33,957 bases of DNA from Candidatus Aenigmatarchaeota archaeon (GTDB taxonomy: Archaea > Aenigmatarchaeota > Aenigmatarchaeia > QMZP01). The stretch lies in assembly GCA_016198585.1 (NCBI GenBank), contig JACQII010000003.1:1-33957 (forward strand), read 5' to 3'. Numbering within the stretch: position 1 is the first letter of the stretch; every line of letters begins with the position of its first letter. Positions 1-33,957 of the stretch are shown piece after piece. The notes beneath the pieces are model-generated. The model made no database searches. It saw nothing but the letters and a program-made list of their open reading frames with translations, and had not been told where the DNA came from. The translations under genes and the position numbers were made by a program.

Positions 1-1
1 A

Positions 2-2290
2 ACCAAGACTGGCGGCGTCTACAGCTACTGCTTCCACAACCCCGAAGGCTACGGCGAGGTGGCCGACGACCACGGCTACCAGGACGTCGGCCCGCTGGTC
101 ACCGCCTACCAGCTCACCGGCACCCCAACCTGGTTGACGAAGGCCATCGAGTGGTACAAGGGCCATGCAACCGACAACAACGAGAAGGCCCAGCTCGGCG
201 GCAGCCTCTACCAGACCCTCCTCTACACCGCCGACACCGGCGGCTACTTCGCGGGTGGGTGCCCGGACGTGGACGGCGACTTCATCTGCGACACGACCGA
301 CAACTGCCCCTCAGCCGCGAATCCCACCCAGGCGAACAACGACGGCGACAGCCAGGGTGACGCCTGCGATACTGACGATGACAACGACGGCGTCCTGGAC
401 GGCGCCGACAACTGCCCACTCACCAGCAATCCGACGCAGCTGAACACCGACGGCGATAGTTTCGGCGATGCCTGCGACGCCGATGACGACAACGATGCGG
501 TGGCTGACGGGTCGGACAACTGCCCGCTCGCCGCCAATCCCACCCAGCTGGACTGCGACGCTGACGGGCTGGGCGACGCCTGCGACGTCGCCTCGACCTG
601 CGACTCTGTTCCCCCGACCGGTTCGATCACGGTCAATGGCGGCGACGCCCAGGCTTCCTCGGTCTATGGCAACCTCACGCTGACCTACGCCGACGCCTCC
701 GGGATAGGCTCCTGCCGATTCTCCAATGACAACCTGACCTGGACACCCTGGGAGACCTGCACCCCCTTCCGCAAGTGGAACCTCACCGCGGGGAACGGGC
801 CGAAGGACGTGTTCTTCCAGGTCAACGACACAGCCAAGAACACCGTCATCTTCCATGATGCGATCGACCTGAACGTCCAGGTCGTCTCCAGCTACTACGA
901 CGGCACCACCTCGGACCTCTCCAACCCCTTCGCCGTCCCGACCCTCAAGCTCGAGAAGCTCGGCCTGGGATACATCGTCTGGAAGAAGCCGATCACCTTC
1001 AACTCCTCGGCGAACCTCGACCTCTTCACGACCCTGAAGAAGAACGCGGCTACGGTGAACTCCAGCCTGATCCCTGAACTGAACGTTTCCGCGTTCATCT
1101 TCTTCTCCCAGGTCAACTTCACGCCGACGATCCAGAAGGACGGCGCATCCTGCCCGGTATCGGTCTGCAAGCAGTCCGGGTTCATCGGGACGGACTTCGT
1201 CATCGACGTCGCCCACTTCACGACCTACGCGATCGCCCCGCCGGCCTGCACGGACGCGGACAGCGACGGCTACAACAGCACGGCCGGCGGTGCCTGCGGC
1301 CTCCTGGCCGACTGCAATGACGCCAACGCGGCGATCAGTCCGGGCGCGACTGAATCTTGCGGCGACTTGGTAGACAACGACTGCGACCTCTCCGCGGATG
1401 AGGGATGCGCCTGCACTCCCGGAGCGACCCAAACATGCGGCCCTTCGGAAGTGGGCATCTGCCAGGCCGGTACGCAGACGTGCGAGCCTGCGGGGATCTG
1501 GGGCAGCTGCGTCGGGGCGGTGACCCCGGAAACCGAGGCTTGCGGCGACGGGATCGACCAGGACTGCGACGGGGAGGACCTGGTCTGTCTTGACGCTTGC
1601 ACTGACGACGATGCTGACGGGTACACGTTCGCCTCAGACCTCTGCACGACTGGAACGGACTGCAACGACGCCGACCCTGGAGTCTATCCCGATGCTTCGG
1701 ACATCTGCGGCGACGGCATCGACCAGGACTGCAGCGCCGGTGACGCGGCCTGCGCGCCCCCGGCCAGCGGCAGTCCAGGCAGCTCGGGAGGATCAGGCGG
1801 GTCTGGTGGTTCTGGAACATCGAGCGGCAGCAGCTCGACTCCACCCGCTCCCCCGGGAGACACCCCGCCGGCGGTCGTCCTGGGTGATGAGTGTGTGGCC
1901 GGCGAAACCAAGCCCTGCGGCTCCAACATCGGCACCTGCGTCGAGGGCCAGCGGGGCTGTGCGAACGGGTTCTGGACCGCATGTGCTGGCCAGGTCGGCC
2001 CCCAGCTCGAGGATGTGTGCCTGAACGGCCTCGACGACGACTGCGACGCCGAGGTCGACGAGAACTGCGCCGAGATCGTCGACACCTGCACGAACGAGGT
2101 CCGCGACGAGAACGAGGGAGGCGTGGACTGCGGGGGCGCCTGCCCGAATGGCTGCTTCGCGCCTGATTTCCTCCTGATCCTCTCCGGCCTCATCCTGCTG
2201 CTGGGCCTCGGGGTCGGGCTCCTGGTGCGCCACCGCCAGCCGCGCGACCCCTCGACAGGCATGGGCTACCGCCGCCACCGGAACGAGTGA
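2..2290 (+). CDS. Membrane-anchored surface protein with TSP3 and MopE-type metal-binding repeats (5' partial)
   Basis: The reading frame is open to the left edge of the window, so the start is missing; GTG at 59 is probably internal. The first 80 residues resemble the end of a helical-barrel, glycosidase-like domain, but weakly. Bases about 264-590 encode three thrombospondin type 3 repeats with DNCP, NPTQ and GDxCD motifs, a known calcium-binding module. Bases about 1246-1410 and 1594-1760 encode MopE-type metal-binding motifs with the DCND...DNDCD pattern, and a similar CGxxxGxC...DDDCD unit lies at 1900-2070. A Gly/Ser/Pro linker occupies about 1762-1870. A hydrophobic helix (about 2158-2232) followed by a basic tail ends the protein, so most of it should sit outside the cell, anchored by its C terminus. 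Function beyond adhesion or metal binding is unknown. Confidence 0.85.
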   Translation, partial: TKTGGVYSYCFHNPEGYGEVADDHGYQDVGPLVTAYQLTGTPTWLTKAIEWYKGHATDNNEKAQLGGSLYQTLLYTADTGGYFAGGCPDVDGDFICDTTDNCPSAANPTQANNDGDSQGDACDTDDDNDGVLDGADNCPLTSNPTQLNTDGDSFGDACDADDDNDAVADGSDNCPLAANPTQLDCDADGLGDACDVASTCDSVPPTGSITVNGGDAQASSVYGNLTLTYADASGIGSCRFSNDNLTWTPWETCTPFRKWNLTAGNGPKDVFFQVNDTAKNTVIFHDAIDLNVQVVSSYYDGTTSDLSNPFAVPTLKLEKLGLGYIVWKKPITFNSSANLDLFTTLKKNAATVNSSLIPELNVSAFIFFSQVNFTPTIQKDGASCPVSVCKQSGFIGTDFVIDVAHFTTYAIAPPACTDADSDGYNSTAGGACGLLADCNDANAAISPGATESCGDLVDNDCDLSADEGCACTPGATQTCGPSEVGICQAGTQTCEPAGIWGSCVGAVTPETEACGDGIDQDCDGEDLVCLDACTDDDADGYTFASDLCTTGTDCNDADPGVYPDASDICGDGIDQDCSAGDAACAPPASGSPGSSGGSGGSGGSGTSSGSSSTPPAPPGDTPPAVVLGDECVAGETKPCGSNIGTCVEGQRGCANGFWTACAGQVGPQLEDVCLNGLDDDCDAEVDENCAEIVDTCTNEVRDENEGGVDCGGACPNGCFAPDFLLILSGLILLLGLGVGLLVRHRQPRDPSTGMGYRRHRNE

Positions 2291-2378
2291 GCGATCCACG
2301 CTACGGAGACGGCGCGATCAACGGCAACGTTGTCGATACACGAACCGAGATCACGGATCAGATGCTGAGAGCGCGCGG

Positions 2379-3005
2379 TCACTGATGCGCCGGCGGGGGT
2401 GCCCGAGCAGCCTTCGTGATGCGCTGGAGGGCGGTGACGTTGCTCAGGACGGCCAGGAGGGCGAGGACGTAGGTGAGGTAGACCGGCTCTACTGAGGCGA
2501 GGAGGATGCCGATGAAGAGGATGAGCAGCCGCTCTGCCCGCTCGAGCAGGCCGCCGCGCAGCTCGCGGTCGATCAGGTCCTTCTCCTTCGCCGCGGCCTT
2601 CGCGTAGGTCGTGAGCGCGCCGCCGAAGAAGAGCAGGAACACCAGCGCAGCTGCGGGGACGGCGACGCCCGCGACGGCGAGCGCGGGCAGCGAGGCGAAC
2701 AGCAGCCCGAAGAGGATAATCCCCTCGACGTAGCGGTCGACGATCGTGTCCAGGTAGGCGCCGAGCCGGGTGACCTTCCCCATCACGCGCGCGACGCTGC
2801 CGTCGACGACGTCCAGAAACGCGGCGATGATGAACAGACCAGCGGCAGCGAGGAAGGCCTCCTGGACGAGGAACCAGAGCGCGACGACCGTCGGGACCAG
2901 CGAGAAGACAGTCCAGTGATTCGGGACCGGGTCGATCCTGCTGAACGCCACGCCAATCCGTAGGGAGAATTGTTCAAACCGCTGTCTCTCTGCGTAAAGG
3001 GTCAT
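2379..3005 (-). CDS. CDP-alcohol phosphatidyltransferase, probable archaetidylinositol phosphate synthase
   Basis: This 208-residue polytopic membrane protein carries the full CDP-alcohol phosphotransferase signature D-x2-D-G-x2-A-R-x8-G-x3-D-x3-D: D65, D68, G69, A72, R73, G82, D86 and D90. The family moves a phosphoalcohol onto CDP-activated lipid using divalent metal held by the aspartates. Hydrophobic segments flank the motif as in the family. The gene starts 18 nt after the stop of myo-inositol-1-phosphate synthase on the same strand, which favours inositol-1-phosphate as acceptor and CDP-archaeol as donor, giving archaetidylinositol phosphate. The start is supported by a GGGGAAG ribosome site 3 nt upstream. 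Substrate assignment is inferred from context; another CDP-archaeol acceptor is possible. Confidence 0.85.
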   Translation of the reverse strand: MTLYAERQRFEQFSLRIGVAFSRIDPVPNHWTVFSLVPTVVALWFLVQEAFLAAAGLFIIAAFLDVVDGSVARVMGKVTRLGAYLDTIVDRYVEGIILFGLLFASLPALAVAGVAVPAAALVFLLFFGGALTTYAKAAAKEKDLIDRELRGGLLERAERLLILFIGILLASVEPVYLTYVLALLAVLSNVTALQRITKAARAPPPAHQ

Positions 3006-3023
3006 AGCTTCCCCGTCGGGATT

Positions 3024-4340
3024 CTACTCCTGGTAATAGTCCACCCCGAGGTGGGTAATCGTCTCTTCCCCCATCAGCCACCGGAGTGTGTTCTTCAGTT
3101 TCGCGTGTTGGATGAAGAGGTCGTGCTCCGGGTAGACGTTCTCCGCGTGGGCAGGGCTCTTGAAGTAGAAAGATAGCCACTCCTGGATGCCGGTCATGCC
3201 CGCTCGCTGGGCGAGGTCAGTGAAGAGTGCAAGGTCGAGCACGACAGGAGCCGCAAGGATGCTGTCCTTGCAGAGGAAGTCGATCTTGAGCTGCATGGGG
3301 TATCCCATCCAGCCGAACAGGTCGATGTGGTCCCAACCCTCCTTGTCATCCCCTTTTGGAGGATAGTAGTTGATCGTGACCTTGTGGTAGAGGTCCTTGT
3401 ACAATTGCGGGTACACGCTTGGTTGCAGGATCCACTCCACCGGGCCGGACTTGCTGACGATCTTGCTCTTCAGTGACTCCGGGTCGTCGAGGACCTCACC
3501 ATCCCTGTTCCCGAGGATGTTGGTCGAGAACCATCCCCGCACACCCAGCATCCGCGCTTTGAACGCGGGCGCGAGAGCAGTCTTGATCAGGGTCTGGCCG
3601 GTTTTGAAATCCTTACCGGCGATTGGCACCTTTTTTCTCTTTGCCAGCTCGACAAGGGCGGGAATATCAACCGTCAGCTGGGGAGAACCGTTCACGAACG
3701 GGATGCCTTCCATGAGGGCCGCATAGGCGTAGATCATCGAGGGGGAGATCGCATCGTGATTCTCCCTGAGGCCGCGCTCGAAACCCTCAACCGTCTCGTG
3801 AACAGCCTGTCGTTCGATGTATGCTTCGGTGCTTGCACACCAAACCATCACCAAGCGGGAGACCTTTTTTCTGCACTGTCGGATGTCCTCGCGGAGCTGT
3901 TCCGCGAGCTCGTGTTTTGTCTTCCCTGTCTTCACGTGTGTCCCATGGAGCTTCTTGACGAACCGCTGATCGAACACGGCCTTCATCGGCGTGACTGCCT
4001 CGAGTTCGGCCCGCACCTTCTCGAGGTCCTCATTCGTGAGCACTCGGGCCTTCTTCGCGGCCTCATATGCGTTTTCGGGAAAGATGTCCCATGCAAAAAA
4101 CATCAGATCGTTGAGTTTCGCGAGAGGAACGAAGTCCGCTATGTTGGGGGAGCGCTTCTCGTCCCTCCTTCCGAGCCGGATCGTCTGCATCTGGCTCACG
4201 CTTCCGTAGGGAAGTGTCAGGCCCTTTCTGATCATCTCCACTCCCGCGATGAAGGTGGTGCTGACCGCTCCGAGTCCTGGGATCAGGACGCCCAGTTTTC
4301 CTGTGGCGGATGCAATGTGTCTCGACTCTGCGGAAACCAT
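3024..4340 (-). CDS. myo-inositol-1-phosphate synthase (INO1 family)
   Basis: The enzyme isomerises glucose 6-phosphate to inositol 1-phosphate with bound NAD+. The 438-residue protein has the N-terminal Rossmann motif GLGAVSTTF and the C-terminal family blocks GNRDGEVL and GYPMQLKIDFLCKDS, followed by the AAPVVLDLALF helix. Its length is like the roughly 440-residue INO1 proteins of several bacteria and longer than short archaeal forms. GTG 4361 and ATG 4358 also open the frame, but the TATA-like AGTATTTAAG lies exactly there, so I chose ATG 4340, 25 nt downstream, giving a leaderless message. The phosphatidyltransferase gene follows directly and presumably uses its product for inositol lipids. 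Confidence 0.9.
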   Translation of the reverse strand: MVSAESRHIASATGKLGVLIPGLGAVSTTFIAGVEMIRKGLTLPYGSVSQMQTIRLGRRDEKRSPNIADFVPLAKLNDLMFFAWDIFPENAYEAAKKARVLTNEDLEKVRAELEAVTPMKAVFDQRFVKKLHGTHVKTGKTKHELAEQLREDIRQCRKKVSRLVMVWCASTEAYIERQAVHETVEGFERGLRENHDAISPSMIYAYAALMEGIPFVNGSPQLTVDIPALVELAKRKKVPIAGKDFKTGQTLIKTALAPAFKARMLGVRGWFSTNILGNRDGEVLDDPESLKSKIVSKSGPVEWILQPSVYPQLYKDLYHKVTINYYPPKGDDKEGWDHIDLFGWMGYPMQLKIDFLCKDSILAAPVVLDLALFTDLAQRAGMTGIQEWLSFYFKSPAHAENVYPEHDLFIQHAKLKNTLRWLMGEETITHLGVDYYQE

Positions 4341-4360
4341 GACTATCCTTGTGTCCATCA

Positions 4361-4384
4361 CTTAAATACTTTACGTCTGTAAAG
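4361..4384 (-). promoter_or_regulatory. TATA box with adjoining 6-4-6 inverted repeat upstream of inositol-1-phosphate synthase
   Basis: On the minus strand AGTATTTAAG (4361-4370) is centred 25 nt before ATG 4340. The inverted repeat CTTTAC-gtct-GTAAAG (4369-4384) covers the TFB-recognition side of that box. A protein bound there would block promoter assembly. The divergent PadR-like regulator begins 66 nt away and is an obvious candidate, but no binding specificity can be read from sequence. Confidence 0.5.
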
Positions 4385-4449
4385 GTCTGCCATCTTTGTG
4401 CCTTCCGTCCAGGAAAGGGATTTATTATATGCCCGCATAACAGTATCTC

Positions 4450-4755
4450 ATGGCCAGTCCTGCGGAGCGGCTCGCGGCTCTGAACACCACTGACTGCCTC
4501 TGGATCTACATCCTGCGCATCCTGCGCGACCAGGATATGCACGCGTACGCCGTCCGGAACGAGATCGAGAAGCGGTTCGGCTTCCGCTCCGGGATCATGA
4601 CCGCGTACAAGGTCCTCTACCTCCTCCACCGGGACGGCTACGTTCGCAAGGCCACGCGTGGGCGGCGGAAGGTCTACGCCATCACGCCTTCGGGCCGGGC
4701 TGAGCTCAGGAAGGCCGCGACGTTCTACCGAGGCCTGGAAAAGAAGCTGCGGTGA
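4450..4755 (+). CDS. PadR-like winged-helix transcriptional regulator
   Basis: This 101-residue basic protein matches the PadR N-terminal winged-helix pattern: MHAYAVRNEIEKRFG followed by TAYKVLYLLHRDGYV and the wing motif GRRKVYAITPSGRAEL, ending in a short helix. PadR proteins are dimeric DNA-binding regulators, often autoregulated and often next to the genes they control. The short length suits the subfamily lacking the long C-terminal dimerisation domain. The start lies 25 nt after the TATA-like TTTATTATA (4421-4429), so the message is probably leaderless. It is divergent from the inositol genes and shares an 80-bp promoter region with them. Confidence 0.8.
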   Translation: MASPAERLAALNTTDCLWIYILRILRDQDMHAYAVRNEIEKRFGFRSGIMTAYKVLYLLHRDGYVRKATRGRRKVYAITPSGRAELRKAATFYRGLEKKLR

Positions 4756-4809
4756 CTCGGCGACCGACTTGGGCGGCGCGCTTTTATAACCCGCGGCGAA
4801 CAGGGGAGT

Positions 4810-5322
4810 ATGCTCGAACTGGAGCGCACGTTCCTCGCGAAATCCCTCCCGCCGGGGCTGGAGCGCTGCCGGTCGGCGGAGATCATCGACCTCTATGTCC
4901 CGAGGGACGGCCACGCCGTCCTGCGCATCCGGCAGTTCGGAGACCGCTTTGAGATCACCAAGAAGATGCCCCTCCAGCAGGCAGACCGCTCGCGCCAGGA
5001 GGAACAGACGATCCCCCTGACCGGGGCTGAGTTCGCCGCGCTCTCGACGGCGACCGGGAAGCGGGTGCACAAGATCAGGCACTTCTACCCCTGGGCCGGG
5101 GGGATTGCGGAGATCGACGTGTTCCAGGGGCCGCTGCAGGGCCTGGTCCTGGTGGATGTGGAATTCCCGTCCGACCGGGAAAAAGCGGCTTTCCGGATGC
5201 CGGATTTCTGCCTCGCCGACGTGACCCAGGAGCTGTTCGCCGCTGGCGGGATGCTCTGCGGGAAGTCCTATGCGGACATCGCGGAGGAACTGGCGCGGTT
5301 CGGCTACCGGAAGATTCAGTGA
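4810..5322 (+). CDS. CYTH-domain protein (CyaB / thiamine triphosphatase-like)
   Basis: The 170-residue protein begins with ELERTF, the position of the ExExK signature of the CYTH/triphosphate-tunnel fold, and continues with alternating charged strands typical of the tunnel: VLRIRQFG, EITKK, EEQTIPL, AEIDVFQG and LVLVDVEF. Family members bind a triphosphate and metal ions and act on organic or inorganic triphosphates, or as class IV adenylate cyclases. Here the lysine of ExExK is threonine (E3, E5, T7), so activity may be altered. A TATA-like CTTTTATAAC (4781-4790) lies 25 nt upstream of ATG, indicating its own leaderless promoter. The substrate is unknown. Confidence 0.75.
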   Translation: MLELERTFLAKSLPPGLERCRSAEIIDLYVPRDGHAVLRIRQFGDRFEITKKMPLQQADRSRQEEQTIPLTGAEFAALSTATGKRVHKIRHFYPWAGGIAEIDVFQGPLQGLVLVDVEFPSDREKAAFRMPDFCLADVTQELFAAGGMLCGKSYADIAEELARFGYRKIQ

Positions 5323-5367
5323 GTTGTGGCCCCTCTGCCTCGGCCGCAGAAACGGGGGAAACGCACG

Positions 5368-5378
5368 TTTATATATAC
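5368..5378 (+). promoter_or_regulatory. TATA box of the L7Ae-S28e-L24e operon
   Basis: TTTATATATAC is the most TATA-like stretch in the region. Initiation about 27 nt downstream would fall near 5400 and give a leader of about 46 nt, longer than for most genes here. The leader ends with AGAAGGGA, a ribosome site 4 nt before ATG 5446. Confidence 0.65.
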
Positions 5379-5445
5379 CTTGGCGCAATATTGACTACCT
5401 AATGATCAGAGGCGGCCCCGGCCGTTGATGACAAGAAGGGATCGC

Positions 5446-5814
5446 ATGGCAAAAGCGGCATTCATCAAGTTTGAAGTCACGAAGGACATCGCTGAGCAGA
5501 CGCTCGAGGCGATCGCGCTTGCGGCTTCTTCAGGCAAGCTGCGGCGCGGCGTGAACGAGGTCACCAAGGCGGTCGAGCGCGGCGTCGCCAAGCTCGTCAT
5601 CATCGCCGAGGACGTGACCCCGCCGGAGATCCTGATGCACATCCCCCTCCTCTGTGAGGAGAAGAACGTGCCCTACACCTACGTGCCGACCAAGGCCGAC
5701 CTGGGCAAGGCGTCGGGCATCGAGGTCCCCACCTCGAGCATCGCCATCACTGAGCCGGGGGAATCCAGGAACGCGATCGCCGACATCGCGAAGAAGGTCA
5801 AGGCGTTGAAGTGA
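5446..5814 (+). CDS. rpl7ae: Ribosomal protein L7Ae (eL8), kink-turn RNA-binding protein
   Basis: The 122-residue protein carries the family core RRGVNEVTKAVERG and IIAEDVTPPEILMHIPLLCE, then VPYTYVPTKADLGKASG. In archaea L7Ae binds kink-turns in 23S rRNA, box C/D and H/ACA guide RNAs and RNase P RNA. ATG 5446 was chosen over TTG 5425 and ATG 5428 because AGAAGGGA precedes it and family members start with a short Met-Ala leader. It opens a three-gene operon with S28e 4 nt and L24e about 210 nt downstream, the usual archaeal order. Nucleoside diphosphate kinase and IF2, which often follow in other archaea, are absent here. Confidence 0.95.
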   Translation: MAKAAFIKFEVTKDIAEQTLEAIALAASSGKLRRGVNEVTKAVERGVAKLVIIAEDVTPPEILMHIPLLCEEKNVPYTYVPTKADLGKASGIEVPTSSIAITEPGESRNAIADIAKKVKALK

Positions 5815-5818
5815 TCGT

Positions 5819-6022
5819 ATGCCCGCGCCCGCCCGCGTGATCCAGGTTCTCGGGAAGCTGGGAGTGAAGGGCGTCAGCAAGGTCAAGTGCAAGGTTCTGG
5901 AAGGCGAGGACAAGGACAAGGTCCTGCTCCGCAACATCATGGGCCCGGTCCAGGAGGGCGACATCGTCTTCCTCAAGGAGACGGCCATGGACACGTCCTC
6001 GCGGTACCAGAGGAAGGGATAG
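5819..6022 (+). CDS. rps28e: 30S ribosomal protein S28e
   Basis: The 67-residue protein is typical in length and ends with the family tail SSRYQRKG. It contains VIQVLGKLGVKG, an OB-fold strand pair, and RNIMGPVQEGDIVFLKE, the conserved core. S28e binds near the mRNA exit of the small subunit. It starts 4 nt after the L7Ae stop and is followed by L24e after 3 nt, so all three are surely co-transcribed. Confidence 0.95.
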   Translation: MPAPARVIQVLGKLGVKGVSKVKCKVLEGEDKDKVLLRNIMGPVQEGDIVFLKETAMDTSSRYQRKG

Positions 6023-6025
6023 CTC

Positions 6026-6205
6026 ATGGTCAAGTGCTCGTTCTGCGGCGATGTCATCCCTCCCGCGACAGGGAAGATCTTCGCGAAGACCGACGGCCGC
6101 GTCCTGTACTTCCACGGGTCGAAGTGTGAGAAGAATCATCGGCTCGGCCGCGAGGGCAAGGACGTCAAGTGGACGACCACGGCGCGCAAGCTGCGGGCGA
6201 AGTGA
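6026..6205 (+). CDS. rpl24e: 50S ribosomal protein L24e (zinc ribbon)
   Basis: This 59-residue protein begins MVKCSFCGDVIPPATGK and continues with RVLYFHGSKCEKNH and DVKWTTTARKLRAK, the standard L24e layout. The family holds zinc with C-x2-C and a second pair, usually in the form FCSSKC. Here the third ligand position is histidine (FHGSKC), so the site reads Cys3His, which can still bind zinc. The start lies 3 nt after the S28e stop, with no strong ribosome site, so translational coupling is likely. Confidence 0.93.
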   Translation: MVKCSFCGDVIPPATGKIFAKTDGRVLYFHGSKCEKNHRLGREGKDVKWTTTARKLRAK

Positions 6206-6238
6206 GTCCCGCGAACGCCGCCCGGGTATCTTGTTGCC

Positions 6239-6712
6239 TCATTCCTGGTCAGCCGTAGGTGGAACTGTCGGTCCGGATCCGAGGATGAGTGCATACCGGT
6301 CTTCGTGCGGGCAGCGGATGGCGAAGACCCGCTCCCGGATGTCCGTCACGGGCCCGAACACCCGGCTGTCGGTTGAATGGTCCGTGTTGTCGCCGAGGAG
6401 GTAGTATTCCCCTGCCTGGAGCTGGTAGCCATCGACCACGTCGCCCGGCATGCCGGCGATGCGCTTCGTGATGACCTCGGGGCCAGTGTCGTAGGGGTTG
6501 CCAGCGATGACGAGGTCGCCGTGGCGCAATCGGTCGGGTAGGTTGGGGAAGCTCTCGCTCCAGAGCCGATCGCCGTCGTGGAGGGCCGCCTCCATGGAGT
6601 GGCCCCTGACCGTTGCCTTATAGACATGGCTGGTGCCGTAGAGGGTGAGCCCCAGCGCCACGACCGCGGCGGCTGTGGGCCAGCCCAGGCGGCGCGACAT
6701 CGTTCCGGTCAT
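6239..6712 (-). CDS. Signal peptidase I with bacterial-type Ser/Lys catalytic dyad
   Basis: The 157-residue protein has one N-terminal membrane helix (about residues 11-29), then the S26 blocks RGHSMEAALHDGD with the nucleophile S39, VITKRIAGMPGDVV with K83, and LLGDNTDHSTDSRVFGPV. The S39/K83 pair and the GDNxxxSxDSR box are those of bacterial LepB-type enzymes; archaeal and ER enzymes normally have histidine in place of the lysine. It should remove signal peptides on the outer face of the membrane, including those of the large exported proteins nearby. A TATA-like CTTTTTAA (6735-6742) is centred 26 nt before ATG, giving a leaderless message. The small size matches short bacterial SipS-type enzymes. 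Confidence 0.88.
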   Translation of the reverse strand: MTGTMSRRLGWPTAAAVVALGLTLYGTSHVYKATVRGHSMEAALHDGDRLWSESFPNLPDRLRHGDLVIAGNPYDTGPEVITKRIAGMPGDVVDGYQLQAGEYYLLGDNTDHSTDSRVFGPVTDIRERVFAIRCPHEDRYALILGSGPTVPPTADQE

Positions 6713-6767
6713 GGTCTCCGCTTCCTTCCGCGACTTAAAAAGCCGGATATAGTGGCCACGCGACCCG

Positions 6768-7493
6768 CTAGAGTGTGTCGAGGAACTCCTGTTCGAACGC
6801 GTTCAGGCGGCCGGGCAGGCAGAGTGCCACGGGCGGGGAGAGGTCCTCCCGGTCGGCCAGCTGCGCGAGGGTGTCGTAGAGGATGGCCTGGCGCAGGCTT
6901 CCCGCCCGCGAGAGCACGACCACCCGCTCGCGGAAGAGCCTGCCTTTCCTGGCCTTCTCGATGGCCAGGAGTTCGGTGGCAGCTTCCCGCACGGTCATGC
7001 CGATATCCAGGAGGATGAGCGTATGGAGGCCTGCCTTCCGGTTCTTCGCGACGGTGGCGTAGAAGCCGGCCGGCCGGTAGCCCGGCTGCCAGCGCGGAAC
7101 CGTGACGGTCTCGCCGAACTTGTAGAGCGACAGGCCGGCCTCGCCTATCGCCGTGAGGATGCTCGAGCCATGGATCACCCGGGCCGCGACTCCGGCCATT
7201 TTGCACTCCAGCAGCAATGCAGTATGTGTCGTGGCGGAGAGGGCGTCACCGCCGACGAGAATGCCGACGTCCTTGGACGCGGCCTGCTTCACCAGCCGGG
7301 CAGACCGGTCCTCAAGGTCGACCCGCTCCAGGGCCTGGACCGGCCGGCCCAGCAGCCGCTCGAACCGCTCGAGGGGCGCCAGCAGGGTGGTGTATTGCTC
7401 GGCGTAGAGGACGTCGCACGCCTTCGCCGCCTCGAACGCGCGGAGGCTCATGCCTTGCTCGTCGCCGAGGCCAGTCGAGATCAGGGTGAGCAT
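6768..7493 (-). CDS. dphB: Diphthine synthase (diphthamide biosynthesis methyltransferase)
   Basis: The SAM-dependent enzyme trimethylates the modified histidine of elongation factor 2 during diphthamide synthesis, a pathway restricted to archaea and eukaryotes. The 241-residue protein shows the tetrapyrrole-methylase-like fold motifs of the family: LTLISTGLGDEQGMSLRA at the N terminus, VGGDALSATTHTALLLE, and the diagnostic RVIHGSSILTAIGEAGL followed by YKFGETVTVP. ATG 7493 lies 24 nt from the TATA-like ATTTAAGG (7513-7520) and is preferred to ATG 7499, which is too close. It lies upstream of the signal peptidase gene, which has its own promoter in the 55-bp gap. Confidence 0.93.
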   Translation of the reverse strand: MLTLISTGLGDEQGMSLRAFEAAKACDVLYAEQYTTLLAPLERFERLLGRPVQALERVDLEDRSARLVKQAASKDVGILVGGDALSATTHTALLLECKMAGVAARVIHGSSILTAIGEAGLSLYKFGETVTVPRWQPGYRPAGFYATVAKNRKAGLHTLILLDIGMTVREAATELLAIEKARKGRLFRERVVVLSRAGSLRQAILYDTLAQLADREDLSPPVALCLPGRLNAFEQEFLDTL

Positions 7494-7583
7494 AGTCATG
7501 CTTGCCGCGTGGCCTTAAATCCCCGCCGCCCCGTTACCGGGAAGCGCCGCGAAGTGAGCGCAGCGAACGCAGCAGCTCCCTCT

Positions 7584-7619
7584 TTTGGGCGCTTTCTGGG
7601 GAAGAAAGTGCTCAGCGGA
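7584..7619. repeat. 36-bp hairpin element, copy 1, overlapping a stop codon
   Basis: This 36-base segment is identical to 25864-25899. It contains GCGCTTTCT-gggga-AGAAAGTGC, a nine-pair stem (7589-7597 with 7603-7611) around a five-base loop; one pair is G-U if read on the plus strand and an A-C mismatch on the minus strand. The stem directly abuts the TGA (7614-7612) of the minus-strand gene, and the identity extends through that gene's last Arg codon. It is not followed by a T-run on the minus strand, so it is not a simple terminator. Confidence 0.85.
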
Positions 7620-9303
7620 CCTGCATCTTCTCCATGATGAAGCCGGTGACTTTCCCCCAGTCGCCGCCGATCGCGCGGGCGTACATCTTGCTCCCGCGCT
7701 CCCGGAAGATGGTCTCATACGGGCCGCGCTTCACGAAGGTGTAGAACATCTTCTCCAGGACGGGCTTGGCCCGGCTCTCCTTGCGCTCCTCGTGGCCGTC
7801 GCCGCGCCGGAAGAGGGGTGGGAAGCGGCCCTTCTTCTCTTCGGGCTGGAACTCCTTCTCGATCCGTTCCAGGGCATCGATCTCGGCCTCGCGCGAGCCG
7901 ATGAGGCTGTTGATCTGCCGCTCGAAGTACTTCTCCCGGGCCCACAGCTCGATGAGGTGGAGGAGCAGGACGTTCTGCGAGATCACGTGGGCCTTGATCG
8001 GGAAGAACATGAGGTTGTCCGTCTCGAAGCCCTCCGGCGGCGGCGTCCTGATGAGGCCGAGGAGGACCTTCGCGTCGTAGAAGATGTAATAGATGACCCG
8101 CTTGTCCATCATCGGGTTGGTGCCCATGGGCTTCTCCATGGCCTTCTTGATGATCTTGTCGACGTCCTTGTCCGTGACGTGCACGCCGTAGCGCGCCTCG
8201 ATCTTCTTCATCCACTTCTTGACGTAGTCGTCATAGGGATCGATGATGAAACCGTGCCTGTTCTTCTTCTCGGTGATGCCCTCGGGTTTGCCCTTCTCGT
8301 GCGGGGAGAAGGGTTTCCAGAACCAGAGGCGCACGCCGGTGATGGCCTGGGACTGGCCGAAGCCCGGGGTCTGGAGCGGGTCGCTGATGAACTCGCTGAC
8401 CTTGTATTCGGTCTTCTCCCGGATCGCCAGGTAGCGGGCCAGGTACGGCTTGAGCCAGTTCCGGTACTCGTCGACCGAGCGCTTCCGGGACTCGACCAAA
8501 ACCTGGAGCCGGGCCACGCGGTCCTTGATCTCGGGGAAGAAGATCTCCTTCCACTCCTTGAAGAGCTGGTTCTTGGTCTTGAGGACCGATGCCTCGGCTG
8601 CCGTGACGTCGAGCTTCTCCTTGATTTCCTTGGTGTCTGTCCATTCAGTCTTCATGCGCACGAAGTCGGTGATGATGGTGGGCCAGCGCTTGGTCATGGA
8701 GATCATGGAGAAACCTTCGCCGGTGTGGGCATCGACCCGGTCCACGAACAGCGTCCTGAGGACGTGGTCGTCCTTGGAAAGCGTGGCCTGCTTGAAGTAG
8801 CTCATGACTTCCTGGTAGCGCCGGAGGTCGTGCCGCAACAGCTCGTAGTCGGCCACGGACTGGGCGGCCGAGGCGAGGCCGGTCTTGATCGACGCCTCCA
8901 GTTTCTGCTTCTGGGCGATGGTGAGGTTGTAGTACTCTGCCCACGTTGGCGTCACCTCGATGAACTCGTCGACCTTCTTCACGACGTAGGACCACTTCGG
9001 CAACTGGAAGACGAAGGAGTAGTAGATGTTCGACCCCGACCCCCGCAGGCCGGTGAAATCCAGCACGGTCTCCATCTCGATCGGTGCGAACGAGACCGCG
9101 GCCCCGGTCTTCGGGCCGCCCTCGACGCCTTTCAACTCCTTGCGGATCTCGTCGGAGACGAAGTTCTCCGGATCGGGGATGGGTACGTCGGTCAGCGGGG
9201 GGATCCTATACGATGCGCTGTGGTCGACTCCCTGATCCTTGCCGTGGCCTTTTCCCTGACCGCCGCCGTGGCTGTCCCCGTGTCCGCCGTGCTCGGCCGC
9301 CAT
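7612..9303 (-). CDS. Unknown 563-residue soluble protein with His/Gly-rich N terminus
   Basis: I do not recognise the family. ATG 9303 is chosen because a TATA-like AATATAAG (9327-9334) is centred 27 nt upstream and AGGAGT lies just before it. Residues 1-28 are rich in His, Gly and Asp (HGGHGDSHGGG pattern), a likely metal-binding or flexible tail. The rest alternates beta-rich (about 50-100) and long charged helical stretches (about 110-310 and 440-520), with Trp/Tyr/Phe-rich patches such as VRLWFWKPF and KRVIYYIFYDAK. There is no signal peptide or membrane helix, so it is probably cytoplasmic. Its stop codon lies inside the 36-bp element shared with the TIM-barrel gene at 25892. It could be structural or an enzyme; no catalytic motif is evident. 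Confidence 0.8.
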   Translation of the reverse strand: MAAEHGGHGDSHGGGQGKGHGKDQGVDHSASYRIPPLTDVPIPDPENFVSDEIRKELKGVEGGPKTGAAVSFAPIEMETVLDFTGLRGSGSNIYYSFVFQLPKWSYVVKKVDEFIEVTPTWAEYYNLTIAQKQKLEASIKTGLASAAQSVADYELLRHDLRRYQEVMSYFKQATLSKDDHVLRTLFVDRVDAHTGEGFSMISMTKRWPTIITDFVRMKTEWTDTKEIKEKLDVTAAEASVLKTKNQLFKEWKEIFFPEIKDRVARLQVLVESRKRSVDEYRNWLKPYLARYLAIREKTEYKVSEFISDPLQTPGFGQSQAITGVRLWFWKPFSPHEKGKPEGITEKKNRHGFIIDPYDDYVKKWMKKIEARYGVHVTDKDVDKIIKKAMEKPMGTNPMMDKRVIYYIFYDAKVLLGLIRTPPPEGFETDNLMFFPIKAHVISQNVLLLHLIELWAREKYFERQINSLIGSREAEIDALERIEKEFQPEEKKGRFPPLFRRGDGHEERKESRAKPVLEKMFYTFVKRGPYETIFRERGSKMYARAIGGDWGKVTGFIMEKMQVR

Positions 9304-9437
9304 ACCTACTCCTTGGTGAGGCGGTCTTATATTGCTGACCGCACGGGCGGCCTCGCCTGCCAGCGGGAGACACGGCGGACGCTTGAGAACCTCTCTCCGG
9401 GGAGGCGACACCTTCGACTGCAGAATTCCGTTAGACC

Positions 9438-12400
9438 TTAGGGAGCAGCCACGATGGTCACGTTCACCGGGTTTGAAACCGAGAGGATGGACTGCGGGAA
9501 CGGCAAGGCGGGGTCAATCGTGACGTACGCCGCGTACAGGGTCGTGTTCACGGGCACGTAGCCAGGGATGGTCCACGTGGCCTGGGAGCTGCCAGTCGCG
9601 TCGAGGAAAGCCACGGAGTTGTTCAAGCCGAACAGCGCCGGGGTCTGCAGGCTGAGTTGGAAAGTCGAGTCATAGTTCAGCGGGACGGTCCTACCGTCTC
9701 CCAGGGGGATGCCGGGACTGGACCCGAGAGAGAACAGGAGGAGGAAGAGGGCGCCGGGATTGCCGAGGTCAGACAGCGCATACGTGATCGTGCCAAGCTT
9801 CTGGGGGGTTCCGGAAACGGCGAGGGTGGCGATATTCACGTCGGTAACGGCGATGAGGATCGTTTCCTCGTCGCTGAGCTGCCCGTCGGTGACGGTGAAC
9901 GTCACGGGATACGTGTCGGCGTCGGTGAAGCCGGGAGTCCACGTGAAGAGGCCGGCCTGGGGGTCAAAGGCCGGCTGGCCAGGCAAGACCGCCAGGGCGT
10001 CGGTGGTGAATGTGAGGGTGTCGTTGTCGGGATCGGTCGCCTGGAGGTAGAGGGAGAGGGTCTGGTTCTCCGGAATGACCAGGCCGCCGGGAGGGGAAAG
10101 GACAGGCGGGAGGTTGTTCACGACCGTGAGCTCGGTGTCAGGTTCGTAGTAGGGGGAACTGCCGCCGAACGCGTCCGTGGCCCTGCATCGCAACTCGAAT
10201 GTCGTGCCGTCAGGGTACGCAGAGAGGTTCCAGGTGAAGGCAGAGTCATTGGCATGGGACCCTATGAGTGCCCAGGACGTGGATGCATCGACCGAAACGA
10301 GCGGCGGCGCAGCGCTCGCCTGCGCGAGGTCCAGGATCGTTTGCGGATTCGCGTAGTCTACCGCCGCGAGATATTTCAAAGAAAGGGAAAAGGTATCGCC
10401 TGGCTGGATCGTGACCGGGGAGCTGCTGGTGAAGGCGTAGTTGCAGCTGTTCTGGTAACCGGCGCAGAATCCGGTCGCTGTTTGGGGAAGAAGCGATGCA
10501 GTCTGCGGGGAAGGGAGGAAGAGGAGAGTTTGGGATGTCTGATTGTTCAGAAGGGCGGCGAGGGCAGGAGAACCGAGAGGGTGGATGACCGAGTTGCTGA
10601 AGGGTACCATCGTGAGCGCGCCCGACACATTCATGTAGATCCAGTGGCCGAAGGAGGAGTTGAAGTACCGCACGTCGAGGAAGCGGACGTCAGCCTTGGT
10701 GATCGGGCTGTTCATCCGCTTCACCACGACTACGGGGTCGGCGTCCGACCACACGTGGATCTCCGCGACCCAGTTCGGGTCGGCGCTTGAGGTGGCGTTG
10801 TAGAAGGCGTAGAAGGGGGATCCTTCTTGGAGCGTGAACGTGAAGGTCTCCCACTGTGTGCCTGAATAGAAGGAGAATGTGGCGTTCCCGCCTGCGCCGT
10901 CGAAGGTGTTGGAAAGGAGGTCGAACCCAGGGTAATGGTGCGAGCAGGTGACCCTCCCCGTCGAGGACGGGCAGTTGATGGTGACGAAGGTGTCGGGAGC
11001 CCAGCTGATCGTGTTCGTCCCGGCGACCACGTTCCCGGGATAGGAAGGCGGGCCGAGAGAGGTGTTGGTGATGACCGCATAGTGCGCCACGCCATCGAGG
11101 TCGGCGAGGAAGGTGACGACCCCCCGCGCCTCGCTGACGAAGCTCGGCACCTCTTCGCCGGTCTCCGAGCACGACCCCTTCCGCACGCGCAGGGTTGGGT
11201 CCGCCTCCGGGAGACTGGGGAGGTCAAGGAAGACGGGAACCTTGGTCCGGGCAACCGGTTGGGGCAGGGGATCGCTGAGGGTCACGGTGGTGCAGATCTC
11301 CGTGGTGGGGGAGAGCGAACGCGCCTCGATCTCGTAGAAGAATGGATGCCCGTCCTGGTCAGACGATCCTGAGCAGGAGACGGTGGCCGCCCCATTGAAG
11401 GTGGAGGAGCAGCTCCCTGCGTCGCAGGTGAGTGCTGTCGGGGCTGACGGGGGGTTGTTCTTCTCGCAGTCGATCGTACAGCCGCCTGTGCCTGCGATGA
11501 CCCCCTCGCAGAACGGGTCGGCGGTGCATCCCGGGGCAAAGAGGGAAGAACGGCAGGTGAAGCCCGCATCTCCCGCGGTGCAGAGGCTGGAGCAGGTGTC
11601 GCCGAAGTATGGCTTATCCGTGCTGCAGCTGGGGATGGCAGACCCGGGAAGCGCGCCGTCGCAGGCAGCGGAAGCGCCGCAGGCAGCCGCACAGACCTCG
11701 ACGACGTCGTCTCCGGCTCCCTGCCAGTCGCAGCGCAGGCCAGGAAGCGGGGAGCACTGCCCGCCGAGACTCTCGTCACAGGAAGCGGGGGCATCGCAGG
11801 CTGTCTCGGCGGAGAGCGCGCAGTCGGTCCCCGCGGCCTCACAGGCCCGCTCGTTGAACTGCCCTCCTGCCTCGCAGGTGTCCTCCCCGGGAGCGAGCTC
11901 ATCGCAGGAAGCGGGGGCGCCGAACCCGAACTCGCAGGTTCCCCCGCTGCAGGAGAGCCCGGTTCCGGCGCAGAGCAGGCTCGATTCGAGTTCGCCGTTC
12001 CGGCAGGCCTCCCCATAGGCGTTGCACGACCCATCAGAACAGGTCATCCCTCCCGGGGATGCGGCGACGCACTCGCCGCCGTTCACTGAGCAGGACGAGC
12101 CGCAGCAGAAGCCCCCATTCTTTGCCGGCGTGCCGAGGCCGCATTGGCCGTCCGCGCAGTCCACGAACCCGTCACAGTCGTTGTCGAACCCGTCGTTGCA
12201 GATCTCTGCCTGGAGGCAGGACACGCACGTGTTGCTCAGAGGGTTGTTATCCGGCTTGTGGCAGTACTTCCCCGGACCGCAGTCCGCGTCCGCCCCGCAG
12301 TTCAACACCAGGTACTTCTCGCTGTGCTCACCCACGTCGAACTGGCCGTTCCCGTTCGTGTCCCAGTACTCCCAGAGGTCGCCCCCGTAGAACCCGTACC

Positions 12401-14498
12401 CGTACGGGTCCCCAGGAGGGTAACTGGAGAGACACAGGACGTCTGGAAAGTCCACGTGGTCGAGCTGGTTCGGATAGGTTTTCGTGACCGTAACGGTCTT
12501 CTCCGCCTTCTGGTCGCACGTGCCGTCATAGCACCCGTAAGACTTCGTGTAGGCAAAGTTCACGATGTCGCTCACCGTATAGCCGGACTTGACCTCGCAG
12601 CGGAACCACGCCTTGTACGTGTCTCCTGTCAGGATATAGTGCTCCAGATACTCGTCAGTGTCGACGTTCCCGTAATGCCACTGGTACCCGTTCGCGCAGT
12701 AGGGACCGTACTGTATGGTGTCGACGTACCCTGAGTAGGGAGGCTCGTTCACGACGACCGACCAGTCGTAGCATTCGTTCCCATCGCCGCCGCAGATGTT
12801 CTCATCGGCCTGCCCGTCGCAGTCGGTGTCGATCCCGTCATGTGGGCAGACCTCCGCGACCGGCCCCTGCCCTCCGGTGCAGGATCCCCACTGCCCGCTG
12901 GTGCAGGTCTGGGTCCCCAGGGAGCATGCCCCGGTATCGGTTCCGCATGCCTGGGTCTGCCCACTGATGCAGCTGCATCCTTCATCAACGGAACCGTCGC
13001 AGTTGTCGTCCACGCCGTTGCAGAGCTCGGTGGCACCCGGGACGCCGGTGCCGCAGTTCGCCGTGCACTGCCCGGTCGCGACGTCGCACCCGAAGGGGCA
13101 CGCTTCGACCAGTTCCTCGGAGATCGTCGCATCCAGGATGCAGATGCCCTCGGTGGGGACGGCGGAGCTGCAGGAATAGTGGTAGTCGTGGATGAGGTCG
13201 TACTGATCGCCGTCCTGGCAGAAGGGGGAGGAGAAGCTGTAGTCCTGGGCCGCGCAGACGGTCTGGCAGGGGTAGAATCCGCACGGATTCACCGAACAGG
13301 CTGCGACCGCCGCCACGACGCTCGGGTAGACGCAGAATGAGCAGGCGAGAGCGTCAAAGACGATCTTGAAGCCGAGACCTTCCAGGAGGGCCGACCCTGC
13401 CACCTGCAGGAAAGCGGTCTTGGAGGCCACGTCGTCGAGCTGTAGGATCACGTCTGCCACGTCGGCCGTGTCCTGGATGATGGTGAGCGTGTCATAGAGG
13501 CCAACGTCCGCCGCAGGTATGCATTTGCCGCTGATCTCCTGGACGACGAGGTCATTCAACTGCAGGATGAAGGCGGCGGAATCATCATAGTCGTCGAGCG
13601 TGGGAAGGGTGGCCGCCATCGCGTCGAGGCTGGAGAGGATGACCTGCGCGTTCGCGCAGGCATACGTCTGCGACACCTCGAGGGTCAGGTCGTAGAGGTC
13701 CCCGTAGAAGTAGTCTGCCGTGTCCACCAGGGGGTTGTACTCAGTCGGCGCGGTCCCCCCGAACCACGCCGACAGCGAGATGAGAATGTCCAGCAGCTGG
13801 TAGAACCCTGGAGAGCAGATCTCGTTGATGCAGAAGTCGTTGTAGTAGAACCCCCACTCCAGGGCGTAGCCCTGGCAGACGGACGTGCTGCAGCTGACCT
13901 GGCTCTCTTGCTGCCCGGGAGCGTTCACGACCTTCCGGTTCACCACGTCGATGTCGATCCTGCCTTCCCTGGAGAACAGCCGCATGAGGGTCGTCCCGTT
14001 CTCCTTGTGGAAGTCGAACAGCGCCGAGCCCTGCATCCCCTGCTCCGTGTCGAGGCTCCGCATCAGGTACAGGACCGAGCCGTTCTCCGAGAAGAACAGC
14101 TGGAGGGTGACCACGGTCCCGGGAGTGGAGATCTCGACGGCCTTCCCGGCCGCGGGGAATCCCAGCTCCTGGGCATAGGCCTGCATGTCCCGGAACAGCG
14201 AATCCTCCTGCGCTATAGCCGCGACCTCTTCTGGCGCAAGCTTGCGGACCGTCGCGTTGTCGAAACGGGGAAGCCGCGGTTGGTAGCGCTCCCCTTGCTG
14301 CGGTGAGGAGATGGAGGGGACACCGGCAACGGAAAACGGGCCGTTGAGGCTGCTGACGGGAGGCTTCCAGGACTGCGGTTCCCCGGCGGTCGCCGGTTGG
14401 TCAGAAGAAAATGAGGAAAATGCAGCGGAAGGGAAGGCAAGGGAAAGGCCTAAGAAAAGGAGGACGACAATTGCCACGGCCTTTGTTGGTAATCCCAT
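9438..14498 (-). CDS. Giant secreted multidomain protein, cysteine-rich, MopE and cadherin/Ig-like modules
   Basis: The 1686-residue protein starts with a clear signal peptide (basic start, hydrophobic residues about 7-24, small residues after). Residues about 200-450 form a Cys-containing helical domain. Residues about 490-575 hold MopE-type units (CNGVDDNCDGSVDEGC and CPHDGIDTDCDGQAD). Residues about 750-1030 are extremely Cys-rich with short CDxxxxC and CEAAGTDC units. Residues about 1466-1553 form a cadherin/Ig-like domain (VIPENQTLSLYLQATDPDND, then FTVTDGQLSDEETI). Many N-x-S/T sequons occur in the C-terminal half. No C-terminal membrane helix is seen, so it is secreted or held by other proteins. 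AGGAGG (14505-14510) precedes ATG; the TATA-like GTTTTTATG lies at 14535-14543. It is divergent from the FG-GAP protein, suggesting linked cell-surface roles. Confidence 0.88.
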   Translation of the reverse strand: MGLPTKAVAIVVLLFLGLSLAFPSAAFSSFSSDQPATAGEPQSWKPPVSSLNGPFSVAGVPSISSPQQGERYQPRLPRFDNATVRKLAPEEVAAIAQEDSLFRDMQAYAQELGFPAAGKAVEISTPGTVVTLQLFFSENGSVLYLMRSLDTEQGMQGSALFDFHKENGTTLMRLFSREGRIDIDVVNRKVVNAPGQQESQVSCSTSVCQGYALEWGFYYNDFCINEICSPGFYQLLDILISLSAWFGGTAPTEYNPLVDTADYFYGDLYDLTLEVSQTYACANAQVILSSLDAMAATLPTLDDYDDSAAFILQLNDLVVQEISGKCIPAADVGLYDTLTIIQDTADVADVILQLDDVASKTAFLQVAGSALLEGLGFKIVFDALACSFCVYPSVVAAVAACSVNPCGFYPCQTVCAAQDYSFSSPFCQDGDQYDLIHDYHYSCSSAVPTEGICILDATISEELVEACPFGCDVATGQCTANCGTGVPGATELCNGVDDNCDGSVDEGCSCISGQTQACGTDTGACSLGTQTCTSGQWGSCTGGQGPVAEVCPHDGIDTDCDGQADENICGGDGNECYDWSVVVNEPPYSGYVDTIQYGPYCANGYQWHYGNVDTDEYLEHYILTGDTYKAWFRCEVKSGYTVSDIVNFAYTKSYGCYDGTCDQKAEKTVTVTKTYPNQLDHVDFPDVLCLSSYPPGDPYGYGFYGGDLWEYWDTNGNGQFDVGEHSEKYLVLNCGADADCGPGKYCHKPDNNPLSNTCVSCLQAEICNDGFDNDCDGFVDCADGQCGLGTPAKNGGFCCGSSCSVNGGECVAASPGGMTCSDGSCNAYGEACRNGELESSLLCAGTGLSCSGGTCEFGFGAPASCDELAPGEDTCEAGGQFNERACEAAGTDCALSAETACDAPASCDESLGGQCSPLPGLRCDWQGAGDDVVEVCAAACGASAACDGALPGSAIPSCSTDKPYFGDTCSSLCTAGDAGFTCRSSLFAPGCTADPFCEGVIAGTGGCTIDCEKNNPPSAPTALTCDAGSCSSTFNGAATVSCSGSSDQDGHPFFYEIEARSLSPTTEICTTVTLSDPLPQPVARTKVPVFLDLPSLPEADPTLRVRKGSCSETGEEVPSFVSEARGVVTFLADLDGVAHYAVITNTSLGPPSYPGNVVAGTNTISWAPDTFVTINCPSSTGRVTCSHHYPGFDLLSNTFDGAGGNATFSFYSGTQWETFTFTLQEGSPFYAFYNATSSADPNWVAEIHVWSDADPVVVVKRMNSPITKADVRFLDVRYFNSSFGHWIYMNVSGALTMVPFSNSVIHPLGSPALAALLNNQTSQTLLFLPSPQTASLLPQTATGFCAGYQNSCNYAFTSSSPVTIQPGDTFSLSLKYLAAVDYANPQTILDLAQASAAPPLVSVDASTSWALIGSHANDSAFTWNLSAYPDGTTFELRCRATDAFGGSSPYYEPDTELTVVNNLPPVLSPPGGLVIPENQTLSLYLQATDPDNDTLTFTTDALAVLPGQPAFDPQAGLFTWTPGFTDADTYPVTFTVTDGQLSDEETILIAVTDVNIATLAVSGTPQKLGTITYALSDLGNPGALFLLLFSLGSSPGIPLGDGRTVPLNYDSTFQLSLQTPALFGLNNSVAFLDATGSSQATWTIPGYVPVNTTLYAAYVTIDPALPFPQSILSVSNPVNVTIVAAP

Positions 14499-14619
14499 TC
14501 AGTGCCTCCTGCCTGTAAGGAATGAGAAGTGAGACATAAAAACCTTCCCTCGTAAGCGGCGAGGGGCGGTCGTGGGGTCTCCTCTTTAACCTTTAATATC
14601 CCTCCCCGTAATAGAGTGC

Positions 14620-17600
14620 ATGGACTGGCCGCGGCGTGCTCCTTCTCTCCTTTTCGTGGGCGTCATGGTGGCGCTCGTCATCCTCTCCTTCTCCAATGAC
14701 CTCCTCGCCGGGCGCGCAACCCTCCCGCTCCAGCGGCAGGTCAGCAAGTCGCCCGCGCCGTTCGCTCCATTTACCCCCTTCGGGGAGGGGCCCGAGGCGG
14801 ATGCCCAGCAAGTTCCGCAGGGCGGGTCCGACGAAAAGCACCTGGAGTGCCAGGGGCAGTCGTGCGTGTCCGTCTGGGGCGCGGGGGCGAACCAGTGCTC
14901 CACGGACAGCGACTGTGCCGAGCCGCCGGAGTCCCACCTGGAATGCCAGGGCGGCGCCTGCCTCCAGGTCACGGGTGCAGGTACTGATGAGTGCGTGACC
15001 GACGGCGACTGCTCCCACCTCGGTTGCCAGGGTCAGACCTGCGCCCTGATCCCGTCTCCAGGGCCCGACCTCTGCTCGACCGACCTGGACTGCAACAGCA
15101 CCACCGGATCAGGGCCAGCCACCCACCTCACCTGCGAGAACATGGCGTGTGTGGAAGTCCCCGGCGACGGGCCTGACACGTGCAACTGGGACTTCCAGTG
15201 CGTCAGCACCGTCTGCCAGGACAAGGCGTGCGTGAAACAGCCCGGCAACGGCACCAACCAGTGCAGCTCCAGTTTCGAGTGCTACGGCGACCTCGTCATC
15301 ATCGGATCAGGATATAATTCATTTAACACATATGACGGAAGCGTGACCGTGCTTTCATCGGTCGATGGGGAGATGCTCTGGGAAACAGACACGTATCCTG
15401 AGGGTTTTGGGAGCGCGGTCAATGGCGTTTCTGATGTCAATGGAGACAACTTTAACGATGTCGTCGTTGGACAATATCGCTTCGACTTCAACAATGACTC
15501 CAGCCCGTTTCAAGGGCGGGTCTACATCTTCGATGGACTCAGCGGGACGACACTTCTCGATCTGAAACACGAAGTAACGCCGGAAGAGGTCATCTATGGA
15601 TGGTTTGGCTTTGCCGTTTCTCCTGGCGGAGACATCAATAATGACAAGATAGGTGACATCCTTGTCACCTCCCCTAGATATGGGACGAATTTCAACGGAC
15701 GTGTCTATGCGCTTTCAGGGAAGGACGGAAAGACCCTATGGACACACACCGGCGTTGACGACGGCCATCTTGGGGAGGGGGTTATAGCCTACGTTTCCAG
15801 CCTGGAGCAATCCATTACGAGCATGAGAGAGGGCGTCTTTACTGATGAGAACGTGCTATTCTTCTCGAAAAATGGAAATCTCCTCCAGACGAAGGACAGC
15901 GAAAAGATCTATCTTGACATCTCATTGGGCTGGGTCCCAGACACCAGCGGCGATGGCCAGCCGGACGTTCTCGTCGGAGAGCCGAGCGGCTATACGGCCA
16001 GCGGAGTGTGGTCCGAAAAGGGTGAGGTTTCCGTGTATTCCTCTTCGTTCTCGCTCCTCTGGAGCGTGCCCGGAGAAGCAGAGGGTGATCATCTGGGGGA
16101 GAGCGTCAGCGGTGTGGGTGACGTCAATGGCGATGGTTACGGAGACGTGATTGTGGGGGCGCCGGGCTATGAAAAGTACAATGGGACGGGCTATGGAACG
16201 GACAACGGGAAAGTCTACGTCTTCTCGGGGGCGGACGGAAGCCTGATCTGGAGCAGGGAAGGTGAACCACAATGGGGAGGGCCATGGGGGTGGATTGATT
16301 CAGAGTTCGGGTGGTCTGTGTCAGGGGTGCATGACATCAATGCTGACGGATACGGCGACGTCATTGTCGGCGACTATCTTTTTGGCGATCTTAAATTCAA
16401 CTCGGAAGATAATGGAAAGGTATATGCCTTCTCGGGGAACAACGGCTCCTTGCTCTGGGAGCGCAAGGGAGCCCAAAAACAATACCTGGGATGGGACGTG
16501 AAGACAGTGCGGCTGTCGGCCTCGGCCTGCGGCGACCACGTCTGCGAGGGCAAGGAGACCGCGCAGACCTGCCCCAACGACTGTTCGATCACCTGCGCGA
16601 AGGACGTCCTCGTCGCCGTGGGGTCGGGTGGGAAGGTCTTCCGCTTCAACGAAACCTGTCCCGCATCACTCGGCAGCGCGTGCTCCTTCTGGAACATCAC
16701 GGCATGGAACGAGACCGTCCTCGGGGAATTCGGGACCGGCGACATCCGCGCCATTGCGCACAATGGCCTGTCGGGGATCGACAGCCTCTTCGCGCTCGGC
16801 GGGAGCTTCGGGAAGCTGTTCACCTCCAATGACGGAGTCTCCTGGACCCCCAGGTACAGCGCGTTCGATACCGACGACATCCGGGACATCGTATACGGCA
16901 ACGGCCTCTGGGTCGCCGTCGGCGAGCAGGGAGCGATCTCCACCTCAGCCGACGGCATCAGCTGGACGGCCCGGCAGAGCGGGACGACCGCGACGCTTAC
17001 TGCGACCGCCTATGGCGGCCAGTGGCTCGCCGGCGGGCAGAACGGGCAGCTCACCAGGTCGGCCGACGGCGTCGTTTGGACACCCTATACACCGGGCACG
17101 TTCGATGGCGGCACGGTTAACGACCTCCTCTACACCGAGACGCCACCCGAGTTGTTGCCGACCTACGGGCACCCGGGAATCTGGGCGGCGGTCACCAGCA
17201 GCGGCAAGCTGAGCACGTCCTTCGACGGTATCGCGTGGAGCGCGCCCCTCGCCGTCACAGGCAAAAGTCTCCAGACCCTGGACTACCATTACATGCACAG
17301 CCAGGTTCCGGCCAACCCGTCGATCACGACGCCGGTCTGGATAGCCGGGAACAACGCGGGCAAGATGTTCCTCTCGACGAACATCCTGGCCGGCCTCGGC
17401 CCGCTGCAGGCGAGCAACTTCGGTACCAGCCCCATCCACGGCGTCATGCACAACGGCGCCGATGGCTGGCCGCAGAGCCTGTGGATCGCGGTCGGCAACG
17501 CCGGAAAGGTGCGGCTCTGGCACGACGACTACTATCCCTTCGAGGACGTCACGTTCATCCCCGGGGCGGACATCGGGGACGTCAAGCTCTTTGACAGCGC

Positions 17601-17628
17601 CTACCTCGCCGGCTCGACGTGCGCCTAG
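14620..17628 (+). CDS. Surface protein: Cys repeats, integrin-like FG-GAP propeller and second beta-propeller
   Basis: The 1002-residue protein has an N-terminal hydrophobic segment (about residues 9-28) acting as signal peptide or anchor. Residues about 74-221 hold five C-x4-C-x10-C-x5-C repeats. Residues about 226-630 hold FG-GAP units with calcium-loop cores such as DVNGDNFND, DINNDKIGD, DVNGDGYGD and DINADGYGD, expected to fold as an integrin-alpha-type propeller. A CGDHVCEGKETAQTCPNDC linker follows, then residues about 657-994 form YCF48/sialidase-like propeller repeats (DGVSWTPR, DGISWTAR, DGVVWTPY). The FG-GAP part is about 50% GC against about 63% on either side. The TATA-like CTTTAATATC (14591-14600) is 25 nt upstream. 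Adhesion or cell-cell contact is the likely role. Confidence 0.88.
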   Translation: MDWPRRAPSLLFVGVMVALVILSFSNDLLAGRATLPLQRQVSKSPAPFAPFTPFGEGPEADAQQVPQGGSDEKHLECQGQSCVSVWGAGANQCSTDSDCAEPPESHLECQGGACLQVTGAGTDECVTDGDCSHLGCQGQTCALIPSPGPDLCSTDLDCNSTTGSGPATHLTCENMACVEVPGDGPDTCNWDFQCVSTVCQDKACVKQPGNGTNQCSSSFECYGDLVIIGSGYNSFNTYDGSVTVLSSVDGEMLWETDTYPEGFGSAVNGVSDVNGDNFNDVVVGQYRFDFNNDSSPFQGRVYIFDGLSGTTLLDLKHEVTPEEVIYGWFGFAVSPGGDINNDKIGDILVTSPRYGTNFNGRVYALSGKDGKTLWTHTGVDDGHLGEGVIAYVSSLEQSITSMREGVFTDENVLFFSKNGNLLQTKDSEKIYLDISLGWVPDTSGDGQPDVLVGEPSGYTASGVWSEKGEVSVYSSSFSLLWSVPGEAEGDHLGESVSGVGDVNGDGYGDVIVGAPGYEKYNGTGYGTDNGKVYVFSGADGSLIWSREGEPQWGGPWGWIDSEFGWSVSGVHDINADGYGDVIVGDYLFGDLKFNSEDNGKVYAFSGNNGSLLWERKGAQKQYLGWDVKTVRLSASACGDHVCEGKETAQTCPNDCSITCAKDVLVAVGSGGKVFRFNETCPASLGSACSFWNITAWNETVLGEFGTGDIRAIAHNGLSGIDSLFALGGSFGKLFTSNDGVSWTPRYSAFDTDDIRDIVYGNGLWVAVGEQGAISTSADGISWTARQSGTTATLTATAYGGQWLAGGQNGQLTRSADGVVWTPYTPGTFDGGTVNDLLYTETPPELLPTYGHPGIWAAVTSSGKLSTSFDGIAWSAPLAVTGKSLQTLDYHYMHSQVPANPSITTPVWIAGNNAGKMFLSTNILAGLGPLQASNFGTSPIHGVMHNGADGWPQSLWIAVGNAGKVRLWHDDYYPFEDVTFIPGADIGDVKLFDSAYLAGSTCA
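14839..15282 (+). repeat. Five tandem four-cysteine repeats (C-x4-C-x10-C-x5-C)
   Basis: All five copies keep the same cysteine spacing exactly, with a consensus near HLxCQxxxC...GxGxxxC..D..C. Four cysteines per roughly 26-residue unit suggest two disulfides or a metal-stabilised knob. The repeat sits between the membrane segment and the FG-GAP propeller and may act as a stiff stalk. Confidence 0.85.
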
Positions 17629-17633
17629 CCTCT

Positions 17634-17804
17634 TCAGAGGAAGATGAGCACGGCCCCGGCGATGAGGCAGAAGATGCCGATCACGATGCCCGTCCAGCTC
17701 ATGGACTCGGGCTGGTGCTCGGTGACGCCCGGGAAGAAGAACACCAGGAAGACCCCCAGCAGCCCGAGGAGGATGCCGATGGCGATGCCCAGGAGGCCGA
17801 ACAT
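17634..17804 (-). CDS. 56-residue two-helix membrane microprotein
   Basis: The predicted protein is almost entirely two hydrophobic helices (about residues 2-24 and 38-56) joined by a short polar loop, PGVTEHQPESMSW. It has no recognised family. It starts 6 nt after the stop of the heme-oxygenase-fold gene on the same strand, so it is probably co-transcribed and translationally coupled. It converges on the FG-GAP gene with a 5-nt gap. Hydrophobic pattern, clean stop and operon position support a real gene, but its length makes this less certain. Confidence 0.6.
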   Translation of the reverse strand: MFGLLGIAIGILLGLLGVFLVFFFPGVTEHQPESMSWTGIVIGIFCLIAGAVLIFL

Positions 17805-17810
17805 GGTAGC

Positions 17811-18560
17811 TTATTGGCCGGGACCGGATTTAAAGGCCAGCCTCCGATCGAGGGTGTCGTACCAGGTCTTCCGCGCGTCGAGGAGCTCCTGCCCCGCATA
17901 GAGGGCGATGTCCCGGTTCCATGCCGCGCGCTCCCCCCGGGAGCTGCAGACGCCAGGATCATGAGGGGAGAGGTACGGCGCCATCATGCCCGCGAACTTC
18001 GCGGCATCGTCAGGCTCGTCCCGGACGTGGACCTCGAAGTAGTCCAGGTCGATCGGGACTCGCTCCCGGTCACGGATCTGGCGCGCGCCGTCAAGGTAGC
18101 GGCCGAAGATGGTCACGTTGGCGCACTCGGTGACTCCCAGGGCGCTGACGGCCCGCAGGAAGCTGTCCCGGCAGATGCGGGCGCGCGCGTCGGTGAACGC
18201 CTGCGTCTCCCCATACGGCCGGTGCTGGGTCAGGTCATCAAGGCTAAGTCCCACGGAGTCCGCCATCGCGAGGAACGCGCTGCCATGGCCGTCCGGAGAG
18301 CCCCAGGGCTCTACCCGGAGCAGATCGGCCAGCGGCTGCGCCAGCTGCCAGGCCGGCAGGACCCGGCCGGAGTCCGTATCCACCAGCTCCTCAGCCAGGC
18401 CGTAGGCCGTCGCCAAGGCCTGCGAGAACGTCGATGAGAGCCTATATTGTTCGCGAACGAACTGCCGGAACCCCTCGACGGTGAGGGAGCCGAACCGGCC
18501 CAGGAAGGGGTGGTTGGTCGCCGGATGGTCGCGCGCCAGGGAGATGAATTCTGCGTCCAT
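17811..18560 (-). CDS. Heme-oxygenase-fold protein (TenA/iron-containing redox enzyme-like)
   Basis: The 249-residue all-helical protein resembles the TenA/PqqC/heme-oxygenase-like superfamily: an N-terminal HPFLGRFGSLTVEGFRQFVREQY helix pair and a C-terminal DLDYFEVHVRDEPDDAAKF helix. In the diiron-oxidase branch this last helix gives metal ligands in an H-x3-D/E-x2-H pattern. Here H178 and E182 fit, but the final histidine position is D185, so metal binding may be changed or lost. Substrate and role are unknown; oxidative cleavage of an amino acid or acyl chain is typical of relatives. A TATA-like GTTTTTATTG (18581-18590) is centred 26 nt before ATG. A membrane microprotein follows in the same operon. 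Confidence 0.65.
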   Translation of the reverse strand: MDAEFISLARDHPATNHPFLGRFGSLTVEGFRQFVREQYRLSSTFSQALATAYGLAEELVDTDSGRVLPAWQLAQPLADLLRVEPWGSPDGHGSAFLAMADSVGLSLDDLTQHRPYGETQAFTDARARICRDSFLRAVSALGVTECANVTIFGRYLDGARQIRDRERVPIDLDYFEVHVRDEPDDAAKFAGMMAPYLSPHDPGVCSSRGERAAWNRDIALYAGQELLDARKTWYDTLDRRLAFKSGPGQ

Positions 18561-18702
18561 ACACAGGCTTCGGTCCGCGGCAATAAAAACCCCGCAGAGC
18601 CGCTCACGTCCGCTTACGCCGGGTTCCCGGAGCTCACCTGGTCTTGGCAGGCCCGTGAAGGCATTTTAAGGCCTGCGACCTAAGTATACAGCACGTGATG
18701 CC

Positions 18703-19254
18703 ATGGTTTTTGCCCGCGCCAAGCTGGTCCTGGAAGACAACTGCTTCGAGGAAGAGCCGTCGACCATGACGATCAAGCTGGAAGGCCCGCATGTGCAGCG
18801 GATGTACAAGGTCGCCTACGAGATGATCAAGTCCGTCTTCAACGTGACCGATTCCGACGTCCAGGAGACCCAGGTCAAGATCTCCAAGACCGAGCACGGT
18901 GACAAGTATGACGTGGTCTGGTGGCTCCACAAGGACATGGACGTGTTCAGCTACTTCTACATCTCGTTCAAGTTCAAGGCCCAGGGCGACCTGAAGTCGG
19001 GCAGCCTCACCATGGCGGTCAAGGGCCTGCTGCGCAGCGAATATCCGCAGGACACGGTCTGGCAGCGGTCGCTGATCTACGAGATGCTCCGGACGTTCTG
19101 GCACCGGCTCTTCTACCACAAGAAGCGCGAAGACTACGCGGAAGAGTGCAGGCACGCCATGGTCATTTACCAGCGCAAGTTCGTCGAATATTTCAACCGG
19201 CTCAAAGAAGTAGCGCCGGCAGCGGGTGGTCACAGTGGGAACCCTGAGCATTGA
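18703..19254 (+). CDS. Unknown protein, first of a tandem paralogous pair
   Basis: I do not recognise this 183-residue family. The N terminus has LVLEDNCF, then an amphipathic helix with MYKVAYEMIKSVFNV, a central strand-rich part with VVWWLHKDMD and YFYISFKFKAQG, and a C-terminal helical half with FWHRLFYHKKREDYAEECRHAMVIY. There is no signal peptide or membrane helix. The next gene is a diverged copy with the same element order, and the two overlap by 29 nt. TATA-like candidates lie at 18663-18670 and 18681-18688. A strand-strand-helix layout recalls lipid- or ligand-binding folds, but that is only an impression. Confidence 0.8.
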   Translation: MVFARAKLVLEDNCFEEEPSTMTIKLEGPHVQRMYKVAYEMIKSVFNVTDSDVQETQVKISKTEHGDKYDVVWWLHKDMDVFSYFYISFKFKAQGDLKSGSLTMAVKGLLRSEYPQDTVWQRSLIYEMLRTFWHRLFYHKKREDYAEECRHAMVIYQRKFVEYFNRLKEVAPAAGGHSGNPEH

Positions 19255-19750
19255 GGACGACTGCCTGACGCCCGAACGGTACGCCTACCTCACCTACTCG
19301 GGTCCGGACCCGTGGGGCGTGTTCAAGAAGATCACCGACAGCCTCAAGCCCTTCTTCCACATCTCGACCTCCTCGACGAACAACGACCGGCTGAACTGGG
19401 ACATCTCCGGGGACCCGATCACCTTCTACTCGCTCTGGTGGGTCAAGAAGAAGATGAGCGGCATCTCTCTCGCGAAGATCACCATCAAAGTCCAGGGCGA
19501 GGTATCCAAGACCACGAACATGGGGAAGTTCACCCTGCAGCTCTACGGCGACCTCTACACTGAATTTTCCGCGCCGTCGATCCTGCTGAAGTCGGCCTGG
19601 CTGCTCTACTCCTACCTCTTCTACAACAAGGCGCGCCAGGCGTACATCACCGAGTGCCAGGGCCTGATCTACAACTTCCGGAACGAGATCAAGAAGCACT
19701 ACAACCTCGACGTCACGAGCGTGCCGGAGCGGGGAGTGGCGTTCGGATGA
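19226..19750 (+). CDS. Unknown protein, second of a tandem paralogous pair
   Basis: This 174-residue protein aligns with its upstream neighbour over most of its length: LSIEDDCL with LVLEDNCF, SLWWVKKKM with VVWWLHKDM, KITIKVQGE with ISFKFKAQG, and LFYNKARQAYITECQ with LFYHKKREDYAEECR. Overall identity is low, so the duplication is old. GTG 19226 is chosen because it restores the same N-terminal length as the paralogue; GTG 19235 is an alternative. The start is inside the upstream gene and the stop overlaps the next start (ATGA), which shows tight translational coupling. Different paralogues kept side by side often form heteromers. Function is unknown. Confidence 0.8.
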   Translation: MVTVGTLSIEDDCLTPERYAYLTYSGPDPWGVFKKITDSLKPFFHISTSSTNNDRLNWDISGDPITFYSLWWVKKKMSGISLAKITIKVQGEVSKTTNMGKFTLQLYGDLYTEFSAPSILLKSAWLLYSYLFYNKARQAYITECQGLIYNFRNEIKKHYNLDVTSVPERGVAFG

Positions 19751-20082
19751 CGACCGAGAGCCCGCTCATCCAGTGGCACGCCGCGCTGCAAGGCCTCGTG
19801 GCAGGCGGTCTCGTGGGGAGCGGCCTCCTGGCTCCGCTGGGAGGGTTCCAGCTGATCCTCCTCGCGGCTGGCATCGTGATCTTCATCGACGCCCTGATCC
19901 CGAACGGCCAGACCTCGGTCCTCGCCACCATCCTGTTCGCGATCCTCGGCGGCCTGGTGAGCCTCGCAGGCGTGGTCACCGGCACGATCCTCTTCTGGGC
20001 TGCGGCCGTGACCCTGGTGGCCGCGCTCTCCTACGCGCCGCGGATGGCCCGCAGGTATATAAGGGCCGGGAAAGAACAATAA
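19747..20082 (+). CDS. Small polytopic membrane protein (111 residues)
   Basis: The protein has three to four hydrophobic helices (about residues 12-28, 32-48, 55-75 and 78-97) and a short basic tail, ARRYIRAGKEQ. No family was recognised. Its start overlaps the stop of the second paralogue (ATGA at 19747-19750), so it belongs to that operon and may anchor the soluble pair to the membrane. The promoter of the next gene lies inside its last codons. Confidence 0.75.
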   Translation: MTTESPLIQWHAALQGLVAGGLVGSGLLAPLGGFQLILLAAGIVIFIDALIPNGQTSVLATILFAILGGLVSLAGVVTGTILFWAAAVTLVAALSYAPRMARRYIRAGKEQ

Positions 20083-20084
20083 CT

Positions 20085-21071
20085 ATGCGGTACGGCGACG
20101 CTCTCGGGAAAGGGATATGCTTCGCGGTCGATCCCCGGCGCTGGCTGCCCGTCTTCATCGTCGACCTGGCCTTCTTCACCCTCGCCGTAGGCTCGCTGGC
20201 CTCTCCCGACCTGCTCTGGCCGCTGCTGCGCACCCTGCTCACCCCTGCAGCTGCTCCGGTGGCTGGCTTCGCCTCCCTGGGCCTGCTCGCGCTCCTGGCC
20301 GTCGCGTGGTTCCTTGCCCGCCTCTGGGTCACGGGCGCGGTGATCCACCAGGCGGCCAAGGGGAAGGAGTTCCGCCAGAGCTGGCGGGTTTCCTGGGAGC
20401 GCTACCCGCACCAGCTGCTGGCCATGGTGGCCGTGATCGCGCTGGTGTTCGTGGTCGCCTCGGTCCCGCTCTTCGGGACCGCCCTGTCAGCCATCCTCTC
20501 GATCAGCCTCTACTTCGTGCTGCAGGCCGTGGTCATCCGGAAGGTCCCGGCCTCGCGGGCGCTGGGCGAGTCCTACCGCTTGTTCAAGCGGCACCTGAGC
20601 CGCGTGCGGACCGATTCTGGCCTCTTCGTGGCGTGGATCATCCTCGCTGCGTTCTTTGGCATCCTCTCGCTGTACTTCTTCGCCCTCACCACGCTGGTCC
20701 TCGGCGCGTCCGCGGTGGCGGCATTCACCTCCCTGGGGGCGTGGGTGACCCTCACCATCATGGCCTTCTTCCTCCTGCACTCCGCGGTCTTCCGCGCCTG
20801 GCTCGCGGTCTCGCTCGGCTCGGGCGCGATCGCGTTACTCTACATCGTGCCGCTCCTGGGGATCGTCGCCGCCTCGATGCCGCCGGCCCTGGCCGCGGAG
20901 GCCGGGTCGATGCTCGGTGGGGTCCTGTTCGCGCTGGCTGCCGACGCGCGCGCCCTCTACCTCCTCGGGTCGATCTTCCTAGTCGGCGGCTCGATCTCGA
21001 CGGCCTTCGCCCTGAAGACGCAGACCGAGTTCTACCTCCAGCTCACGAAGAAGCGGCTCGGGCTGTTCTAG
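20085..21071 (+). CDS. Polytopic membrane protein of unknown function (328 residues)
   Basis: The protein has about seven or eight hydrophobic helices separated by short basic loops (AKGKEFRQSW, RLFKRHLSRVR, KTQTEFYLQLTKKR), resembling uncharacterised archaeal integral membrane families with a repeated six-helix layout. No transport or enzyme motif was seen. ATG 20085 lies 25 nt after a TATA-like TATATAAG (20056-20063) placed within the previous gene, so it can be transcribed separately as a leaderless message and also by readthrough. The basic C terminus should face the cytoplasm. Confidence 0.78.
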   Translation: MRYGDALGKGICFAVDPRRWLPVFIVDLAFFTLAVGSLASPDLLWPLLRTLLTPAAAPVAGFASLGLLALLAVAWFLARLWVTGAVIHQAAKGKEFRQSWRVSWERYPHQLLAMVAVIALVFVVASVPLFGTALSAILSISLYFVLQAVVIRKVPASRALGESYRLFKRHLSRVRTDSGLFVAWIILAAFFGILSLYFFALTTLVLGASAVAAFTSLGAWVTLTIMAFFLLHSAVFRAWLAVSLGSGAIALLYIVPLLGIVAASMPPALAAEAGSMLGGVLFALAADARALYLLGSIFLVGGSISTAFALKTQTEFYLQLTKKRLGLF

Positions 21072-21245
21072 CGCCTTCCGCGAGGGCAGGGAAGAGCGCG
21101 CAGGCAAAAGCTCGCATCCTCTTGGTCTCCAGGGAAAACAGATAGCAGTGCAGCTCTTGCAGACCCCCCCCCAGGCGCGAGGGGGTGTGCGACAATGGGA
21201 GCCATGCTCCGCATGAAAAGATCGGTGTCGCGGAATTGAAGAAGA

Positions 21246-21275
21246 CGTATGCAGGGGACGCGTCCCCCGCATACG
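21246..21275. terminator. 30-bp near-perfect palindrome between convergent genes
   Basis: CGTATGCaGGGGA-CGCG-TCCCCcGCATACG is symmetric apart from one mismatched pair and sits immediately after the stop codon of the DUF1428 gene. It lies between two convergent genes, so a transcription terminator or 3'-end stabilising hairpin is most likely. A second, weaker G/C hairpin lies near 21165-21190 on the side of the membrane-protein gene. Confidence 0.6.
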
Positions 21276-21650
21276 CTACCATTCAACGATGGTCTTGAAT
21301 CCGCCATACGCGAAGCGTTTCATGTCCATGATCTGACCCATGTCCTTCATCATCTTCTCCATGTCTTTCATGGAGGGGTCGCTCATGACCTTCTTGTTCA
21401 CTTCATCCCGGTGTTTGCGGGACTTGTAGACGATGAAGGAGAACACCACGGTTTCTCCGGGCTTGAGTTTGGCGAGCTTCCTAAACCCCTGTCCTATGCC
21501 CTTCTTGACGCGCAAATCGTCACCGACCGTCTCATAATAATCCAGCGCGCCATGTTTTTTCCACATCCTCGCCCCCCATTTGGCCATCCGTAGGTAGGCG
21601 GACACATTTTCTTTCTTGATGGGTATGACAAACCCATCGACGTACGTCAT
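21276..21650 (-). CDS. DUF1428 family protein (YbaA-like)
   Basis: The 124-residue protein matches the DUF1428 family of bacteria: the start MTYVDGFVIPI, the WKKHGALDYYETVGDD segment, ETVVFSFIVYKSRKHRD and the ending RFAYGGFKTIVEW. The family folds as a dimeric alpha-beta barrel and its function is unsettled. Base composition is near 50% GC, lower than its neighbours, and the gene has a strong AGGAGG site and a structured leader, so it may have come from a bacterium. It lies alone, convergent with the membrane-protein gene. Confidence 0.88.
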   Translation of the reverse strand: MTYVDGFVIPIKKENVSAYLRMAKWGARMWKKHGALDYYETVGDDLRVKKGIGQGFRKLAKLKPGETVVFSFIVYKSRKHRDEVNKKVMSDPSMKDMEKMMKDMGQIMDMKRFAYGGFKTIVEW

Positions 21651-21657
21651 GTTTTTT

Positions 21658-21703
21658 CCTCCTTTTTTTCACCGTGCATGCCTCCAGTCGCGAGGAGGCA
21701 TGC
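21658..21703 (-). promoter_or_regulatory. 5' leader hairpin and ribosome site of the DUF1428 gene
   Basis: Read on the minus strand, a perfect 10-bp stem GCATGCCTCC / GGAGGCATGC (21694-21703 with 21676-21685, eight-base loop) lies upstream of an A-rich stretch with AGGAGG (21658-21663), 7 nt before ATG 21650. The first arm plus the next base, CCTCCT, is the exact complement of that ribosome site, so the arm could pair with it instead of its partner. The TATA-like CATTTTAAGC (about 21731-21740) would start transcripts just upstream of the stem. Confidence 0.5.
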
Positions 21704-21776
21704 GACATCCATGCTTCTCTTGCAACCTTCGCTTAAAATGTGTATGCCCCGAGGCGCGCATGAGGGTGCTACCGGG

Positions 21777-22007
21777 CTACGGCAGCAGCTCCACGACCTT
21801 CTTCCGTGAGCTGGCGCCGCCCACGATGCGCGCCTCCCGGCCTAGTGCCGTTCGGAAGAGCCGCAGCAGCTCCCTTTTCGCCTTCCCCTTCTCCGGAGGG
21901 GCCGCGAGCCTGACCCGGTACGTTCTCGTGGCAGGGTCGTACGAGACGATCTCAGATTCACGGGCGCGCGGCGACACGATGACGGTGACGCGTTCTGGCG
22001 GGTTCAT
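21777..22007 (-). CDS. DUF167 / YggU family protein
   Basis: The 76-residue protein shows the YggU pattern: VTVIVSPRARESEIV, then YRVRLAAPPEKGKAKRELLRLF and the C-terminal ARIVGGASSRKKVVEL, where the family has the GxxSRxK motif. It folds as a small alpha/beta protein of unknown role. Its ATG overlaps the stop of the VanZ-like gene (ATGA type, 22004-22007), so the two are co-transcribed and coupled. Confidence 0.88.
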   Translation of the reverse strand: MNPPERVTVIVSPRARESEIVSYDPATRTYRVRLAAPPEKGKAKRELLRLFRTALGREARIVGGASSRKKVVELLP

Positions 22008-22369
22008 GACGCTCCAGGCTTCTTGCGAAGGCGGGAGAGGCGCTTCCTGCCGACGGGGGCTGCGTACACCAGGGCAATCCCCAATGCTACGCCCGCGGCG
22101 TTGATCACGACGTCCAGCGGGTCGAATCCCCTGCTCACGACCTGAAGAGCCTCGGTGAAGAGGCCGAAATCGGTCCCGGCCACGAGGAGCACTGGCCAGC
22201 GCTTCTTGAACGCGCCGACCAGGAGCACGCCATAGACCGCGTAGAGCGCGACGTGCTCGGCATCTCCCGGCCTGCCCACGGGCACACCGGTCGAGGGGAC
22301 AGCCGGGAGCAGGGAGAGCCCGACCAGGAGCGCGCTTTCCAGGACGAGCAAGGCGAAGACGGGTCTCAT
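22004..22369 (-). CDS. VanZ-like membrane protein
   Basis: The 121-residue protein has four hydrophobic helices and the VanZ-type signature E-x2-Q-x4-R-x3-P-x-D-x3-N-x2-G in TEALQVVSRGFDPLDVVINAAG. VanZ proteins are known for low-level teicoplanin resistance in bacteria, but the broad family is of unknown function and its bacterial cell-wall target should be absent in an archaeon. ATG 22369 is 24 nt from the centre of the divergent TATA-like element, which favours it over upstream frames. DUF167 follows with overlap. Confidence 0.82.
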   Translation of the reverse strand: MRPVFALLVLESALLVGLSLLPAVPSTGVPVGRPGDAEHVALYAVYGVLLVGAFKKRWPVLLVAGTDFGLFTEALQVVSRGFDPLDVVINAAGVALGIALVYAAPVGRKRLSRLRKKPGAS

Positions 22370-22387
22370 GCACCTGGATTGGCGTTG

Positions 22388-22400
22388 CTTTTTAATAAGC
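22388..22400. promoter_or_regulatory. Shared TATA-like element between divergent VanZ-like and GTPase genes
   Basis: CTTTTTAATAAGC is A/T-rich and readable as a TATA box on both strands. Its centre (about 22393) lies 24 nt from ATG 22369 on the minus strand and 24 nt from ATG 22417 on the plus strand. No second A/T-rich block exists in the 47-bp interval, so one element probably serves both genes. Confidence 0.6.
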
Positions 22401-22416
22401 GTGGCCAATGATGCAC

Positions 22417-23607
22417 ATGATCATCGGCGTCGTCGGGAAACCCTCTGCGGGGAAAAGCACCTTCTTCAAAGCCTGCACGATGACCGAGGTGGAGATCGCC
22501 AACTACCCCTTCACCACGATCAAGCCCAACCATGCTGTCGGCTTCGTCCGCATACCCTGCGTCGACACCTTTTTCAAGGTCCAGTGCAACCCCCGCTACG
22601 GTTCGTGCGAGCAACACCAGCGTTTCGTGCCGGTGGACATGATCGACGTCGCCGGGCTCGTTCCCGGCGCCCACAGGGGTGAGGGCATGGGGCTCCAGTT
22701 CATGAACGACCTGAACCAAGCGGATGCACTCATCCACATCGTCGACGCCTCAGGTTCGGTCGACGCCCACGGGAAGGCAGTGGAGCCGCTGAGCTACGAC
22801 CCGGTGAAGGACGTGACGTTCCTCGAGGAGGAGCTGGACTACTGGTACCTGGAGATCATCAAGCGCGGCTGGGACCGCTTCTCCCGGCAGGTCCAGATGG
22901 AGAAGAAAGACCCGCTGAAGGCGATCGCCGGCCAGCTCTCCGGCCTCAAGGTGGACGAGGAAATGGTGAAACAGGCCCTGGCTTCCCAGGGCCTGGCCGG
23001 CCAGCCGCTGACCGCGTGGGGCGACCAGGGACTGCTGAAACTGGCGCGGGAGCTGCGCGTCCGGTCGAAGCCGATGCTGATCGCGGCCAACAAGGTCGAC
23101 GTCCCGGGAGCGGAGAAGAACGTCCAGCGCCTCAAGGAGGCCTTCCCGGGGTCGATGATCATCCCCTGCTCGGCTGACGCTGAACTGGCCTTGAAGCAGG
23201 CCCGGAAGAAGGGCCTCATCCGCTACCTGCCGGGCGACGGCAGCTTCGAGCTCGCCGGCCCGGTCAGCGGGCCGCAGGAGCAGGCCCTCGAAGTCATCCG
23301 ATCGCTCCTGCAGACGTGGGGCTCGACCGGCGTGCAGCCGGTCCTGAACGCGGCGGTCTTCGGGCTCCTCAAGTACAAGGCCATCTACCCGGGCGGAGTG
23401 AACAAGCTCGAGGACCGCGACGGTCGCGTGCTTCCGGACTGCTTCCTCATGCCGCCGCAGGCAACGGCCCTGGATTTTGCCTACCGGCTGCACACAGACT
23501 TCGGCGACAACTTCATCAAGGCCGTCAACGTGAAGACGCGGATGCCGGTGGGCAAGGACACCGTCCTTCAGGACGGCGACGTCGTCGAGATCATGTTCAA
23601 AAAATGA
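22417..23607 (+). CDS. YchF/Obg-like GTPase with TGS domain
   Basis: The 396-residue protein begins MIIGVVGKPSAGKSTFFKAC, the G1 loop of the Obg/YchF family, followed by D77-VAG-L and the GAHRGEGMG segment (G3) and N225-K-V-D (G4). NKxD favours GTP, whereas bacterial YchF has NxxE and prefers ATP. A helical insert follows G3, and the C-terminal 85 residues form a TGS domain ending in VLQDGDVVEIMFKK. Family members associate with ribosomes and act in translation or stress control. ATG 22408 and 22411 also open the frame; 22417 is preferred because it matches homologue starts and the TATA spacing of 24 nt. Confidence 0.9.
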   Translation: MIIGVVGKPSAGKSTFFKACTMTEVEIANYPFTTIKPNHAVGFVRIPCVDTFFKVQCNPRYGSCEQHQRFVPVDMIDVAGLVPGAHRGEGMGLQFMNDLNQADALIHIVDASGSVDAHGKAVEPLSYDPVKDVTFLEEELDYWYLEIIKRGWDRFSRQVQMEKKDPLKAIAGQLSGLKVDEEMVKQALASQGLAGQPLTAWGDQGLLKLARELRVRSKPMLIAANKVDVPGAEKNVQRLKEAFPGSMIIPCSADAELALKQARKKGLIRYLPGDGSFELAGPVSGPQEQALEVIRSLLQTWGSTGVQPVLNAAVFGLLKYKAIYPGGVNKLEDRDGRVLPDCFLMPPQATALDFAYRLHTDFGDNFIKAVNVKTRMPVGKDTVLQDGDVVEIMFKK

Positions 23608-23641
23608 CCAAATCGTATCCCTGGTCTGCTGCCTGCCCGAC

Positions 23642-24013
23642 CTACGCAACGAGGGCAGCGGGCAGGGCGTTCGCTTCCTTGAGCCGGCGCTCCCGGATCT
23701 CATCCCGGTAGGCAGGCGTCCAGCTCTCCACTTCCTCCAGGGCGCGCCGCAGGCCGTCGGCGAGCGCCGCGGCCGAGACCACGTCCGTGGACGTGTAGAG
23801 CGCCCGCCGCATCAGGCGGGTCCGCGTATCGGCCATGTTCGCCCTGCAGGTCTCGAGGAATGACGCTCGCTCCTCAGGTGGGGCAGCCGTGTTCGCCATG
23901 AAAAGGTCAACATACTCGCGCTCGATGTGATCGCGCATGGTGTCGTAGCGGGAACCGGCCTCCCGCACGGCTCGGTTAATCCTCCGCCACGCGTACCGGT
24001 CCAGCAACCCCAT
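23642..24013 (-). CDS. Small helical protein of unknown function
   Basis: The 123-residue product is mostly charged helix (AWRRINRAVREAGSRYDTMRDHIEREYVDLF and later RRALEEVESWTPAYRDEIRERR) with no membrane segment, signal peptide or known motif. The start is uncertain: a TATA-like TATTTAAG (24049-24056) would initiate near 24026, allowing either GTG 24022 or ATG 24013; the latter has a GGGGTGAGGGG stretch before it. It converges on the GTPase gene with a 34-bp gap. Confidence 0.65.
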   Translation of the reverse strand: MGLLDRYAWRRINRAVREAGSRYDTMRDHIEREYVDLFMANTAAPPEERASFLETCRANMADTRTRLMRRALYTSTDVVSAAALADGLRRALEEVESWTPAYRDEIRERRLKEANALPAALVA

Positions 24014-24161
24014 GCCCCTCACCCCAGCATCTCCTTACACCGAACTCCTATTTAAGGTTGGAGGCGGCCTGGCGGCCACCACTGGTTGCGGTCTGCCAGC
24101 AGGCAGGACCCCAGCGGTTGGGCCCCGGGCAGGTTTTAAGGCACGAGCGGCAACAAGAGGT

Positions 24162-25082
24162 ATGCACGCGATCGACGTCGCGGGGGTCTCGAAGGCCTTC
24201 CGCGACCGGAGGACACCGGTCTGGGCGCTCAAGGACGTCGACCTGCACGTCCGGGAGGGTGAGATCTTCGGACTCCTGGGACCGAACGGGGCAGGCAAGA
24301 CGACGCTGCTGAACATCATGATCCGCCTCCTGCTCCCTGACCAGGGGACGGTCCGCATCCTGGGCGAGGACGTGGTCCACAGCGACCGGATCCTCGAGCA
24401 AGTGAACTTCGTCTCGGGCGACGCGCACTTCCACTGGGTCCTCCGGCCCGAGGACGTGCTCCAGTTCTACGCCCGGGCCTACCACCTCCCCACAGCAGTC
24501 CGGGAAGAGCGGATACCTGAACTGATGCGCTTCTTCGGGCTCGAGCGGGTCCGGCATCGGCGGTTCGTCGCGCTGTCCACCGGCGAGCGGATGCGGCTCG
24601 TCTTCGCCAAGGCGATGCTCAACCGCCCGCGGGTCCTGCTCCTGGACGAGCCGACCCTGGGGCTAGATCCATCGATCGCTCAGCGGGTCCGGGCTGAGGT
24701 CGCCCGCGTGAACAGGGCGTTCAAGACCACGATCCTGCTGACGAGCCACTACATGCACGAGGTCGAGCAACTGGCCGACCGGATCGCCTTCATCAACCAG
24801 GGCCAGATCGTGGACACGGGCACGGTCCGGAAGGTCACGGCCAAGCACTTCGGGAGCTACGAGGCCGTGTTCAGCGTGCGCCGAGTCCTGGACCGGGCGT
24901 TCCTGACGCGCCACGGGTTCCGCGTCACGGGCAACGTGCTCTCGGTCCGGCTCCGGTCAGAGGAAGACCTGAGCCCGCTGCTCTCGCTGCTGCACCGGAA
25001 GGGCTACCAGGTCGTTGACGTGCAGACGCGGAAGCCGACCCTGGAGGACTACTTCGTGAAGGTCGCGGGAGGGAAACCATGA
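24162..25082 (+). CDS. ABC transporter ATP-binding protein (ABC-2 exporter type)
   Basis: The 306-residue ATPase has Walker A GPNGAGKTT, an ABC signature LSTGERMRLVFAKAML, Walker B VLLLDEPTLGLDPS and the switch histidine in LLTSHYMHEVE. The roughly 80-residue C-terminal extension is typical of drug- or polysaccharide-export (DrrA/NatA-like) ATPases. ATG 24162 is 26 nt from the TATA-like GGTTTTAAGG, so the message is leaderless; the longer frame upstream is GC-rich readthrough. Its stop overlaps the permease start (ATGA at 25079-25082). The exported substrate is unknown. Confidence 0.93.
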   Translation: MHAIDVAGVSKAFRDRRTPVWALKDVDLHVREGEIFGLLGPNGAGKTTLLNIMIRLLLPDQGTVRILGEDVVHSDRILEQVNFVSGDAHFHWVLRPEDVLQFYARAYHLPTAVREERIPELMRFFGLERVRHRRFVALSTGERMRLVFAKAMLNRPRVLLLDEPTLGLDPSIAQRVRAEVARVNRAFKTTILLTSHYMHEVEQLADRIAFINQGQIVDTGTVRKVTAKHFGSYEAVFSVRRVLDRAFLTRHGFRVTGNVLSVRLRSEEDLSPLLSLLHRKGYQVVDVQTRKPTLEDYFVKVAGGKP

Positions 25083-25858
25083 GAGGCTACAAGATTCGGG
25101 CGCTGATGTTCCGCGACGCCCGCATCCTCGCCCGGTCGAAGTGGCGCTTCACCGAGTTCTTCTACTTCCCGGTCACCACGGTCATCATCTGGGGGCTGTT
25201 CGCGCTCTTCTCGCGGAACTTCTCCCCCGAGGCCGGGCTGATGGTCCTCGCGGTCAACATGTACTGGTCGTTCACCTACCTCGCCCAGTCCACGACCAAC
25301 ATGCAGATGAATGAGGACCAGTGGTCGGGCAGCTTCCACCAGGTGATGGCCTCGGGCTTCAGCCCGTTTGAATACCTCTTCGCGCGGATCCTCACGTCCA
25401 CGATCACGGCCTCGGGCGTGATGGCGATCATGCTGCTGGTCTCGCTGGGCTTCGGGTTGACCATCATCGTCCAGCAGCCCGGCCTGGTCATCACCCTCGC
25501 TGCCATCAGCCTGCTCGGCTCCATCGCGCTCTCGGTCATCGTTGCCGGCCTCATCCTGGTGCTCGGTCGCGAGTACTCGTTCCTGGCCTGGACGGCCGAC
25601 CAGATCTTCATCCTCCTCTCGGCGCCGCTCTATCCGGTTGCCATCCTCCCCGGCTTCCTGCAGGCGGTCGCGATGGTCATGCCGTTCACCTTCGTGTTCG
25701 AGGGTGTGCGGTCGCTCGTGACAGCCGGCGTTGTCGCCGGCCCAGTGCTGGCCACGGCCCTGGTCGCCGTGCTCGCCTACCTGGCCGGCTCCCTGCCGTT
25801 CTACGCCTGGGCCTTCCGGCGGGCGAAGAGGAACGGGACGCTTGCCCGGCTGTTCTGA
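25079..25858 (+). CDS. ABC-2 family permease
   Basis: The 259-residue protein has about six membrane helices and the ABC-2 pattern, with an amphipathic N-terminal helix, FFYFPVTTVIIWGLF as first helix and the SGSFHQVMASGFSPFEY loop typical of NodJ/DrrB-type permeases. It is coupled to the ATPase by a 4-nt overlap, and the two should dimerise into an exporter. The 36-bp hairpin element begins 5 nt after its stop. Confidence 0.9.
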   Translation: MRGYKIRALMFRDARILARSKWRFTEFFYFPVTTVIIWGLFALFSRNFSPEAGLMVLAVNMYWSFTYLAQSTTNMQMNEDQWSGSFHQVMASGFSPFEYLFARILTSTITASGVMAIMLLVSLGFGLTIIVQQPGLVITLAAISLLGSIALSVIVAGLILVLGREYSFLAWTADQIFILLSAPLYPVAILPGFLQAVAMVMPFTFVFEGVRSLVTAGVVAGPVLATALVAVLAYLAGSLPFYAWAFRRAKRNGTLARLF

Positions 25859-25863
25859 CATTC

Positions 25864-25899
25864 TTTGGGCGCTTTCTGGGGAAGAAAGTGCTCAGCGGA
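25864..25899. repeat. 36-bp hairpin element, copy 2, overlapping a stop codon
   Basis: This copy is identical to 7584-7619 over 36 bases. The same nine-pair stem (25869-25877 with 25883-25891) abuts the TGA (25894-25892) of the TIM-barrel gene. Here it also lies just 3' of the ABC permease on the opposite strand, so it separates two convergent genes. Confidence 0.85.
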
Positions 25900-27928
25900 A
25901 CTCGGCCTTCTTCCAGACCTCCGGCCGCTTCCCCTTCTTGATCGCGGTCTGGGAGAGCATCGTCCATTCTTCCTCGGGGATCTCGAGCAGGTCCTTCATC
26001 GGCTCAAAGGCGTGGTCGCGGACGATCTGCATCTGCCGGTTGATGTCCCCGGCCGTGAGGCCTTTCATCCCGAAGAACTCCAGGGGAAGCTTGTCGACCG
26101 GCGTCGGCGGGTTCGTCCCGAGGAACTGTGCCATCAACCGGAGGGTCTCGATCGAGTGCTGGAACGGGTCCTGCCCGCCGCCGCGCTCGAAGACCATGTA
26201 GCCGGGCTGGTCTCCCTGGCCGAAGCCCGTGACGCGCAGGTTGTAGAGCAGCTCGTAGAGGACGACATCGCCCAGCTCCAGCGGCGCATGCGGCTGGAGC
26301 GGGTTCGGGTGGTTGGCGTGGCATGAAATGGTGAGCTTCCCGAAGTCCGGCGTCTTCAGGACGTAGTCCCGTGATTCGATCAAGGCATCAATCCCCTGCG
26401 TGGCGACGTGCTCGTGGTCGAGGACCATCATCACCTTGTCCGTCTTCAGCGTCCGGCGGATGGTCTTCACCGCGGCGTAGATCTGCTTGTACCGGAAGAG
26501 GAAGTAGAGGCCGGCATGTGACGTCTCCCGGGCGTCCGGGTTCTCGAACCCGATGATGAGGCGCTTGGTCACCTCGGTCAATTCATGCAGCTCTTCCTTG
26601 CTCGTCGCCAGCCGGGGCAGGTCCTTCTTGATGAAGTCGCCGTAGAGCCAGTTGAAGGCCGTCTTCAAGTGGCCTTCAAGGTACTTTGCCGCGACGGCGG
26701 CGTAGAAGAACTCCTTGTATTCCCGGTCGTTCCACGTCTCGGCCTTCCGCCAGGCCTCGTCCAGCCACTTCGCGTCAGCGGTCGGATGGGAGAAATTGTA
26801 TCCGTACTTCTTCAGGACGTCCCGGTACTCGTGGACCATCGCCACCCAAATCGGGTCCTGGGTGTAGAAGAGGTAGTGGGACATGATCTGGTAGCCGTCC
26901 ACGAGGCCGAGCACCTGGCGGAGCTCCTCGCTGTACCACCGGCGCTTCTTCGCGTCCGGGTTGGACAGCTTCTCGCGCAGGTAGTCGTCGAGGACCCGGT
27001 CGCGGAGCTTGGAGCTCTCGGTCGAGGTGTCTTCCCGGAGCTGGTCGTAGACGCGCTGGAGCGTGACGTCGATCTCCTTGTCGCCGGTCTTGGCGGGCAG
27101 CCCCCTGACGAGGAAGGCCTCCACCTGGTTCTCGATGAACTCATCCGGGTCGCCGTTCACGTGCTGCAGCCGCGCCCGCGCCCGCTCGAGGCGGGCCCGG
27201 TCTGCCGGGTGCAGTCCCGGATTGTTGAGGATCTCCGGGTTCCGGTAGACGATCGCCGCCTCCTCGTCCCGGGCGATGAGCCGCGCGACCGCCTCGTCAT
27301 GGAGGGTCCGCCCGATCCGTTCGCGGAGCGGCCGCAGGGCCGCCCGGACCCGGCGGTCGGTCTCCTCCTTCCGCCACCGGTCGGTCTCGACGCTGATCCG
27401 GGTGCTGACTTCGATGTTCTCGTCCCGGTTCAGGATGTCGTGGGTGTAGTTGTCGGCCTTCTCGGTGATGAACCACTCCCGCGTCGCCTGGTTCTTGTAG
27501 AGGATCTCGCTGATGAACTGGCCTTCGCTGTCGACGAACGAGGCCGAGAGCTTGCGCCCGGCGTAGGTGATCAGCTCGAGCCACATGTTGAGGCAGGCGT
27601 GGAAGTTGCAGTAGTGGGCTCCCAGGAAGACCGCGGACTGGAGCGACTTCTTCATCCGGTCCTGGGCGTCCCGCCACTCCCCCCGCTCGGGGATCTCGAA
27701 CGGGACCTGGAGGTCGCCGTGCAGGTTCAGCTGCACGCCTTGCTTCTTGGCGATGTGGCGGATCTCCTGGCCTTGGGTGAAGTTCACCTCGTGGGCCACG
27801 TCAGCGGCGATTTCCATGGTGGCAACGCCGCGGGTCAGCGTATAGCCCACCTTGCGGATGGCGTTGATGAGTTCGGGATCGCGGGCGGCGTAGTAGATCC
27901 CTGAGCTGGTTCCCACGCGCAGCGGCAT
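25892..27928 (-). CDS. Xylose isomerase/AP-endonuclease-like TIM-barrel protein with large insertion
   Basis: The 678-residue protein has two regions resembling opposite halves of a xylose isomerase/endonuclease IV-type barrel. Residues 1-115 include LRVGTSSGIYYA, VQLNLHGDLQVPF and HYCNFHACLN; residues about 498-600 include MMVLDHEHVATQ (D503-H506), LTISCHANHPNPLQPH (about 535) and MVFERGGGQDPF (E about 580), positions where the fold carries metal-binding His, Asp and Glu. Between them lies a roughly 380-residue charged helical insertion. The substrate is unknown; sugar-phosphate isomerisation or nucleic-acid cleavage are both compatible. A TATA-like CTTTTTAAG (27958-27966) gives a short leader of about 8 nt. 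Its stop lies in the 36-bp element. Confidence 0.72.
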   Translation of the reverse strand: MPLRVGTSSGIYYAARDPELINAIRKVGYTLTRGVATMEIAADVAHEVNFTQGQEIRHIAKKQGVQLNLHGDLQVPFEIPERGEWRDAQDRMKKSLQSAVFLGAHYCNFHACLNMWLELITYAGRKLSASFVDSEGQFISEILYKNQATREWFITEKADNYTHDILNRDENIEVSTRISVETDRWRKEETDRRVRAALRPLRERIGRTLHDEAVARLIARDEEAAIVYRNPEILNNPGLHPADRARLERARARLQHVNGDPDEFIENQVEAFLVRGLPAKTGDKEIDVTLQRVYDQLREDTSTESSKLRDRVLDDYLREKLSNPDAKKRRWYSEELRQVLGLVDGYQIMSHYLFYTQDPIWVAMVHEYRDVLKKYGYNFSHPTADAKWLDEAWRKAETWNDREYKEFFYAAVAAKYLEGHLKTAFNWLYGDFIKKDLPRLATSKEELHELTEVTKRLIIGFENPDARETSHAGLYFLFRYKQIYAAVKTIRRTLKTDKVMMVLDHEHVATQGIDALIESRDYVLKTPDFGKLTISCHANHPNPLQPHAPLELGDVVLYELLYNLRVTGFGQGDQPGYMVFERGGGQDPFQHSIETLRLMAQFLGTNPPTPVDKLPLEFFGMKGLTAGDINRQMQIVRDHAFEPMKDLLEIPEEEWTMLSQTAIKKGKRPEVWKKAEFR

Positions 27929-27979
27929 AGCGGTCAGTATGCTATTGGCGGTGATTTCTTAAAAAGGGCCGCCGCGGGG

Positions 27980-28205
27980 CTACAAAAGGTCGCGTAGCTG
28001 GTCTGGCGTGATGCCGGCCTGCCGGGGAATAGCCTTCAGGGTGGCCTTTCGCTAGCTCTTTGTGGTTCGGAACCGTGAGCCTGCGGTGTGGCGGGTCCTT
28101 CTGCCACAGGATGACGTGACTGCCGGTCTGGTGATCAGGCACATACCCCAGTTTCGCACACACCTTCAGCAATTCCTGGCTGGAGACGACAGGCAACTTA
28201 GGCAT
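27980..28205 (-). pseudogene. hicA: Frameshifted HicA-type toxin
   Basis: The frame from ATG 28205 encodes MPKLPVVSSQELLKVCAKLGY, then GSHVILWQKD with the catalytic histidine of HicA ribonucleases and RLTVPNHKELAKG. After this the frame is wrong, but reading one base out restores the family ending ATLKAIPRQAGITPDQL and a stop at 27980. The span is 226 nt, one more than a multiple of three, and an extra C in GGCCACC (about 28043-28046) explains it. Uncorrected, the protein gains an unrelated tail. It could be a true inactivating mutation or a sequencing error. hicA overlaps hicB by 8 nt. Confidence 0.78.
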
Positions 28206-28419
28206 GCACTTCAACGACGTCTTCAGAAATCGGAGGAGGGATGGGCTCGTCGTGCTTCTTGAGGCTCTGGATGTAGCCGCGGATGGCATCCGTGATGTTG
28301 CGGACACCCTCTTCCCGGGTCTTGCCTTGTGATACGCAACCCGGGAGGGAAGGGCATTCCGCGATGTAGATGCCGTCTTCGTCCTGCTCGATCACGATGC
28401 GGAATTTGAGGGTCTGCAT
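28198..28419 (-). CDS. hicB: HicB-type antitoxin
   Basis: The 73-residue protein has the HicB core: LKFRIVIEQDEDGIYIAECPSLPGCVSQGKTREEGVRNI in order, i.e. the partially degraded RNase H-like fold that binds HicA. It ends without an obvious helix-turn-helix. ATG 28419 is chosen because TATA-like CTTTTATAG (28441-28449) is centred 26 nt upstream; ATG 28428 and GTG 28434 are too close. hicB precedes hicA in the operon, the less common order in bacteria but seen in other genomes. Confidence 0.87.
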   Translation of the reverse strand: MQTLKFRIVIEQDEDGIYIAECPSLPGCVSQGKTREEGVRNITDAIRGYIQSLKKHDEPIPPPISEDVVEVHA

Positions 28420-28450
28420 ATGATGCATATGCACGTCTTTCTATAAAAGG
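28416..28450 (-). promoter_or_regulatory. hicBA promoter with inverted-repeat operator at the start site
   Basis: A perfect inverted repeat GCATATG-atg-CATATGC (28416-28432) spans the predicted transcription start and first codons of hicB, with the TATA-like element at 28441-28449. HicB or the HicAB complex commonly represses its own promoter, and this repeat is the natural binding site, though hicB here lacks a clear DNA-binding domain. Confidence 0.5.
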
Positions 28451-28453
28451 TGG

Positions 28454-29737
28454 TCAGCGCTTCCTGGTCGCGTAGGGCGATCTCGTGCTGTAGTCATTGC
28501 GGACGTTGTAGATACTCTCACGGAGGTCCCCCTCCGGGAGGTTCACCCGGTACGGATCTCCCTTGACCTCGCTCTCCGCTGCCGCGATGCTCATGCTCAA
28601 GCCCTTCACTGGCGCGGTCTCCGGTGGGGTGATCATGGAAGGCGAGGAGAGGGACGTCTTGAACTTCCACACCAGTCTCCCCTCAGTGTCCAGGCAGTAG
28701 AGGTGGCAGTCCCAGCAGCCGGCGTAGATGCGGTCGTCCGTGGCGACCAACTGCATCACCATGCCGCGGGTCGGGTACCGCCAGAGCCGCTTCCCTGTCC
28801 GTGCATCAAGGCCCATCACGGCGTGGTCATAGGTTCCCACGACGACCGTGTCCCGGACGACCGGTGTCTGGAAGGACGGGTGGCCAGTGAGCGGCACGGA
28901 CCAGAGCGCCTTGCCCGTCTTCTCGTCCAGGCAGTAGAGTCGGTCGTCCCAGGAGCCGACGTAAACCTTCCCGTCCCGGACCGTGGGGATGGTGGTCGGG
29001 CCGCCAGTCTTGTAGGACCAGGCCACCCGGCCTGTGGATGCGTCAAGGCAGTACACCTGGTGGTCCCAGGACCCCAGGAAGAGCCGCCCATTCGCGTACG
29101 GGAGCGGACCACCGTAGACGTTCCCCTTGGCCGTGAACGTCCAGACCAGCGTGCCGTCGAGGGTCGCGCAGTAGCAGGCCCGGTCCTTCGCGCAGAAAAA
29201 GATCCGATCGCCGACGATGAGCGGCTCGAGGACGCTGCCCTCGCGGACGGCAAAGCGCCAGTGCAGTTTTCCCGTCCGTTCGTCCAGGCAGTAGAGGTGC
29301 CGGTCCGTCGAGCCGACGTAGACCCTGCCCTGGTGGACGAGAGGCTTTTGCGGGATGATGCCGTCCGTATGGAACCGCCAGCGCTCCTGGCCGGTCGCGC
29401 GGTCCAGGGCGTAAAGGTTGCCGTCCGCCGACCCGATGAAGACCATAGTCTCTCCAGCGGCTGCCCCTTCCATGATGACCCCGTTGGTCGGGAAGCGCCA
29501 GCGCTCTTCCCCCGTCGCCGCATCGAGGCAGTAGAAGGTTTGGTCACAGGCGCCGATGTAGACCGACCCGCCGTCGACGAGCGCCCGGCCGGAGACACTC
29601 CCGCCCTCCCCGACGCGCTCCCAGAAGTCCCGCGGCGTTTGGGTGTATTCGAAGAGCGTGATGGCCAGCTGGACTTCCCCGAGGTGCGGGTCGATGGTGT
29701 GCGTGACCAGCGGTTCCCGCGTCCCGTAGCTGTCCAT
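28454..29737 (-). CDS. Eight-bladed PQQ-like beta-propeller, cytoplasmic
   Basis: The 427-residue protein contains eight repeats of the pattern xVYVGsxDxxLYCLDxxTGxxxWxf, as in PQQ-enzyme and BamB propellers. There is no signal peptide, unlike exported quinoproteins and BamB. Many blades carry cysteine in the LYCLD position, which is unusual and could allow metal or redox chemistry. A polar tail of about 60 residues follows the last blade. It is probably a scaffold or sensor; no catalytic site is seen. ATG 29737 is 25 nt from TATA-like TTTTTTATG (29758-29766). It is divergent from the nucleotidyltransferase-HEPN gene. Confidence 0.85.
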   Translation of the reverse strand: MDSYGTREPLVTHTIDPHLGEVQLAITLFEYTQTPRDFWERVGEGGSVSGRALVDGGSVYIGACDQTFYCLDAATGEERWRFPTNGVIMEGAAAGETMVFIGSADGNLYALDRATGQERWRFHTDGIIPQKPLVHQGRVYVGSTDRHLYCLDERTGKLHWRFAVREGSVLEPLIVGDRIFFCAKDRACYCATLDGTLVWTFTAKGNVYGGPLPYANGRLFLGSWDHQVYCLDASTGRVAWSYKTGGPTTIPTVRDGKVYVGSWDDRLYCLDEKTGKALWSVPLTGHPSFQTPVVRDTVVVGTYDHAVMGLDARTGKRLWRYPTRGMVMQLVATDDRIYAGCWDCHLYCLDTEGRLVWKFKTSLSSPSMITPPETAPVKGLSMSIAAAESEVKGDPYRVNLPEGDLRESIYNVRNDYSTRSPYATRKR

Positions 29738-29839
29738 GAGGAGACCTGGACCCGTGACATAAAAAACACGTGGCCGCAAGGGATCGCCATGCGCAGGCCA
29801 TGTGAGGCCGCTTTTAAATACCAGGTCCCAAATATCCCC

Positions 29840-31099
29840 ATGGGGACAGACCAGGGTGGGGGGAACGGAGACCGGCGGCGCGGCCTGCACGACGAGAAGC
29901 CGGCCGGGCTGCATGAGGACAAGCCCACCCAGGAGATGGACGATTACCCCACCCCTCCGGCGTCCAAGGGCATCGAGTACACCGAAGGCCCGAAGGAGAA
30001 GGGCATCGGCAAGAAGAAGCGCATCGAGATCCTCAAGAAGTTCACCGAGGAAGCCATCAAGAAGCACGGCCCGGTGATCCGCAGCATCGTGCTCTTCGGC
30101 TCCACCGCCCGCGGGAGCTTCCGGGGCGAATCGGACATCGACATCTTCGTGATCATCGACGACACCCGCCAGCGGATTACCCCCCATGTCCGTGACCAGA
30201 TCGAGGATGACCTCGACGCGATCGCGCGGGCGACGTCCAAGCAGCTCTCGATGCAGCAGCCCTACCTGCTGACCGAGTTCTGGCGGCTTGTCCGGGAAGG
30301 CCACCCGATCATCTTCAACTTCATCCGGGAGGGCGTCCCGGTCTACGACAAGGACATCTTCCTGCCCATCAAGCGGCTGCTCCAGATGGGCGAGATCCGG
30401 CCCTCCAAGGAGGCGGTCGAGAAGTTCATCGACCGGGCCCCCAAGCGGATCACCCGGGTCGAGAACGCCAAGATGTACATGGTGGTGGAGGACTGCTACT
30501 ACGCCATGCTTGAATCTGCCCAGGCCGTGCTCATGTTCCTGGGCAAGATCCCGCCCCGGCCCTCCGAAGCCGCAGCAGAGATGCGGCGCAGCCTGGTCAA
30601 GATGAAGTTCCTGGACGAGAAGTTCGTCAAGGACCTGGAGGACATCATCGAGATCCGCAAGGAGGTCGAGCACAAGCGCGTGAAGTCCATCTCCGGCCAG
30701 GTCCTGGACGAGTGGATCGTGAAGGCCAAGGCCTTCGTCGACAAGATGCAGAAGGTCATCGTGCGGATTGAGGTCCTCAAGCGGGAGAACATCATCGAGA
30801 AATCCCATGCCGTGATGGCGGAGACGACCCTGACCCTGCTCCAGGGGCTCCAGAAGAAGCCGCCCAAGTCCGGCTCGCTCCTGGGAGCGTTCGAGACCCA
30901 CCTCGTGAAGCCCGGCCTCGTTCCTGAAGCGTACCTCAAGGTCTACCAGGAGCTGGAGAAGATGCAGAAGCTGGTCAAGGAGGGCAAGGTGCTCGACCTC
31001 CAGAAACAGGACATCCTGGCCCACCGGGAGTACGTGCGCAAGTTCATCCGCGAGGCCGGCCGCATCCTCCGCAAGACCCTCCCCGTCCCCGAACCGTGA
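29840..31099 (+). CDS. Fused nucleotidyltransferase (MNT)-HEPN domain protein
   Basis: The 419-residue protein has a disordered, charged N terminus (1-55), then a polymerase-beta-type nucleotidyltransferase domain with G87-S88 and D99-x-D101 in SDIDIFVII. Residues about 205-305 form a HEPN-like helical bundle: EDCYYAMLESAQAVLMFLG and later EIRKEVEHKR, with R273-x4-H278 matching the HEPN ribonuclease motif. A further helical tail follows. In MNT-HEPN toxin-antitoxin pairs these are separate proteins, the MNT modifying the HEPN toxin with AMP; here both are in one chain. ATG 29840 is 25 nt from the TATA-like CTTTTAAATA. The longer frame upstream is antisense to the propeller gene. TBP follows downstream. 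Confidence 0.8.
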   Translation: MGTDQGGGNGDRRRGLHDEKPAGLHEDKPTQEMDDYPTPPASKGIEYTEGPKEKGIGKKKRIEILKKFTEEAIKKHGPVIRSIVLFGSTARGSFRGESDIDIFVIIDDTRQRITPHVRDQIEDDLDAIARATSKQLSMQQPYLLTEFWRLVREGHPIIFNFIREGVPVYDKDIFLPIKRLLQMGEIRPSKEAVEKFIDRAPKRITRVENAKMYMVVEDCYYAMLESAQAVLMFLGKIPPRPSEAAAEMRRSLVKMKFLDEKFVKDLEDIIEIRKEVEHKRVKSISGQVLDEWIVKAKAFVDKMQKVIVRIEVLKRENIIEKSHAVMAETTLTLLQGLQKKPPKSGSLLGAFETHLVKPGLVPEAYLKVYQELEKMQKLVKEGKVLDLQKQDILAHREYVRKFIREAGRILRKTLPVPEP

Positions 31100-31197
31100 C
31101 CTCAGAACAGTCCGCGGCGGCCTTCCCCTGGGCGGGCAGCCTGCGCGCTTTCCTGCGACGGAGACCGGCGGCAGCATCCGCCGCGGGGTTCTCGAGG

Positions 31198-31206
31198 TAT
31201 ATATAT
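31198..31206 (+). promoter_or_regulatory. TATA box of the TBP gene
   Basis: TATATATAT is the strongest TATA-like sequence in the window and lies 29 nt (centre to ATG) before the TBP start, giving a leader of a few bases at most. AAGGATAA just before ATG could still act as a weak ribosome site. Confidence 0.65.
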
Positions 31207-31230
31207 GTGCGAAGCACTATACAAGGATAA

Positions 31231-31857
31231 ATGGGCAGCGCAGCGTCAGAGTTCCAGGTCAAGGTCGAGAACGTCGTCGCCTTCACCTCCCTCGGCAAGA
31301 AGGTCCCCCTCCTCGAGATTTCCAACAAGCTCGAGGACGCTGAATATGCCCCGGAATCGTTCCCTGGCGTGGTCTACCGGGTGAAAGACCCGCGCGCGGC
31401 GACCCTGATTTTCTCCTCCGGCAAGATCGTCTGCACCGGTGCTAAGAGCATTGACAAGGCCAAGGAGGCCATGGTCAAGGTGGTCGGCGACATCCGGAAG
31501 CTGGGCATCCGCATGCCGACCAAGTTCACGATCACGGTCGAGAACATAGTCGCCTCCACCCAGATCGAAGTGGCGAAGAACCAGAAGCTCAACCTCGAGG
31601 AGATCTCCTTCTCGCTCGAGAACGTGGAATATGAGCCAGAGCAGTTCCCTGGCCTGGTCTGCAGGATTTCCGAGCCCCGCGTCGCGTTCCTGGTGTTCGG
31701 GTCGGGCAAGATCATCTGCACCGGCGCCCGGAACATCCAGGACATCCACGTCGCGCTGGGGAAGCTCCGCCAGCGGCTGGAAGCCATCGGCGTCAAGGCG
31801 CGGCCGGCGAAGTGGCTTGATGTTCTCCCCAAGAAAGCCAACAAAGAAGGGAGCTAA
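31231..31857 (+). CDS. tbp: TATA-binding protein (archaeal TBP)
   Basis: The 208-residue protein shows the two imperfect direct repeats of the TBP saddle: FQVKVENVVAFTSL...YAPESFPGVVYRV...ATLIFSSGKIVCTGAKS and FTITVENIVASTQI...YEPEQFPGLVCRI...AFLVFGSGKIICTGARN. It recruits TFB and RNA polymerase to TATA promoters such as those seen throughout this window. The first repeat starts near residue 7, and a 30-residue basic tail ends the protein, longer than in many archaea. It follows the MNT-HEPN gene but has its own promoter. Confidence 0.96.
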   Translation: MGSAASEFQVKVENVVAFTSLGKKVPLLEISNKLEDAEYAPESFPGVVYRVKDPRAATLIFSSGKIVCTGAKSIDKAKEAMVKVVGDIRKLGIRMPTKFTITVENIVASTQIEVAKNQKLNLEEISFSLENVEYEPEQFPGLVCRISEPRVAFLVFGSGKIICTGARNIQDIHVALGKLRQRLEAIGVKARPAKWLDVLPKKANKEGS

Positions 31858-31881
31858 GGGAGCTGCTCCGCTCCTCGTTCC

Positions 31882-32310
31882 TCACGGCTTCCTTGACTGC
31901 GACTCCCTTTCTCCTGTCTTGAGCAGCCCGAGCTGTGTGAACCAATGGGCCCAGACCGGTTCGAGCTTCAGCCGGGGGAGGTCCTTGATCGGGTACCAGC
32001 CCGCGGACCGGGATTCCTCGTTGACCTGCACCTTGCCCATGGCGCGGCAGGCGTAGATGTGCCAGTCATGGCCCGTGACTCCCTGGCTGCACCAGTTCCA
32101 CGCTACTGAGGCTTCGGTGAGCTTCCGCAGCTTCGTTACGACCAGACCGGTCTCCTCCCGGACTTCGCGGCGGACGGCCTGCTCGGGCGTCTCTCCGGGG
32201 TCGACGTGCCCGGCCGGGGCCGCGAGCCCGAATGGGGGGATGGCCCGGTCGATCAGGAGGATCTTCCCTCCCCTGCGGATGACCGCGCCGACCGAGGCAT
32301 GGCTGTCCAT
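31882..32310 (-). CDS. Nudix hydrolase
   Basis: The 142-residue protein has a perfect Nudix box G-x5-E-x7-R-E-V-x-E-E-x-G-L at residues 34-56 (GHVDPGE...REVREETGL). Nudix enzymes cleave nucleoside diphosphates linked to another group; the substrate cannot be told from sequence. It converges on TBP with a 24-bp gap. The TATA-like CCTTTTTAGG (32331-32340) is centred 25 nt before ATG and AAGGAG also lies close to the start. Confidence 0.9.
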   Translation of the reverse strand: MDSHASVGAVIRRGGKILLIDRAIPPFGLAAPAGHVDPGETPEQAVRREVREETGLVVTKLRKLTEASVAWNWCSQGVTGHDWHIYACRAMGKVQVNEESRSAGWYPIKDLPRLKLEPVWAHWFTQLGLLKTGERESQSRKP

Positions 32311-32403
32311 AGGTCTCCTTGGGGTCGACGCCTAAAAAGGGACAATAAAGGAAAAAGATAAAATAACTGTTTTCTGTAGTGCTTGCTCACGAAAAGAGAC
32401 TAC

Positions 32404-32589
32404 TTAGTAAGTCTTCTTCTTTGCAAAGCAATCCTTGCAAAACACCGGCCGTCCTTCGGTCGGCTTGAAGGGAACTTCGCACTCGTTCCCGCACTCCGAG
32501 CAAGTGGCTTTGTGCATTTCGCGGGGCTTGAATTCCCTTCGGAATCCGCCACCGCCACCGCCGCCACTGCCACGATTGAAGTCGCGCAT
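32404..32589 (-). CDS. Zinc-ribbon microprotein (CxxC...CxxC) with glycine-rich N terminus
   Basis: The 61-residue protein has a glycine run (RGSGGGGGGGF) followed by MHKATCSECGNECEVPF and EGRPVFCKDCF, a four-cysteine zinc site of the small CxxC-CxxC proteins found widely in bacteria and archaea. These are thought to bind nucleic acid or protein; the Arg/Gly start resembles an RNA-binding tail. AGGAGG (32597-32602) lies before ATG, and the nearest good TATA-like element (32654-32663) implies a leader of about 40 nt holding a small palindrome at 32613-32629. Confidence 0.85.
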   Translation of the reverse strand: MRDFNRGSGGGGGGGFRREFKPREMHKATCSECGNECEVPFKPTEGRPVFCKDCFAKKKTY

Positions 32590-32761
32590 TGTCTTTCCTC
32601 CTATTCAAACTGCCGCAGGGATCCCGCGGAGTTCGTGATATTAACGGGGTCGGGTTTATAAAGACGTGGGCCTCGTGATCGGGGCTCTTTGTGCCGGTTT
32701 CCTGGGGTTTTTCGGCTTCCCCGCCGCCTTCCTTTAAAAATCCGAAACCTATAGCCTCCTC

Positions 32762-33406
32762 ATGATGAAGGTCGGCATCCTCGGATCAGGCGCCGTCGGG
32801 CAGTCCCTCGCGGCAGGCTTCCTGCAGGCAGGCCATGCGGTCATGATTGGCACCAGGGACGCGGGCAAGCTCGCAGGCTGGGTCCAGCAGGCCGGATCCC
32901 GGGCATCGGCGGGGAGCTTCGCCGAAGCCGCGGCGTTTGGCAACCTCCTGGTCCTCTGCTGCAAAGGCTCAGCCGCCGAGGACGTCCTCCTGCTGGCCGG
33001 GAACGACCACTTCGTGGGCAAGGTCGTGATCGACGTCACCAACCCACTCCTGTTCCAGAAAGAAGGACTGCCCCCGACCCTCGCGGTGGGCTATCCCGCC
33101 TCCCTGGGAGCGAAGGTCCAGCAGCTGCTGCCCGAGTCGCAGGTGGTGAAGGCCTTCAACACCGTCCCTGCACCGTACATGGCCAACCCCCGTCTGCAGG
33201 AAGGGACGCCCGACCTCTTCATCGCGGGCAACGACGACCAGGCCAAGACCACTGTCAGGGACCTGGCCGCCGGGTGGGGGTGGACGGTCCACGACCTCGG
33301 CGGGATTGACCAAGCCTACCTGCTCGAGGCCCTGGCCATGCTCTGGATCCGCTATGGCTTCCTCAACAACCACTGGACCCACGCCTTCAAGCTGCTGCAG
33401 AAGTAG
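32762..33406 (+). CDS. F420-dependent NADP reductase-like oxidoreductase
   Basis: The 214-residue protein begins MKVGILGSGAVGQSLAAGFLQAG, a Rossmann GxGxxG fold, and GTRD after the second strand, where family members bind NADP phosphate. VVIDVTNPLL and VVKAFNTVPAPYM are hallmarks of the F420-dependent NADP oxidoreductase family, which moves hydride between F420H2 and NADP. Similar short proteins in non-F420 organisms reduce other substrates, so cofactor use is unproven. The TATA-like CCTTTAAAAA (32731-32740) is centred 26 nt before ATG; ATG 32765 is an alternative start. The small gene at 33429 follows after 22 nt. Confidence 0.82.
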   Translation: MMKVGILGSGAVGQSLAAGFLQAGHAVMIGTRDAGKLAGWVQQAGSRASAGSFAEAAAFGNLLVLCCKGSAAEDVLLLAGNDHFVGKVVIDVTNPLLFQKEGLPPTLAVGYPASLGAKVQQLLPESQVVKAFNTVPAPYMANPRLQEGTPDLFIAGNDDQAKTTVRDLAAGWGWTVHDLGGIDQAYLLEALAMLWIRYGFLNNHWTHAFKLLQK

Positions 33407-33428
33407 CCGAGAGTTCCTAGAGTTTCCT

Positions 33429-33833
33429 ATGATTCATCCTGAAGTTGCCGACGAGATCCGGGACCATGCCCGGCGGTACGTGGACACCATGCAGAAGATG
33501 GGGCACCCCTCTATCGGGGCCATGGCCGCCGGCTACATCAGCGCAGAGGACCTCGTCTTCCTCGGTGCGGTCAACGGGGCCGGTTCTGCTGCTCTGGACT
33601 ACCTGGTCGGGACCGACCGGGCGCTGGTCCGCGATCATCCCGAGGCCGGGCCAGTAGTCATGCAAGATGATCCTGCGTTCCGTGACGAGGAGCACGAGCG
33701 GCAGTATCGGTTTGTTGCTGACCTCTTTGCATGCACGCCGGCGGAGGCGGAACTCCGCGTAGATCGTATCAACGCTGCGATCAGCAGGTATGTCAACGAC
33801 CAGGTGCAGAAAGGCCAGGCCAGTGCAGAGTGA
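33429..33833 (+). CDS. Unknown small soluble protein
   Basis: The 134-residue acidic protein begins MIHPEVADEIRDHARRYVDTM and is mostly helical; a central AAGYISAEDLVFLGAVNGAGSAALDYLVG stretch is the only hydrophobic part and is too short and polar to be a clear membrane helix. No motif or family was recognised. It lies 22 nt after the NADP reductase-like gene and is probably co-transcribed. No ribosome site is obvious before ATG. Confidence 0.65.
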   Translation: MIHPEVADEIRDHARRYVDTMQKMGHPSIGAMAAGYISAEDLVFLGAVNGAGSAALDYLVGTDRALVRDHPEAGPVVMQDDPAFRDEEHERQYRFVADLFACTPAEAELRVDRINAAISRYVNDQVQKGQASAE

Positions 33834-33918
33834 GCGCGCTTACCGCGATCTCGAGGGAGAAGCCTGCTGCAAACTTACTGCGACCCGAATTGCGCCTAAC
33901 GTATGCGATTAAGCGATG

Positions 33919-33956
33919 TTTTTCGGACTATCTTAAAATTATAAATTTCCGAAAAA
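33919..33956. promoter_or_regulatory. A/T-rich promoter-like region flanked by a 9-bp inverted repeat
   Basis: TTTTTCGGA (33919-33927) and TCCGAAAAA (33948-33956) are perfect inverted copies around CTTAAAATTATAAAT, a TATA-like block. The layout resembles a promoter with operator half-sites for a gene beyond the right edge. Base composition falls sharply here compared with the rest of the window. Confidence 0.4.
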
Positions 33957-33957
33957 T

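Follow-up and report, generated by a model that had tools for sequence, protein, structure and literature searches.

Introduction

The closest described systems to the hairpin module reported here are the archaeal BHB introns (including the transposed tRNA introns of the Thermoproteales), the REP/BIME palindromes and the archaeal terminators dependent on U-tracts and aCPSF1. Integron attC sites resemble it in being imperfect hairpins at gene 3' ends, but the module is much shorter, shows no integron core motif by eye and has copies inside RNA genes. In E. coli, REPs situated less than 16 nt from the stop codon were reported to stall ribosomes (PMC12306157), and archaeal transcription is terminated at U-tracts with aCPSF1 (PMC8716108). 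As mRNA cases, PMC7714728 names cbf5 and the 5' UTR of HVO_1309, and it describes neither as lying at a stop codon. For the Aenigmatarchaeota (DPANN), the literature search gave almost nothing relevant.

The module analyzed here resembles each of these systems in part. As in the case of BHB introns, the tRNA-located module interrupts its gene and its removal restores a tRNA-Thr. In the predicted fold of one pre-tRNA of a relative, the sequence following the module pairs with the exon in a central helix of 4 bp. Unlike these introns, the module is also found behind stop codons and the SRP RNA gene, and no BHB is predicted for the two protein genes that it follows in the studied sequence. The REP/BIME elements are likewise short imperfect palindromes outside genes, often near stop codons and sometimes in tandem, but the module reaches only about 10 copies per genome and resides inside RNA genes as introns. 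The likeness to the U-tract/aCPSF1-dependent terminators lies in a U-rich stretch just behind the stop codon and in the enrichment of T-rich tracts in the source genome, whereas the U-run of the module belongs to the 5' arm of a conserved hairpin with an A-rich tail and occurs also inside tRNA and rRNA genes.

Results

The analyzed stretch of 33,957 nucleotides (the window) makes up the entire contig C11 of a Candidatus Aenigmatarchaeota MAG (G000; 941,554 bases, 16 contigs, 76% complete). The relatives used in the comparisons (G001, G012 and others) also bear the title Candidatus Aenigmatarchaeota; all the genomes are incomplete MAGs, and the gene calls are our own.

Exact comparison bore out the claim of the initial annotation that the window holds two identical 36-mers, TTTGGGCGCTTTCTGGGGAAGAAAGTGCTCAGCGGA, at 7584-7619 and 25864-25899, with different flanking bases. 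Each 36-bp repeat (no strand assigned) comprises the module and the last 8 bases of a minus-strand gene, TCCGCTGA in the gene sense. The first gene, A (7612..9411, minus strand, 599 aa), belongs to no Pfam family and is conserved in the Aenigmatarchaeota; the second, B (25892..27928, minus strand, 678 aa), has a weak xylose-isomerase-like TIM barrel below the Pfam cut-off. The two genes end with CGC TGA (Arg-stop) and show no sequence relationship to each other, which agrees with their description as unrelated. Module copy 1, GCACTTTCTTCCCCAGAAAGCGCCCAAAAGAGG (7579..7611, minus strand), shares the exact repeat with copy 2 and adjoins the TGA of gene A at 7612-7614; module copy 2, GCACTTTCTTCCCCAGAAAGCGCCCAAAGAATG (25859..25891, minus strand), adjoins the TGA of gene B at 25892-25894. 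The module thus begins right behind the TGA, where the annotation had placed the stem.

Searches of G000, covering all but 66,295 bases of contig C15, found no exact copies of the 36-mer other than these two, and its 23-base core, which gave 0 chance matches in 100 shuffles, had the same number of occurrences at up to three mismatches. A 67-kb open frame on contig C15 proved to be an artefact of the excluded bases. The predicted better pairing in plus-strand RNA was confirmed: folding gave -18.0 kcal/mol for the plus-strand RNA, with 13 pairs including G-U, versus -8.9 kcal/mol for the minus-strand RNA. In the gene sense the stem has A.C mismatches, one of which recurs in related copies. Folded in this sense together with their flanks, the ends of A and B were no more stable than shuffled sequences.

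Copy 2 also lies 5 nt behind the convergent plus-strand gene for an ABC-2 permease (25079..25858), the 3' end of which converges on it. Since no plus-strand gene lies upstream of copy 1, a role in both strands would not be general. Copy 1 is accompanied by a companion part (7540..7583, plus strand), a GC-rich hairpin region with a T-rich tract (GGAAGCG...AGCAGCTCCCTCTTTTGGG), which is absent from copy 2. This part is homologous to the flank of the module copy at the SRP RNA gene (C2:16811-16877; blastn, 73% over 67 columns, E=1e-5) and similar to the GGAAGGC...GCCTCCCTTTTT part of the elements found in G012 and G022. A possible, weak candidate for a decayed third member (31818..31850, plus strand) overlaps the end of the gene 31231-31857.

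No Rfam match above the gathering cut-off was obtained in the window. The copies in the window interrupt no gene, both being placed behind complete genes whose ends match the C-termini of orthologs. A tRNA remnant or integration site was rejected as an explanation: the likeness to a tRNA-Pro anticodon/intron stretch is the module itself, and ARAGORN calls no tRNA after segments holding the window copies have been cut out. An integrated element between direct repeats was also rejected, as the 18.3 kb between the copies carries orthologs of genes that lie beside gene A in the relatives.

Low-stringency searches of G000 revealed diverged copies and so ruled out a unique two-copy repeat. The 36-mer is a member of a diverged family of imperfect hairpins of about 33 nt, which share the sense of the host RNA, a pyrimidine 5' arm and, behind a purine 3' arm, the tail CCAAARAA; the consensus on the minus strand, the sense of genes A and B, is GCAC-YYYYYY-loop-RRRRRR-GCGC-CCAAARAA. 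Two covariance models of the family were built. R1, in the plus-strand sense, was made from six sequences, including the candidate at 31818..31850; covariation was seen, and the model found tRNA-located copies in G000, many copies in G012 and some in G004. R2, in the sense of the host gene, was made from 18 sequences of G000, G001 and G004, with both protein and RNA gene locations included. Its cells were paired in 87%, seven of the ten pairs were changed on both sides, and its covariation of 0.400 exceeded that of shuffles (0.182, sd 0.026) and of slid controls (0.158 at the highest).

At E<=0.01, R2 matched 10 copies in G000, in which the module is therefore an extragenic imperfect palindrome repeated in the genome, and at E<=0.1 it matched 9-16 copies in each of G001, G004, G012, G018 and G022. 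The R2 E-values are rough and, for the training copies, partly circular, which applies to module copies 1 (E=2e-4) and 2 (E=7e-5) of the window; the candidate at 31818..31850 obtained E=1.2. The copies of G012 and G022 were found with R1 and R2, neither of which had been trained on them. The plus strand, on which R1 with its good covariation was built, was dropped as the working strand since the tRNA, SRP and mRNA hosts share the other sense, and both models fit because the element is near-palindromic. The better pairing in the plus strand thus does not single that strand out as the functional one: in tRNA introns, in the SRP RNA flank and at mRNA ends alike, the module has the orientation of its host.

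A model-free check led to the 18-mer AAGAAAGCGCCCAAAGAA, which occurs exactly three times in G004, each time within an intron of what our own reading of the sequence identified as a tRNA gene. The same 18-mer is found within 1-2 mismatches at gene B, at the SRP RNA gene and on contig C6 in G000; module copy 2 holds CAGAAAGCGCCCAAAGAA, one base away from it. In the other genomes, the counts of the 18-mer were similar to those of the reversed control. Judged by covariation and the shared 18-mer, the copies are akin; this evidence bears on their kinship and not on their route of movement.

Placement of the module at the native stop codon, from 3 nt inside to 2 nt behind it, was found for at least 14 genes in five genomes; the module either starts right at the stop or opens with the stop codon itself. 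In G000, besides A and B (TGA), these are the genes for FtsZ (C10:46250, TAA) and a small Zn-ribbon-like ORF (C1:10743, TAA). The set is completed by gene A (TAG), S10 and L3 (2 nt behind) and CorA (TGA inside) in G001; HerA, PurD and a YGR210-type GTPase (TAG) in G012; PFOR beta (TAG) and gene A (TAA) in G022; and an FtsX-type permease in G035. Gene A, whose G022 representative is an ortholog of the window gene with 52% identity, has the module in three genomes of two genera with three different stops, TGA, TAG and TAA. Wherever Pfam domains are present in the module-ended genes, they extend whole or almost whole into the C-terminal region, and the module-associated stops are hence native. 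Recoding, one of the roles proposed initially, is contradicted by the same observation, all the stops tested with Pfam domains being native ends of complete domains. An mRNA intron hiding the true stop was ruled out because the ORFs end at native C-termini; an interrupted gene at C1:10711 was looked for and not found. Stop-anchored hairpins of any sequence were not clearly enriched in G000 (4/563 genes at offset 0 versus 0-3 at the control offsets).

The annotation had made the 3'-signal idea dependent on where further copies fall. The search of the genome and the relatives with the covariance models showed that the link to the stop codon holds, with 0/10 of the G000 copies checked lying inside called genes (P about 3e-6 versus 76% coding), and it disclosed a second home of the module in RNA genes. 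Several copies in G012 and G022 are situated 50-90 nt behind a stop or have no clear gene. In G001, which belongs to the same genus as G000, the modules that follow S10, L3 and CorA are arranged in tandem, with a period of 38 or 41 bp (L054, G001:C111, 4333-4447; L276; L281; L316), and a nested hairpin of about 50 nt is present in the loop of the last L3 copy and of the first gene-A copy of this genome. The gene ends of G012 and G022 carry a composite repeat, GGAAGGC-[variable GC-rich hairpin]-GCCTCCCTTTTT-CG-[TARCCTTTTTNGGAAAAAGGYTA] (L209-L218, L225-L250), sometimes in tandem with a period of 76-78 nt. A second, terminator-like unit of this element reads GGAAGGC..GCCTCC-CTTTTT.

The module is the body of introns in tRNA genes and in one 16S rRNA gene. 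In G000 it lies in the anticodon loop of tRNA-Pro, the D loop of tRNA-Thr, the T loop of tRNA-Leu and, weakly, in tRNA-Asp; in G001, in the D loop of tRNA-Thr. ARAGORN called tRNA-Thr in both G000 and G001 when a segment with the module had been cut out, and called none in the uncut sequences. Several tRNA genes of G004, some of them interrupted at least twice, hold modules, as does its 16S rRNA gene; one tRNA-Asp gene of this genome extends across the module. The Leu, Ala and other G004 tRNA genes with multiple interruptions, read by us from the sequence, were not restored by single cuts, as expected for genes that apparently hold more than one intron. The G004 tRNA genes at L219-L222, L277 and L279 apparently have several introns each, in the D, anticodon and T loops, and ARAGORN calls none of those tested. 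The 16S rRNA gene of G004 (1605-3893 of L322, contig C4) has 2289 nt versus the 1478 positions of the model, with about 800 nt of inserts, one of which holds the module.

A BHB at the splice sites consists of a 4-bp helix with two 3-nt bulges, one on each strand. In the predicted fold of the L220 pre-tRNA of G004, the 4-bp helix between the exon and the stretch behind the module is accompanied by a 3-nt 3' bulge and a 4-nt 5' side, a relaxed form that comes close to a BHB. L219 and the tRNA-Thr of G000 fold unlike L220, and the ends of genes A and B show no BHB. The SRP RNA gene of G000 is followed by two modules in a row, the first starting beside the SRP RNA 3' end. The module copies matched Rfam families solely through the genes for tRNA, rRNA and SRP RNA that host them.

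Orthologs of A and B are present in most of 25 genomes, and in most of them B, the ancestral downstream neighbour of A, directly follows A on the same strand (e.g., in G001, G002 and G004). In the window, the two genes are 16.5 kb apart in the order B ... A, reversed relative to the relatives, and the former upstream neighbours of A (18703-19254 and 19226-19750) are now 9 kb away from it. These two genes are paralogous, encode about 180 aa each and adjoin A in nearly all the relatives examined. Between A and this pair lie the genes 9438-14498 (1686 aa, MopE-type metal-binding and Ig-like domains) and 14620-17628 (1002 aa, FG-GAP repeats). The altered order implies a rearrangement or a misassembly at the 36-bp repeat; the latter was considered, and swapping the order does not give back the ancestral A-B arrangement.

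Since A and B are old neighbours, their shared 36-mer is unlikely to be independent of the rearrangement, which is probably connected with the identity of the copies. Gene B natively ends with ...EFR, its stop being preceded by TTC CGC in G004 and G001; the orthologs of A end in K or E in G001, G002, G004, G005 and G022, and the A protein of the window ends in R, encoded within the same 8 bases as in B. These differences suggest that the tract was copied from the end of B to the end of A. The direction is uncertain because gene A of G001 also has a related module behind its stop.

Discussion

The identity of the copies, the family and its fold, the position at stop codons, the location in introns and the A-B adjacency in the relatives are established; the 3'-end function, the spreading mechanism and the link to the rearrangement are inferred. 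In our main reading, which we consider correct with a probability of about 50%, the module is a dispersed, probably copy-spreading RNA element that marks the 3' ends of protein genes and is spliced from RNA genes. Within RNA genes it would act as an intron body, removed so that the RNA works. At protein genes, where it occupies the native stop in single or tandem form, it would most likely be a compact 3'-end signal: its U-rich 5' arm behind the stop and the hairpin may help to end or protect the transcript and, where genes converge, do so in both strands. Copying is the most likely way in which the family spread. A recent event of copying or recombination, probably the same that separated A from B, may have moved one copy, along with the 8 terminal coding bases, to the end of the other gene.

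In protein genes, its closeness to the stop speaks for transcript ending or protection or for an action on the ribosome at the stop. The U-runs of the G000 modules are short (3-4), and runs of up to 5-6 are seen in modules that lie within tRNA genes, so an efficient terminator is disfavoured. For this reason, our confidence in the 3'-end role at protein genes is only moderate, and a neutral repeat is the main rival. The common 3' signal proposed initially stands as far as the recurrent stop link is concerned, but given the copies in tRNA and rRNA introns and in the SRP RNA flank, the module is more than an mRNA 3' signal; the other initial suggestion, a small spreading repeat at 3' ends, fits as well.

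It is conceivable, albeit doubtful, that the intron body of the tRNA and rRNA genes is itself a mobile module which also colonises mRNA 3' ends at stop codons, i.e., one element in two states. Such an element would be spliced out where it harms the RNA and kept as a 3'-end signal where it is harmless.

We give about the same limited credence to a neutral or selfish palindromic repeat of the REP/MITE type, devoid of any function at the stop codon and surviving only where it does no harm, at 3' ends and in spliceable RNA genes. The differences of the copies between genera and sites, the G001 arrays, some of them with the nested hairpin, and the avoidance of called genes in G000 are all as such a repeat would have them. 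A tolerated insertion, however, should be met anywhere in the 3' region and not at -3 to +2 nt of the stop in 14 genes, and gene A keeps its module in three genomes despite the changing stop codon. Moreover, the REP-type transposase (Y1_Tnp, PF01797) had no match in the incomplete genomes G000, G001, G012 and G022; one match was found in G004.

The marking of 3' ends by a spreading module is also preferred to convergence, according to which U-rich hairpins behind stops are ordinary archaeal terminators and their likeness to the introns is coincidental. The enrichment of T-rich tracts 0-40 nt behind the stops of G000 fits the U-tract termination known from other archaea, which involves aCPSF1 (PMC8716108), and the second unit of the G012/G022 element looks like an intrinsic terminator. 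Nevertheless, convergence on U-tracts would hardly produce an 18-mer exact in three tRNA introns of another genus or the CCAAARAA tail common to the copies, and similar U-runs are present inside tRNA genes, all of which makes this explanation improbable. Least probable is a hairpin that slows ribosome release and lowers expression as reported for the E. coli REPs, since, despite a distance of 0-2 nt from the stop, within the range in which REPs act (PMC12306157), its hosts include S10 and L3, expected to be highly expressed, and the gene-sense hairpin of G000 is weak (-8.9 kcal/mol).

The stop-codon hairpins and the bodies of tRNA and rRNA introns were not known to be connected, and the module forms a link between them. 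Tied to the stop codon itself, it would be an unusual 3' element. For the spread of archaeal tRNA introns, a module that is both an intron body and a free-standing element behind stop codons would provide a concrete source and a way to trace their moves.
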